Positions 1 through 64,000 of a stretch of DNA of 64,000 nt are shown here, one piece after another. Under the pieces are notes generated by a model. That model ran no database searches. It saw only the letters and a list, made by a program, of their open reading frames with translations, and was not told where the DNA came from. A program made the position numbers and the translations under genes. Source of the stretch: an uncultured Bacteroidota bacterium (GTDB lineage: Bacteria; Bacteroidota; Bacteroidia; Flavobacteriales; Flavobacteriaceae); assembly GCA_902512755.1 (NCBI GenBank), contig CABXKB010000002.1, positions 50,737-114,736 of the forward strand, given 5' to 3'. The stretch's first letter is position 1; every line of letters starts with the position of its first letter.

Positions 1-120
1 ATGGAATTTCGAGCTTCAGCAGAAGACATTGCTCGCATGAGCCATTCTCATCCAACCTATGCTGAAGCTATTAAAGAAGCAGCATTGGCAGCGACTGAAA
101 ATAGACCACTTCATATTTAG
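1..120 (+). CDS. lpdA: Dihydrolipoyl dehydrogenase, C-terminal fragment (5' truncated by window edge)
   Basis: Frame 1 reads [39 protein letters not shown], the typical E3 C-terminal dimerisation tail (HPTxxEAxKEAAL). Confidence 0.88.
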
Positions 121-232
121 TTTAATTTAAACTATCCAATTAGACAAATAAAGCTTAGTTAAGAGAATGTTAAGCACATCTGAGGATTTTCTATTTCACT
201 AGTAATTATATCTTACATATTGAAAAAAAATT

Positions 233-1516
233 TTAAGAAAAAAGAGCATCCATTTTCTTTTTTATAGCTTCTAATCCTAAATTATCAATACTACCAATAT
301 GAGTATGTTTCACGTTTCGATTAGGTTTGAAGTCATTTTTTTCTATAGCATTACCTAATTCTCGATAAGCATCTCGAAATGGCTTTCCCTCTAACACTTC
401 TTGATTGAGAGTATCTACACTAAACAAGTAGTCGTATTTTTCTTGATCAGTAATGTTTTTTTTCACTTTTATACTTGGTAAACTAAACACAAGAATTTCC
501 AAACAAGATTTTATTTCTTGAATAGCCTCAATAATTGGTCCTTTAGTCAGTTGCATCTCCCTGTGATAACCACTTGGTAGATTTGTGGTCAATAAAGCCA
601 GTTGATTTGGTAATGCCTCTAGTGTATTGCATTTTCCACGAACTAATTCAAATAGGTCTGGATTTTTTTTGTGTGGCATAATGCTAGATCCAGTTGTTAA
701 ATCATCGGGAAAAGAAATAAAGTTGAAATCTTGACCCATATATAGGCAAATATCCATACTAAACTTTGCTAGTGTACTACCAATAGATGATATGGCCATA
801 GCGGTACTTTTTTCAAGTTTTCCTCTACCCATCTGTGCAGCTACTGAATTTATTTTGAGCTGTGCAAAGTCTAAAGATTTTGTGGTAAATTTTCTATCGA
901 TTGGGAAGGCACTTCCATAACCCGCAGCACTACCTAATGGATTTTGATCAGCAATTTTATATGCGCTTTGCCAAAAGTAAAGATCGTCTATTAAACTTTC
1001 AGCATAGGCAGAAAACCATAACCCGAATGAAGAGGGCATAGCTACTTGTAAATGCGTATATCCAGGTAATAACTTGTTTTGATGTTCCTTTGCTAAGGAA
1101 AGCAAGAGTTCAAAGAGCTCCTTCACTTGTTTTTTTATTTCATTTAACTCACACTTTAAGTAAAGATGTATAGCGACTAGGATTTGGTCATTTCTTGAGC
1201 GTGCTGTATGAATTTTTTTTCCTAGATCACCTAAATCTTGAATTAATAAATACTCAATTTTAGAATGCATATCCTCAAATTCATCTTCTATGGTGAATTT
1301 ACCTTCTGTAGCTTGTTGTTGAATTTCAGTTAAAGCATCGGTAAGTTGTTTGGCTTCTTTTGAGCTAATTAATCCAATTATAGATAACATTTTTGCATGT
1401 GCAATTGATGCTTGACAATCATATTTTGCAAGCACTAAATCGTATTCACGGTCTTTCCCAACGGTAAATTGATCTACTTTTTCATGGGCAGATGACCCTT
1501 TTTGCCAAAGTTTCAT
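233..1516 (-). CDS. argH: Argininosuccinate lyase
   Basis: Lyase signature GSSIMPHKKNPD; in arginine operon. Confidence 0.96.
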   Translation of the reverse strand: MKLWQKGSSAHEKVDQFTVGKDREYDLVLAKYDCQASIAHAKMLSIIGLISSKEAKQLTDALTEIQQQATEGKFTIEDEFEDMHSKIEYLLIQDLGDLGKKIHTARSRNDQILVAIHLYLKCELNEIKKQVKELFELLLSLAKEHQNKLLPGYTHLQVAMPSSFGLWFSAYAESLIDDLYFWQSAYKIADQNPLGSAAGYGSAFPIDRKFTTKSLDFAQLKINSVAAQMGRGKLEKSTAMAISSIGSTLAKFSMDICLYMGQDFNFISFPDDLTTGSSIMPHKKNPDLFELVRGKCNTLEALPNQLALLTTNLPSGYHREMQLTKGPIIEAIQEIKSCLEILVFSLPSIKVKKNITDQEKYDYLFSVDTLNQEVLEGKPFRDAYRELGNAIEKNDFKPNRNVKHTHIGSIDNLGLEAIKKKMDALFS

Positions 1517-1517
1517 T

Positions 1518-2573
1518 TTAAAGTATTTTATTTAATAAGTTAATATACAAAGCAATACCTTCTTCTATCTCCTTTACAAAAATAAATTCATTTGCGCTAT
1601 GTGATCTAGTAGAATCACCTGGACCTAATTTAAGGGATGGACAACTCAGTTTTGCTTGATCTGACAAAGTTGGAGAGCCATAAGTGCTTCTGCCTAGTTC
1701 AACCCCCGCTTTAACAAGAGGATGTTCTAATGAGATAGATGAAGAATTTAGATTTAATGACCTCGGTATCATGGGTAAAGGTGAATTTTCTTGTATTAAA
1801 GTTACAATCTCTTTATTACTGTAACAATCATTTACCCTAACGTCAACTACCAAATCAAGACTTGCTGGAACTACATTGTGTTGATTTCCTGCACTAATTT
1901 GGGTAACAGTTATTTTAACAGGACCTAAAGTGTCTGATTCTTTTTCAAAGTAAAAGTTTTCTAACCATTTAAGTACTTTAGGAAGTTTTGAGATCGGATT
2001 GTCTTTATTTGGATGAGCTGCATGACTCGCAGTTCCTTCTACTTTTCCATCAAATACAACTAATCCTTTTTCTGCAATTGCCAATTGCATCAAAGTAGGT
2101 TCCCCAACAATAGCAACATCAATTGAAGGTAGTGAAGGCAAAAGACTGTTTAATCCATTATTGCCAGAACTTTCTTCTTCAGCTGTGGCCGCTATGATAA
2201 GATTGTATTCTGGATTTGGATAGTCGTAGAAATGAGTGAATAAAGAAATTAGAGAAACCAAAGCTCCACCTGCATCATTACTTCCTAAACCATATAATTT
2301 TCCATCCTCTATATGTGGCTGAAATGGATCTTTAGTATAAGCGGAGTTAGGTTTTACTGTATCATGATGTGAATTTAAAAGAAGAGTAGGTTTACTATCG
2401 TCAAAAAATTTATTAAAGGCATAAACATTATAATCTTGTTTTTTAAATGGGATATTATGATCGCTAAACCACTTTCCAATTCGAGCAGCAGTTTTATCTT
2501 CTTCACCTGAAAAAGATTTTATAGAAATTAAATCGTGTAGCAGCAAAATTGCCTTTTCACTTAATTTTTTCAT
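1518..2573 (-). CDS. argE: M20 family deacylase, N-acyl-ornithine deacylase (ArgE-type)
   Basis: M20 motifs (NSHHDTVKP, GSNDAGGALVS, AEEESSG); operon context. Confidence 0.88.
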   Translation of the reverse strand: MKKLSEKAILLLHDLISIKSFSGEEDKTAARIGKWFSDHNIPFKKQDYNVYAFNKFFDDSKPTLLLNSHHDTVKPNSAYTKDPFQPHIEDGKLYGLGSNDAGGALVSLISLFTHFYDYPNPEYNLIIAATAEEESSGNNGLNSLLPSLPSIDVAIVGEPTLMQLAIAEKGLVVFDGKVEGTASHAAHPNKDNPISKLPKVLKWLENFYFEKESDTLGPVKITVTQISAGNQHNVVPASLDLVVDVRVNDCYSNKEIVTLIQENSPLPMIPRSLNLNSSSISLEHPLVKAGVELGRSTYGSPTLSDQAKLSCPSLKLGPGDSTRSHSANEFIFVKEIEEGIALYINLLNKIL

Positions 2574-3352
2574 CTTAATGTAATTGAAGTATAAGGGGTG
2601 GCTCGATTTATCATTTTTGAATTACCAATTGCAACTTCACTTACACCCCCATCTAACGCATCAAATGCATTCTGTAATTTAGGTATCATCCCTTGCGAAA
2701 TTGTATTAGTTAATAATAAGTTTTGATATGATTGTTTATTTATTTTTTTAATCAATGATGATGAATCCTCTATATCTTTCATTACTCCAGGTAATTCAAA
2801 ACAATAATTTAGTTTTATTTCAAAATCTTTAGCTAAAGACTTTCCAATCTCTGCTGTTATAGTGTCAGCATTGGTGTTTAAAAGTTGTCCATTCCCATCA
2901 TGGGTAATGGCGCAATATACAGGAATGATATTTTGTTTAAAAATTTGATTAAACCAGTCGTTATTAACCCAAGTAACATCTCCAACAAAACCATAATTAA
3001 TTGATCCTACAGGACGTTTTACTGCTTTTATAGAGTCAGCATCTGCTCCTGATAAACCTAGTGCATTACATCCCAAACCTTGTAAATGAGCGACGATAGA
3101 TTTATTTACCTGACCCGCATAAAGCGCAGTGATTAGCTCTAGTGTATCTAAATTAGTAACTCTTCGACCATCTTTCATTTGAACTGGTATTCCAAGTTTT
3201 TCTGCCCAAGCGGTTGCTCTTTTACCGCCACCATGAACTAGAACTTTGGGTCCTTTTATACCAGTGAAATCTTTCAGAAAGGAAAGAAGTTTTTCCTTTT
3301 GTTCAATAATAGCACCGCCTATTTTTACAATATTTAGTTTAGGCATGATCAA
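2570..3352 (-). CDS. argB: Acetylglutamate (or succinylglutamate) kinase
   Basis: Amino-acid kinase fold motifs (KIGGAII, VHGGGKRA, NTNADTITAEI). Confidence 0.93.
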   Translation of the reverse strand: MIMPKLNIVKIGGAIIEQKEKLLSFLKDFTGIKGPKVLVHGGGKRATAWAEKLGIPVQMKDGRRVTNLDTLELITALYAGQVNKSIVAHLQGLGCNALGLSGADADSIKAVKRPVGSINYGFVGDVTWVNNDWFNQIFKQNIIPVYCAITHDGNGQLLNTNADTITAEIGKSLAKDFEIKLNYCFELPGVMKDIEDSSSLIKKINKQSYQNLLLTNTISQGMIPKLQNAFDALDGGVSEVAIGNSKMINRATPYTSITLR

Positions 3353-4286
3353 GTAAAATTTTTAGTACAGCCTGAGCGGCGAAAGTACGATTATTAGCTT
3401 GTTCAATTACCAAGGAATTTGAATTGTCAAGCACACTGTCTGAAGCTACAATATTACGACGAATAGGGAGGCAATGCATAAACTTGGCATTTTTGGTTAG
3501 ACTCATTTTTTCTTTTGTAAGCATCCATTTCTCATCAGTTCTCAATATCTGTCCATATTGCTGATAGGAACACCAATTTTTAGCATAAACAAAGTCAGCA
3601 TTTTGTATAGCTTCAGATTGGTTATGTAAAACAGGAATGTTTTTTGTGATATTTTTATCCAAGTCATAACCTTTCGGGTTAGCAATAACATAATCTGCTT
3701 CTTGAAATGACATCATTTGAGTAAATGAATTAGCTACTGCATGAGGCAGAGCTTTTGGATGGGGAGTCCAAGTTAAAACAACTTTTGGGCGATATTTTTT
3801 TTTGTGTTCTTCTAGTGTTACTGCATCTGCCAATGCTTGCAAGGGATGGCCAGTAGCACTTTCCATATTTATGACAGGAATTTTAGCATATTTAGCAAAG
3901 CTTTTTAAAACAATTTCAGCCTCATCTTGTTTTTTATTAGTAAGTGAAGCAAAAGCTCTAATCGCAACCATGTCACAATATTGGGAAACTACAGCAGCAG
4001 CTTCTCGTATGTGTTCAGAACGAATTCCTCGCATTTGTGTACCATCTTCAAATTCCAAAGCCCATGCTTCATTAGAAAAATTCATAACCATGGTTGAAAA
4101 CCCAAGTTGTTGGGCCGCTTTTTGAGTACTTAATCGGGTTCTTAAACTTGGGTTAAAAAATAATAATCCCAAAGTTTTTCGTTTTCCAATATCTTCATGA
4201 GAGTAGGGGCTTTCCTTTAATGATTTCGCAAGGTCTAAAGCCTTTTGAAAGTTAGGTAAGTCATTTAAAGTGATGAAATGTTTCAT
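3339..4286 (-). CDS. argF': N-acyl-L-ornithine carbamoyltransferase (acetyl- or succinylornithine type)
   Basis: FFNPSLRTRLSTQKAA carbamoyl-phosphate motif, HCLPIRRN; AOTCase/SOTCase-like rather than OTCase. Confidence 0.92.
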   Translation of the reverse strand: MKHFITLNDLPNFQKALDLAKSLKESPYSHEDIGKRKTLGLLFFNPSLRTRLSTQKAAQQLGFSTMVMNFSNEAWALEFEDGTQMRGIRSEHIREAAAVVSQYCDMVAIRAFASLTNKKQDEAEIVLKSFAKYAKIPVINMESATGHPLQALADAVTLEEHKKKYRPKVVLTWTPHPKALPHAVANSFTQMMSFQEADYVIANPKGYDLDKNITKNIPVLHNQSEAIQNADFVYAKNWCSYQQYGQILRTDEKWMLTKEKMSLTKNAKFMHCLPIRRNIVASDSVLDNSNSLVIEQANNRTFAAQAVLKILLDHA

Positions 4287-5422
4287 GCGTTTATGGCTTT
4301 AAGGGCTTTTTCTAATTTTTGAAAGAAGAGGTCAATATGTTTTTTTTGAACAGTTAAAGGTGGAAGAATACGTAATAAATTTTTATTACTGCTTCCCCCT
4401 GTAAAGATATGCTGATTATAAATTAATTCTTTACGTAAAGTACTGACCTGAAAATCAAATTCAAGTCCTAGCATTAAGCCTCTTCCTTTTATTTTTTTTA
4501 CACTAGGGATGTTTTTAGCGTATTCTATAAAATAGTCACCAAGTTCTTTTGCATGCTCTTGAAGATCTTCTTTTTTTAAAACATCCAGAACCGCTAAAGA
4601 TGCAGAGCAAGCAAGGTGATTCCCTCCAAAGGTTGTTCCTAACATACCATGTTTTGATTTAATTGAAGAATGCGCTAAGACACCTCCGATAGGAAATCCA
4701 TTACCCATTCCCTTTGCCATAGAAATTATGTCCGGTTCAATACGATATTTTTGATAGGAAAAAAAGGTTCCAGTTCTGCTAAATCCAGCTTGAACTTCAT
4801 CAGCAATCAAGCAAGCATTATTAATTTTACATAATCTATCCATTGTATAGATAAATTTTTCCGAGGGTTCATCTAAACCACCCACTCCTTGAATGGCTTC
4901 AAATATTACGGCACAAACATCTCCTTTTTTAATTTCAGCTTCTAAAAGTTTTTCATCATTAAATGGTAAGAAAGTAACTTCTTGTTGAAGATTTAAGGGT
5001 GCATTAATAGCCAGATTATCTGTTGCAGCAACTGCAGCAGATGTTCTACCATGAAAAGAATGATTAAAAGCAATGATGCGTTTTTTACCAGTCACGAAAG
5101 AGGCGAGTTTCAAAGCGTTTTCATTAGCTTCAGCACCCGAGCTACATAAAAACAATTGATAGTTATGGCAGCTTGACTGTTCACCAATAGCATTAGCTAA
5201 TTCTTGTTGTAGGGGGTTTTTTACTGCATTTGAATAAAAGCCAATGTAGTTTAATTGTTTAGTTAAACGTTCTTTGTAATGATTATGTCCGTGACCAATT
5301 GATATGACAGCATGGCCACCATAAAAATCTAAGTACTCAATCCCTTTCTCATCATAAACATAAACATCTTTAGCATGAGTAGGTGTAACATCATAAAGTG
5401 GATAAACATCAAAAAGTTTCAT
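4283..5422 (-). CDS. argD: Acyl-ornithine aminotransferase (class III PLP)
   Basis: Class-III aminotransferase motifs (SGAEANENALKLA, ADEVQAGFSRTG, GTTFGGNHLACSA). Confidence 0.94.
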   Translation of the reverse strand: MKLFDVYPLYDVTPTHAKDVYVYDEKGIEYLDFYGGHAVISIGHGHNHYKERLTKQLNYIGFYSNAVKNPLQQELANAIGEQSSCHNYQLFLCSSGAEANENALKLASFVTGKKRIIAFNHSFHGRTSAAVAATDNLAINAPLNLQQEVTFLPFNDEKLLEAEIKKGDVCAVIFEAIQGVGGLDEPSEKFIYTMDRLCKINNACLIADEVQAGFSRTGTFFSYQKYRIEPDIISMAKGMGNGFPIGGVLAHSSIKSKHGMLGTTFGGNHLACSASLAVLDVLKKEDLQEHAKELGDYFIEYAKNIPSVKKIKGRGLMLGLEFDFQVSTLRKELIYNQHIFTGGSSNKNLLRILPPLTVQKKHIDLFFQKLEKALKAINA

Positions 5423-6216
5423 TATTGTTTTGAGATTTCGTTTATTTTATTGAATGAGGCAACTAATCCTTTTATTAAAGAAGAACTTAATCCTTCATGT
5501 TCCATTTCATTTAACCCTGTAATCGTACAACCTCGAGGCGTGGTCACTTTATCGATTTCTTGTTCAGGGTGTGTGTCTGTTTCAATTAAAAGGCTTGCAG
5601 CTCCGAGAGCGGTCTGCATAGACATTTTCATCGCTTCATCAGCATCAAAACCCAACTGAACTCCTCCCTGGGTTGTTGCACGAATCAAGCGCATCCAAAA
5701 AGCAATTCCACTGGCACAGATAACTGTGGCAGCTTGCATATGTTCTTCAGCAATTTTAATAGATGTGCCAAGCCCATTAAAAATTGCCATTGCAACATCT
5801 ATTCGCTTTTCACCTACTTTGTTACTGCACAAGCAGGTCATTGATTTTCCAACTGAAATAGCTGTATTGGGCATTGAACGAATAATAGGAATATGTGTTC
5901 CAATGACTGCTTCAATGCGTTCAATTTTAAAACCAGTTATGGTAGAGATGATAACATGGTTTTCCCCTAAAAGATCTTTTACTTTAGTTAATATTTTTTC
6001 CATATGACCGGGTTGAACGGCAAAGATTAAAATATCAGAATTACGAACTGCTTCTAAATTATCTTTGGAAACCAATACTTGATTGGACTTATTCCAATCC
6101 TTTAATGAATCAGGATTTCGTTTGGTTAAATATAAAGTTGTAATACTGTTATTTATTAAAAGACCTTTTGCGATACTTAGACCTAAATTTCCAGTTCCGA
6201 TAATTGCTATTTTCAT
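5422..6216 (-). CDS. proC: Pyrroline-5-carboxylate reductase
   Basis: N-terminal GTGNLG Rossmann motif; C-terminal motif TTPRGCTITGLNEMEHEG. Confidence 0.94.
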   Translation of the reverse strand: MKIAIIGTGNLGLSIAKGLLINNSITTLYLTKRNPDSLKDWNKSNQVLVSKDNLEAVRNSDILIFAVQPGHMEKILTKVKDLLGENHVIISTITGFKIERIEAVIGTHIPIIRSMPNTAISVGKSMTCLCSNKVGEKRIDVAMAIFNGLGTSIKIAEEHMQAATVICASGIAFWMRLIRATTQGGVQLGFDADEAMKMSMQTALGAASLLIETDTHPEQEIDKVTTPRGCTITGLNEMEHEGLSSSLIKGLVASFNKINEISKQ

Positions 6217-6221
6217 GTTGA

Positions 6222-7196
6222 TTAAAATATGGATGTTTTTAATTGAAGACCTAGGTTTTCTTCCCAGCCCATCATAAGATTTAAATTTTGTAAGGCTTGC
6301 CCAGAGGCACCTTTAATTAAATTATCTATTATTGAGGTTACCAATAGCTTATTATTATGCTTGTGTAAATGCAAAAAGCATTGGTTTGAGTTAATGACTA
6401 ATTTTAAATGTACTTCCTTTTTGGACACTTGTGTAAAGGGTGCGATTTTATAAAAGTCTTCATATAGTTTGAATGCATCATTTAAATTTCCATCAAAAAA
6501 TGTATAGGCTGTAGCGAAAATACCTCTTGTAAAGTCTCCGCGTTGAGGTAAGAAGAAAACATCAGTATTTTTTCCTTGTACTTGATTTAAAGTTTCTTCG
6601 ATTTCCCAAAGGTGTTGATGAGTAAAAGGTTTGTACCAAGAAAGATTATTATTTCTCCAACTAAAATGACTCGTAGCAGAATTAACCACTCCAGCACCTG
6701 TACTTCCCGTAGTAGCATTAACATGTATAGCACTATTCAATTTATTTGCATTAGCCAATGGGAGTAAAGCTAGCTGTATAGCGGTGGCAAAACAGCCAGG
6801 ATTAGCAATAGATTTAGCTTTTTTAATAGCTATTTTATTAATTTCTGGAAGACCATAAACAAATTCTCTTTGTTTAAATTTTGCATCTTTTTTCAGGCGA
6901 AAATCATTACTTAAATCAATAATAAAAGTAGCATCTGAAAAAGGATGATTTTCTAAAAATTTCAATGAATTCCCATGACCTAAACACAAAAAAATGACAT
7001 CAACTTTTGTATTGACTTGATCAGTAAATTTTAACTCAACTTGGCCTAATAGATCTTGATGAGTTTCACTTACAAGGTCTCCAGGTCTAGTTGTGCTATA
7101 TATAAAATCGAGAATAAGTGAGGGGTGATTTATTACCAGTCGTAATAACTCTCCTCCTGTATAACCTGAACCACCAATAATACCAACTGTTTTCAT
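6222..7196 (-). CDS. argC: N-acetyl-gamma-glutamyl-phosphate reductase
   Basis: GGSGYTGGELLRL and ANPGCFATAIQLALLPL active-site motif. Confidence 0.95.
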   Translation of the reverse strand: MKTVGIIGGSGYTGGELLRLVINHPSLILDFIYSTTRPGDLVSETHQDLLGQVELKFTDQVNTKVDVIFLCLGHGNSLKFLENHPFSDATFIIDLSNDFRLKKDAKFKQREFVYGLPEINKIAIKKAKSIANPGCFATAIQLALLPLANANKLNSAIHVNATTGSTGAGVVNSATSHFSWRNNNLSWYKPFTHQHLWEIEETLNQVQGKNTDVFFLPQRGDFTRGIFATAYTFFDGNLNDAFKLYEDFYKIAPFTQVSKKEVHLKLVINSNQCFLHLHKHNNKLLVTSIIDNLIKGASGQALQNLNLMMGWEENLGLQLKTSIF

Positions 7197-8380
7197 TTGT
7201 TTAAGGGATTTACGGTTCCAAAAATTTTATGTGCGTTTGATATAATTTTTATAAACCCTTTTGCATCATCTGCTGTCCAAGCCTTATTCATTTCCCCGTA
7301 GTTCCCAAATGAGGCATTCATTAAATCATTAGGAGATTTAACGCCCTGTAATTCAAAACGATATGGATGAAGTGTTACAAATACATCACCGTTGACTGTT
7401 TTTTGACTACTTTTTAGGAAGGCTTCAATATCCCTCATGACTGCATCAAGATAATTTCCCTCATGCAGTTGCATGCCATAGAAGTTTGACATTTGTTCTT
7501 TTTGGAATTGTTGCCACTTACTTTGGGTATGTTTTTCAAGTAGGTGATGGGCTTTAATTATAATCATAGGAGCTGCTGCTTCAAAACCTACTCGACCTTT
7601 AATTCCAATTATTGTGTCTCCAACATGAATGTCTCGACCAATAGCATAATCTTTAGCAATTTCTTGTAATTGCTGGATTAAATTAACCGGATTTCCACTT
7701 TTTTTATTTAGGGCAACCAATTCTCCTAATTTAAAACTTAAGATTATTTTCTTAGGCGTAGTTTCAATCAATTGATTAGGGTAAGCATTATCAGGTAGTG
7801 ATTGGATTGAAGTTAGAGTTTCATTTCCCCCAACACTAGTTCCCCAAAGTCCTTGATTAATAGAGTATTGAGTTTTTTTCCATGAAAGATTAATCCCCTG
7901 ACTTTTTAGGAATTGAATTTCCGTTTCTCTAGATAGTTGTTTATCACGAATAGGAGTAATAATTTCTATATTAGGGGCAAGTACTTGAAAGATTAAATCA
8001 AAGCGTACCTGATCATTTCCTGCACCGGTACTTCCGTGGGCAATAAATTTCGCTTTAATGCTTTTAGCATACTCTATAATTTCTATAGCCTGAACAATAC
8101 GTTCTGCACTCACTGATAAAGGGTATGTGTTATTTTTTAATACATTTCCAAAAATCAAATATTTTACAATTTTTTCGTAAAATGATTTTAAAGCATTAAT
8201 AGAGCGATAGGTATTTGCACCCATAGTATAGGCGTTTTTTTCTTGCTCTTTGATTTGATTGGCTGAAAATCCACCAGTGTTAATACTTACCGCATGGACT
8301 TCATAGTCTTCATCTGAAAGGGTTTTTAGGCAATATGAGGTATCTAGGCCTCCGCTATATGCTAGGACAAGTTTTTTCAT
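7193..8380 (-). CDS. argG: Argininosuccinate synthase
   Basis: LAYSGGLDTSYCLK P-loop; GSTGAGNDQVRFD. Confidence 0.95.
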   Translation of the reverse strand: MKKLVLAYSGGLDTSYCLKTLSDEDYEVHAVSINTGGFSANQIKEQEKNAYTMGANTYRSINALKSFYEKIVKYLIFGNVLKNNTYPLSVSAERIVQAIEIIEYAKSIKAKFIAHGSTGAGNDQVRFDLIFQVLAPNIEIITPIRDKQLSRETEIQFLKSQGINLSWKKTQYSINQGLWGTSVGGNETLTSIQSLPDNAYPNQLIETTPKKIILSFKLGELVALNKKSGNPVNLIQQLQEIAKDYAIGRDIHVGDTIIGIKGRVGFEAAAPMIIIKAHHLLEKHTQSKWQQFQKEQMSNFYGMQLHEGNYLDAVMRDIEAFLKSSQKTVNGDVFVTLHPYRFELQGVKSPNDLMNASFGNYGEMNKAWTADDAKGFIKIISNAHKIFGTVNPLNK

Positions 8381-8383
8381 TTC

Positions 8384-8965
8384 TTATTTTTTTTTAAAAA
8401 GGCCACTTAAAAAAGTGTTGCTCTTAGAAGAATTTTCATTTTTTTCGTTAGGGTCGTGAAGCATTCCTGTACACAAGCAAAGTTTACGTTCAGTCCTTGT
8501 TAAGATATCAAAATTTTTACAAGTCTGACACCCTTTCCAAAATTCTGGATCATCAGTTAATTCAGAAAAGTGAACAGGCTTATAGCCTAATTCATAATTA
8601 ATTTTCATCACGGCTTGCCCAGTAGTAATTCCAAATATCTTTGCTTTTGGATATTGTTTAAGTGAAATATTGAAGACTTCTTTTTTGATTTTTTTAGCCA
8701 AACCTCTACCTCGAAATTCAGGTGCCACTATTAAACCTGAGTGAGCGACATATTTCCCATGCCCCCAAATCTCTATGTAGCAAAAACCAGCAAATTTGTC
8801 TTCATCTATTGCGATGACGGCATTACCGTTTTCAATTTTAGTTGCTAAATATTCTGGAGATCTTCTGGCTATTCCAGTTCCTCTAACCTTAGCAGACTCA
8901 TCGATACAGATGCTAATTTGCTTGGCATAAATTATGTGTTCCGCTTTTGCGCGTAAAATTTTCAT
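8384..8965 (-). CDS. GNAT-family N-acyltransferase with Cys-rich C-terminal segment; first gene of the arg operon
   Basis: GNAT motif VAPEFRGRGLAKKI; Cys cluster GCQTCKN...KLCLCTG; directly upstream of argG on the same strand. Confidence 0.85.
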   Translation of the reverse strand: MKILRAKAEHIIYAKQISICIDESAKVRGTGIARRSPEYLATKIENGNAVIAIDEDKFAGFCYIEIWGHGKYVAHSGLIVAPEFRGRGLAKKIKKEVFNISLKQYPKAKIFGITTGQAVMKINYELGYKPVHFSELTDDPEFWKGCQTCKNFDILTRTERKLCLCTGMLHDPNEKNENSSKSNTFLSGLFKKK

Positions 8966-9212
8966 TCCTTATTTAAAATGTGGTAATTATTTTTGTTTTA
9001 TCGAGAAGGGAGAAGGGCACACCATACTCCATAGAAATGTTACACCCACAAGGGGCGACGAGAAATATTACGCAACGGAAGTTTAGTTGCGAAAGGAATT
9101 AATAAAGAAGTTTTCAAATCATACATTACTTTGCAAAAGTCTATTAAAATTTTTATTTAACAAAAAAAATCAAGTCTTTTCTTAAAATAAGATAGAGTAA
9201 AGAGCGAATGCT

Positions 9213-9220
9213 TAACTTTG
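9213..9220 (+). promoter_or_regulatory. Bacteroidota-type -7 box TAACTTTG upstream of tilS
   Basis: Exact match to TAnnTTTG, about 20 nt before the tilS ATG. Confidence 0.5.
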
Positions 9221-9239
9221 TATTACTCAATTCAAGAGG

Positions 9240-10532
9240 ATGCCCAAACTTGATCTTATGCTTGATAAATTAAAAGGAAAGCATGTGCTTCTGGCTCATA
9301 GCGGTGGAGTGGACAGTAGTGTTTTAGCTCATGTTTTTATCAATAAACAGATTAATTTTTCTGTGGCACATTGCAATTTTAAATTAAGAGCAGATTCTAG
9401 TGATGGAGATTTAGAATTTGTGAAAAACTGGTGTTATCAACACAATATTTCTTTCTATTCCAAAGTTTTCGATGTTAAAGAGTATATGATTGTAAATAAA
9501 AAAAGCATCCAAGAAGCTGCTCGAGATCTTCGATATGGATGGTTTAACAGGTTGATGATTGAGTCGGAGCTTGACATTTTAGTGACGGCTCATCATCTAA
9601 ATGATCAGTTAGAAACTTTTTTGATGAACTCTATTCGAGGAACTGGTATTTTAGGATTATTAGGTATCCCTCAAACTAAAAATATCATTCGCCCTCTGAA
9701 GACTATTTCTAAGAAAGAAATTCTTAATTATGCTAAAAAACATAAAATTAAATGGCGTGAGGATAGTTCTAATGCTAAAAATGACTATTTACGAAATAAA
9801 ATCAGGCATCAAGTTATTTCACCACTGGAGCAAATCAAACCTCAAGCCCTTGAAAACTTCAAAACAACTCTAAATAACCTTTCTAATACAGAAGAATTTA
9901 TTTACCTACAGTTAAACAACTTAAAAAAACAAATTTTTAAAGATGATGGTAAAATCATTCATATTAATATCAAACATTTAAAACAGCAAAAACCCTTAAA
10001 TTTTTGTTTACATCATTGGTTTTCTCCTTTTGGATTTGATATGAAAGAAGTTGAAAAATTAATTCTTACTAATAGTGGAAAAGTGATGACAAGCTATTCA
10101 CACCGTTTGATTCGTGGCAGGAATGAGCTAATACTGACTCCTTTAATTGAAGAAAACAATTCTTTAATTACAATTGACATAAATAAAAGGAATCATAAAC
10201 TCCCTTTTGATTTAGAATTGAAAACCGAACAGCTAATATCTAAAGAAAATTGGATGTCTAACGAAGCTTTTTTGGATAAAGACTTATTAAAAAATCCGCT
10301 ACACATCAGGAAGTATAGGGAAGGTGATTACTTTTACCCTTCTGGAATGCAGGGTAAAAAATTACTTAGTAAATTTTTCAAGGACGAAAAATATTCCCTT
10401 TTAGAAAAAGAACAGCAGTGGTTATTATGCTCTGATGAAAAAATAGTATGGGTAGTGGGAAGACGTTGTGATCGACGTTTTACAGCCAATTCAAAAACAA
10501 AGAATAAAATTTTAATGCGTTTAGGGGAATGA
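9240..10532 (+). CDS. tilS: tRNA(Ile)-lysidine synthase
   Basis: SGGVDSSVLAH PP-loop; C-terminal TilS domain (REGDYFYPSGMQGKKLLSKFFKDEK). Confidence 0.95.
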   Translation: MPKLDLMLDKLKGKHVLLAHSGGVDSSVLAHVFINKQINFSVAHCNFKLRADSSDGDLEFVKNWCYQHNISFYSKVFDVKEYMIVNKKSIQEAARDLRYGWFNRLMIESELDILVTAHHLNDQLETFLMNSIRGTGILGLLGIPQTKNIIRPLKTISKKEILNYAKKHKIKWREDSSNAKNDYLRNKIRHQVISPLEQIKPQALENFKTTLNNLSNTEEFIYLQLNNLKKQIFKDDGKIIHINIKHLKQQKPLNFCLHHWFSPFGFDMKEVEKLILTNSGKVMTSYSHRLIRGRNELILTPLIEENNSLITIDINKRNHKLPFDLELKTEQLISKENWMSNEAFLDKDLLKNPLHIRKYREGDYFYPSGMQGKKLLSKFFKDEKYSLLEKEQQWLLCSDEKIVWVVGRRCDRRFTANSKTKNKILMRLGE

Positions 10533-12511
10533 AAAAGTTGTTGTTATTGTTGTTATGGAGTTTGATGCTCAATGCCCAAATAAAAGAACCTGTCGAATGG
10601 CAAACTTCAATCAAAATGATTAAGCAAGATGTTTATATTTTAACTTTTGAAGCTAAAATTGCACCTAAATGGCACTTATATTCGCAGTTCTCTGACCCCG
10701 ATGGTGCTATTCCTACTGAATTTATATTTAAAGAAAATGCAGCGTTTAAAAAAACAGGTCCAACTCAAGAGAGTCAAACACTTGTTAACTATGACAAATT
10801 CTTCGACATGAATCTAACCTATTTTAATGATAGGGCAAAATTTAATCAGGAAATTGAACTCCTAAATCCAAACTCAAATGAAATTGAAGTCGAAGTTGAG
10901 GTTAATTATCAGGCTTGTGACGATTCCTTATGTATTTTTAGATCAGAGAATTTTATTATCGCTTTTGACGGTTCTAATCTAGCCACTAATCAAAAAATCA
11001 ATAAAAAAAGTAAAAAACTCTCTGATGCACTTCGTTTACAATTGAATGAAACAGAATTTTTAGAGAGTGAAATAACAAAGGAGGGTACCTACTCTTATTT
11101 AAATATTTTCATACTCGGTTTTATTGGCGGTTTGTTAGCCTTATTGACTCCCTGTGTTTTTCCAATGATTCCACTTACGGTATCATTTTTCTTAAAAAAA
11201 TCAATCTCTTCCTCTCGAGGTATTTTTAATGCTTTAACGTATGCTTTTTTTATAGTTTTAATTTATGGTTTTTTGAGTTTACCTTTTCATTTTATAGACT
11301 CATTAGATCCTGAGATACTTAATACCCTAGCAACAAGTATATTTTTAAACCTAATGTTTTTTGTTGTATTTGTATTTTTTGCTTTTTCCTTTTTTGGATT
11401 TTACGATCTTACATTACCTACTCAATGGGGAGATAGAGCCGATAAGGCCTCAGTTAGTAAAGGTGTGGTTGGTATATTTTTTATGGCACTTACACTAGCT
11501 ATAGTTTCCTTTTCTTGCACAGGACCAATTTTAGGATCTTTACTTGCTGGCTCTATTACTGCTGAAGGAGGAGCTACGCAGTTGTCAATTGGAATGCTTG
11601 GTTTTGGGATCGCTTTAGGGCTGCCTTTCGGTTTATTTGCATTGTTTCCTAATACTTTAAAAGCTTTACCCAAATCAGGTAACTGGATGACTACGATAAA
11701 AGTAATTTTAGGATTTTTAGAATTAGCTTTAGCTTTAAAATTTTTATCAAATGCCGACTTGGTAGCTCATTTAGGTCTATTAAAGCGTGAAGTTTTTATT
11801 GGGATTTGGACCCTATTAACTTTTACCTTAACTCTTTATCTTTTTGGAATATTTCGTTTTCCAAATGAAGTAAAAGAGCCATTATCAAAAACCCGTTATT
11901 CTATTGCAGGACTTTCACTTGTTTTAACCTCTTATCTGTTTCTTGGTTTAGTATCATCAACTAATACACTTAAGCTTTTGAGCGGTTTTCCTCCTCCTGA
12001 ATATTATAGCTTGCATAGTCAAGACTCAGATTGTCCTCTTGGTTTGGAATGTTATAAAGATTATGAAAAAGGAGAAAAAGTAGCGCTTTCTAAAGGAAAA
12101 CCGATGTTACTAGACTTTACCGGATGGGCCTGTGTTAATTGTCGTAAAATGGAAGAAAAAGTTTGGTCTGAACCAGACGTTTATTCGCTTTTAAAAGAAG
12201 AGTATATTATCATATCACTTTATGTAGATGATAGAGAACCATTAGCAAAAGATGATCAGTTTAATTTTAAATATCCAAATGGACGCATTAAAAAAATCAA
12301 TACTGTTGGAAAGAAATGGGCGACCTTTCAAGCAATAAATTTTAATACTGCTTCACAACCTTTTTACATTCAAATAAATTCAGATGGAACAATTTTAAAT
12401 AATCCAATACAATACACTGATCCTAAGACTTTTAAAATCTGGCTACAAACTGGATTAAATAACTTAAAGCCTAAAATAAAGGCTAAATATATTAAGTTAA
12501 AAAATTTATAG
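10529..12511 (+). CDS. dsbD: DsbD-like thiol:disulfide interchange protein (sensor domain, TM domain, C-terminal thioredoxin)
   Basis: LTPCVFPMIPLTVSFF; FSCTGPILGSLL; C-terminal DFTGWACVNCRKMEEKVW. Confidence 0.9.
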   Translation: MKKLLLLLLWSLMLNAQIKEPVEWQTSIKMIKQDVYILTFEAKIAPKWHLYSQFSDPDGAIPTEFIFKENAAFKKTGPTQESQTLVNYDKFFDMNLTYFNDRAKFNQEIELLNPNSNEIEVEVEVNYQACDDSLCIFRSENFIIAFDGSNLATNQKINKKSKKLSDALRLQLNETEFLESEITKEGTYSYLNIFILGFIGGLLALLTPCVFPMIPLTVSFFLKKSISSSRGIFNALTYAFFIVLIYGFLSLPFHFIDSLDPEILNTLATSIFLNLMFFVVFVFFAFSFFGFYDLTLPTQWGDRADKASVSKGVVGIFFMALTLAIVSFSCTGPILGSLLAGSITAEGGATQLSIGMLGFGIALGLPFGLFALFPNTLKALPKSGNWMTTIKVILGFLELALALKFLSNADLVAHLGLLKREVFIGIWTLLTFTLTLYLFGIFRFPNEVKEPLSKTRYSIAGLSLVLTSYLFLGLVSSTNTLKLLSGFPPPEYYSLHSQDSDCPLGLECYKDYEKGEKVALSKGKPMLLDFTGWACVNCRKMEEKVWSEPDVYSLLKEEYIIISLYVDDREPLAKDDQFNFKYPNGRIKKINTVGKKWATFQAINFNTASQPFYIQINSDGTILNNPIQYTDPKTFKIWLQTGLNNLKPKIKAKYIKLKNL

Positions 12512-12584
12512 AGCCAAATAGTATTTTAAATTGAATAAATTGTTTTGAGGCTCCTGTATAAATTCCATATCATTTTTGTAAGAT

Positions 12585-13304
12585 TCACTTAACAAAATAA
12601 ATATCATTTATTGGCACTCTAAATCTTTCACCATAAACACCGTCTTTTTGTCGAATCCCACAACCAATTACCATACTGATTTCTGCAGCTTTAGGAAGAC
12701 TAAGGATTGATTTTAAACGGACAGAGTCAAAACCTTCCATAGGACAAGTATCATAACCTAGAGCAGACATGCTCAACATAAAGGTCTGAGCAGCAAGGGC
12801 ACAGCTTTTATGTCCGACCACTCTTAAATCACCAGCTTTTACCTCGCGATACGTAACTTTTTTTAAACCATCCCAACTAGTTTTTAAGCTGTGAAGAAAT
12901 CCATTCAATGGTTGAGTTCCTTTATATAGTTTAGGAATAATTTTTTGATAGTAATCTAATGCTCCTTTGATTTTTTTTTTGTCTAAACCTTTATTAGAGT
13001 TTTTTATAAAATTGAGATTAGATTGGATGCGCTCAGGCCAAAGGTCTAATCTTACAACTGGAATAACTAATTCTTGAGCAGTTTTTGCCGCAGGTTGGTT
13101 GTAACACACTTTAGCAATGTCTTTCAAAAGGTCCTTTGATTGTATATGATAAAATTCCCACAACTGAAGATTGCTGCTTGTTGGAGCTAAGCTAGCTTGT
13201 TTAATACATTGCTTAACTAACTTACTTTCAATTGACTTTTCTGGATCGTAAACTCTCACCGAACGCCTAAAGTGTATCGCCTCACTTACTGTTTTTTCTT
13301 TCAT
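12585..13304 (-). CDS. Nitroreductase family protein
   Basis: RRSVRVYDPEK, LAPTSSNLQLWEF, and C-terminal VIGCGIRQKDGVYGERFR. Confidence 0.9.
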   Translation of the reverse strand: MKEKTVSEAIHFRRSVRVYDPEKSIESKLVKQCIKQASLAPTSSNLQLWEFYHIQSKDLLKDIAKVCYNQPAAKTAQELVIPVVRLDLWPERIQSNLNFIKNSNKGLDKKKIKGALDYYQKIIPKLYKGTQPLNGFLHSLKTSWDGLKKVTYREVKAGDLRVVGHKSCALAAQTFMLSMSALGYDTCPMEGFDSVRLKSILSLPKAAEISMVIGCGIRQKDGVYGERFRVPINDIYFVK

Positions 13305-13306
13305 AT

Positions 13307-14689
13307 TTAAATGCGTTTTAATATTTTTTTAAGTAAGTCAATTGATTTAGGATATGGTGCATAACGTTGAGGTAGATCAAACCAAAATGATCGTTTTACA
13401 ACAGGTTTAGAATGGGTAAACAAGTCAAAGCTATATTTGCCATGATAGGAACCTAAACCACTATTTCCAACACCACCAAATGGAAGTTTGGAATTAGTGA
13501 AATGAACCAATGCATCATTAACAACGGCTCCTCCAAAAGAATAGTTTTTAATTAAACTATTTATGAATTTTTTATTATTACTAAAAACATAAAAAGCTAA
13601 GGGGTTTTTTAATTGAGTTAAAACTTTGTCGATATCATCCAATGAATCATAGCTAAGTATGGGTAAAATAGGACCAAAGATTTCATCTTGAATTAAAGTA
13701 GTGTTCATAGATGGATTATCAACAACTGTAGGGCCGAAATAAAGTTCGTTTTTGTCTTTGGATCCACCGTAAACAATTTTTTGTTCTTTAAGATCTGCTT
13801 CTAATTTTTTAAAATGTTTTTCATGAATTATTCGTCCATAGTCCTTAGACTCCTGAGCATTTTTCCCAAAAGATTTTTCAATTTCTTCGATTATAGCTTG
13901 TGTTAAATTAGTTTTGAATTCTGACTTGACAAGCACATAATCTGGAGCTATACATGTCTGTCCACAATTTATAAATTTTCCCCAAACAATTCTTTTTGCA
14001 GTTTTTTTAATTGGAGCAGTTCCGTCAACAATACAAGGACTCTTTCCTCCCAACTCTAGGGTTATGGGTGTCAAATATTCTGCTGCTGCTTTGGCAACAA
14101 TTTTTCCTACTTTTGTGCTTCCTGTATAAAAGATATAATCCCACTGTTCTTTGAGCAATGCTTGAGCAACTTTTGCATCACCTTCCACCACACTAACCCA
14201 TTCATAAGGGAATACCGCATCAAGTATTTCAATCAAAACCTTGGAAGTATTTGGCGCCGATTCTGAAGGTTTGAGGATAACGGTATTACCAGTAGCAACT
14301 GCTCCAATAATTGGCACCATAGCTAGTTGAAATGGATAATTCCAGGGAGAAATCATTAACACTGTTCCATATGGTTCATAAAGAAGAAAATCTTGAGAGG
14401 GAAAGTTTAGTATACTTCCTGAAACACTTTTAGGAGCTGACCAATCTTTAATATTTTTAATGAAGAGATCGATCTCTTTTAAAACCATAAGAAATTCACT
14501 ACTAAAAGATTCAAAAACAGGTTTTTTCAAATCTTCATATAAGGCATCATAAACATCTTGTTCTTTATCTTCTAAAATTAATTTTAATTTTTTAAGATGT
14601 TGAATTCGTAGCTTTAATGGATGATTTTTATGTGTTTTAAAAAACCGACGGTGGGCCTCCTTAAGTTTAGTAATCGCTTGGGAATTCAT
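13307..14689 (-). CDS. Aldehyde dehydrogenase (class-3-like)
   Basis: ALDH motifs PWNYPFQLAMVP, FYTGSTKVGKIV, LELGGKSPCIV, FINCGQTCIAPDY. Confidence 0.93.
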   Translation of the reverse strand: MNSQAITKLKEAHRRFFKTHKNHPLKLRIQHLKKLKLILEDKEQDVYDALYEDLKKPVFESFSSEFLMVLKEIDLFIKNIKDWSAPKSVSGSILNFPSQDFLLYEPYGTVLMISPWNYPFQLAMVPIIGAVATGNTVILKPSESAPNTSKVLIEILDAVFPYEWVSVVEGDAKVAQALLKEQWDYIFYTGSTKVGKIVAKAAAEYLTPITLELGGKSPCIVDGTAPIKKTAKRIVWGKFINCGQTCIAPDYVLVKSEFKTNLTQAIIEEIEKSFGKNAQESKDYGRIIHEKHFKKLEADLKEQKIVYGGSKDKNELYFGPTVVDNPSMNTTLIQDEIFGPILPILSYDSLDDIDKVLTQLKNPLAFYVFSNNKKFINSLIKNYSFGGAVVNDALVHFTNSKLPFGGVGNSGLGSYHGKYSFDLFTHSKPVVKRSFWFDLPQRYAPYPKSIDLLKKILKRI

Positions 14690-14894
14690 TTCTTTATTAT
14701 GCTTTTTAGTTTAAAGATAAAAGAAAAAAATTGTCATAGTTTTTATGGTTCTTGAATGTATTAAAAAAAATATTAAAAATAATTGATAATCAATAAGTTA
14801 AAATCTAAAATAACACTTTGAATATAGGAGAGAATTTTGAATAAAAACTTATGACCTATTAACAAAACTTAATTTCGATAAATTAATCTTAAGT

Positions 14895-16571
14895 ATGAAG
14901 CTTAATAAGTACAGTAAAACCGTTACTCAAGATCCTACTCAACCTGCAGCACAAGCTATGTTGCATGCTATTGGTCTTGCTGATGAAGATTTTCAAAAAC
15001 CACTAATCGGTATTGCCTCTACTGGGTATGAAGGAAATCCTTGTAATATGCATCTTAATGAACTTGCAGTAGATATAAAATTAGGGGTTAATAAACAATC
15101 ATTAGTCGGTTTAATTTTTAATACTATAGGAGTGAGTGATGGAATTTCAATGGGAACACCAGGGATGCGTTTTTCACTTCCTTCAAGAGATATTATAGCA
15201 GACTCGATTGAAACAGTTGTTCAGGCGATGTCTTACGATGGGGTAGTTACTGTAGTTGGTTGTGATAAAAATATGCCTGGAGCTCTAATGGCTTTATTAC
15301 GTTTAAATCGTCCTTCAATTTTAGTTTATGGTGGAACTATTGCAGCTGGCTGTCATAATGATAAAGAGCTTGATGTAGTTTCTGCTTTTGAAGCATGGGG
15401 TGAAAAAGTAGCAGGTGTGATTGATGAAAAAGAATATAAAAATGTAATTCGCAAATCTTGTCCAGGAGCAGGTGCTTGTGGAGGTATGTATACAGCTAAC
15501 ACCATGGCATCCGCCATAGAAGCTTGTGGAATGGCTTTGCCTTTCAATGCATCAAATCCAGCGGTAAGTAAAGAGAAAAAAGATGAATGTAAAGTATTAG
15601 GAGAGCACCTAAAAAATTTAGTAGAAAAAGACTTAAAGCCTCGTGAAATTGTAACTCAAAAATCTATTGAAAATGCTTTAAGGTTAATTGCTGTTTTGGG
15701 AGGATCTACGAATGCAGTACTTCACTTTTTAGCCATCGCTAAAGCTGCACAAATTGAATTAACCATTGATGATTTCCAAAAGATTAGTGATAACACACCA
15801 TTTTTAGCTGATTTAAAACCTAGCGGTAAATATTTGATGAAAGATTTGCATAATGTTGGTGGAGTGCCTGCCGTTATGAAATATATGTTAGAATTGGACA
15901 TGTTACACGGTGAGTGTATGACCGTTACTGGTAAGACATTAGCTGAGAACCTTTCTAGCGTAAAGAGTTTAAAGGGAAATCAAGATATTATTAGAACAAT
16001 TGATAAACCCATTAAGTCTACAGGTCACATTCGTATACTTAAAGGAAATTTAGCCACAGGTGGTTCAGTCGCAAAAATCACAGGTAAAGAAGGTCTTATC
16101 TTTAAAGGGAAAGCACGCGTTTTTGATAGTGAATATGAAGCAAATGATGGTATTCGAGATGGTAAAGTAAATTCAGGAGAGGTAGTTGTAATTCGTTATG
16201 AGGGTCCAAAAGGAGGGCCTGGAATGCCAGAAATGCTTAAACCTACAGCAGCTATTATGGGAGCAGGTTTAGGAAAAAGTGTAGCCTTGATTACTGATGG
16301 GCGTTTTTCTGGAGGTACACATGGATTTGTTGTTGGACACATTGTACCTGAGGCTCAAGACGGCGGAGCAATTGCATTAATAAGAAACGGTGATTTAATA
16401 ACTATAGATGCTAATAAAAATACCATAAGCGTGGATTTGAGTGATGACGAGCTGTCTGCTAGAAAATCGAAATGGATCCAACCTCCTTTCAAATTTGAAC
16501 AAGGCGTATTATTTAAATACATTAAAAATGTATCAACAGCCTCTCAAGGTTGTGTAACTGATTCCAATTAA
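14895..16571 (+). CDS. ilvD: Dihydroxy-acid dehydratase
   Basis: [46 protein letters not shown]. Confidence 0.97.
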
Positions 16572-16573
16572 AT

Positions 16574-18307
16574 ATGGGAACAAAGACAAAAATAAAATTA
16601 AATCAAGGTCAAAGCGATACTTTAAATATTTCTGGTGCAGAAGCGGTTGTTAGATGCCTCTTAGAAGAAGGTGCTGACTTGGTTTATGGTTACCCAGGCG
16701 GGGCTATAATGCCGATTTATGACGAACTATTTAAGTTTCAAGATAAACTTCATCATGTGCTTACTCGACACGAACAAGGAGCAACCCATGCTGCTCAAGG
16801 TTTTGCGCGTACCTCTGGAAAAGTAGGAGTGGCTTTAGCAACTTCTGGCCCAGGTGCAACTAATTTAGTTACAGGAATTGCAGATGCCCAAATTGATTCT
16901 ACACCTATTGTTTGTATTACTGGCCAAGTTTCTTCTAATCTTCTGGGATCAGATGCATTCCAAGAAACTGATATTATTGGAATTTCAACCCCTGTTACAA
17001 AATGGAATTATCAAATTACAAAGGCTAGCGAGATTCCATCAATAATAGCTAAAGCTTTTTATATCGCACGTTCGGGAAGACCTGGTCCAGTTCTAATAGA
17101 TATTACTAAAGATGCACAGTTTGAAGTATTTGACTTCAGTTATGAAAAGTGTACCGGAATTAGGAGCTATTCTCCTTATCCAAAGCTTTCTAAAAAGAAT
17201 CTAGAGGAGGCTTTAGTTTTAATTAATCAGGCTAAAAAGCCTTTAGTAGTCTGGGGGCAAGGAGTAATCTTAGGGAATGCCGAGGAAGAGTTTAAAGTTT
17301 TTATTGAAAAATCAGGTATTCCAGCAGCTTGGACTATATTAGGTCTTTCTGCTATTCCTACTGATCATCCTTCAAATAGAGGGATGGTCGGGATGCATGG
17401 AAATTATGCGCCAAATCTACTTACAAACGAATGTGATTTACTTATAGCAATTGGAATGCGCTTTGATGATCGTGTAACTGGTGATTTAACCAAATATGCT
17501 AAACAAGCTAAGATTATCCATCTAGAATTAGATCCTGCTGAGGTTAATAAAAATGTCAAAGTTGATGTAGCACTTATATCCGATTGTAAAGTTTCCTTGG
17601 AAGAATTAAATAAAAGAATTTCAGTCGGAACTTATCCCAATTGGATTGCTCGCTTCGAAGCTTTAGACAAAATTGAAAATGATAAAGTTATACAATGTGA
17701 TTTATTTCCTACAAAAGATGGACTTACAATGGGCGAGAGTATTGAAATGATTAATAAGCATTCAAATAACGACGCAGTTATTGTAACCGATGTAGGTCAA
17801 CATCAAATGGTTGCTTGCCGTTATGCAAAATTTAGTCAATCTAAAAGTAATGTTACCTCGGGCGGTTTAGGAACAATGGGATTTGCACTTCCTGCGGCAA
17901 TAGGTGCTAAAATGGGAGCTCCCAAGCGTGAGGTAGTTGCTATTATTGGAGATGGTGGTTATCAAATGACAATTCAAGAGTTAGGCACTATTTTTCAACA
18001 TCAAGCTGCAGTAAAAATAGTCGTTTTAAACAATGACTTTCTAGGGATGGTTCGCCAGTGGCAGCAACTTTTTTTTGACAAACGTTATGCTTCTACTGAA
18101 ATGGTTAATCCGGACTTTGTAACTATTGCTAAAGGTTATAGAATTAAAGCTAAAAGGGTGGTTAATAGAAAAAATCTTGATATTGCTGTAAAAGAAATGA
18201 TGGCTTCAAAAGAACCTTATTTTTTGGAAGTTTGTGTTGAAAAAGAAGACAATGTTTTTCCAATGATTCCAAGTGGAGCAAGTGTTTCAGACATAAGATT
18301 AGAATAA
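16574..18307 (+). CDS. ilvB: Acetolactate synthase, large subunit
   Basis: GYPGGAIMPIYDEL, TSGPGATNLVTGIADA, TPP-binding IIGDGGYQMT. Confidence 0.97.
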   Translation: MGTKTKIKLNQGQSDTLNISGAEAVVRCLLEEGADLVYGYPGGAIMPIYDELFKFQDKLHHVLTRHEQGATHAAQGFARTSGKVGVALATSGPGATNLVTGIADAQIDSTPIVCITGQVSSNLLGSDAFQETDIIGISTPVTKWNYQITKASEIPSIIAKAFYIARSGRPGPVLIDITKDAQFEVFDFSYEKCTGIRSYSPYPKLSKKNLEEALVLINQAKKPLVVWGQGVILGNAEEEFKVFIEKSGIPAAWTILGLSAIPTDHPSNRGMVGMHGNYAPNLLTNECDLLIAIGMRFDDRVTGDLTKYAKQAKIIHLELDPAEVNKNVKVDVALISDCKVSLEELNKRISVGTYPNWIARFEALDKIENDKVIQCDLFPTKDGLTMGESIEMINKHSNNDAVIVTDVGQHQMVACRYAKFSQSKSNVTSGGLGTMGFALPAAIGAKMGAPKREVVAIIGDGGYQMTIQELGTIFQHQAAVKIVVLNNDFLGMVRQWQQLFFDKRYASTEMVNPDFVTIAKGYRIKAKRVVNRKNLDIAVKEMMASKEPYFLEVCVEKEDNVFPMIPSGASVSDIRLE

Positions 18308-18308
18308 A

Positions 18309-18839
18309 ATGAAAAAAAATACTTTCACCATCTCCGTCTATACTGAGAACAACATAGGATTACTAAATCGGATATCTGCAATTTTTTTAAAACGCCATAT
18401 CAATCTCGAAAGCTTTTCAACATCTGAATCTGAAATTCAAAATGTATTTCGTTTTGTTATTGTTGTTAAAACTGATGCAGAACGTGTTCGTAAAATTGTA
18501 CAACAGATAGAAAAACAGGTTGATGTAATAAAGGCTTTTTATCATACTGATGAAGAAACAATTTTTCAAGAAAACGCTCTATATAAAGTTAAATCAAATT
18601 CATTATTTGAAGAACGTCAAATTCAAAACATTATAAAATCTAGTCACGCAACTATAGTTACTGTTTCACCTGAGTTCTTTGTTATTGAAAAAACAGGTTT
18701 TAGAGACGAAACTGAAAAGCTGCGTAAAGATCTTGCACCATATGGTCTCCTCCAATTTGTTCGTTCTGGAAGAATATCAGTAACAAAAGCTAAAATGGGA
18801 ATCTCCGAAATTTTAAATACATTTAAAAATAACAATTAA
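18309..18839 (+). CDS. ilvN: Acetolactate synthase, small subunit
   Basis: N-terminal ACT domain; directly downstream of ilvB. Confidence 0.94.
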
Positions 18840-18846
18840 TCAAACT

Positions 18847-20319
18847 ATGGCAAATTACTTTAATCAACTATCACTAAGAGAACAACTGCATCAATTGGCG
18901 CAATGTCGGTTTATGGACGTATCAGAATTCGAAGATGGCATAACTGCCCTTAAAGGAAAAAGTATAGTAATAGTGGGGTGTGGAGCACAAGGGCTAAATC
19001 AAGGACTAAATATGCGTGATTCAGGTCTAAATATTTCTTATGCACTTCGTCAAGGTGCTATAGATGAAAAACGTACTTCATACAAAAATGCAATAAGTAA
19101 TAATTTTAAAACAGGAAACTATGAGGAATTAATAACGTCTGCTGATCTTGTGATAAACTTGACTCCTGATAAAAATCATACTTCAGTTGTTAGTGCGGTA
19201 ATGCCTTTAATGAAAAAAGGAGCTACTCTATCTTATTCTCATGGCTTTAATATTGTCGAGGAGGGTACAAAAATTCGTGAGGATCTAACAGTAATTATGG
19301 TTGCACCAAAATGTCCTGGCTCAGAGGTTCGTGAAGAGTACAAGAGAGGTTTTGGAGTACCTACATTGATTGCAGTTCATCCAGAAAATGATCCTCAAGG
19401 AAATGGTTTAGCACAAGCTAAAGCTTATGCCTTTGCTACTGGAGGTCATCGAGCTGGTGTATTAGAATCTTCCTTTGTTGCTGAAGTTAAATCTGACTTG
19501 ATGGGAGAACAAACTATTCTTTGTGGAGTTTTACAAACAGGTTCTATTTTAAGTTTTAACAAGATGGTTGAAGAAGGAATAGATGCTAATTATGCTGCTA
19601 AATTAATTCAGTATGGGTGGGAAACTATCACAGAAGCATTAAAGTATGGAGGAATTACTAACATGATGGACCGTCTTTCTAACCCAGGAAAAATAAAGGC
19701 TTTTGAATTATCAGAACAGCTTAAAGAAATATTGACACCTTTGTTTAAAAAACATATGGATGACATCATGTCTGGTCAATTTTCAAAAACCATGATGGAG
19801 GATTGGGTAAATGATGATAAAAATCTTTTATCATGGAGAGCTGCAACTGGTGAAACAAGTTTTGAAAAAACCCCGATTACTGATAAGGAGATTTCTGAGC
19901 AAGAGTTTTTTGATAATGGTATTTTGATGGTTGCTTTTGTACGAGCTGGAGTTGAGCTTGCCTTTGATACAATGGTAGCAGCTGGAATTAAAGAAGAATC
20001 AGCTTATTATGAATCTCTTCATGAAACACCACTTATTGCTAATACTATTGCAAGAAAGAAGTTATTTGAAATGAATCGTATTATCTCAGATACAGCTGAG
20101 TACGGATGTTATTTATTTGATCATGCTGCAAAACCTTTGCTTTATGATTTTATGAAGGGCATTAAAACTGATGTAATTGGTAAAGGTCAAAACCTTAAAG
20201 ATTTTGGAGTAGATAACAGTCAATTGATAGATGTAAATGAAATTATTCGTTATCACCCAGTAGAAATGATTGGTTATGAACTTAGAGCTTCAATGACAGC
20301 CATGAAAAAAATCGTATAG
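18847..20319 (+). CDS. ilvC: Ketol-acid reductoisomerase (long, class II)
   Basis: [19 protein letters not shown]; 490 aa with duplicated C-terminal domain. Confidence 0.97.
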
Positions 20320-21569
20320 TGCATAATCACCCCTCTTTTAAAGGAGTTGAGATGGCAGCTAAAAAATTAAAAGGCTTGTCCAGGGTTACCCCATTAGAAT
20401 TCAATAAGCGTTTATCTAAAATGATAAACGCTTCTGTTTTTTTAAAACGTGAAGACCTACAACAGGTACGTTCATTTAAAATTCGTGGAGCTTACAACAA
20501 AATATCTTCATTAAAAAAAAATGAAGTAATCAAAGGAATCATTTGTGCTAGTGCTGGAAATCATGCTCAAGGATTTGCATTTTCCTGTCAAAAATTAGAA
20601 ATTAATGGGGAGGTTTATATGCCTGCTACGACTCCCCATCAAAAAGTCTCTCAAGTCCGACTGTTTGGAGCTGAATTTGTTGATATTATTTTAGTTGGAG
20701 ATACATATGATGCATGCCAAAAAGTAGCTTTAGAAGCAGCAGAAGCTTCAAATAAAACCTTTATTCATCCTTTTGACGATCCTCAAGTAATTGAGGGACA
20801 AGGGACAGTAGCTTTGGAGATGTTGGAGCAACATACTAAAGGCTATGATTATGTTTTAGTACCTATAGGTGGCGGCGGTCTTATTTCTGGAATGCTTACG
20901 GTATTTAATAAGTGTTCTTCAAGCACCAAGGTTATTGGAATTGAACCAGAGGGAGCTACATCTATGAAACTATCATTAGAAAAAGGTAAAAGAATTTCCT
21001 TAGATGAGATGGATAACTTTGTAGATGGTGCAGCAGTTCGCCAAGTAGGGAAGTTACCCTTTGAAATTTGTAAAGAGAATTTAGATCAAATTTTGGTTAT
21101 ACCAGAGGGGAAAATTTGCCAAACTATTTTAGATTTATATAATATAGATGGAATTGTTGCGGAACCAGCAGGTGCTCTTGCTATAGCAGCTTTAAATCTA
21201 ATGGGTGATGTATTAAAAGATAAGTCAATTGGAGTTTTAGTTTGTGGAGGTAATAATGATATTTTTAGGATGCCAGAAATTAAAGAACGTGCCTTACTGT
21301 ATGCTGAACTGAAGCATTATTTTTTGGTAGATTTCCCCCAAAGATCGGGAGCTTTAAAACAATTTGTAACCCAGATTTTAGGTCCTAATGATGATATTAC
21401 TCATTTTGAGTTTTCAAAAAAACATTTCCGAAACAGCTCAACAGCTGTTGTTGGGATTGAATTAAAAGAAGCTGCTGATTTATCCATTTTGGCAGAAAGG
21501 ATGAAAAAGTATAATTTTAAATTCGATTATATAAACGATAAAAAGAACTTGTTTCAGTTTTTAATCTAA
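20319..21569 (+). CDS. ilvA: Threonine deaminase (threonine ammonia-lyase), GTG start
   Basis: SFKIRGAYNK PLP lysine motif, GGGGLISG, C-terminal ACT-like domain. Confidence 0.94.
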   Translation: MHNHPSFKGVEMAAKKLKGLSRVTPLEFNKRLSKMINASVFLKREDLQQVRSFKIRGAYNKISSLKKNEVIKGIICASAGNHAQGFAFSCQKLEINGEVYMPATTPHQKVSQVRLFGAEFVDIILVGDTYDACQKVALEAAEASNKTFIHPFDDPQVIEGQGTVALEMLEQHTKGYDYVLVPIGGGGLISGMLTVFNKCSSSTKVIGIEPEGATSMKLSLEKGKRISLDEMDNFVDGAAVRQVGKLPFEICKENLDQILVIPEGKICQTILDLYNIDGIVAEPAGALAIAALNLMGDVLKDKSIGVLVCGGNNDIFRMPEIKERALLYAELKHYFLVDFPQRSGALKQFVTQILGPNDDITHFEFSKKHFRNSSTAVVGIELKEAADLSILAERMKKYNFKFDYINDKKNLFQFLI

Positions 21570-21594
21570 CATTGCTAAATAAGAAATAAACAGA

Positions 21595-23175
21595 ATGAAT
21601 AATACTAATTCTCTAATCCCCAAGGAATTTCAAATTGAGCCCTTAAGTTGTGACGAATACCTTGTTAACGGTGTAATCCAAAAATGGGAAGGTAAAACTT
21701 CAGAAGTTTACTCCGTAATTCCTACTGAAGGAAAACCAACTCTTTTGGGTACAATTCCAGATATGGAAACTGAAGTTGCTTTGGAGGCTTTAGAAGCAGC
21801 AAAAAATGCATTTAAAAGAGGTCAAGGTCTTTGGCCTACTATGAAAGTTGGAAAACGACTGAAGTGCATGGAAACATTTGTCGAAAAAATGAGACTTCAT
21901 CGGGAAGAAATTGTTAAACTTTTGATGTGGGAGATTTGTAAAAACATATCAGATTCTTACAAAGAATTTGACCGTACAGTTGATTATATTCATGATACCA
22001 TTGAAGCATATAAAAACTTAGATCGTAAAGGCGCAAAGTTTGACCAACAAGGTGGTGTTTATGCACATATACGTCGTGGACCTCTAGGAGTGGTATTATG
22101 CTTAGGCCCCTATAACTATCCTCTTAATGAGACTTTTTGTTTACTTATTCCAGCCATTATTATGGGTAATACAGCCATTTTTAAGCCTGCAAAACATGGT
22201 GTATTGTTAATTGCCCCACTTTTAAAAGCCTTTCAAGAAAGCTTTCCACCAGGAGTTGTTAATATTTTATTTGGTAGAGGCAGAAAAATAGCTTCTCCAA
22301 TAATGAAAACAGGTTTTATAGATGTCTTAGCTTTAATCGGTCATAGCTCATCAGCTGTTTCTCTTCAAGATCAGCATCCTAATAAGAATCGTTTACGCTT
22401 AGTCCTTGGTTTAGAAGCAAAAAATCCAGGTATAATTCTTCCTGATGCAGATTTAGACCATACAATTAGAGAATGTATTTCGGGAACATTATCTTATAAT
22501 GGTCAACGCTGCACTGCACTAAAGGTATTGTACGTTCATGAATCTATAGTAGATAAATTTAATAGCCGTTTTTCAAAGGCAGTAGATCAGCTAAAGTTTG
22601 GAATGCCATGGGATGATTCTTTTCTTACACCATTGCCAGAACCCTCCAAGCCTAGTTACATCCAAGAGTTGATCTCAGATGCAAAAGCTAAAGGAGCAAA
22701 AGTATTAAACAAAAGAGGAGGTGAATTATTTGATAATTATTCTTTCCCTGCTGTTATCTTCCCAGTAACTAAAGATATGAATCTTTATCATGAAGAACAA
22801 TTTGGGCCTGTAATTCCTATTATTTCTTATAAGGAAATTGATGAGCCCTTGGATGCAATGGCAGCTTCAGAATATGGACAACAGGTTAGTTTATTTGGTC
22901 GTGATGTTAACAAATTAGCTCCCTTAGTTGATACTCTTGCAAATCTTGTTTGTCGTGTAAATCTTAACTCAGCTTGTCAACGAGGACCTGATGTTTATCC
23001 TTTTACTGGCAGAAAAAATTCAGCAGTAAGTACTTTAAGTGTTTATGATGCGTTGCGTTCATTTTCAATAAGAACTTTTTTGGCTTCAAAAGACACCCCA
23101 TATAACAAGGAAATTCTTGAAAGATTACTTAATTCTGACAAATCTAACTTCGTTTCAACAGAATACTTGTTATAG
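21595..23175 (+). CDS. gapN: NADP-dependent (non-phosphorylating) glyceraldehyde-3-phosphate dehydrogenase / ALDH superfamily
   Basis: Motifs [45 protein letters not shown]; GapN-like [25 protein letters not shown]. Confidence 0.85.
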
Positions 23176-23181
23176 ATAAAT

Positions 23182-23212
23182 AAACTTATAAAAACCTAAT
23201 AATAAGTTTTTA
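23182..23212 (+). terminator. Possible intrinsic terminator after gapN
   Basis: AAACTTAT ... ATAAGTTT 8-bp inverted repeat followed by a short T-rich tract. Confidence 0.4.
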
Positions 23213-23227
23213 TTAAACACAACATTT

Positions 23228-23917
23228 GTGAAACAATTAATTGTCCTAGTACCGTGTATTTTACTCTCTTCTTGTTCTTTGGTAAAAAAATATCCTGCCA
23301 AGGATCGCGCATGGGCAATACCTGAAATCGAGGCTTTTGAAAAATTAGACGCAGAAATCAATTATCACGACGATGCAATACTTTTTATAGGTAGTTCGAG
23401 TATTCGTCTATGGAAGACTCTAAATAAGGACATGGAGCCCTACAAAGTAATTCAAAGAGGTTATGGCGGTGCAAATTTTAGAGATGTTATTTATTTTACT
23501 GAAAGAATTCTTGCTGATCACAAATTAAAAATGGTGGTTTGTTTCATAGCAAATGATATTTCTGGCTCTCCAGATGATGGGACCCCAAGGGAAGTGCTAA
23601 GATTATTTAAATATTTTGTAAATCAAGTTCGTGTGAAACATCCTGAAATCCCTATTATGCAAATATCAATCACACCTACTAAAAGTAGATGGAAGTATTG
23701 GGATAAGATTAAAAAAGTCAATGATTTAATACAAGCTTATTGTTTAAAAACAGAAAATCTTTTTTTTATTGACACGGTTAAAAGATTTTTAAATGAGGAG
23801 GGTAAACCCAAGACAGAGTGGTTTGTGAATGATCAATTACATTTAAATAAAGTCGGTTACGCAGAATGGAGTAATATTATTCAAAATGCAATTAATCAAC
23901 AAATTCCATTATTCTAG
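23228..23917 (+). CDS. SGNH/GDSL hydrolase family lipoprotein (GTG start)
   Basis: Lipobox-like LLSSCS; GSSSIRLW block and C-terminal NDQLHLNKVGY. Confidence 0.82.
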   Translation: MKQLIVLVPCILLSSCSLVKKYPAKDRAWAIPEIEAFEKLDAEINYHDDAILFIGSSSIRLWKTLNKDMEPYKVIQRGYGGANFRDVIYFTERILADHKLKMVVCFIANDISGSPDDGTPREVLRLFKYFVNQVRVKHPEIPIMQISITPTKSRWKYWDKIKKVNDLIQAYCLKTENLFFIDTVKRFLNEEGKPKTEWFVNDQLHLNKVGYAEWSNIIQNAINQQIPLF

Positions 23918-24540
23918 ATTTTTTCAAAACTAGAAAAAACAAACTTTTGTTCTGTTTTAAATGGAGTTTGATGTGTTACATATTCACATTTTAAGGGATT
24001 AAAGTGTTCTTGGAAGCTTTTTGAAATGCTATCACAACTATATTGAGTAACAGGAAGCCCACTACATTTTAAGGGACCATCTTTAGAAAAGGTTCCTAAT
24101 ACTATGTGTTTATTAACCCATTGGTTAACAATGTCTTTATAACGACTGATTTCTTGGGGATTTGTTAAAAAGTGAAAGGAAGCTCTGTCATGCCAAAGCG
24201 CATATTTTTTTTTAGGTTTAAAATCTAAAACATCACTAACAATCCAACTTACTTTTTTTGAGCGATCACCCAATCTTTTTTTTGCACGTTGAAGTGCTTT
24301 TTTCGAAATATCTAATACGCTAATGTCCTTATATCCCTTTTCAAGTAAAACATCCACTAATCTACTATCACCTCCACCGATGTCAATTACGGGTAGTTTA
24401 GTATCAAGATTTAAAGCATCAATAAAATCAATAGAGTTCTTTGGATATGTTTCAGTCCAACTTACTTCTTCTGGAGTTTTAGTTCCAAATATATTTTCCC
24501 AGTGATCTTCTTTTTTATACATAATTATAAATTTAACCAA
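23914..24540 (-). CDS. Class I SAM-dependent methyltransferase
   Basis: VIDIGGGDSRLVDVLLEKGYKDISVLDIS motif I; start may be the downstream ATG at about 24522. Confidence 0.87.
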   Translation of the reverse strand: MVKFIIMYKKEDHWENIFGTKTPEEVSWTETYPKNSIDFIDALNLDTKLPVIDIGGGDSRLVDVLLEKGYKDISVLDISKKALQRAKKRLGDRSKKVSWIVSDVLDFKPKKKYALWHDRASFHFLTNPQEISRYKDIVNQWVNKHIVLGTFSKDGPLKCSGLPVTQYSCDSISKSFQEHFNPLKCEYVTHQTPFKTEQKFVFSSFEKI

Positions 24541-26687
24541 TAATTAATTTTTAGAGTCAAATTCCAACCGGTTGAAACTGAAGGCACACTTATTTCATTA
24601 CTATTAAATACTAAGAAAATATCTGATGCGGGTTTATAGCGCCATTGAAATCTTGAATTAAAATTCCAAAGGCCTAGTTGTTCGTTGTATTGAAATAGAT
24701 TAGAGAAGAAAATTGTATTTGTGAAAGTTAGATTTCCTTTTATACCTAGAAGCCAAAAAGAGTTTTTATTCCAAGGGGCCGCAAGATTAATTTGATTGAA
24801 ATTTACAACAGAGCTAAGCTCCAAAAAAGGTTGAAAGCGATATCCAAACTCCCCTATAAGTCCAGACCGCTTACCCTTGTTATAATATCCACCAGTAATT
24901 GTTTCTAATGAATAAGTAAATCTATTTTGTGGTTTCGAATAATAAGAAACCATAAAACTATTCCATCTATGATCAGATCCTTCTTCAAGATAGGCAATAC
25001 CAGTTCGTAAGGGATCGAAATTGGAAAGCAACTGTATAAACTGATCTTGAAAACCTATTGAAAGTTTACTTCTATTTTTAAAATTTAGTAAATATTTAAT
25101 AGATGTTGATTGGTCTTTATTATCCCATTCCGTATTAAAAAAATAAGTTTGTGAAATACTGGGTCCATGCGATAATAGTTTTGTTTCTCCTTTTGTATAA
25201 ACAAGATGTCCTCCACTAGCTTCAAGTTTGTTGTAGTTTTTTCTAGGTATATAACCAACCTCTGCTGTATAATCACCTGATATGAATTCTTGTTGTATTC
25301 TCCATTTCCATCTTGTAGATTGATATCCAATATGAGACGCAAAAACATTTCCCTGTTTTTCTTTTATAGGGCTTAGCGACTTTATAAGAAGAACCTTACC
25401 ATTCCATAAGTTATCTTCAGAAAAATAGTTGTATTCTAATCCAATATTTCGATTGTAGCGATTGTTGATTACGGAGTTTTCTAAATGATTAATTTTTTGC
25501 TTGTTTATAAAAATAAAACTGATATTAGAGCGGTCAAATACCTTACGTTGGAGCGTAAGAACACCAAAATTTTCTACTGATAAATCTAAGTTTTTGTCTT
25601 TTTGTGTCTGAACATCCATGACTCCTAGTCGCCAATTTTCATCTAAATTTCCACTCATTCTAATCCCTCCAATTATTGGAACATTAAGTCCAATTCTTCT
25701 TGAAAAAAAAGGCCGAATAGTTTTATATCCAAAATTTGAAAAAAGATCTGCATTTTCTAAGAAGAATTGTCTTCTTTCAGGGAAGAAAAGTTCAAAGCGA
25801 TCTAGATTAGTTACTTGTTTATCTACTTCCGCTTGAGAAAAATCAGGATTTAAAGTGACATCTAGATTTAAAGCCGATGTTAAATTGAATTTTAAATCAC
25901 CTCCGATTTTGAGGCTATTATTTTGAGGATTTCTATTTACCTTAGAAAGGTTATTAGCGCTGTAAGGTATCAATGAAATATTGTTAGCTTGTTTTGGAGG
26001 TTTGCTTTTCCAGATGAGCGCTCCTGCATATGCAAGTGAAACTGAAGGAAATTGTCTAGGTACAGGAGCCCAACTAGATTTTTCACTCGCTTTTAAATCT
26101 AACCGACTAAAATTGATTCCCCATTCTAAAATCGTTTCGTCATATCTAATTGATTTAAATGGAATTGCAATTTCACATACCCACTTTTCTTCATCAAATT
26201 TAACTTGAGAGTACCATTTTGTATCCCAATTTAAATCAACTCTTCTTCCATCATACATAGTTCCATCCCACTGAGCTCCATATGCATTTAATCCAAAAGC
26301 AAATCCTGTACTTTGATTGTTGAAAGGATCAATAGCTACTAGGAAATTATCATTTTTACCAAAAGAAAAATCTCTTTTCAACGATTCCACTACATAATCC
26401 CCTTTTATTGAATTATTAAAGAAAATGATTGCTATGTAGAGAAATTCATCATCAAATGATACTCGTGCTTCTGAAAATTGCTTTGCCCTTCCAGTATCCA
26501 GAGGAGTAATCATGAAAAAATCTTTTCCAACGGCAACTTCTTTCCATATATTTTCATCTAGTCTACCATCAATTTTAATTTTTTCTTCTGTTTTAATTAT
26601 TGGAAGACGATATTTTTCGAAATTGATTTGCCCAAAACCAATTTGATAGTAAGTACAAAGAAGAAATAAATATTTAATTTTATTCAA
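24525..26687 (-). CDS. DUF5916 / CBM9-like domain outer-membrane-type protein
   Basis: KIDGRLDENIWKEV N-terminal CBM9-like segment, FFPERRQFFLENADLF, long beta-rich C-terminus. Confidence 0.85.
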   Translation of the reverse strand: MNKIKYLFLLCTYYQIGFGQINFEKYRLPIIKTEEKIKIDGRLDENIWKEVAVGKDFFMITPLDTGRAKQFSEARVSFDDEFLYIAIIFFNNSIKGDYVVESLKRDFSFGKNDNFLVAIDPFNNQSTGFAFGLNAYGAQWDGTMYDGRRVDLNWDTKWYSQVKFDEEKWVCEIAIPFKSIRYDETILEWGINFSRLDLKASEKSSWAPVPRQFPSVSLAYAGALIWKSKPPKQANNISLIPYSANNLSKVNRNPQNNSLKIGGDLKFNLTSALNLDVTLNPDFSQAEVDKQVTNLDRFELFFPERRQFFLENADLFSNFGYKTIRPFFSRRIGLNVPIIGGIRMSGNLDENWRLGVMDVQTQKDKNLDLSVENFGVLTLQRKVFDRSNISFIFINKQKINHLENSVINNRYNRNIGLEYNYFSEDNLWNGKVLLIKSLSPIKEKQGNVFASHIGYQSTRWKWRIQQEFISGDYTAEVGYIPRKNYNKLEASGGHLVYTKGETKLLSHGPSISQTYFFNTEWDNKDQSTSIKYLLNFKNRSKLSIGFQDQFIQLLSNFDPLRTGIAYLEEGSDHRWNSFMVSYYSKPQNRFTYSLETITGGYYNKGKRSGLIGEFGYRFQPFLELSSVVNFNQINLAAPWNKNSFWLLGIKGNLTFTNTIFFSNLFQYNEQLGLWNFNSRFQWRYKPASDIFLVFNSNEISVPSVSTGWNLTLKINYWLNL

Positions 26688-26719
26688 AGAATTATTTAAT
26701 TGTTTATTTGACTTATAAT

Positions 26720-27856
26720 TTATATTTCAGATACAAATCTATCCCATTGTTCAGAAAAAGTGGACCAATTATATTTTATCGATGTTTTTCTCATGTTTTC
26801 AGAAAAATTTTTAATATTTTTTTTCCCCAAAACTTTATAAATACCTGCAGCAATAGATTTAGAATCTTTTTTTACAGTAAGTCCAGTATGGTCATTAATA
26901 ATTGTTGTATTTAAGCTTTCAATATCTGAAACTAAAAGTGGCTTTTGATAATAATAGGCAAGTGGTGTTACTCCACTCTGAGTTGCTTTATGATAGGTTT
27001 GAGCAACTATATCACAGGCTGAAAATAGCAGTTGAATATCAGTTTTATTTTTAAAGTTAAAATCTAAGACTACACGCTTGTCTAGATTTAATGTTTCAAC
27101 AATTTGAGTATATTTTTTTTTATCCTCATAACATTCTCCTGCGACGTAAAGTTTAATGTTTTTATCAATTAGAGGAGCTTCATTAAATGCTCTTATCAAT
27201 AGTTCAAGACCTTTATATTTTCGAATTAAGCCAAAAAATAAAACATACGGAACTTCAATATCCCACTTTAGTTTAAGTCTTGCCTTTTTTTGATCTAGAA
27301 TAGGTAGTAAATTGCTATTAATTGGGTGGAATCCAGCCCAAACAGGGCCATCGAAATTATCTTTAATTTGATCAGCAACAAATAAAGATAAACTACTAAT
27401 GCAATCCAAATATTTAGAAAATAGTAGATTTAATTTTTTGTCAATCCAACTGGTTTCGTGCGGAATCCAATTATCTACTATAGCAACTTTCTTAATAGAT
27501 TTGGGTAAATTTCTAGCTATCCAAGCATAAACAAAGGCAAGGAAAGGTGTATAATATCTAAAGACCACAACCTTTGGTGATTTTGAGCAAATGTATTTTA
27601 TTACTCTAGGCCACTTCATTGGGTTGTATGCATGAAGAAGTTGTGTGATAATTAATTTTTTGGGACTAATCTGATTGCTAAATTGGGTTTTTCCAGGAAA
27701 AAAAACTTTAGGGTAAAGTTTTGTGAAAGTTAACAATTCAATTTTTTTTCCTTTTTTTTGAAGCGCTTTCGCTAACTCATGTTGGGTGTCAGCTATACCT
27801 CCTCTAAAAGGGTGTGCAGGCCCTATTATGAGATAATCCAAATGATTTTTAGCCAT
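26720..27856 (-). CDS. Glycosyltransferase family protein (GT4-like)
   Basis: HPFRGGIADTQHELAKALQ; VLFFGLIRKYKGLELLIRAF; QSGVTPLAYYYQKPLLVSD. Confidence 0.87.
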   Translation of the reverse strand: MAKNHLDYLIIGPAHPFRGGIADTQHELAKALQKKGKKIELLTFTKLYPKVFFPGKTQFSNQISPKKLIITQLLHAYNPMKWPRVIKYICSKSPKVVVFRYYTPFLAFVYAWIARNLPKSIKKVAIVDNWIPHETSWIDKKLNLLFSKYLDCISSLSLFVADQIKDNFDGPVWAGFHPINSNLLPILDQKKARLKLKWDIEVPYVLFFGLIRKYKGLELLIRAFNEAPLIDKNIKLYVAGECYEDKKKYTQIVETLNLDKRVVLDFNFKNKTDIQLLFSACDIVAQTYHKATQSGVTPLAYYYQKPLLVSDIESLNTTIINDHTGLTVKKDSKSIAAGIYKVLGKKNIKNFSENMRKTSIKYNWSTFSEQWDRFVSEI

Positions 27857-29112
27857 TATGATAGGACTAATTTCCTATTAGGTTCCTTGATTCTTGCCCA
27901 AACCCCCACAAGTAAAGTAAATATGAAATAACTTACTAAAGATTTTAAAATAAAAGGCGAAGTCGTTTCTAAAAATTGAATTTGAGTGAAGATGATAAAT
28001 ATTATACTAAATACTCCTCTAAAAATTTCCAGGATTGGAGCCCACGAATAATAATCCATTAGAGATGTAAAACCAAAAATTGAAAAAAATATTAATAAAC
28101 TAAAAGTAATTTGGAGGTTAAAATTAAGATAACTGAATTTTGATAAAAAGAAGAAGAGCATTAATGTTATTGCTGAAAAATGAACTACAGCTATTACTTT
28201 CCAATTTAAATCATAAGTAGGTTTATATTTTTTGTTTGTATTGATTTCACGGGAAATAACTGGAAATATTTTTGATACATCTTGGGGTCTCCACCCCGTT
28301 GGCATAAACCAAATACGAAGTTTATCTTTCCATTTACGTGTGTGCCAGGCATCACGAGATAACAAATAAAGATGTTGGAAGTTAATCCAAATTGGATTCC
28401 AGCTCATAGCTGGCTTTAATGTACCGTAAACAGCAGGTTCATCTTCTAGTTCTTCTTGAAAAGTACCAAATATACGGTCCCAAACACAGAAAATCGCAGC
28501 TAGATTTTTATCAATGTAAATTGGATTTATTGCATGATGAACACGATGTTGAGAAGGAGTCACAATTATATATTCAAGAAATCCAAGTTTTCCAATATGC
28601 TTTGTGTGATACCAAAATTGAGCAAATAGGTGTATAGGAGTCAATGTCATTATAACCTCTGAAGGTATACCCATAAAAGCCGCTGGAACTAGGAATAATG
28701 CTCCAAAACCTATGATATTTGAAATACTTTGTCTTAACGCACAGGCAAGGTTATATTCTTCACTACTGTGATGAATTAAATGTTGATTCCAAAAGATGTT
28801 TACTTTATGATTGAGAAAATGAACTAAATATGAAGCAAGGTCTATGCATATAAAAGCAATAATATATATTCCTGTGGTACTTTCGACTTCCCAATATGCG
28901 ATTTTTTCAAGTAAAAAAGGGTAAGATATCAGGATTACCCCAAGACCAAGAACATCTTTAAGAATATTAGTCATACCCGAGCTGAGACTTGCCAAGGTGT
29001 CCATAAAAATATAAGATTGTTTTTTTGTAAGGTGACCATATAGCATTTCTATTAATACTAAAATTAAAAAACCGGGTATAGCCCATAGTAATATAGAAGC
29101 ATATGTATTCAT
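27856..29112 (-). CDS. Sterol desaturase / fatty acid hydroxylase family protein
   Basis: Histidine boxes HFLNH, HLIHHSSEEYN, SQHRVHHAINPIYIDKN. Confidence 0.88.
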   Translation of the reverse strand: MNTYASILLWAIPGFLILVLIEMLYGHLTKKQSYIFMDTLASLSSGMTNILKDVLGLGVILISYPFLLEKIAYWEVESTTGIYIIAFICIDLASYLVHFLNHKVNIFWNQHLIHHSSEEYNLACALRQSISNIIGFGALFLVPAAFMGIPSEVIMTLTPIHLFAQFWYHTKHIGKLGFLEYIIVTPSQHRVHHAINPIYIDKNLAAIFCVWDRIFGTFQEELEDEPAVYGTLKPAMSWNPIWINFQHLYLLSRDAWHTRKWKDKLRIWFMPTGWRPQDVSKIFPVISREINTNKKYKPTYDLNWKVIAVVHFSAITLMLFFFLSKFSYLNFNLQITFSLLIFFSIFGFTSLMDYYSWAPILEIFRGVFSIIFIIFTQIQFLETTSPFILKSLVSYFIFTLLVGVWARIKEPNRKLVLS

Positions 29113-29143
29113 AAAAACCTCAAATTTTGTTAAAAATAGGAAA

Positions 29144-32100
29144 TTATGAACTAATTACCCATTTTCCTTGTCTGACAAGTATTTCAGCTTGTTTATATTT
29201 TACAATTTTAGTTTCTCCTGTACTAATATTTTTAATGGTAACTTTTTCGTTACGACCAATTTTAGGTTGATCTCTTACTATTGTTTCAATGATTTGACGC
29301 TGTGGTTGACTTGCTCCAGCACCTACTGAACGAGATTTTTGAGCTAATTCTTCAGTATTAAGAACATCATCCTTAGAAGTTTTAAGTTTTTGTTTAGAAG
29401 TTGACCTTTTAGCCTCATGAATTTGAGCTTCCTTTTGGTTCGGTAAGCCACCCTTGATTAAAAAAGATAGAACTTCTTTGTTTAGGCTATTTAGCATGGC
29501 TTTAAAAAGCTCAAATGCTTCAAATTTATAAATCAATAGTGGGTCTTTTTGCTCATGAACCGCTAGTTGAACTGATTGCTTCAGTTCATCCATTTTTCTT
29601 AAATGGATTTTCCACGCATTATCAATTAGGGCCAGTGTTATATTTCTTTCAAAATCATCAATTAGACTTTTACCCTCTGATTCATAAGCTTCTTTAAGAT
29701 TAGTAACTACGTTCAGTGATTTTAATCCGTCTGTAAATGGAACTACAATTTGTTCAAATTTATTATCAGGTCGTTGATAAACATCTCTAATAACAGGATA
29801 AGCGATATTAGCATTAAGACTTGTTTTTTCATTGTAATGATTTAATGATGACGTGTAAAGGTCTTTTATTAGATCATTTTCTGTTTTTTCTAAAAAAGCA
29901 CTTTCATTGAGAGGAGCTGTCATCGAAAAGGTGCTTATGATTTCAAATTCAAAGTTTTTAAAGTCATTAGAAGCTTTATTATTTAAAACAATATCCTCAC
30001 AAGTATCATAAAGCATATTTAAAACATCTAATTTCAAACGCGAACCCTCAAGAGCATGTCTTCTTCTTTTGTATATAACCTCTCGTTGTGCACTCATTAC
30101 GTCATCATATTCCAACAGACGTTTACGAATTCCAAAATTGTTTTCTTCAACCTTTTTTTGAGCACGCTCAATTGATTTGGTCATCATTGAATGTTGAATG
30201 ACTTCACCTTCTTCCAGACCCATGCGGTCCATAACTTTCGCAACACGCTCTGATCCAAAAAGGCGCATCAGATTGTCTTCTAGAGAGACAAAAAATTGAG
30301 AACTCCCCGGGTCTCCTTGTCTACCAGAACGTCCACGAAGCTGTCTATCAACCCTTCTAGAATCATGACGCTCGGTACCTACAATTGCTAATCCGCCTAC
30401 ATCTTTAACTTCTTGAGATAGTTTAATATCAGTTCCACGACCCGCCATATTTGTAGCTATTGTTACTACTCCTGGATTTCCTGCTTCAGCAACTATATCA
30501 GCTTCTTTTTTGTGCATTTTTGCATTAAGTACGTTATGCTTCACCTTTCGTATGTTTAACATTTTACTTAATAATTCAGAAATTTCAACAGATGTAGTTC
30601 CTATTAAGACTGGCCTACCTTCATTTGAAAATTCACTCACTTTTTCAATTACTGCATTATATTTTTCTCGCTTAGTTTTATAGATTAAATCATCTTCATC
30701 TTTTCTAGCAATTGGTCGGTTAGTTGGTATTTCAATTACATCCAATTTATAAATTTCCCAAAATTCTCCAGCTTCAGTAATCGCCGTCCCAGTCATTCCA
30801 GAAAGTTTATGGTACATACGAAAATAATTCTGTAAAGTAATGGTTGCATATGTCTGGGTAGCTGCTTCAATTTTTACATTTTCTTTAGCCTCAATGGCTT
30901 GATGAAGGCCATCTGAATAACGACGACCTTCCATAATTCTTCCGGTTTGTTCATCAACAATTTTAACTTTGTTATCCATCAATACATACTCTACATTTTT
31001 TTCAAAAAGGGTATAAGCTTTTAAGAGTTGATTCATACTATGTATACGCTCACTTTTGATATCAAAATCTTTAAAAAGCTCTTCTTTTAAGGTCGCTTCT
31101 TTTTTTGAGTCATATCCATTAGATTCAATTTTAGCAATTTCAATTCCAATATCTGGGAGAACAAAAAAATTAACATCTGAATTATCCTCAGAAAGCATTT
31201 GGATGCCCTTTTCTGTGAGATCAATTTGATTATTTTTTTCATCAATAACGAAATATAAATCTTTATCAATGATATGCATTTCACGGTTATTATCTTGCAT
31301 ATAGTGATTTTCAGTTTTTTGTAAAAGCTGCTTGACCCCTTCCTCGCTTAAAAATTTAATCAAGGCCTTGTTTTTTGGTAAACCTCTAAAAACCCTCAAA
31401 AGCAAAATACCTCCTTCAGTTGTATCATCGTCTCGAATTTTAGCTTTTGCTTCAGCTAAAATTCCTGTTAATAAACTTCGCTGATTGTTTACCAAACTAT
31501 TGACATTTGACTTTAAAACATCAAATTCATGCCTATCTCCCTCAGGTGTTGGCCCTGAAATAATCAAGGGTGTTCGTGCATCATCAATTAATACAGAGTC
31601 TACCTCATCAACTATTGCATAATTATGTTTGGGTTGAACTAAATCTTTAGCTGTGTGAGCCATATTATCCCTCAAATAATCAAAGCCGAATTCGTTGTTT
31701 GTGCCATAGGTGATGTCGGCTTGATATGCTTTTCTTCTTTCACTACTATTGGGTTGGTGGTAATCAATACAATCAACACTTAAACCGTGAAATTCAAATA
31801 TAGGTGCCATCCATGCACTATCACGTTTAGCTAAGTAATCATTCACTGTAACCAAGTGAACTCCTTTTCCGGTGAGTGCATTAAGATAAACTGGTAGTGT
31901 AGCTACCAAGGTTTTTCCTTCTCCAGTTTGCATCTCGGCAATTTTTCCCTGATGAAGGGCTATTCCCCCTATCAGCTGGACATCATAATGGATCATATCC
32001 CAAACAATTGGTTTGCCCGCTGCATCCCATGAATTTGACCAAATTGCCTTATCACCTGTTAGTTGGACATATGATTTTGATTGAGAAAGCACTCTGTCAT

Positions 32101-32506
32101 AAGATGATGCCATTACCTCTATTTGTTTATTCATTACAAAACGACGCGCAGTTTCTTTTACAACTGCAAAGGCTTCTGGGAGGATAGAATTAAGTGTATT
32201 TTCGGCATTTTTTCGAGAGGCTTCTTTTTCTTGGTCTATTTGTTTATAAATTGATTCTTTTTTGTCAAGGTCACTTGTGTTCAGAACTTGATCTTCAAGA
32301 CTTTTAATGTTTTTTGAAAAACTTTGATTTTCTTGGGACAATAAGGATTTGAATTGTGATGTTTTTTTCCTAAGTTGATCGCTGCTAAAAGACTCGAAAA
32401 TTTTCTGGTAATCATTGATTTTAGTGACTAGAGGAGTAATTTTTTTTAAATCCTTTTTTGTTTTGTCTCCAACAAAGGTTTTTAATATGCTGTTTAAAAT
32501 ACTCAT
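29144..32506 (-). CDS. secA: Preprotein translocase subunit SecA
   Basis: [68 protein letters not shown]. Confidence 0.98.
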   Translation of the reverse strand: [1120 protein letters not shown]

Positions 32507-32543
32507 AAGCGATTTAGAATCTATTTTAATCTTTCAAAGTAAC

Positions 32544-32574
32544 TAAAAAAAAAGCCTCAAATAAGAGACTTTTT
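32544..32574 (-). terminator. Intrinsic terminator downstream of the DUF2795 gene (minus strand)
   Basis: Minus strand AAAAAGTCTC-TTATTT-GAGGCTTTTTTTTT: a roughly 10-bp stem (one G-U) followed by T-run. Confidence 0.6.
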
Positions 32575-32594
32575 AAATTCATTTTATAGATTAC

Positions 32595-32816
32595 TTAATA
32601 TTCATCCTCATTCCAAAGATAATCTTCCTCAGTGGGAAAGTCTGGCCAAATTTCTTCTATGGATTCATAAATATCTTCTTCGTCTTCCATTGACTGAAGA
32701 TTTTCTACTACTTCAAGAGGAGCTCCAGTTCGAATTGAGAAATCTATTAATTCATCTTTAGTTGCTGGCCAAGGGGCATCACTTAAATACGAAGCTAATT
32801 CTAATGTCCAATACAT
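32595..32816 (-). CDS. DUF2795 domain-containing small acidic protein
   Basis: WTLELASYLSDAPWPATKDELIDFSIRTGAPLEVVENLQ. Confidence 0.82.
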   Translation of the reverse strand: MYWTLELASYLSDAPWPATKDELIDFSIRTGAPLEVVENLQSMEDEEDIYESIEEIWPDFPTEEDYLWNEDEY

Positions 32817-32833
32817 AAGGAAATATTTTTTTG

Positions 32834-32841
32834 CAAAAATA
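32834..32841 (-). promoter_or_regulatory. -7 box TATTTTTG (minus strand) for the DUF2795 gene
   Basis: Plus-strand CAAAAATA is the reverse complement of TAnnTTTG, 17 nt upstream of the start codon. Confidence 0.45.
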
Positions 32842-32867
32842 AATTTTTAAATATATTATACAACTTT

Positions 32868-33434
32868 TTAGTGAAATTTGTTTCCACTCCATTTAACTTC
32901 CTTAATTTCTAATTCATGAGCGAAAAATCTTGAAAGAGTAAAAAAATAATCAGATAAACGGTTCACGTAAGCAATTATTATGCCTGAAATTTTGATTTCT
33001 TTATCCAGTTCTGTTACATGTCGTTCTGCTCTTCTGCATATACATCTTGCAATATGACAATATGAAATTGAGACATGACCTCCTGGAATTATAAAGTTCC
33101 GTAGAGGAGGGAGTTTAAATGTCAGTTTATCAATTTCTTCTTCAATGAAAATTATAGTTTTATTTTCTAAAGGTTTTAAATTTGATGGAAAATCTGTTTT
33201 TGAGTCAGTAGCCAATTCAGCTGCTACAACCATTAACTGTTTTTGCACTTTAATTAAAGTGCCTTTAATTTCAATAGTATTAGTAGTGTCCCTTATTAAT
33301 CCTAGCCAGGCTATTAGTTCATCTATTGCCCCGTATGCTTTGATTCTAATATCATGTTTAGGAACTCTTTTTCCAGACATTAAGCTAGTTATACCATTAT
33401 CCCCTGTTTTTGTGTATACTTTATTCTCTTTCAT
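32868..33434 (-). CDS. Cob(I)yrinic acid a,c-diamide adenosyltransferase (PduO type)
   Basis: KVYTKTGDNGITSLMSGKRVPK, FIIPGGH, CRRAERHVTEL, YVNRLSDYFFTLSRF. Confidence 0.95.
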   Translation of the reverse strand: MKENKVYTKTGDNGITSLMSGKRVPKHDIRIKAYGAIDELIAWLGLIRDTTNTIEIKGTLIKVQKQLMVVAAELATDSKTDFPSNLKPLENKTIIFIEEEIDKLTFKLPPLRNFIIPGGHVSISYCHIARCICRRAERHVTELDKEIKISGIIIAYVNRLSDYFFTLSRFFAHELEIKEVKWSGNKFH

Positions 33435-33525
33435 GTGCTAGCCTATCCTTTATTACTAGTTAAAAACGGATTGAAAAAATAAATTTATAAATTATATTTT
33501 ATTAAACCTCCAATGTCTTTGGGTT

Positions 33526-35142
33526 TTACTTAAAGAATTTATTTTTTTTAAAACGACCACTTATAGCAAGTAGGAAAAAGAGTACAGCTATAAAAATACT
33601 CCAGCGTGCAATTATATCTCCATAACGAGTATAAAAAGTAAGTTTTGATCTTGAAGTAATATCTCCTTTTAGCACTGTTTTTAAATCATATTTAGTCTCT
33701 TTAATAATTTCTCCTCGCGCATCTATAATTGCTGAAATTCCTGTATTAGCACTTCGCACAATATCTCTTCGATTTTCTATTGCACGAAGGCGAGTATAAC
33801 TTATCAACTGCTTGTGTCCTGGTGTTTCGCCCCACCAAGCATCATTTGAAATTACTGCTAAAAAAGTAGCTCCTTCTTTTACATAACCCGTAACAAATTC
33901 ACCAAAAATTGATTCCCAACAAATTACAGGTGCTGCTATTTCCTGATTCATTGAATGGGAAAAAACAGATCGTTTTTGTTGAATTCTGCGACTTGCCACG
34001 GTGCCTCCCATATCAATCATAAAATCACCCAAAAGAGGTTTAAGTATTTTTTTAAAAGGCATGTTTTCAACACCTACTACTAATTTTGATTTATGGTAAA
34101 CCTCAATATCTTTTTGATATTGTTCACTTAGGGCACTATTATAATATTCTACCCAAAGATTTTTTTTAATATAATTTGCTGTTAGTGAGGGAGCATTTTC
34201 TTTAAAATATGTATCGTAAAATTGAATACCGCTAATTATTTGTGTATTTGGAAAACTAGCGAGTTTTTTTTGAAGTTCATTATGAATTTTACTTTTTCGA
34301 AATGATAATAATTCCTCACCATAACCCTCGGAAAAATAAGTTTCTGGTGTTAACACATAGTCAGTGCTTTTTGTTAGGTGAGGTTTTAATTGGCTAAATA
34401 ATTGATTTAAAAAATCCTCATTGGTTAATTTGTATTTTGAATTATAAGGATCTATATTGGGTTGCATCATTATTACTTCAATCACTTTATCTTGAACTTC
34501 GACTTTTTGATAGAGATACAATGAAAATGCAACGGGTAAAGCTATTGCAATTAATGGAGCAATTAATTTTCGAATTATAATTTTAATAGAGGTGAAATCT
34601 TGTTGTTTAAGTAATTGAAAAATCCATACATTAATACACAACACCCAAAGTGAACCTCCGAAAGTTCCTGTATATTCATACCATTGTATCCAATAAATCT
34701 TCTCTGAAAATACATTTCCAAGATTAAGCCAGGTCCAAGAAAAGTCCCAAATCAGATGTAATTTTTCAAAGGCAATCCAAATACTGATAAGAAAAATATA
34801 GGCACTTCTATATGGCAACCTACTCTTTGCCCAATAAAAAAGCAGAAATATTAAAGCATAAAAAAGACTATTACACAAGTTTGCAAATAACATTCCAAAA
34901 AGTGTAGAGTTATATAGCCACCATGTTGTAATTAGGTTCCATATCAAAAAACTTATGTAACTGTGAATAAAAATTCTCAAGCTCTTTAGTTTTGAATTGT
35001 CGTTAAGTATTGAATCTTCTAGATACAATAAGGGGATTAAAGAAATAAAAATCAGAGCCGTAAGGCCTTGAATAGGCCAAGAAAGGCCAAGCGCTATACC
35101 TGAAGCTATAGATAGAGAAAGATGTTTTATTGTCTTTGACAT
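33526..35142 (-). CDS. lnt: Apolipoprotein N-acyltransferase
   Basis: Multi-TM N-terminus plus nitrilase domain (VLTPETYF, PVICWESIFGEF, SNDAWWGETPGHKQ). Confidence 0.92.
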   Translation of the reverse strand: MSKTIKHLSLSIASGIALGLSWPIQGLTALIFISLIPLLYLEDSILNDNSKLKSLRIFIHSYISFLIWNLITTWWLYNSTLFGMLFANLCNSLFYALIFLLFYWAKSRLPYRSAYIFLISIWIAFEKLHLIWDFSWTWLNLGNVFSEKIYWIQWYEYTGTFGGSLWVLCINVWIFQLLKQQDFTSIKIIIRKLIAPLIAIALPVAFSLYLYQKVEVQDKVIEVIMMQPNIDPYNSKYKLTNEDFLNQLFSQLKPHLTKSTDYVLTPETYFSEGYGEELLSFRKSKIHNELQKKLASFPNTQIISGIQFYDTYFKENAPSLTANYIKKNLWVEYYNSALSEQYQKDIEVYHKSKLVVGVENMPFKKILKPLLGDFMIDMGGTVASRRIQQKRSVFSHSMNQEIAAPVICWESIFGEFVTGYVKEGATFLAVISNDAWWGETPGHKQLISYTRLRAIENRRDIVRSANTGISAIIDARGEIIKETKYDLKTVLKGDITSRSKLTFYTRYGDIIARWSIFIAVLFFLLAISGRFKKNKFFK

Positions 35143-35161
35143 TTGTACGAATTTAATTTTT

Positions 35162-35956
35162 TTGAAGTTATTGCAATTACTATATTGTCAAAAATTAGAA
35201 TATTTTTTTGTGGAGTTAATAAAACGAAGTATTCCCAATCTTTTTACTGCACTTAATTTTTTATGTGGTTGTTTTGCAACGTATTTAGCTTTTAAAAATC
35301 TATTTGAAGCTGCTTTTTTAATGGTTTTCTTAGGAGCTTTCTTTGATCTCTTTGATGGTTTTTTGGCACGTCTATTAAAAGCAGAAAGCAGCTTCGGTCT
35401 TCAATTTGATTCAATGGCAGATTTGATTACTAGCGGATTTGTTCCTGGCATTGTCATGTATAACCTTTTTTTAGAAATTGGAGTACGAGAATTAAATTTT
35501 ACAACACATATTTTACAAAGTGAGTTTACATTTTCATTTGCTCCTTATGCTTTAGTAGGATTCTTGATTCCTTTAGCTGCTGGGATTCGTTTAGCAAGAT
35601 TTAATATTGACGATGATCAGCAATATGATTTTAAAGGACTGCCTGCTCCAGCAAATGCACTTTTAATAGTTGCATTACCACTAATAATTGAGCATCCACA
35701 ATTTGCATCAATAAAACCAGTAATAAGATCATTTCCAGCTCTTTTGGCAATTACATTGATCTCATCATTAATTATGAATATTCGCCTTCCTTTGTTTTCA
35801 TTCAAAATTAAATCTTCAAATCTAAACGACTATAGCTACCAATTAATTCTTTTTGTGTTATGTTTCCCCGTCTTTTACTTATTTAACTGGGTCGCTGTGC
35901 CTTTATTAATTTTGATTTATCTTATTTTAAATTTCATCAGAAATAGTATTAAATAA
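35162..35956 (+). CDS. pssA: CDP-diacylglycerol--serine O-phosphatidyltransferase; real start probably GTG at 35210
   Basis: CDP-alcohol phosphatidyltransferase motif FFDLFDGFLARLLKAESSFGLQFDSMADLITSG. Confidence 0.92.
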   Translation: MKLLQLLYCQKLEYFFVELIKRSIPNLFTALNFLCGCFATYLAFKNLFEAAFLMVFLGAFFDLFDGFLARLLKAESSFGLQFDSMADLITSGFVPGIVMYNLFLEIGVRELNFTTHILQSEFTFSFAPYALVGFLIPLAAGIRLARFNIDDDQQYDFKGLPAPANALLIVALPLIIEHPQFASIKPVIRSFPALLAITLISSLIMNIRLPLFSFKIKSSNLNDYSYQLILFVLCFPVFYLFNWVAVPLLILIYLILNFIRNSIK

Positions 35957-35994
35957 AATTTAAAATTAATCTTCAAATGACTTTTTGAATTAGC

Positions 35995-36735
35995 TCAAAA
36001 AGATAATTTTTTTTTGCGAAGTTCAAAATTTTGACCAAGATATACTTTGCGGACCATTTCGTCTTCGGCTAGTTCTTCTGGTGTTCCAGCTTTTAAGATA
36101 CTTCCCTCAAACATGAGATAGGTTTTATCTGTAATAGCAAGTGTTTCTTGTACGTTGTGATCTGTAATTAGTATACCGATATTTTTCTTTTTTAAATGGG
36201 CTACAATTTTTTGAATGTCTTCAACGGCTACTGGATCTACTCCTGCAAATGGTTCATCAAGTAAAACAAATTTTGGATCAGTAGCAAGTGCTCTTGCAAT
36301 TTCAGTTCTCCTTCGTTCTCCACCAGAAAGCAGGTCTCCACGATTTTTACGAATGTGATTTAATCCAAATTCTTCCAAAAGTGATTCCATTTTTTCTTTT
36401 TGCAAATTTTTACTCAGGTTTGTCATTTGAAGTACGCTAAGGATGTTGTTTTCTACACTTAGTTTACGAAATACGGATGCCTCTTGGGCTAAATAACCAA
36501 TACCTCTTTGAGCCCTTTGATACATTGGAAATTTTGTAATTTCTTGATTATCAATATAAATAGAGCCATCATTTGGTTTTATTAGACCTACAATCATATA
36601 AAACGAAGTTGTTTTTCCTGCTCCATTGGGTCCTAGTAGACCAACAATTTCTCCATTAGCTACCTCCAGGGAGATACCTTTCACAACTTTTCGTCCTTTA
36701 TACGATTTTTCTATTCCTTCTGCGCGTAATTTCAT
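35995..36735 (-). CDS. lptB: LPS export ABC transporter ATP-binding protein
   Basis: GPNGAGKTTSFYMIVGL Walker A, LSGGERRRTEIARAL signature, LLDEPFAGVDPVAV. Confidence 0.95.
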   Translation of the reverse strand: MKLRAEGIEKSYKGRKVVKGISLEVANGEIVGLLGPNGAGKTTSFYMIVGLIKPNDGSIYIDNQEITKFPMYQRAQRGIGYLAQEASVFRKLSVENNILSVLQMTNLSKNLQKEKMESLLEEFGLNHIRKNRGDLLSGGERRRTEIARALATDPKFVLLDEPFAGVDPVAVEDIQKIVAHLKKKNIGILITDHNVQETLAITDKTYLMFEGSILKAGTPEELAEDEMVRKVYLGQNFELRKKKLSF

Positions 36736-36785
36736 TATCTTTTTTGTTATGAGTTTTTAATACTTTTTGAAAATTTAATCTGATA

Positions 36786-37610
36786 TCATATGTTTTCAAG
36801 CATTTCATCTTGTTTTCTTATTACAATTCTCGATATTAAGATACTCACTTCGTAAAGAATAAGTATTGGAATACTGACAATGATTTGACTTGCTATATCT
36901 GGAGGTGTAATAATAGCTGATAGGCTTAAGACCACTACAAGTGAAACTTTTCTATTCTTTCTTAAAAAATTGGGAGTTAGAATACCCACTTTAGTTAAAA
37001 AATAAACTATAATTGGTAATTCAAAAATTATTCCAGCAGCTAAAACGGAAGCTCTTAATAGCCCTATATAGCTGCTCAAATCAAAATCATTAAAAATTTC
37101 ACTGCTAACAGAGTAATTTCCTAAAAAGTTAATTGAAAGAGGTGTTACAATAAAGTAACCAAAAAGAACTCCAAAGAAGAATAACATTGAGGCAATAAAA
37201 ATAAAACCTCGTGCATTTTTACGTTCTTTTTCATAAAGCCCAGGACTTATAAATTTCCAAAATTCAAAAACAATGTAAGGGAAAGCCACAATGAAACCAG
37301 CGAGAATTGAAGTCCATAAGTGAGCAGAAAATTGACCTGCCATGGTTCGACTTTGAATTCTAAAAGGCAAATCATCTATACAAAAACTATTTCCTTGACC
37401 AAGGGTTTGTGATATATTACAAAACCAACGATAGGTAATGAAATCTTTTTGTTTGGGGCCAAAAAGTATGACGTCAAAAATAAAATCTTTAAAAATAAAA
37501 GCCACAGTAGCCACAATTAATATTGCAATTACTGAACGAATAAGATGCCAACGTAATTCTTCAAGATGATCCAAAAACGACATTTCATCTTTTGGTTGTT
37601 TGGCACTCAT
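36786..37610 (-). CDS. tatC: Twin-arginine translocase subunit TatC
   Basis: MSFLDHLEELRWHLIRS; FWKFISPGLYEKERK. Confidence 0.96.
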   Translation of the reverse strand: MSAKQPKDEMSFLDHLEELRWHLIRSVIAILIVATVAFIFKDFIFDVILFGPKQKDFITYRWFCNISQTLGQGNSFCIDDLPFRIQSRTMAGQFSAHLWTSILAGFIVAFPYIVFEFWKFISPGLYEKERKNARGFIFIASMLFFFGVLFGYFIVTPLSINFLGNYSVSSEIFNDFDLSSYIGLLRASVLAAGIIFELPIIVYFLTKVGILTPNFLRKNRKVSLVVVLSLSAIITPPDIASQIIVSIPILILYEVSILISRIVIRKQDEMLENI

Positions 37611-37802
37611 AGGGTGGTTAGTTTTTAATGAATTTAAATTAATTGTAAAAATATCAAAAACAAATGGTATCCTGAATCATTTTTTCATTTATAAGGGTTT
37701 CAATTTTAGATATTTTGTTTTAAATTAACCTTGTATTTCCTCTTGGAATTTAATATATTACAATTAAAAGCTCCTGAAAAAAATTAAATTCATTTTACCT
37801 TC

Positions 37803-39992
37803 ATGAATAAGGATGAACTTAAAATTCAACTTAAGAAGCACTTCGGATTTTCTAATTTTAAAGGGCTTCAAGAGCCTGTAATTTTAAACGTCTTACAAAA
37901 AGAAGATTCTTTCGTTATCATGCCCACTGGCGGTGGAAAATCACTCTGTTATCAATTGCCAGCATTGATGAAAAAAGGAACGGCTATTGTGGTTTCACCA
38001 CTTATTGCTCTAATGAAAAATCAAGTAGATGCAATTCGCGGAATTGCATCAGAAAATGGTATAGCCCATGTCTTAAACTCATCTTTAAATAAGACAGAAA
38101 CCACTCAAGTAAAAAATGATATTCTTAGCGGCATCACCAAGTTGCTTTATGTTGCTCCTGAATCTCTTTCTAAAAAAGAAACAATTGATTTTTTTAAATC
38201 TGTTAAAATTTCATTTTTAGCTGTAGATGAGGCTCATTGTATTTCTGAATGGGGACATGATTTCAGACCTGAATACCGGAATCTTAGAGTTATTCTTGAA
38301 CAGTTTGAGCAAAGTATTCCTATTATAGCTTTAACCGCAACAGCAACTCCTAAGGTACAAGAGGATGTTATGAAAAACCTTCGCATATCCAAAGCTAAAG
38401 TATTTAAAGCATCATTTAATCGACCAAATCTTTATTATGAGGTTAGGCCTAAAACTAACCAAGTTGATTCTGATATTATTAAATTCGTAAAGCAAAATAA
38501 CGGTAAATCAGGTATAATTTATTGTTTATCTCGAAAGCGAGTTGAAGAATTGGCACAAACTCTTCAAGTAAATGGAATTAATGCGTTGCCATATCATGCG
38601 GGTTTAGATTCAAAGTCAAGAGTTAGTCATCAAGATTATTTTTTAAAAGATGATTGTGATATTATTGTAGCTACTATTGCATTCGGGATGGGAATAGATA
38701 AACCAGACGTTCGCTTTGTAATTCATCACGATATTCCTAAAAGCATTGAGAGTTATTATCAGGAAACTGGTAGAGCAGGCCGTGACGGTGGAGAAGGACA
38801 TTGTCTAGCATTTTATGCCTACAAAGACATTGAAAAACTACAAAAATTTATGTCAGGTAAGCCTTTAGCTGAACAAGAAATTGGAATGGCTTTATTGGCT
38901 GAAATAGTAGCATATGCTGAAACTTCAATATCACGACGGAGGTTTATTCTTCATTATTTTGGAGAGGAATTTGATAATGAGACAGGTGATGGAGGTGATA
39001 TGGATGATAATATACGTTTTCCTAAAGAGCAGTTTGAAGCAGAAACAGAATTAACCCAATTATTAAACGTCATAATTAAGACCAAAGAAATATACAAAAC
39101 CAATGAGTTGGTTAAAACACTTCAAGGAAAAAAAAATGCAATTATTCAATCTCACAAAACTGATTCTTTAGCAATTTTTGGAAGTGGAGCTGCAAAAGAT
39201 TCAAATTTTTGGATGGCTTTAATAAGACAAGCTATAGTGGCTGGATTTTTAATAAAAGAAGTTGAATCTTATGGTCTGATTCGAATTACAACTAGAGGAA
39301 AATCCTTTTTAAACAAACCTTCAAGTTTTATGATGACCGAAGATCATAAATACGAAGAGCGTGATTTAATACAAATTGTTCAAAACAAACCTCTGGGGGT
39401 TTTGGATAATACTTTAATGCAGCTTTTGATTAGTTTAAGAAAAAAGGTCGCAGAAGCTAACGGGGTTCCTCCTTATGCTGTTTTTCAAGAAAACTCTTTA
39501 GAAGAGATGTGCCTTAAATACCCTATTTCACAAGAGGAATTAATTAATATTAATGGTGTTGGTGAAGGAAAAGCAAAACGTTATGGAGAAAATTTTACAG
39601 AGCTCATAAATAATTATGTTGATGAAAATAATATTATTCGACCCGATGATTTAGTTGTTAAAAGCACAGGAATCAATTCTGCACTTAAGCTTTTTTTAAT
39701 TCAGACTATTGATCGAAAGTTATTACTTGAAGATATTGCAGATGCAAAAGGTATGACTATGGATGAACTCATAACTGAGATGGAGACTATAGTGTTTTCT
39801 GGAACAAGACTTAATATTGACTATTATTTGGAAAATCTTTTAGATGAAGACCAAACAGAAGAGTTGTACGATTATTTTATAGAAGCAAAATCAGATTCAA
39901 TATCTGATGCAATCGATGCTTTTGAAGGGGATTATGAAGAAGAAGAACTTCGTTTATATCGTTTGAAATTTATTAGTGAAATCGCAAATTAA
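37803..39992 (+). CDS. recQ: ATP-dependent DNA helicase RecQ
   Basis: MPTGGGKSLCYQLPAL, DEAHCISEWGHDFRPEY, QETGRAGRDGGEG, HRDC domain. Confidence 0.97.
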   Translation: MNKDELKIQLKKHFGFSNFKGLQEPVILNVLQKEDSFVIMPTGGGKSLCYQLPALMKKGTAIVVSPLIALMKNQVDAIRGIASENGIAHVLNSSLNKTETTQVKNDILSGITKLLYVAPESLSKKETIDFFKSVKISFLAVDEAHCISEWGHDFRPEYRNLRVILEQFEQSIPIIALTATATPKVQEDVMKNLRISKAKVFKASFNRPNLYYEVRPKTNQVDSDIIKFVKQNNGKSGIIYCLSRKRVEELAQTLQVNGINALPYHAGLDSKSRVSHQDYFLKDDCDIIVATIAFGMGIDKPDVRFVIHHDIPKSIESYYQETGRAGRDGGEGHCLAFYAYKDIEKLQKFMSGKPLAEQEIGMALLAEIVAYAETSISRRRFILHYFGEEFDNETGDGGDMDDNIRFPKEQFEAETELTQLLNVIIKTKEIYKTNELVKTLQGKKNAIIQSHKTDSLAIFGSGAAKDSNFWMALIRQAIVAGFLIKEVESYGLIRITTRGKSFLNKPSSFMMTEDHKYEERDLIQIVQNKPLGVLDNTLMQLLISLRKKVAEANGVPPYAVFQENSLEEMCLKYPISQEELININGVGEGKAKRYGENFTELINNYVDENNIIRPDDLVVKSTGINSALKLFLIQTIDRKLLLEDIADAKGMTMDELITEMETIVFSGTRLNIDYYLENLLDEDQTEELYDYFIEAKSDSISDAIDAFEGDYEEEELRLYRLKFISEIAN

Positions 39993-40016
39993 ACTTCTAT
40001 GATTTATGGGGATTAT

Positions 40017-40024
40017 TATCTTTG
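40017..40024 (+). promoter_or_regulatory. -7 box TATCTTTG for the cyclophilin-FKBP gene
   Basis: Exact TAnnTTTG; supports translation start at ATG 40043 rather than TTG 40022. Confidence 0.45.
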
Positions 40025-40042
40025 CCGTTAAACAAAATTATT

Positions 40043-40969
40043 ATGGAAGGCGTATATGCTAAATTTAATACATCTAAGGGGTTAATTTTATTAAAACTTA
40101 CTTATCAAGAGACACCTGGGACAGTAGGAAATTTTGTGAGTTTGGTAGAGGGGACTCAAAAAAATAGTCATAAAAATTCTGGAGAACCATATTATGACGG
40201 TTTAATATTTCATCGAGTTATTCCTGACTTTATGATTCAGGGAGGATGTCCTCAAGGTTCTGGCTCTGGTGGTCCAGGGTATCAGTTCGATGATGAATTT
40301 CACCCAGATTTAAAACATAATCGTGCAGGGACAATGTCAATGGCGAATTCAGGTCCAGGAACAAATGGCAGCCAGTTTTTTATTACACACGGTCCCACTG
40401 ATTGGCTAGATGGGAAACATACTGTTTTCGGTTATATTGTCGAAGGTCAAAATGTTGTAAATAAAATATCTCAAGGTGACACAATCGAATCTGTAACTAT
40501 AAAGTACCATGGGGAAGATGCTGAGAATTGGAATGCACAAGCTGCATTTATTGAGTTTAATGCTAGTGGAAAAGCTAGCCTTAGAGCAGCAGAAAAATTA
40601 GCTGATGAAACTTTAAGTTCACTAACTGAAGGTATGGAAAAAACAGAAAGCGGTTTGTTTTATAATGTTATTAAAGAGGGCAAAGGTATAACGCCATCTA
40701 AAGGTTCAAAAGTTTCTGTGCATTATAAAGGTACACTTATTGATGGAACCGTTTTTGATTCGTCTTATCAACGCAATGAGCCACTTGAGTTTTCAGTAGG
40801 TATAGGTCAAGTGATTAAAGGATGGGACGAAGGAATAATGCTTTTGAATAAAGGAGCTAGTGCTCAATTTGTAATTCCAAGTCATTTGGGCTATGGAGCT
40901 CAAGGTGCTGGTGGAGCTATTCCTCCTAATTCAATTTTAATTTTTGACGTAGAGCTAATTGATTTTTAA
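40043..40969 (+). CDS. Peptidylprolyl isomerase, cyclophilin-FKBP two-domain fusion
   Basis: Cyclophilin FHRVIPDFMIQGG...MANSGPGTNGSQFFITH, then FKBP VSVHYKGTLIDGTVFDSS...IPPNSILIFDVELID. Confidence 0.93.
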   Translation: MEGVYAKFNTSKGLILLKLTYQETPGTVGNFVSLVEGTQKNSHKNSGEPYYDGLIFHRVIPDFMIQGGCPQGSGSGGPGYQFDDEFHPDLKHNRAGTMSMANSGPGTNGSQFFITHGPTDWLDGKHTVFGYIVEGQNVVNKISQGDTIESVTIKYHGEDAENWNAQAAFIEFNASGKASLRAAEKLADETLSSLTEGMEKTESGLFYNVIKEGKGITPSKGSKVSVHYKGTLIDGTVFDSSYQRNEPLEFSVGIGQVIKGWDEGIMLLNKGASAQFVIPSHLGYGAQGAGGAIPPNSILIFDVELIDF

Positions 40970-41550
40970 TTTTGTTTCTCAGGAATATTTCCAGGATGCC
41001 ATTTAATGCTGCAGCCTAAACTAGGGTACTGCAAATTTGACAGCTGTGGAGCTTTTTTGAGCATAAAATTAGAAGCTTGGTGCAAATCCTTTCCATTAAC
41101 AGGAATCTGATTTCCAGGTCTCGATTCGTCATAGCGCCCTCTATAAGCTAGCTTTAATTGGTCATCAAATAGATAAAAATCAGGTGTACAAGCGGCTTGG
41201 AAGCTTTTCGCAATTACTTGACTTTTATCATACAGATAAGGGAAAGTAAATTTATTTAATAAGGCTGTTTGTTTCATTTCTTCAGGACCATCTTGTGGAT
41301 GAGTATCAATACTATTACTTGATATAGCTATGGTTTCAATTCCTTTTTTAGAGAAATCTATTGCCGTTTTAATGATGCCATTCAAAAGGTGAATCACATA
41401 AGGGCAATGATTACACATAAAAATGATCAAAGTGCCTTTTTCCCCTTTTAGTTTTTCTAAATCTGCTATTTGATCATTAACTACATTAGGTAAGGAAAAG
41501 TTTGGGGATTTAGTCCCCAAAGGGAGCATGTAGGATTCTACTAGAGCCAT
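40966..41550 (-). CDS. Thioredoxin-family (AhpC/TSA-like) protein
   Basis: FMCNHCPYVIHL active site; GTKSPNFSLPNV; ACTPDFYLFD. Confidence 0.9.
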   Translation of the reverse strand: MALVESYMLPLGTKSPNFSLPNVVNDQIADLEKLKGEKGTLIIFMCNHCPYVIHLLNGIIKTAIDFSKKGIETIAISSNSIDTHPQDGPEEMKQTALLNKFTFPYLYDKSQVIAKSFQAACTPDFYLFDDQLKLAYRGRYDESRPGNQIPVNGKDLHQASNFMLKKAPQLSNLQYPSLGCSIKWHPGNIPEKQN

Positions 41551-41582
41551 AAATATGTATATTAATCTGACTTTAAATGTAG

Positions 41583-41590
41583 TATTTTTG
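41583..41590 (+). promoter_or_regulatory. -7 box TATTTTTG for csaA-like gene
   Basis: Exact TAnnTTTG, about 19 nt before ATG 41609. Confidence 0.45.
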
Positions 41591-41608
41591 AATATATTTA
41601 AATAAATA

Positions 41609-41935
41609 ATGATAGACTATTCTACTTTTGAAAAACTTGATCTACGAGTTGGAACCATTTTAATTGCAAAAGACTTTCCGAAGGCAAAAAAACCTGCCTA
41701 TCAATTGGAAATTGATTTTGGACCAATCGGTATTCTTAAGTCTTCTGCACAAATTACAAATCGTTACAGTCCTAAAGAGCTAATTGGAAAACAAATCATA
41801 GCTATAGTTAATATAGGAATAAGAAAAATAGCTGATTTCGAAAGTCAATGTTTGATTCTAGGAGCTACAGATGATAGAGGAGTTATTCTTTTGACTCCTG
41901 AAATTAAAATTCCAAATGGAAAACAAGTCCTATAA
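41609..41935 (+). CDS. csaA: tRNA-binding protein, CsaA-like
   Basis: FEKLDLRVGTILIAKDFPKAKKPAYQLEIDFG; single EMAP/tRNA-binding domain. Confidence 0.9.
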   Translation: MIDYSTFEKLDLRVGTILIAKDFPKAKKPAYQLEIDFGPIGILKSSAQITNRYSPKELIGKQIIAIVNIGIRKIADFESQCLILGATDDRGVILLTPEIKIPNGKQVL

Positions 41936-41992
41936 ATTATGATTTTAATAACATTCAAATAAATAACAAATATTGTATGCCATTTTAAAAAT

Positions 41993-42328
41993 TTATTCAG
42001 AATTTAAATTGATGTTATTAGAAGAATAGTTCTTCTGATGACGTTCACTTATTACCTCTTGGCCTCTATTATCGAATATATAAGCTATAGTTTCATTTAA
42101 AAAATTTGAAAAATTTTCAAAATCTTCTTTGTAAATATATATTTTATGTTTTTTGTAGTAATAAGTATCGTCTTCGTTTGTAAATTTTTTACTCTCAGTT
42201 ATAGTTAAATAGTAATCACTAGCTTTTGTTTCTCTGACATCAAAAAAATATGTTCTTCTTCCAGCTCTAAGTACCTTGGAAAAGATTTCTTCTTGATTTA
42301 CATCTAAATTATTTAACATTTTATTCAA
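41993..42328 (-). CDS. DUF3276 (PUR-alpha-like) family protein
   Basis: IFSKVLRAGRRTYFFDVRETKASDYYLTITESKK...KHKIYIYKEDFENF. Confidence 0.85.
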   Translation of the reverse strand: MNKMLNNLDVNQEEIFSKVLRAGRRTYFFDVRETKASDYYLTITESKKFTNEDDTYYYKKHKIYIYKEDFENFSNFLNETIAYIFDNRGQEVISERHQKNYSSNNINLNSE

Positions 42329-42379
42329 TTGTTTTTTATTGTATTAGACAATTTTATTAAAAAAAATAATCAAAACAAA

Positions 42380-44155
42380 TTATTTAACCCCGTCAGTTTG
42401 TTGTTTTTCAAATAATTCTTTGTAATAGCCCTCAAGGTCAATTAAATATGAGTGTTTGCCTTGTTGAACAATTTTGCCATTTTCGAAAACAATAATTTTA
42501 TCAGCGTGTTTTAAGGATGAAATTCTGTGACTTACAATTAGAGTTGTTTTATTTCCTGAAATCTTTTTAAGATTATTTAAGATCTCTTCTTCTGTGTCAT
42601 TATCAACTGCAGAAAGACAATCATCTAACAACAAAATTTTAGAACCTCTAATCAGTGCTCTTGCAATTGATATTCGTTGAATTTGGCCACCTGAAATGTT
42701 AACACCACGCTCACCTAGTAAAGTTTCATAGCCATTGGTAAAACTTATTATATTTTCGTGAACAGCGGCATTATTACTTGCTTCTTTGATATCTTTTAAG
42801 TCAATTTCTTGTGCCCCAAAACGAATATTATTTTCAATACTTTCAGAAAAAAGAAAAGCATTTTGAGGAATATACCCAATGTTTCCCCTAATTTGATCTA
42901 AGGTGTATTCTTTTATGTCTATTCCATCTAAACTAATTGTACCTTTAGATGGATCATAAAGTCTACAAATCAGATCTAACATTGAAGATTTTCCAGATCC
43001 GATATTTCCAATTATGCCTATGGTACTTCCCGCAGAAATTTTGATACTTACATCTTTTAAAGCTTCAATTTGCGTTTCAGGATATATTAAGGATACATTT
43101 TTAAGTTCAATTTCACCCTTAATAAATTTATTTACTCCTTTTCCATCACTTATTTCAGGTTGTTCTTTTAAAAAAGCATTAATTCTTTTCTGTGAGGCCT
43201 CTGCTTGCTGAACTATAGAAGTTATCCAACCTACAACAGCGACAGGCCAAGTAAGCATATTTACATAAATTATAAATTCAGCAAGCACTCCGATTTCAAT
43301 CTCATTATTTATGTATTGATTTCCACCTATATAAATAACAATTAAATTACTGCAGCCAATTAATAAAATCATAAGTGGGAAAAACCAGGCTTGCACCTTT
43401 ACAAGAGACATGTTTTTTTGATAACTTTCGACGGCTAGATCATTAAAGCCTTTATATATTATATTCTGTAAATTATAGGATTTAATAACGGCTATTCCGC
43501 TAAAACTCTCTTGTGCACTAGAAGACATATTAGATAAAACCTCTTGAACTAAAGTGCTTTTTACATTTATAACACGACTCAATTTATATATCGTAAACGA
43601 TAATATAGGAAGTGGTAAGATTGTATATAATGTAAGAATTGGAGCGATACTTATCATGTATGAAATTACTATTATAAATAGCGAAACAGTATTTATGCTA
43701 TACATGAAAGCTGGACCCACGTACATTCTTACTTTACCTACGTCCTCACTGATCCTATTCATTAAATCTCCTGTTTTATTGTTTTTATAAAAACGTTGTG
43801 TTAACTTTTGATAATGCCAAAAAATTTCATTTTTTAAATCAAATTCAATAAAGCGAGACACATTGATTATTGTTTGACGCATTAAAAAAGTAAAAAAACC
43901 AGAAACTAAAGTAGCGCCTATAATGATTAGAATATTGATCATTAAAATATATTGAATTTTCTCAAAATTAGGATTTTCTAATTGAAGGTATTTTTCTACA
44001 GCAGTTAGTGAGTTTCCAATCAATCGAGGAGCAAATAGGGAGAAAATCCTTGCAATTACTGTAATCAAGAATCCTAGAAAGAGTTTAGTTCGGTATTTGT
44101 AAAAGTATTTATTAAGGTATTTAAGTGCTTTCATGGAACACTCAAAGGTAATCAA
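42380..44155 (-). CDS. ABC transporter, fused permease/ATPase (exporter type)
   Basis: ABC_membrane domain plus GNIGSGKSSMLDLICRLYDP Walker A and NISGGQIQRISIARAL signature. Confidence 0.93.
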   Translation of the reverse strand: MITFECSMKALKYLNKYFYKYRTKLFLGFLITVIARIFSLFAPRLIGNSLTAVEKYLQLENPNFEKIQYILMINILIIIGATLVSGFFTFLMRQTIINVSRFIEFDLKNEIFWHYQKLTQRFYKNNKTGDLMNRISEDVGKVRMYVGPAFMYSINTVSLFIIVISYMISIAPILTLYTILPLPILSFTIYKLSRVINVKSTLVQEVLSNMSSSAQESFSGIAVIKSYNLQNIIYKGFNDLAVESYQKNMSLVKVQAWFFPLMILLIGCSNLIVIYIGGNQYINNEIEIGVLAEFIIYVNMLTWPVAVVGWITSIVQQAEASQKRINAFLKEQPEISDGKGVNKFIKGEIELKNVSLIYPETQIEALKDVSIKISAGSTIGIIGNIGSGKSSMLDLICRLYDPSKGTISLDGIDIKEYTLDQIRGNIGYIPQNAFLFSESIENNIRFGAQEIDLKDIKEASNNAAVHENIISFTNGYETLLGERGVNISGGQIQRISIARALIRGSKILLLDDCLSAVDNDTEEEILNNLKKISGNKTTLIVSHRISSLKHADKIIVFENGKIVQQGKHSYLIDLEGYYKELFEKQQTDGVK

Positions 44156-44254
44156 ATGGAGATGTATAAATTAATTCAATAGTAAAACTTTCTGAAACTT
44201 TAAACTGTTGATTAACATTATTGATTTAATTTAGTAATTCAAAAGTTCTTATAC

Positions 44255-45199
44255 ATGCTTACTCGTCGACACATACGTATTAAGGTCATGCAATCTGTTT
44301 ATTCATTTAACCTCGGTAAAGGGAAAAAACTTGAAGATGAAATTGTTTTTTTTAAGAAAAGTGTGGATGAAACTTACGATTTGTATCTTCTTATGCTTGC
44401 ACTTTTTAAGTCAATAAAACAATATGTTAATGAACAACTTCTTGCTTACAATAAACATCAGATCATAAGAGACGAGAAACACCTTAAGCTAAAACGTTTA
44501 TCTGAGAATCGTTTTCTTAATTTTATAAATGAACATATTGTTTTAAATAAACATATAGAAAATAAAAAATTCATACGCTGGGATTTAGAATTTATTTTCA
44601 TAAAGGACTTGGTGGAAGAAATGATTTCTAGAAAAGAATTTGAAACATATCTATTAAACGATAGACCATCAGAAAAAGATGATTTACGGTGGTTGATTAA
44701 GTCTTTTAAAAACACCATTGCCCCGTCATCATACTTATATAAATATATAGAGGATCATAACTTAACTTGGTCAGATGATTTGCCTCTTATTAATACTTTT
44801 ATTTTGAAAACACTTAAGCAACTCAGTTTAGATAATTCTCAAAGCTTGAAATTTTCAAAATCAATTGAAAGTGTTGATGATTTAGAGTTTGGAATTGAGC
44901 TTCTAAAAAAAGCCATTTTGGAGGAAGAAAAATTATTAAAAGAACTGGAAGGAAAGACTCCCAATTGGGAGGCTGAAAGAATAGCGCAGATGGATCAAGT
45001 CATTTTGAAAATAGCTATAGCTGAATTACTTTATTTCCCTAATATACCAATTAAGGTTTCACTTAATGAATATTTAGAAATATCAAAGGACTATTCAACT
45101 CCTAATAGTAATAATTTCATTAATGGAGTATTAGATAAATTAGTCCGTGAATTTATTGATGAAAAACGAATGATCAAACAAGGAAGAGGCTTGCTGTAA
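44255..45199 (+). CDS. nusB: Transcription antitermination factor NusB (long Bacteroidota form)
   Basis: MLTRRHIRIKVMQSVYSF; C-terminal NusB domain (AQMDQVILKIAIAELLYFPNIPIKVSLNEYLEISKDYS). Confidence 0.93.
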   Translation: MLTRRHIRIKVMQSVYSFNLGKGKKLEDEIVFFKKSVDETYDLYLLMLALFKSIKQYVNEQLLAYNKHQIIRDEKHLKLKRLSENRFLNFINEHIVLNKHIENKKFIRWDLEFIFIKDLVEEMISRKEFETYLLNDRPSEKDDLRWLIKSFKNTIAPSSYLYKYIEDHNLTWSDDLPLINTFILKTLKQLSLDNSQSLKFSKSIESVDDLEFGIELLKKAILEEEKLLKELEGKTPNWEAERIAQMDQVILKIAIAELLYFPNIPIKVSLNEYLEISKDYSTPNSNNFINGVLDKLVREFIDEKRMIKQGRGLL

Positions 45200-45240
45200 T
45201 CACTTTTTTTATTATTTTTGATAATATTTAAAACAAAAAA

Positions 45241-45738
45241 ATGAAAAAATTATTAATCATTTGCATTGCTCTTTCTTTTACTGCTTTCAATGCTTGTCAA
45301 GATAGCTCTGCTAAGAAAATAAACAACTCTAATACTTCTGCTTCAACGGAAAAATCACCAACAGCAGATGGACCAATAATGACATTCGATAAGATCACTC
45401 ATGATTTTGGAACAATTAACGAAGGCGATCGTGTAACGACAAAATTTTCTTTTACAAATACAGGAAATTCAGATTTAATAATCGTGGATGCTAGGGGAAG
45501 TTGTGGATGTACAGTTCCTGAGTATCCAAAGAATACTCCTATAGCTCCTGGTCAATCTCAAACTATTACTGTTAATTTTGATTCAAGTAATAAGCCTGGA
45601 ATTCAGCAGAAATCTGTTACTCTTTCAGCTAATACTACGTCTGGTAGAGAAATGCTTAGAATTAAGGCAAATGTAACTCCTGATCCATTAAAGCAGAAGC
45701 AACGCGATGCCCAAGCAAAAGCTCGTCAACAAAATTAA
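45241..45738 (+). CDS. DUF1573 domain lipoprotein
   Basis: Lipobox-like AFNAC; ITHDFGTINEGDRVTTKFSFTNTGNSDLIIVDARGSCGCTVPEYP. Confidence 0.9.
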   Translation: MKKLLIICIALSFTAFNACQDSSAKKINNSNTSASTEKSPTADGPIMTFDKITHDFGTINEGDRVTTKFSFTNTGNSDLIIVDARGSCGCTVPEYPKNTPIAPGQSQTITVNFDSSNKPGIQQKSVTLSANTTSGREMLRIKANVTPDPLKQKQRDAQAKARQQN

Positions 45739-45750
45739 ATACATAAAATA

Positions 45751-46047
45751 ATGTCAGAAGGTTTATCAGGGCAACTTCCATTTTTGCTCTTAATGCTTGT
45801 GGTATTTTTCTTTTTTATCATCTTACCACAACAAAGAAGACAAAAAAAGGAAAAAAACTTTATGAACTCCATTAAAAAAGGAGACCGTATTATAACTAAA
45901 AGTGGAGTCCATGCCAAAATCATGGAATTGAATGATAAAGATAACACTTGCATTGTTGAGACATTGGCTGGAAAACTAAAAATTGAACGTTCAGCAATTT
46001 CATTAGACATGAGTTCGAAGTTAAATTCTCCACCTGCGAAAAAATAA
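45751..46047 (+). CDS. yajC: Preprotein translocase subunit YajC
   Basis: FFIILPQQRRQKKEKNFMNSIKKGDRIITKSGVHAKI. Confidence 0.95.
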   Translation: MSEGLSGQLPFLLLMLVVFFFFIILPQQRRQKKEKNFMNSIKKGDRIITKSGVHAKIMELNDKDNTCIVETLAGKLKIERSAISLDMSSKLNSPPAKK

Positions 46048-46055
46048 TTTATTTT

Positions 46056-46082
46056 AATCCCGCTTAACGCGGGATTTTTTTT
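46056..46082 (+). terminator. Intrinsic terminator after yajC
   Basis: AATCCCGC-TTAAC-GCGGGATT perfect 8-bp stem followed by TTTTTT. Confidence 0.88.
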
Positions 46083-46088
46083 AGTCAT

Positions 46089-47114
46089 ATGTACCATTTA
46101 ATTGTAAAACCGTTACTATTTTTATTTGATCCTGAATGGGTTCATAATGCGGTTTTTAACTCTATTAAATTTGTCAATAAAATCCCAGGTATATCTAGAT
46201 TATTCCGTTTTATATTTGTTTTAAATGATAAACGATTAGAACAGAATCTCTTTGGTTTAACCTTTCCTAATCCAGTTGGTCTAGCAGCTGGCTTTGACAA
46301 AGATGCTAAGCTTTATAATGAACTTTCAAACTTTGGTTTTGGTTTTATTGAAATAGGAACACTTACACCCAGGTCACAGGACGGAAATCCAAAAAAAAGA
46401 ATGTTTCGTCTTATTGAAGATGAAGGACTTATTAATCGATTAGGCTTTAATAATGAAGGAGTAGATTATGCAGTTAGAAGGTTAAAAAAAAACAAAGGTG
46501 TTTTAATTGGCGGTAATATTGGTAAAAATAAAACGACACCCAATGAGGAAGCAATAAGCGATTATGTCTATTGTTTTAAGACTCTTTATAAATATGTTGA
46601 TTATTTTGTAGTAAATGTAAGTTCTCCAAATACACTAAACCTTAGAGCACTTCAAGAGAAAGAACCTTTGACTCATCTTTTATCAACTTTAAAAGATTTA
46701 AACAATATGCAGGGGGCTCCAAAACCAATTTTATTAAAAATTGCTCCAGATTTGACTGAAAATCAACTTTTAGATATTATTCAAATAGTTACTTCGCTTA
46801 AAATAGATGGAGTCATAGCAACCAATACCACTATCAATAGAGATAATTTAAAGTCACCCAACAGAAAGGAAATAGGTGGGCTTAGTGGAAGACCAGTCAG
46901 AGACAAGAGCACCGAAGTAATTCGTTTTTTATCAAAAAAAAGCAAACATGCTTTTCCAATTATTGGAGTAGGAGGAATACATAAGCCAAATGATGTTATT
47001 GAAAAGTTAGATGCTGGAGCCTCTTTAGTTCAACTATATACTGGTTTTGTTTATGAGGGACCAAGTGTAGTTAAAAGAATCAACAAAGCTCTTTTAAAAA
47101 GAGCAACTAAATAA
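46089..47114 (+). CDS. pyrD: Quinone-dependent dihydroorotate dehydrogenase
   Basis: [45 protein letters not shown]. Confidence 0.96.
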
Positions 47115-47149
47115 AAAGATAAAAATTCACCATTTTACCCAAAACGACT

Positions 47150-48229
47150 TTAGTCAAAATAGCTAAATGATTCTCCATTCTTAATTGTTAGAAGAGTTTC
47201 ATAAATTAATTTTATAACATTTTCAACATCTTTACGATGCACCATTTCAACTGTAGTATGCATATAACGTAACGGAAGTGATATCAAGGCAGATGCAACT
47301 CCACCATTACTATAAGCAAAAGCATCTGTATCAGTTCCCGTGAAGCGTGAAGAAGCTAATCGTTGGAAAGGAATTTTATTTTTTTCAGCAGTTTTAATAA
47401 CCCTTTCTCTTAAATTATTTTGAACAGCAGGTGCATAAGAAATAACAGGTCCTTTACCAATTTCAGTATTTCCTTCAGTTTTTTTGTTAATCATTGGAGT
47501 GGAAGTGTCATGGCAAACATCTGTAATAAGTGCCAAATTTGGTTTTAGTGTTTGAGTGATCATTTCCGCGCCTCTAAGACCTACTTCTTCTTGAACAGAA
47601 TTAGTTATATACAGTCCGAATGGAAGTTTAATATTATTTTCAGAAATTAAACGTGCTACCTGTGCAATCATAAAGCCACCAGCTCGGTTATCTATCGCAC
47701 GGCAAATAAACTTATCTTTATTAAGCGCTTTAAAAGTATCAGGATAGGTTATTACACATCCTACATGAACTCCCATTTTCTCAACTTCTTTTTTATCCTT
47801 AGCACCAACATCAATGAAGATATTATCTAGTTTAGGGATTTCTTCTTTTCCGTTTTTCCTAGTATGGATTGCTGGCCAACCGAATATTCCTTGTACAATT
47901 CCTTTTTTGGTATGGATATTGACCCATTTAGAAGGTGCTATTTGGTGATCACTTCCACCATTTCTAATAACATAGATGAGTCCATTGTCAGTTATATAAT
48001 TGACATACCAAGAAATTTCATCAGAGTGTGCCTCAATTACGACTTTATATTTTGATTCTGGATTTATTACGCCAACTGCAGTTCCATAAACATCAGTTAT
48101 AAATTCATCTATATAGGGCTTCAGGTAATTCATCCAAATTTTTTGTCCGCTACTTTCATAACCTGTAGGAGCTGCATTATTTAAATAATTTTCTAAAAAT
48201 GTTATTGATTTCTTATCGAGAATACTCAT
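47150..48229 (-). CDS. M42 family metallopeptidase (glutamyl aminopeptidase-like)
   Basis: VIEAHSDEISWYV, AIDNRAGGFM, SVQEEVGLRGAEM, RYMHTTVEMVHRKDVEN. Confidence 0.93.
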   Translation of the reverse strand: MSILDKKSITFLENYLNNAAPTGYESSGQKIWMNYLKPYIDEFITDVYGTAVGVINPESKYKVVIEAHSDEISWYVNYITDNGLIYVIRNGGSDHQIAPSKWVNIHTKKGIVQGIFGWPAIHTRKNGKEEIPKLDNIFIDVGAKDKKEVEKMGVHVGCVITYPDTFKALNKDKFICRAIDNRAGGFMIAQVARLISENNIKLPFGLYITNSVQEEVGLRGAEMITQTLKPNLALITDVCHDTSTPMINKKTEGNTEIGKGPVISYAPAVQNNLRERVIKTAEKNKIPFQRLASSRFTGTDTDAFAYSNGGVASALISLPLRYMHTTVEMVHRKDVENVIKLIYETLLTIKNGESFSYFD

Positions 48230-48257
48230 AAATACTAAGTTAAATTTTTAACAAACT

Positions 48258-48265
48258 CAAAAGTA
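48258..48265 (-). promoter_or_regulatory. -7 box TACTTTTG (minus) for the M42 peptidase
   Basis: Plus-strand CAAAAGTA; about 29 nt upstream of start codon. Confidence 0.45.
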
Positions 48266-48305
48266 AGAATATTCCATAATAAAATTAACGCCTTTAAAAT
48301 ATTTG

Positions 48306-48313
48306 TATTTTTG
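48306..48313 (+). promoter_or_regulatory. -7 box TATTTTTG for the DUF4294 gene
   Basis: Exact TAnnTTTG, 45 nt upstream of ATG 48359; divergent from the box at 48258. Confidence 0.45.
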
Positions 48314-48358
48314 AATTAAAAAAAAACAACAAAAAAACTAATTAAACTTATTGTTGCA

Positions 48359-49099
48359 ATGCGTTTCGGGAACCTCTTTATAAATAAATCCTATATCTTT
48401 TTTGAAAAAGTCTTTTTCTTTTTTGTTTTAATTAACTCTTTTTTCGGTTTATCTCAAATTGAACCACCTGATAATTTTGAAGGAGATTTGCTTTTTAAGT
48501 TTGAAACAGATTCTATTCCTCAAGCAGGAATTCGACTAAAAGAAGTAGTTTTATTTCAACCCTTAAGTTTTAAAAGCATTAAAGAATTAAGGCAATATGT
48601 GATTTTGAGAAATCGCACTTTGCGGGTTTATCCATATGCTAAATTAGCTTCGGATCGCTTAGACACTTTGAGTATGCGTCTTGAAAACATAAAGAGTAAT
48701 CGAAAGAAGAAAACTTACATTAAGCGAATTGAAAGTTTCATATATGATGAATTTGAAGAAGAATTAAAAAAACTTTCCCGTTCTCAAGGAAGAATTTTAA
48801 TTAAATTGGTGCATCGTCAAACGGGAGAAACTACTCATAGTTTGATCAAAGAATTGCGTAATGGATGGAGAGCTTTTGTCTATCAAACCACAGCTTCAAT
48901 GTTTAAACTTTCACTTAAAGCCACTTATAATCCTGGAATTGATTACGAAGACTTTTTAATCGAGGATATTCTACAGCGTGCCTATGGAGATGGGATTATT
49001 GATCTTGATCCTACTGCCTTAAACTATGACTTAGATTCATTGTATACTATTTGGAAAGCACCTAAAACTCCTTTGCCAAGAGATAAAAATTCAAGATAA
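48359..49099 (+). CDS. DUF4294 domain-containing protein
   Basis: LRQYVILRNRTLRVYPYAKLASDRL...KLSRSQGRILIKLVHRQTGETTHSLIKELRNGWRAFVYQTTA. Confidence 0.85.
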   Translation: MRFGNLFINKSYIFFEKVFFFFVLINSFFGLSQIEPPDNFEGDLLFKFETDSIPQAGIRLKEVVLFQPLSFKSIKELRQYVILRNRTLRVYPYAKLASDRLDTLSMRLENIKSNRKKKTYIKRIESFIYDEFEEELKKLSRSQGRILIKLVHRQTGETTHSLIKELRNGWRAFVYQTTASMFKLSLKATYNPGIDYEDFLIEDILQRAYGDGIIDLDPTALNYDLDSLYTIWKAPKTPLPRDKNSR

Positions 49100-49107
49100 A
49101 ATTATCT

Positions 49108-49791
49108 TTATAAAATAAACGAAAGAGCAAATGCTGAAATAATTGTTATAAGCTTTCTTAAATTAAACGCATGACCTTGATTACTCTCAAAAAGTATAGT
49201 AGTAGAAATGTGTAACAACATTCCTACAACTAATGATGTGATATTAAGTCTCCAGACTTGAGGAAAAGATAGGCTGTCATATAATATACTCCCAATAGGG
49301 CTCATGATTGTGAAAAGTAAAAGTGTAATTATTTTGACTATTGATGAAACTTTGCTTTCCCAAACAAGAAAAAAGACTACCATCCCAATAGGGATCTTAT
49401 GAATAAACATGCCCCAAACTAATTCGCCTTGCTGACTAAGAGGAAGACCTTCAATAAAGGCATGAATCCCTAAGCTTAATAAAACAAGCCATGGAAGCCC
49501 TTTGTTTTCTTTTGTATACGCATGACCATGTTCTGCTCCTTGAGATAAGTATTCAAGTATTATTTGTAAAAGTAGACCTGATATAATCCAAGCGCCAGTA
49601 GTGAAACTCCTGTTAGAAAAAACCTCAGGCATTAAATGAATAATAGTAATTCCTAATAAAAATGAACCACTAAAAGCTAAAACTAAATTAAATGAAAATG
49701 ATCTTTTTATACGAAAAACAAAACCAATACTCATTCCTAAGATAGCCCCAAAAAAAGGAAATATATAGCTAAAAAAAGGGATAGTGCTCAT
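49108..49791 (-). CDS. ZIP-family metal transporter
   Basis: SFLLGITIIHLMPEVF, LGIHAFIEGLPL, HKIPIGMVVFFLV. Confidence 0.88.
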   Translation of the reverse strand: MSTIPFFSYIFPFFGAILGMSIGFVFRIKRSFSFNLVLAFSGSFLLGITIIHLMPEVFSNRSFTTGAWIISGLLLQIILEYLSQGAEHGHAYTKENKGLPWLVLLSLGIHAFIEGLPLSQQGELVWGMFIHKIPIGMVVFFLVWESKVSSIVKIITLLLFTIMSPIGSILYDSLSFPQVWRLNITSLVVGMLLHISTTILFESNQGHAFNLRKLITIISAFALSFIL

Positions 49792-49830
49792 GTATTGTCT
49801 TGGACAATTCTTTAGTCATCAAAATTAAAG

Positions 49831-49838
49831 TATTTTTG
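49831..49838 (+). promoter_or_regulatory. -7 box TATTTTTG for the THUMP methyltransferase gene
   Basis: Exact TAnnTTTG upstream of start 49855. Confidence 0.4.
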
Positions 49839-49854
49839 ATGGCTAATACAACTG

Positions 49855-51018
49855 ATGAAAGAAAATTTTATAATGCTAGCAAAGACCTTTTATGGTTTTG
49901 AGGATATTCTTGAAAAAGAGTTACTTAATCTTGGAGCTCAAAACATTAAAAAAGGAAATAGATTTGTTTCTTTTGAGGGAGATAAGGGATTCATGTACAA
50001 AGCAAATCTTTCATTACGAACAGCTTTAAAAATTTTAAAGCCTATCCACAGTGAGCGGATACAAAACGAAAAAGCTCTATACGAACTATTTTATGATTTT
50101 CCATGGGCTGAATATATGGATGTAAATTCAAAATTTGTTATTGATAGTGTTGTTAACGGTGAAATATTCACTCATTCCCAATATGCTTCTCAAAAAGCAA
50201 AAGATGGACTAGTAGATCAGTTTCGTGACCGATTTGATAAACGGCCAAGTGTGGATTTGAATTGTCCAGATTTAAGAATCAACTTGCATATTAAAAATGA
50301 CTATTGTACAATCTCTTTAGACACTTCGGGCGCTTCTTTGCATCATAGAGGATATCGCACAGTAACAAATATAGCACCATTAAACGAGGTTCTTGCAGCG
50401 GGTTTAATTCAACTTTCTGGCTGGAAAGCTAATACTGATTTTTTAGATCCCATGTGTGGAAGTGGAACTATTCTTATCGAGGCTGCAATGTTTGCCTCTA
50501 AAATCCCTGCAAATATTAATCGTAAAAGTTTTGCTTTTGAAAAATGGAAGGATTGGGAACCAGAGTTGTTTAAACTTATAAGAGAAAGTCAATTAAAGAA
50601 AGTTACAAATCCTAATATTCAAATTAAGGGTTCAGACAAAGCTCCTTCTGCAGTAGATAAGGCAAAACAAAATATGGAGAATGCAAATTTGAGTGAATTT
50701 ATTCAAATTGAAAAAAAAGACTTTTTTCAGCTTGAGAAAGAGACTAAAGGTCCCTTACATCTTTTAACTAATCCTCCCTATGGAGAACGTCTAGAGGGCG
50801 ATATGAATGCACTATATCAGGGAATTGGAGATGGATTTAAGCAAAGTTTCCCGAATACTAATGCTTGGTTAATTAGCTCTAATTTGGAAGCTATTAAATA
50901 TATTGGACTTAGACCTAGTAGAAAAATAAAAATTTTTAATGGAAAACTGGAGTCACGTTTATTATACTTTCCTATATACAAGGGAACGAAAAAAGTACAT
51001 AAGCTAAGAAATGAATAG
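49855..51018 (+). CDS. THUMP-domain class I SAM-dependent RNA methyltransferase (RlmL N-terminal-like)
   Basis: DPMCGSGTILIEAAMFA and LLTNPPYGERL motifs; N-terminal THUMP-like region. Confidence 0.92.
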   Translation: MKENFIMLAKTFYGFEDILEKELLNLGAQNIKKGNRFVSFEGDKGFMYKANLSLRTALKILKPIHSERIQNEKALYELFYDFPWAEYMDVNSKFVIDSVVNGEIFTHSQYASQKAKDGLVDQFRDRFDKRPSVDLNCPDLRINLHIKNDYCTISLDTSGASLHHRGYRTVTNIAPLNEVLAAGLIQLSGWKANTDFLDPMCGSGTILIEAAMFASKIPANINRKSFAFEKWKDWEPELFKLIRESQLKKVTNPNIQIKGSDKAPSAVDKAKQNMENANLSEFIQIEKKDFFQLEKETKGPLHLLTNPPYGERLEGDMNALYQGIGDGFKQSFPNTNAWLISSNLEAIKYIGLRPSRKIKIFNGKLESRLLYFPIYKGTKKVHKLRNE

Positions 51019-51019
51019 T

Positions 51020-51763
51020 TTATCTCTTTTTTGATCTAAAGGGAATACCATATGTTAATGTGTAATTTAATCCAGCCCCAAACTTATTTTCTTCAGTTTT
51101 TTTATTAAATCCTGGTATGTAAATATTGTCAAAGTTTTCAGGGATCTTATCATTAAGCAGCCGATTTAATCTCAGACTAAGACCCATGTAAATATTCTTT
51201 AAAAGTTGAACCTTAAAACCGGCAACAATTTCGAACCATTGTGCATTTAGATTTGAACGTTCCCCGGTTGCAAAACCATTTACAATAGGCAGATCTGAAC
51301 TTAGCCAAAACCGTGATCGATCGAGAATTGTATAACTGTTTAATACTTGGTTATGAGTGCTAGAAGCAAAGCGAAGTCCAACATAAACAATATTATTCAT
51401 TCCTTCTAAATTTTCAAACATATTATAATCAAAACCCAACTTAAAGTAACTTCCAGAAGTTGTAAAATTTATTTGATCAATCTCTTTGGTGGTTTTTGTA
51501 TTACCTAATTCTAATGCCAAAAATATATCTTCACCTAATCGGAAATCACCAACTACTTCAATACCGTTAAAGTCATCAGAAACTTGAGAAAGAATAATTC
51601 TGTATAAGTCTACACCAAAACGGAAACTTAAAGGAATCTTTTCTGAAGCGCTTAAGCTAACAGGAGTTTCAACTGAAATTATCTCCTCATTTTGCTGTCC
51701 TATTAATAGCTGGCCTCCTCCTAAAAGGCTAATGTATAATGCCCAAATGCGCACTTGTTTCAT
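51020..51763 (-). CDS. DUF6048-like predicted outer-membrane beta-barrel protein
   Basis: Signal peptide, beta-rich repeats (RFGVDLYRIILSQ..., GLRFASSTHNQ), located beside the DUF6452-like gene. Confidence 0.7.
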   Translation of the reverse strand: MKQVRIWALYISLLGGGQLLIGQQNEEIISVETPVSLSASEKIPLSFRFGVDLYRIILSQVSDDFNGIEVVGDFRLGEDIFLALELGNTKTTKEIDQINFTTSGSYFKLGFDYNMFENLEGMNNIVYVGLRFASSTHNQVLNSYTILDRSRFWLSSDLPIVNGFATGERSNLNAQWFEIVAGFKVQLLKNIYMGLSLRLNRLLNDKIPENFDNIYIPGFNKKTEENKFGAGLNYTLTYGIPFRSKKR

Positions 51764-52211
51764 CTGATATAGTGTCTTTTAAAATGGTGAACCCCTTTAT
51801 CCAATTGTTCCCTGGGTTTAAAATAATTGCTGGTGTTGATTCTAAAATATAGTTTGATCGATATCCACAGGCCACGTTGATGAAATTATCAAATCGTTGA
51901 TAGTTAATCTGAATTGTATCAATATTTTCGTTATCAGATCCAAGATTCAATATGAATTCGAATTGAACACTTTTATCTTGAATTTTTAAGGGCAGAGCTA
52001 TAGAGTCACTAGCAATGCCTGGAAGAATTTTTTGAGTACCTATCGCTTGAACGGAAAAACCAGCAGGTGTTTTTCTATCATTAACATTATTTTGATCAAG
52101 CATCAAAAGAATTAAATCTGGGCTTTCTGTAACAGATACAATACAAATGTCATCTCTTTCACAGCTAAAGAATATCATTATACTTATTAGGCAAAGAAAT
52201 ATTTTATTCAT
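51729..52211 (-). CDS. DUF6452-like lipoprotein (start adjusted to MNKIFLCLIS)
   Basis: Signal with Cys (MIFFSCERDDICIV); overlaps the downstream DUF6048-like gene. Confidence 0.7.
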   Translation of the reverse strand: MNKIFLCLISIMIFFSCERDDICIVSVTESPDLILLMLDQNNVNDRKTPAGFSVQAIGTQKILPGIASDSIALPLKIQDKSVQFEFILNLGSDNENIDTIQINYQRFDNFINVACGYRSNYILESTPAIILNPGNNWIKGFTILKDTISDETSAHLGIIH

Positions 52212-53622
52212 TATTTCTATTGAGTTGTAAAAGTACAACATTTTCAACATGATGTGTTTGTGGAAACATATCTACTGCTTGGCTGATCAGCACATCATAT
52301 TTGATTTTCATCAACTCTAGATCTCTGGCTTGAGTTGAGCTATTACAACTTATGTAAACAATTCTTTTAGGCGCTAGCTTCAACAATTGTTTAACTACAT
52401 CAGCATGCATACCGTTTCGAGGAGGGTCAGTGATTACAATATTTGCTTTTCCGTGTCGTAAAATAAATTCATCGTTAAAACAATATTTCATATCACCTAC
52501 TTCAAAACTTACATTTTTGATCTTATTTATCTTCGCATTTACCTTGGCTGAGTCAATAGCTTCTGAAACAGACTCTATTCCTATAACTTTATTACAATAT
52601 TTTGCTAAATACAAAGCAATTGTTCCGGTACCAGTATATAAATCATAAACAATGTCCTTTGGTCTTAGTTGAGTAAAAATTTTTGCAATATCATAGAGTA
52701 TCTTGGCTTGCTTAGGATTTGTTTGATAAAAGGATTTAGCTGTAATTCTAAATTGAAGATCATCTAAATATTCGGTTATAAATTCTTTACCCCTGTGACA
52801 ATATATTTTCTGATCATAAATACTATCATTGCCTTTTGAATTAATGCAATACAATAAAGAAACAATTTTTGGAAACCTTTTTTGTATGAAATTTAAAAGC
52901 AACTCACGTTGATCTTTATCTTCTCTGTAAAACTGAATCAACACCATAATCTCTCCAGCTAAAGTATTTCTTATCATCAAGGTTCTTAAAAATCCTCTTT
53001 GTTCATGGGGGTCAAAAAAAGCTAATTTTTTTTCAAGCGCATAAGAACGTATTGCGTTTCGAATCTCATTGGATGGATTAGCTTGAAGATGACATTGATT
53101 AATATCAACTACTTTATCCCACATTCCGGGTTTATGAAACCCTAAGCCACGGCGTTCTATTATAGTATCTTCTTCAATTTCACTTGACAAAAGCCAACGC
53201 TTATTGGAAAAAGAAAATTCCATTTTATTCCTGTAGAAGAAAGGATTTTCGACACCTACAATTGGGAGAATTTTATTGATATTTAATTTTCCAATATGTT
53301 TTAAGTTGTGAATAACCCCCTTTTCTTTAAAACTTAATTGTCCTTCATAGCTAAGATGTTGCCATTTACAACCTCCACATATGCCAAAATGTTTACAAAT
53401 AGGATTTGTTCTTTGAGGAGATGTTTTAATCCATTTTATTGGCTCCGCTTCAAAATACCCCCTTCTTTTTTTGTAAGCACGTATATCTACGATATCTCCA
53501 GGCACAACATTTTTAATAAAATAAACAGCACCTTCGACACTTTTTGCAACACCCATTCCCTTGGTGTTTATGTCGATTACTTCCAAAGCTTTCTCTTGTC
53601 TGTCTATTCGTTTTCTTGACAT
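52204..53622 (-). CDS. rlmD: 23S rRNA (uracil-1939-C5)-methyltransferase family (RlmD/RumA)
   Basis: TRAM domain; CKHFGICGGCKWQHLSYEGQ FeS motif; DPPRNGMH; RIVYISCNSSTQARDL. Confidence 0.94.
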   Translation of the reverse strand: MSRKRIDRQEKALEVIDINTKGMGVAKSVEGAVYFIKNVVPGDIVDIRAYKKRRGYFEAEPIKWIKTSPQRTNPICKHFGICGGCKWQHLSYEGQLSFKEKGVIHNLKHIGKLNINKILPIVGVENPFFYRNKMEFSFSNKRWLLSSEIEEDTIIERRGLGFHKPGMWDKVVDINQCHLQANPSNEIRNAIRSYALEKKLAFFDPHEQRGFLRTLMIRNTLAGEIMVLIQFYREDKDQRELLLNFIQKRFPKIVSLLYCINSKGNDSIYDQKIYCHRGKEFITEYLDDLQFRITAKSFYQTNPKQAKILYDIAKIFTQLRPKDIVYDLYTGTGTIALYLAKYCNKVIGIESVSEAIDSAKVNAKINKIKNVSFEVGDMKYCFNDEFILRHGKANIVITDPPRNGMHADVVKQLLKLAPKRIVYISCNSSTQARDLELMKIKYDVLISQAVDMFPQTHHVENVVLLQLNRNNE

Positions 53623-53738
53623 GTTGTAAATGTAATGGGCTTGATAAAATAAATCATTATTTCAACTAGGTTTTTGGAAGGGATATTTAGTATTTTTATC
53701 CAGAAATCATTCTGTTATTGATAAAAATAGTAAGAGCT

Positions 53739-55016
53739 ATGAAAACTTTATTTAACTACAATAACTTTATCGAATTAGAACATAGATATGGTGCACATGA
53801 TTATCATCCTTTACCTGTTGTTTTAGAAAGAGGAGAAGGAGTTTATTTATGGGATGTTGATGGAAATAAATATTTTGATTTTCTTTCAGCTTATTCTGCT
53901 GTAAACCAGGGTCATTGTCATCCTCGAATAGTAAAAATATTACAGAATCAAGCAAATATACTCACATTAACTTCCAGAGCGTTTCACAACAATAAGTTAG
54001 GAGACTATATGAAGTATGTTACTGAATATTTTGACTTTGAAAGAGTTTTGCCAATGAACACAGGAGCTGAGGGAGTAGAGACAGCCATAAAACTTGCTCG
54101 TAAATGGGGTTATACAAAGAAAAAAATACCTCAAAATAAAGCTCAAATTATAGTATGTTACAATAATTTTCATGGAAGAACAACTACAATTATATCTTTT
54201 TCTAGTGATAAAGGTTCTAAAGATAATTTTGGTCCACACGCCACTGGTTTTATTTCTATTCCTTTTGATGATATTGAAGCTTTAGAAGTTGTTTTAGAAA
54301 GAAACCCTAACGTAGCAGGTTTTCTTCTAGAACCCGTTCAAGGTGAGGCAGGGGTTTATACCCCGGAGCCTGATTTTATTCAAAAAGCTAAAGCCTTGTG
54401 CCATAAGTACAATGTTTTGTTGATAGCAGACGAAATACAGACCGGTATTGGCAGAACAGGTTCTTTATTGGCAGTATGCGGGAGCTGTGATTGTAGTGGC
54501 CATTGTGAAAAAAAGGAAGCAACATATGTTCGTCCTGATCTATTGATTTTAGGTAAAGCCATAAGTGGAGGAACATATCCAGTTTCTGCAGTATTATGTG
54601 ATGCTAATATTATGGACGTGATTCAACCTGGGCAACACGGTAGTACCTTTGGTGGCAATCCTATGGCTTGTGCAGTAGCAAAAGAAGCTTTAGAGGTAAT
54701 TCGAGATGAAAAATTGACTCAAAATGCTAGATTACTTGGAAATCGATTTAGAGCTAAAATGCAGCATTATATCAATGAAAGTGATGTTGTTTTGAGTATA
54801 CGAGGAAGAGGTTTGTTAAATGCTATAGTTATCAATGATATTGAAGAAAGTGATACAGCTTGGAATATTTGTTTAAAACTTAAAGATTGTGGTTTATTAG
54901 CAAAACCAACTCATGGAAATATCATTAGATTTGCTCCACCTTTAGTAATTACAGAAGATCAGTTAGACGAATGTATTACGATTATAATTAATGTTTTGAA
55001 GACCTTTGAGCCATAA
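53739..55016 (+). CDS. rocD: Ornithine--oxo-acid aminotransferase
   Basis: EHRYGAHDYHPLPVVLERGEGVYLWDVDGNKYFDFLSAYSAVNQGHCHP; HGSTFGGNPMACAVA. Confidence 0.95.
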   Translation: MKTLFNYNNFIELEHRYGAHDYHPLPVVLERGEGVYLWDVDGNKYFDFLSAYSAVNQGHCHPRIVKILQNQANILTLTSRAFHNNKLGDYMKYVTEYFDFERVLPMNTGAEGVETAIKLARKWGYTKKKIPQNKAQIIVCYNNFHGRTTTIISFSSDKGSKDNFGPHATGFISIPFDDIEALEVVLERNPNVAGFLLEPVQGEAGVYTPEPDFIQKAKALCHKYNVLLIADEIQTGIGRTGSLLAVCGSCDCSGHCEKKEATYVRPDLLILGKAISGGTYPVSAVLCDANIMDVIQPGQHGSTFGGNPMACAVAKEALEVIRDEKLTQNARLLGNRFRAKMQHYINESDVVLSIRGRGLLNAIVINDIEESDTAWNICLKLKDCGLLAKPTHGNIIRFAPPLVITEDQLDECITIIINVLKTFEP

Positions 55017-55028
55017 ATAGTAAAACTC

Positions 55029-56171
55029 ATGAATGTATATTTTGATAATGCAGCAACAACACCAATGCGGAAAGAGGTAATACAATCTGTCTCTTCAGTC
55101 ATGGAAGAATGTTTTGGAAATCCTTCTTCTACTCATGCTTATGGACGTACCGCTAAAACTTATATTGAAACCGCAAGAAAAGGAATTGCTAATTTATTGC
55201 ATGCAGCTCCACAAGAAATTATATTTACATCAGGAGGCACAGAGTCTGACAACATGATTTTGAATTGTGCTGTTAAAGATTTAGATGTTACCACTTTGAT
55301 TTCTTCACCTATAGAGCACCATGCAATTCTTCATGCTTTGGAAGGTTTAAAAAAAATATATAAAATTAAAGTAGCTTATGTAAACATTGACAATAAAGGT
55401 TCAATTGATTTAAATCACCTTGAAAAACTTTTAAAAGAGGACGAATCTAAGAAACTAGTAAGCTTAATGCATGTAAATAATGAAATAGGAAATATTCTTG
55501 ACCTCCAAAAAGTAGGAGATATATGTCATCAATACCATACGTTGTTTCACACTGATGCAGTTCAGGGTATAGGACATTTTGAATTTGAATTAGAACAACT
55601 CCCTATTGATTTCCTTTCTTCTGCTGCCCATAAATTTCATGGCCCCAAGGGGATAGGTTTTTCCTTTATTAGGAAAAACTCTAAACTAGAACCATTTATA
55701 CATGGTGGTTCTCAGGAGCGTGGTCTTCGAGCGGGAACTGAGTCTGTACATAATATTGTAGGAATGCATAAGGCCCTAGAGATAGCTTACCTAAATTTAA
55801 ATGAAGAAAGAAGAATAGTTAATTCTTTAAAAGAACATTTTAAATCTTCTTTATTAAATGTTTTTCCTGAAGCTCAATTTAATGGATATTCTGGCGAGGA
55901 TTATATTAGCACTTATACTTTAATTAATGTAGCTCTTCCCATTTCCGAAGAAAAGGCAGGTCTTTTAGATTTTCATTTGGATTTAAAAGGAATTGCTTGT
56001 TCAAAGGGTAGTGCTTGTCAGTCTGGAAGTAGCTCAGGATCACATGTGTTAAACGCTATTCAATCTGATGAGTTAAAAAGTTGGCCCTCTTTGAGATTCT
56101 CTTTTTCGGTTTTTAATACCATAGAAGAAGTAAACTATGTTATTAATGCTCTAGAGGAATTTGCAGCTTAG
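55029..56171 (+). CDS. Cysteine desulfurase
   Basis: YFDNAATTPMRKEV, FTSGGTESDNMIL, SAAHKFHGPKGIGF, GSACQSGSS. Confidence 0.94.
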   Translation: MNVYFDNAATTPMRKEVIQSVSSVMEECFGNPSSTHAYGRTAKTYIETARKGIANLLHAAPQEIIFTSGGTESDNMILNCAVKDLDVTTLISSPIEHHAILHALEGLKKIYKIKVAYVNIDNKGSIDLNHLEKLLKEDESKKLVSLMHVNNEIGNILDLQKVGDICHQYHTLFHTDAVQGIGHFEFELEQLPIDFLSSAAHKFHGPKGIGFSFIRKNSKLEPFIHGGSQERGLRAGTESVHNIVGMHKALEIAYLNLNEERRIVNSLKEHFKSSLLNVFPEAQFNGYSGEDYISTYTLINVALPISEEKAGLLDFHLDLKGIACSKGSACQSGSSSGSHVLNAIQSDELKSWPSLRFSFSVFNTIEEVNYVINALEEFAA

Positions 56172-56186
56172 ACATTTTACTAATTA

Positions 56187-57854
56187 TTATTTTGGCTTTC
56201 TGTAAAAATTTCTTTTGAAGATGGTTTTATTTCCTACTTGGTCTTCAGCTTCAATTTTTAATTGATTTAAAGCTTCTTTAAACTCCAAGTCATTAAAATT
56301 ATAAATCAAACTATTGTTTTTAGGCTCGTGTTCTAAAAGAATCCATTTTCCATTAATTTCTCCACGAAACTTTTTTAATCCAGAAAAGTCATCAGAGATC
56401 TTTAATCTCATGAAACCGTAATTGCTTAACCATTGCTTTTCTTTAAAGTTTATGGCTTTTATTTCTGGAGAAACACTGTCTTGACTAATTAAAAATTTCC
56501 CTAGTAATTTAGATTTACCCTCCAAATAACCGTCCTTTTTAAAAGCACTTAAAAACACCGGTTTTCCTTTTTTATTTATAAAGGATAAAAAGGATTGGGA
56601 TATGGTTAAGCTATCTGCCTTAGGAATCTTGAATTTAATAGTGTAGGCTTTTCTCATCGGAAAAAGATCTTCTTCTCCAATATAAAGTGTGTCTCCAAGA
56701 TCTTCAACCTTTAAGTTTACTTTATCAAAAAAACTATCTTTTTCAAAATAAACAGATTTATCTTCAAACTCATACAGGTATTCTTCCATAGTTTTAACAA
56801 AATCACTTTCTTTTATATTTTGTTTAAACATTTCTTTAGTCCCTGTTAAATAGACTTCAACATAACTTGTGTTTTTATTATAATCATTCACTTCAATTAA
56901 CAATTGATATGATTTACCAGGATCAATTTGCATTTCACCATTTTGTTCAACATTTTTTAGAAATGAAAATTTTTGCTCAGGATGAGCAACAAAGCGATGA
57001 ATTCTTCTTTTTTTCTTTTTCAATTCTTCATAATCAATCATCAAATTAATGTATTTGGAATCGTCAAATAAAATTTGATCCATTTGATAACTAAAATACT
57101 GAACTCCATTTAGGCGAACTGAAACACTATAAATCCCATTTTTATTATATGAAAGGTTTTGTCGATCAAATAATCGTAAACCAATATTAATATTCCCTGA
57201 GGCACTAACACCAGCAGTTGAATAAACGCTATCATTTATTTGTATTAACTTATATTCTTTTTTACTACTAAAAGGGCCTGTTCCTGAATACAAATAGAAA
57301 TTTTGTATTTGAGGGCGCTGAGTATCATCAATAACTAGTGGATATCGCATTGCATTGATTGGAAACTGACCATTAGTTTTTCGCATTTCAAAATGTAAAT
57401 GTGGGCCATATGAGCCTCCTGTGTTTCCAGAATAACCTATAACTTCTCCAGCATCTACAAGAAATTCGTCAACTTCAGGAAATAGTTGTATTGTGAAAGA
57501 TTCTTTTTTGTATTGATTTTCTTTTACATATTTTTCTATTTTCGGAGCAAACTTTTTAAGATGTGCATATACTGATGTATTTCCGTCAGGATGCTCTATA
57601 TAAAGTGTTTTTCCATATCCACTTAAACTAACTCTAATTCGACTTACGCGTCCATCTTGAACACATCTTACTTTTAACCCCTGGCGTCCCTGAGTTCTAA
57701 TATCTAGTCCTGCGTGAAAGTGATTATTTCTTAATTCGCCAAAGGTTCCTGAAAGTTGAATAGGTATATCTATAGGGGGGACCCATTTTTGTTCACTTTG
57801 GCTTGTCAATGAAAAACTGATTAAAAATATAAAGACGAGATAGTCTGATTTCAA
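56187..57854 (-). CDS. M23 family metallopeptidase
   Basis: RNNHFHAGLDIRTQGRQGLKV, GKTLYIEHPDGNTSVYAHL, GPHLHFEMR. Confidence 0.93.
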   Translation of the reverse strand: MKSDYLVFIFLISFSLTSQSEQKWVPPIDIPIQLSGTFGELRNNHFHAGLDIRTQGRQGLKVRCVQDGRVSRIRVSLSGYGKTLYIEHPDGNTSVYAHLKKFAPKIEKYVKENQYKKESFTIQLFPEVDEFLVDAGEVIGYSGNTGGSYGPHLHFEMRKTNGQFPINAMRYPLVIDDTQRPQIQNFYLYSGTGPFSSKKEYKLIQINDSVYSTAGVSASGNINIGLRLFDRQNLSYNKNGIYSVSVRLNGVQYFSYQMDQILFDDSKYINLMIDYEELKKKKRRIHRFVAHPEQKFSFLKNVEQNGEMQIDPGKSYQLLIEVNDYNKNTSYVEVYLTGTKEMFKQNIKESDFVKTMEEYLYEFEDKSVYFEKDSFFDKVNLKVEDLGDTLYIGEEDLFPMRKAYTIKFKIPKADSLTISQSFLSFINKKGKPVFLSAFKKDGYLEGKSKLLGKFLISQDSVSPEIKAINFKEKQWLSNYGFMRLKISDDFSGLKKFRGEINGKWILLEHEPKNNSLIYNFNDLEFKEALNQLKIEAEDQVGNKTIFKRNFYRKPK

Positions 57855-57958
57855 GTTGGGAGAATTGATTTAAACGCAATATAAAAAATCAAATAGTTTA
57901 AAAGCATTTTTTTTAGGGCTTGTTAAAATTTTTAAAACTATTACACAAGAAGTTTAAA

Positions 57959-58312
57959 ATGAAAAAAGATTCAATAACTTTACTAATATTACAGTATAAT
58001 TTAAAATTTTTGAATATGAACCAAAAACTTTTATCGATAGAACTTTTAGAAGAAAAGATTATTGGTTTATTAAATAAATTAAAAGAAAACCATCTCACTA
58101 TAGTTAAACAAGAAGATCAGCAAATCAATCTTATTAAGAGAAATAAATATTTAGAAGACAAAGTATTGGTTTTACAAAACGAAAATAAATCTCTTAAAAT
58201 TGCAAATAACTTACTTGGAAGTAGTGAGGGAAAATCTCAGACTAAAACAAAGATAAATAGTCTCATTAAGGATGTTGATTATTGTATTCATCAACTTTCA
58301 GAAACGAATTAA
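57959..58312 (+). CDS. Small coiled-coil protein upstream of zapA (possible start at 58016)
   Basis: Heptad-rich sequence with C-terminal KINSLIKDVDYCIHQLSE; immediately precedes zapA. Confidence 0.72.
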   Translation: MKKDSITLLILQYNLKFLNMNQKLLSIELLEEKIIGLLNKLKENHLTIVKQEDQQINLIKRNKYLEDKVLVLQNENKSLKIANNLLGSSEGKSQTKTKINSLIKDVDYCIHQLSETN

Positions 58313-58316
58313 TCAT

Positions 58317-58613
58317 ATGAATAATTTATTAAAAATTAAGTTAACTATTGCAAACAGAGTATACCCCTTATCGGTCGCACCTGATCAAGAGGCTTCTCTT
58401 CGTGCATCAGCTAAGAAGATAGAAGCGACAATTCTACAGCTTGAAAAAAACTATGCTGTTCGCGATAAGCAAGATGTTTTGGCAATGTGTTCACTTCAAT
58501 ATGCAGCACAATTAGAAAAATTCAATAATCAAAGCAATACTTCTTCTCCAATTTCTGAAGATAAATTAGAAGAATTGATAGACATGATTGATATTCACTT
58601 GGCTGCATACTAA
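58317..58613 (+). CDS. zapA: Cell division protein ZapA
   Basis: LKIKLTIANRVYPLSVAPDQEASLRASAKKIEATILQLEKNYAVRDKQDVLAMCSLQYA. Confidence 0.9.
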   Translation: MNNLLKIKLTIANRVYPLSVAPDQEASLRASAKKIEATILQLEKNYAVRDKQDVLAMCSLQYAAQLEKFNNQSNTSSPISEDKLEELIDMIDIHLAAY

Positions 58614-58634
58614 GTTTTAAAGTAATTTATACAG

Positions 58635-58804
58635 CATTACCTGTATTAGTATTTTTTTGATAAACTCAACGAGCTTTTAATTATGAGAGGTGAGTTTCAA
58701 TTGTAAAAGCAAGCTGTCTTGTAACAGACCCTTGATCAATTGTGTAGCCTCAAACTTGATTTTTAGGAGTTTATACAAAAGGCACGCTAATACAGGTTTT
58801 TTAT
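58635..58804 (+). ncRNA. ssrS: 6S RNA (6S-Flavo-like), immediately downstream of zapA
   Basis: Non-coding gap; terminal stem ACCTGTATTAG (58639-58649) / CTAATACAGGT (58787-58797) is a perfect 11-bp inverted repeat; second stem TAAACTC (58661-58667) / GAGTTTA (58767-58773); followed by T-run; zapA-adjacent like 6S RNAs. Confidence 0.82.
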
Positions 58805-58835
58805 AAAAAATAAGAAATATTAGAAAGTACCTTTT

Positions 58836-59585
58836 CTATATATTCATTAATATTACATATAACAATCCTGCAGCAGTTCCACCAAGTAGTGGACCTATAA
58901 TTGGAACCCAGCTATAACTCCAGTCAGCATTTTTATTTTTTCGAGGTAAAAAAGAATATACCAAACGTGGGCCAAAATCTCTAGCTGGATTAATGGCGTA
59001 TCCTGTGGTACCTCCTAAGGCAATTCCAATAAGCCATACCAATATTCCAACAGGCAATGCATCTAGTGAACCTAAACCAAAGTTTTGAACTTCTGAGCCA
59101 CTAATTTCAATATTAGGTCCCACAATAAACAAGACTCCAAATACAAGCATAAAAGTACCAATGGCCTCACTAAAAAAATTATTTTTTAAATTTCGTATTG
59201 CTGGGCCTGTGCAAAAAGTACTCCTAACTACTTCTTCATCTTTAGTAAGACGGTAGTGATCAATATATGTGATGTAAGCCAACCAGCTACCAAGCATAGC
59301 TCCAAGAAGTTGCGCCCCAAAATATCCAGGAACTATAGACCACGAAAACTTTCCTGCTATAGCTAATCCCAATGTAACAGCTGGGTTAAGGTGCCCCCCA
59401 CTAGATTGAGATGTTATAAACACACTAACAAATACAGCAAAACCCCAAGCTGCTGTTACTAAAACCCATGGAGTTTGACCTTCTGCTATAGTTTTTTTTA
59501 GATTTACATTTGCAACTACTCCTGCTCCAAATAAGAGTAGGGTTGCGGTACCAATAAATTCTGCCAAATATGGATTTAATATCAT
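58836..59585 (-). CDS. glpF: Glycerol uptake facilitator / MIP-family channel
   Basis: NPA motifs HLNPAVTLG and INPARDFGPR; glp cluster context. Confidence 0.94.
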   Translation of the reverse strand: MILNPYLAEFIGTATLLLFGAGVVANVNLKKTIAEGQTPWVLVTAAWGFAVFVSVFITSQSSGGHLNPAVTLGLAIAGKFSWSIVPGYFGAQLLGAMLGSWLAYITYIDHYRLTKDEEVVRSTFCTGPAIRNLKNNFFSEAIGTFMLVFGVLFIVGPNIEISGSEVQNFGLGSLDALPVGILVWLIGIALGGTTGYAINPARDFGPRLVYSFLPRKNKNADWSYSWVPIIGPLLGGTAAGLLYVILMNI

Positions 59586-61132
59586 AATTGATAATTTTTT
59601 ATAATTAATTTGAATTGCTCTAGTTCTCGATCAATCCAATTTTGATTCTTGTTTAGAATTTCAGCCATGATTTTAGCTACTTTTGGTGCTATTTTTTCAG
59701 TTTCAAAGGCGTCTAAAAATAAACATCGTGTTCTTCGAGCAAGAATATCTTCAAGGTTGTTAGCCATTTCTTCTTTAATACCCCAATGTATTTGATTTTT
59801 TGTTATATATAGCTTATCTGAAAGAGATTTATTTCCATTTTCTGTATTTAATGCAAGAATTTTATTAGCCTCAGTTCCATAACAATGAAGTGGTTGATTC
59901 CAATCCGTTGAAGGATCAAAACCAAAAATTGGAAGAGATTCAGTATTACATTTACGTTCTGAAAGTCCACCTACAATTTGCACAGTATTAACAGTATCTT
60001 CAGCAATTTTTCTGTATGTTGTCCATTTTCCCCCAAGTATACTAACCAATCCACTTGTGCTTACTGTAATTTTATGATGTCTGGAAATTTCTTTAGTACT
60101 TTCTTCTTTATTTTCGCTGGCAGCAAGTGGGCGAAGTCCAGCAAATACACTTTTTATATCAGATCTTTTTGGCTTTTTTGTCATATATGATCCTGCATTA
60201 TCTAAGATAAATTCAATCTCTTTTTCCAGAGCAATCGGTTCTTCCAAAGCTTTATCAACTGGGGTGTCTGTAGTTCCTACAATGACATGTTTATTCCATG
60301 GAACTGCAAACAAAACCCTTCCATCAGAAGTATGTGGAACCATTATGGCGTGAGTTGATTTGATAAACTCTCCATCCAATACAATATGAACACCCTGAGA
60401 TGGCCTTATCATTGGTTTTGCACTAGGTTGGTCTAAGGCAATTATGCTGTCTGAAAAAACTCCCGTAGCATTTACAACAACTTTTGCATTAACATGGATT
60501 ATATCTCCACTTATTGTGTCTTTTACGTTAAGTCCATTAATAATGTCACTTTCCTTTGTAAAATTTAAAACATCAGCATAGTTGACTAATGTTGCCCCTT
60601 CTTTATCAGCTGTTAACATTAAGCTAATTGCCATTCTTGCATCATCAAACTGGCCATCATGATAGATTACGCCTCCACGTAATCCTTTTTTATTTACGTT
60701 TGGAATATTATTTAGTGTTTCCTTTTTATCTAATAGGGTAGAGGGACCTAAGCCAAGTTTTCCAGCCATCATATCATATACCTTTAAACCTAAACCATAA
60801 AATGGACTACTCCACCAATCGTATGAGGGTATAACAAAACTCAAATCTCGAACTAGGTGAGGTGCATTTTTTCTCATGATCCCTCTTTCTCTTAGCGCTT
60901 CCATCACTAATGAAATATCACCATTCTGTAAATATCTAACTCCACCATGTACTAGTTTTGTACTTCTAGATGATGTCCCTTTTGCAAAGTCATTTTTTTC
61001 AAATAAAACAGTTTTGAACCCTCTATTTGCGGCATCAATCGCAATTCCTAAACCAGAAGATCCACCACCTATGATTGCTATATCCCAGTCTTGATTTAGT
61101 TTTATTTCCTCAAGATTAGAAGTTCTATTCAT
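59582..61132 (-). CDS. glpD: Glycerol-3-phosphate dehydrogenase (FAD)
   Basis: IIGGGSSGLGIAIDAANRGFKTVLFEK, GTSSRSTKLVHGGVRYL, GGKWTTYRKIAED. Confidence 0.95.
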   Translation of the reverse strand: MNRTSNLEEIKLNQDWDIAIIGGGSSGLGIAIDAANRGFKTVLFEKNDFAKGTSSRSTKLVHGGVRYLQNGDISLVMEALRERGIMRKNAPHLVRDLSFVIPSYDWWSSPFYGLGLKVYDMMAGKLGLGPSTLLDKKETLNNIPNVNKKGLRGGVIYHDGQFDDARMAISLMLTADKEGATLVNYADVLNFTKESDIINGLNVKDTISGDIIHVNAKVVVNATGVFSDSIIALDQPSAKPMIRPSQGVHIVLDGEFIKSTHAIMVPHTSDGRVLFAVPWNKHVIVGTTDTPVDKALEEPIALEKEIEFILDNAGSYMTKKPKRSDIKSVFAGLRPLAASENKEESTKEISRHHKITVSTSGLVSILGGKWTTYRKIAEDTVNTVQIVGGLSERKCNTESLPIFGFDPSTDWNQPLHCYGTEANKILALNTENGNKSLSDKLYITKNQIHWGIKEEMANNLEDILARRTRCLFLDAFETEKIAPKVAKIMAEILNKNQNWIDRELEQFKLIIKNYQL

Positions 61133-62618
61133 CTTTATTGTAATTAAGGACTTGTTTTATACGTCGTTCCCAATTATCAATAATTTTTTGATTTTCTTGA
61201 TTTTTTTCAGGATTAAATTCTCTATCTACTTTCCAAATGTTTCTTATACTATCTATAGATGACCAATATCCACTTGCAAGTCCTGCAAAATAAGCAGCAC
61301 CTAAAGCTGTTGTTTCTGTTATTTCTGGTCTTATAACTTTCGCATAAAGCAAATTTGATTGAATTTGCATTAGAAGGTTATTTGTACTCCCACCTCCATC
61401 AACTTTTAGTGACTTGAAAGTAATATCTGCATCCTTTTGCATCGCAGTGACTATCTCTTTAGTTCGCATTGCAATAGCCTCAAGGGTTGCTCTTGCAATA
61501 TGACCTTTTTGTGTTCCCCTTGTTATACCAATAATAGAAGCCGTTGCAAGAGGATCCCAATAAGGAGCACCTAAACCAGCCATTGCAGGAATAAAAGTAA
61601 CACCACCATTGTTTTCGACTGTTTCCGCTAAAGATTCTATTTCAGATGCAGAAGAGATGATCTGTAACTGATCACGTAGCCACTGAACTGCAGCACCAGC
61701 AATAAAAACACTGCCCTCTAAAGCATAATTTACTTTTCCATTAATTTGATAACCAATAGTGGTTAACATTTTATTTTTAGATTGAACGGGTTTAGTCCCA
61801 GTATTCATGATACAAAAACATCCTGTTCCATAGGTATTTTTTACATCTCCAGTTTCAATACACATTTGACCAAATAAAGCTGATTGTTGATCTCCTGCAA
61901 TACCACAGATGGGAATTGAAAAGTTAAAATATGATTGAGATGTATTTCCTACTTTTTCTGAACATGATACAACTTTAGGTAATATTGCTTTTGGAATATC
62001 TAAAGCTTCTAACAGCTCTTGGTCCCATTCTAATGTGTGTATGTTAAAGAGTAAAGTCCGACTTGCATTTGTAACATCAGTAACATGGACTTCACCTTCT
62101 GTAAGTTTCCATATTAACCAACTGTCTACAGTTCCAAATGCAAGCTCTCCATTATCAGCTTGTTTTCTTAGTTCAGGATCATTGTCAAGAATCCATTTGA
62201 TTTTAGTTCCTGAGAAATAGGCATCAAGTAAAAGACCAGTTTTTTGGTAAAATAAATTGGCTTTTCCTTCTTTTTCTAAAACTTTACACATATTAGCTGT
62301 TCTTCGGTCTTGCCAAACAATTGCTTTATGTACCGGAACTCCTGTTTTTCTATTCCAAAGTATGGTAGTTTCTCTTTGGTTTGTAATACCCATTGAATCA
62401 ATCTGAGAGGCACTTACACTATTTTTTTCTAATACTTCTTTAATTGCTAATAATTGTGTCTTCCAAATTTCAATTGCGTCATGCTCTACCCAACTCTCGT
62501 TTGGGAAATATTGAGTAAACTCGTGTTGTGAAACACCGATCGACCGGCCTTGTCTGTCAAAAATTATTGCTCTTGAACTAGTTGTTCCAGCATCAATTGC
62601 CAGGATATATTTTTCCAT
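61125..62618 (-). CDS. glpK: Glycerol kinase
   Basis: AIDAGTTSSRAIIFD, ITNQRETTILWNRKTG, GIAGDQQSALFGQ, GLGAPYWDP. Confidence 0.97.
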   Translation of the reverse strand: MEKYILAIDAGTTSSRAIIFDRQGRSIGVSQHEFTQYFPNESWVEHDAIEIWKTQLLAIKEVLEKNSVSASQIDSMGITNQRETTILWNRKTGVPVHKAIVWQDRRTANMCKVLEKEGKANLFYQKTGLLLDAYFSGTKIKWILDNDPELRKQADNGELAFGTVDSWLIWKLTEGEVHVTDVTNASRTLLFNIHTLEWDQELLEALDIPKAILPKVVSCSEKVGNTSQSYFNFSIPICGIAGDQQSALFGQMCIETGDVKNTYGTGCFCIMNTGTKPVQSKNKMLTTIGYQINGKVNYALEGSVFIAGAAVQWLRDQLQIISSASEIESLAETVENNGGVTFIPAMAGLGAPYWDPLATASIIGITRGTQKGHIARATLEAIAMRTKEIVTAMQKDADITFKSLKVDGGGSTNNLLMQIQSNLLYAKVIRPEITETTALGAAYFAGLASGYWSSIDSIRNIWKVDREFNPEKNQENQKIIDNWERRIKQVLNYNKDE

Positions 62619-62637
62619 AAGATATTTTATTTAATTC

Positions 62638-63334
62638 TTATTTAATGCTAATTAAGTTTCCATTCTCATCCCATTCGGCAACATCATTTCTAGTCATTGG
62701 ATTTACGAAATCATATTTCCAATCCTTTTCATATGAAAAACCGTGTGCCTGCATGACATCATCTGGAACACCATCCCATACATTTGGTTGATTTCCTTTA
62801 TACCCCAGGTCACTAATACCAACTTCTGAAGAGAAGTACCCTGTAATTACCAAATTCCTAATATTTGAAAAAAAGATTTCCTCTTTACTTTTTTCATTTT
62901 TGGCAAAAGCAACTTTATCTAAAATTGATTTTTGATCCTTAATCTCACAATCAATAAAGTTCCTTCCAAAATTTTCTATTGAAGTTTCATCAAGCCAAAT
63001 AAGCCCTTCTCTCAATGTTTTTTTGATAGGATGGAGTATCTTTTACAATAAACTCAATAAACTCTGGGACTTCTGCCTTATCAATATCTCCTTCTTTGGT
63101 TGGAGGGACAATAAGATGAGCTAATACTCGAATTGTGTTAAGCTCTTTCTTTGAAAAGAAAACTTGATTTAATAGTTCGAGATCTCTTTGTAATTCTTCA
63201 GGAGTTCTTCCGTATTTATATTTCCAAACATTTTTATAAATAACTTCTTTTTCTCCTTGGATACAACCTTCTAAAACAAGACCACTTGCTAAGGCACTAA
63301 TGGCTATAGTTTTTATACTATCTCTTCTGTTCAT
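62638..63334 (-). pseudogene. Gluconate 2-dehydrogenase subunit 3 family protein, apparently frameshifted into two ORFs
   Basis: ORF 62990..63334 (MNRRDSIKTIAISALASGLVLEGC... VKDTPSYQK) and ORF 62638..63015 (REGLIWLDETS...) read as one family member if one base is removed from the A7/T7 run at 63018-63024. Confidence 0.8.
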
Positions 63335-63336
63335 AC

Positions 63337-64000
63337 CTAAATATTTTGCTTTTTTAATTGATCAACTATATATTCTGAAGTTCTCCACGAAAGTGCCATA
63401 ATTGTCCATGTTGGGTTCTTATCTGCTTGAGATACAAATGGACCACCATCTACAATAAAAACATTTTTAGAATCATGTAGTTGTTCATATTCGTTTACAA
63501 CACTTGTATTAGGATCATTTCCCATCCTTGTGGTTCCAACTTCGTGTATTACTTCACCAGGTGTTAATAAACCATGTTCTGGTCCTTTATTTTCCCAAAG
63601 CATATGACCTCCAATATTATGAACTATTTTTTTGACCGTTTCATTCATATGTTTAGCCTGTTTACGTTCATAGTCAGACCACTTATAATTAAATCTCAAT
63701 ACAGGTATTCCATATTTATCTTTCTTTTCAGGATCTATTTCACAATAGTTGTTTTTATTAGGAACCGCTTCTCCTCTGGTGGAGAAGCCGATTGTTGATC
63801 CGTAATACTTTTTAACTTCTTCACGTACCCGATCTCCATAACCACCTATTTCAATACCGAAATATTTATTTAAACTGTTATAATTAAAACCAAAACCATA
63901 AGCAGGAGCTCCAAGTCCACCCCAAACCTCAATATGATAGCCTCTTGGAAAGTCTAGGTTTTTGTTATCAAGCCACCAAGGAGTATATAGGTGCATATTA
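63337..64000 (-). CDS. GMC-family oxidoreductase, C-terminal part (5' end beyond window)
   Basis: GEVIHEVGTTRMGNDPNTSVVNEYEQLHDSKNVFIVDGGPFVSQADKNPTWTIMALSWRTSEYI; ORF is open to the window end. Confidence 0.9.
   Translation of the reverse strand, partial: NMHLYTPWWLDNKNLDFPRGYHIEVWGGLGAPAYGFGFNYNSLNKYFGIEIGGYGDRVREEVKKYYGSTIGFSTRGEAVPNKNNYCEIDPEKKDKYGIPVLRFNYKWSDYERKQAKHMNETVKKIVHNIGGHMLWENKGPEHGLLTPGEVIHEVGTTRMGNDPNTSVVNEYEQLHDSKNVFIVDGGPFVSQADKNPTWTIMALSWRTSEYIVDQLKKQNI

Follow-up and report, generated by a model that had tools for sequence, protein, structure and literature searches.

The 64,000-nt stretch of DNA analysed here (the window) almost certainly carries, in the gap between zapA and glpF, a gene for 6S RNA of the 6S-Flavo family from whose downstream side the RNase Y gene (rny) has been deleted, as judged from sequence comparisons. 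In resting bacteria, this small RNA keeps RNA polymerase blocked. There is very little doubt that the copy in the window is a previously unannotated member of an already known family; the more interesting result, and one unexpected to a specialist, is the repeated loss of RNase Y.

A 6S RNA gene between zapA and glpF

The 6S RNA gene is without annotation and occupies the gap between the stop codon of zapA (58613) and the stop side of glpF (58836). The Rfam 6S-Flavo model (RF01685) gave the sole above-cut-off Rfam match across the 64-kb window, with an alignment that covers model positions 1–108 in full and is not truncated, and the RF01685 search found one 6S-Flavo copy in the assembly. An extended model (R2) scored 154.8 bits at positions 58633–58810, the window locus itself being among the 39 diverse loci from which R2 was built. 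Both matches bear out the identity and the 6S-Flavo assignment that had been proposed from the letters alone. Exact 24-base matches to the 5′ part of the RNA were confined to metagenome and single-cell genomes labelled Flavobacteriaceae, Flavobacteriales or Bacteroidetes, bins labelled MS024-2A among them, and judging by these labels the bearer is a marine flavobacterium of the MS024-2A lineage. The minimum free energy on the 6S strand is −45 kcal/mol, compared with −32.4 ± 3.6 kcal/mol for shuffled sequences (z −3.5; 0 of 200 shuffles as low). The features of the locus are as follows.

58317–58613, + strand: zapA (Pfam PF05164, E 7.8e-17)
58639–58802 (approximate), + strand: full-length 6S-Flavo RNA gene; predicted transcript, with ends placed from the closing stem and the T-run
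58639–58649, + strand: closing stem P1, 5′ arm ACCTGTATTAG; 11 pairs, none broken in 30 sequences of the genus
58653–58667, + strand: stem P2, 5′ strand TTTTTTG-A-TAAACTC; pairing in 99.5% of cells in the genus alignment
58664–58772, + strand: core matched by Rfam RF01685 (107.3 bits, curated cut-off 85; E 5e-18 for the window)
58668–58686, + strand: central bubble, 5′ side; conserved, no supported pairing, with the predicted pRNA start opposite C58670
58687–58751, + strand: apical arm (GAGGT/GCCTC, ATTG/CAAT, AAG/CTT and CTGT/ACAG), with compensatory changes in helices 4, 5 and 7
58752–58766, + strand: central bubble, 3′ side AAACTTGATTTTTAG; expected site of a −10-like element, by analogy with known 6S RNAs (PMC8876501)
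58767–58781, + strand: stem P2, 3′ strand GAGTTTA-T-ACAAAAG; pairing from the genus alignment
58787–58797, + strand: closing stem P1, 3′ arm CTAATACAGGT; same basis as the 5′ arm
58797–58802, + strand: T-run, read directly, forming an intrinsic terminator with the closing stem
58803–58835, no strand: rny deletion site, 33 nt from the 6S T-run to the glpF stop codon; relatives carry rny (∼1.55 kb)
58836–59585, − strand: glpF, MIP/aquaglyceroporin family, convergent (Pfam PF00230, E 1.9e-47)

The preliminary description had listed the helical elements of this RNA at coordinates that prove correct within a few bases. Its 11-bp terminal stem is read directly as P1, and the inner stem formed by TAAACTC (58661–58667) and GAGTTTA (58767–58773) and lengthened by TTTG/CAAA, the GAGG (58687–58690)/CCTC (58748–58751) and CTGT (58714–58717)/ACAG (58724–58727) pairings and the terminal T-run are likewise present. 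In a structure alignment of 30 homologues from the genus, the RNAalifold consensus comprised 47 pairs with 98.7% of the cells paired, and 10 pairs (47 cells) were altered on both sides. None of 500 shuffles of these 30 sequences matched the observed percentage of pairing, the double-change counts or the covariation score, and sliding the partner columns by 1–3 positions lowered the pairing to 31–46%. The structure is not a product of chance, because it combines an RF01685 match above the cut-off with covariation among the 30 homologues. Helix 3, the sole helix predicted within the central bubble, has some broken pairs and zero covariation in the same sequences. The general features of 6S RNAs are present, namely a closing stem joining the two ends, a large central bubble between two helical arms, and an irregular apical arm.

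Cross-family covariation was counted on P1 only, because the full-length multi-family alignment (A2) was poor in the middle. Six of eight P1 pairs were doubly changed across families, and all were paired (100%) in 28 distinct arm pairs, a percentage that is biased because the arms had been selected for being able to pair and rows with arms that could not be brought into register were dropped. A fairer test of P1 is the swapped-arm control, in which arms from other families paired with their own partners at a mean of −23.8 kcal/mol, compared with −14.4 kcal/mol when swapped between loci and −9.5 kcal/mol when shuffled; a T-run also lies 3′ of the closing stem in the loci used for this comparison. 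P1 is kept and covaries outside the Rfam model, and the full RNA is therefore predicted to span ∼58639–58802.

RF01685 gave a match in 146 of the 298 genomes searched in the order; just 37 of these passed the cut-off of 85 bits, and the other 109 go unreported. The sub-cut-off matches include 19 loci of other families (38–67 bits), and such weak matches are regarded as genuine because zapA lies directly upstream of the 6S gene in all 79 loci of the order that were read closely, these 19 among them. The extended model found 8 further loci (63–95 bits) in genomes in which RF01685 gave no match; all 8 lie immediately after zapA, between zapA and rny, and none was recovered by RF01685 at its cut-off. 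The orthologues at the zapA–rny site that RF01685 missed come from genomes of six families. The gap in 6S annotation across the order is wide, and a model that includes the closing stem reaches further families. On its other side, zapA is preceded by a short conserved ORF in 78 of the 79 loci, the exception being a contig end. In the window, this ORF (57920–58312, + strand) has no match in Pfam or NCBIfam and possibly encodes a ZapB-like coiled-coil partner.

It is extremely unlikely that the element is a mere strong Rho-independent terminator, or a structure of the zapA 3′ UTR, with no role of its own. The closing stem and T-run are indeed terminator-shaped, but the interior is conserved beyond what a terminator needs, TAAACTCAAC and GGAGTTT being close to invariant across families; moreover, the inner helices covary and the RF01685 model spans the interior only. 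The spacer from zapA is just 25 nt, and no clear Bacteroidetes promoter (TTTG...TAnnTTTG) was recognised upstream of the 6S gene, where scattered near-matches only were found; against this, the 6S RNA of a relative, Flavobacterium psychrophilum, is expressed, as detected by RNA-seq (PMC9723704). Three extra matches of the extended model elsewhere (∼30 bits), which lack zapA, proved to be ordinary terminators and lend that explanation some further colour. The predicted 6S transcript may arise either from its own promoter or by processing from the zapA transcript.

Deletion of rny and its repeated loss in the genus

The preliminary description named rny as the gene that follows zapA and 6S RNA in many flavobacteria, and suggested that the convergent glpF found here could mark a rearrangement. 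That order holds in all 49 loci outside the genus, where rny (RNase Y, TIGR03319) directly follows the 6S gene. Among the 38 genomes of the genus, 19 carry rny above the family cut-off, with convergent glpF just beyond, 3–19 nt past the point where the match to the rny profile stops. This comparison of gene order downstream of zapA indicates that rny is ancestral and that glpF lay beyond it, and the ancestral order in the genus is accordingly read as zapA–6S–rny–glpF (convergent). RNase Y is absent from 13 of the 38 assemblies, including the present one, in both protein and profile searches, and glpF abuts the 6S gene; in five other genomes of the genus, neither rny nor glpF was assembled. One genome (G029) has an rny pseudogene between the 6S gene and glpF (L143, 330–870), in which the start and the C-terminal end are recognisable, many stops are present and the bulk of the middle is missing; this is an rny loss under way. 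The RNase Y matches of 20–25 bits that rny-less genomes give were discounted, since they come from the HD motif (profile positions 331–366) of another protein of ∼690 residues, which is also present in rny-bearing genomes.

Absence of rny from an assembly that is only 55% complete is weak evidence by itself, and for this reason the argument for its deletion rests on the contiguous 6S–glpF junction and on the relatives. Convergent glpF thus does adjoin the 6S gene, as had been described, but not through a rearrangement: it already lay beyond rny, and it stands beside the 6S gene now because rny was deleted, a loss that brought it up to the 6S gene. The opposite course of events, in which the glp genes were inserted or translocated beside the 6S gene and rny was relocated, would agree with the absence of glpF from the 6S-adjacent flank in the examined loci outside the genus. 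We give it next to no credence, since glpF of the genus is already found within 3–19 nt of the rny profile match, neither of two different queries finds rny anywhere in the 13 genomes, and a pseudogene has been left at the site in G029.

In a tree of glpF, glpD and glpK, the rny-less genomes form four clades nested among rny-bearing genomes, plus G029. A tree of RNase E/G, the gene for which lies elsewhere, gives the same clades, with five changes by parsimony. The two trees carry no direction of change; the direction comes from outgroup synteny and from the pseudogene. The scars measure 29–30, 52–53, 59–64 and 82–88 nt, depending on the clade, and some of the rny deletions reach almost to the 6S T-run, ending only a few bases away, but none enters it. 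These sequence comparisons show that rny has been lost in the genus repeatedly, in four clades plus the pseudogene lineage, with the 6S gene and its terminator left intact each time. That one loss was merely inherited, or passed on through recombination at this locus, is very improbable: some deep branches of the glpFDK tree are weak (53–77%), but in both trees each of the four loss clades is nested together with genomes that have rny, a single loss clade is rejected in the RNase E/G tree (p-AU 1.4e-4, lnL difference 69.8), and the scar lengths vary between clades. Genomes that have rny and genomes that lack it give similar 6S scores, so the 6S gene has remained under selection. Of the 13 rny-loss genomes, 11 still carry RNase E/G, the two without a match being the present 55%-complete assembly and G028.

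In Flavobacteriaceae at large, 392 of 400 genomes score above the RNase Y cut-off. Besides the window genome, six other misses were listed, in genomes of 1.2–2.2 Mb, and two of these six, from other genera, keep zapA–6S with rny gone (L176 in G456 and L177 in G378). At L176, glpF is gone too, and the 6S gene faces genes that resemble those beyond glpK in the window. Four near-complete small Flavobacteriaceae genomes (G473, G556, G631 and G677) have neither RNase Y nor a 6S match with RF01685 or the extended model, which may reflect either an assembly gap or loss of both.

We found no published report of this rny loss in a search that covered few subscription papers. Close relatives with and without RNase Y, a core enzyme of RNA decay, make it possible to test what the enzyme does, how far RNase E/G can replace it and whether it has any link with 6S RNA. 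It is conceivable, although we consider it unlikely, that the near-universal zapA–6S–rny order reflects a functional coupling of RNase Y and 6S RNA, for example if the 6S terminator set rny expression or RNase Y turned over 6S:pRNA, and that the rny deletions are rewirings and not simple losses. If so, rny deletions in small marine genomes would rewire the control of both polymerase and RNA decay.

Predicted pRNA template and mode of action

TAAACTCAAC was found in 63 of the 79 loci, and its AAC (58668–58670) in all 79. Because this sequence sits at the expected template site, with AAC in the bubble and TAAACTC in P2, a pRNA beginning GUUGAGUUUA is predicted. The putative template comprises the 5′ strand of P2 plus AAC, and the start opposite C58670 is placed by analogy with the 6S RNAs of E. 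coli and B. subtilis. By inspection of the 6S RNA, no clear TAnnTTTG box or TTTG, as promoter-like −10 and −35 elements, was found at the expected positions, and no clear −7-like box was seen on the 3′ side of the bubble.

Known 6S RNAs mimic an open promoter and hold sigma–RNA polymerase until a pRNA made from the 5′ side of the bubble opens the adjacent helix and brings about release (PMC8876501). By homology, the rod in the window would imitate an open promoter, bind RNA polymerase with the primary sigma factor and keep the enzyme inactive as growth slows. When nutrients return, the polymerase would copy the 5′ side of the central bubble from opposite C58670 into a pRNA predicted as 5′-GUUGAGUUUAUCAAA, and this synthesis would open P2 and free the polymerase. 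The closing stem and T-run would also terminate the 6S transcript itself. Transcription, polymerase binding and pRNA synthesis are thus expected of this RNA by analogy with its better-known counterparts, and this reading draws support from relatives, namely the expressed 6S RNA of F. psychrophilum (PMC9723704) and the 6S RNA with pRNAs in Bacteroides (PMC7366714).

Comparison with known 6S RNAs

Along the whole 108-position model, the RNA in the window shares the core and apical arm of 6S-Flavo RF01685 (Weinberg et al. 2010, PMC2864571), whereas the Rfam model lacks the closing stem and the outer part of P2, both of which are conserved and covary here and across the order. The 6S RNA of Bacteroides thetaiotaomicron, in the same phylum, was detected together with two classes of pRNA by dRNA-seq (PMC7366714); this species lies outside Flavobacteriales, and its RNA is likened to the present one by description, not by sequence.

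Canonical 6S RNAs (E. coli ssrS and B. subtilis 6S-1; PMC8876501) form the same kind of rod, in which a closing stem leads to a central bubble and then to an apical arm, but their sequences are too diverged, no other Rfam family reporting the window RNA above its cut-off, and Bacteroidetes differ in sigma factor and promoter consensus (PMC7366714). The zapA neighbour is common to both, since zapA likewise adjoins ssrS in beta- and gamma-proteobacteria (PMC7641849), whereas the ancestral downstream gene here is rny and not ygfA or EVE genes.
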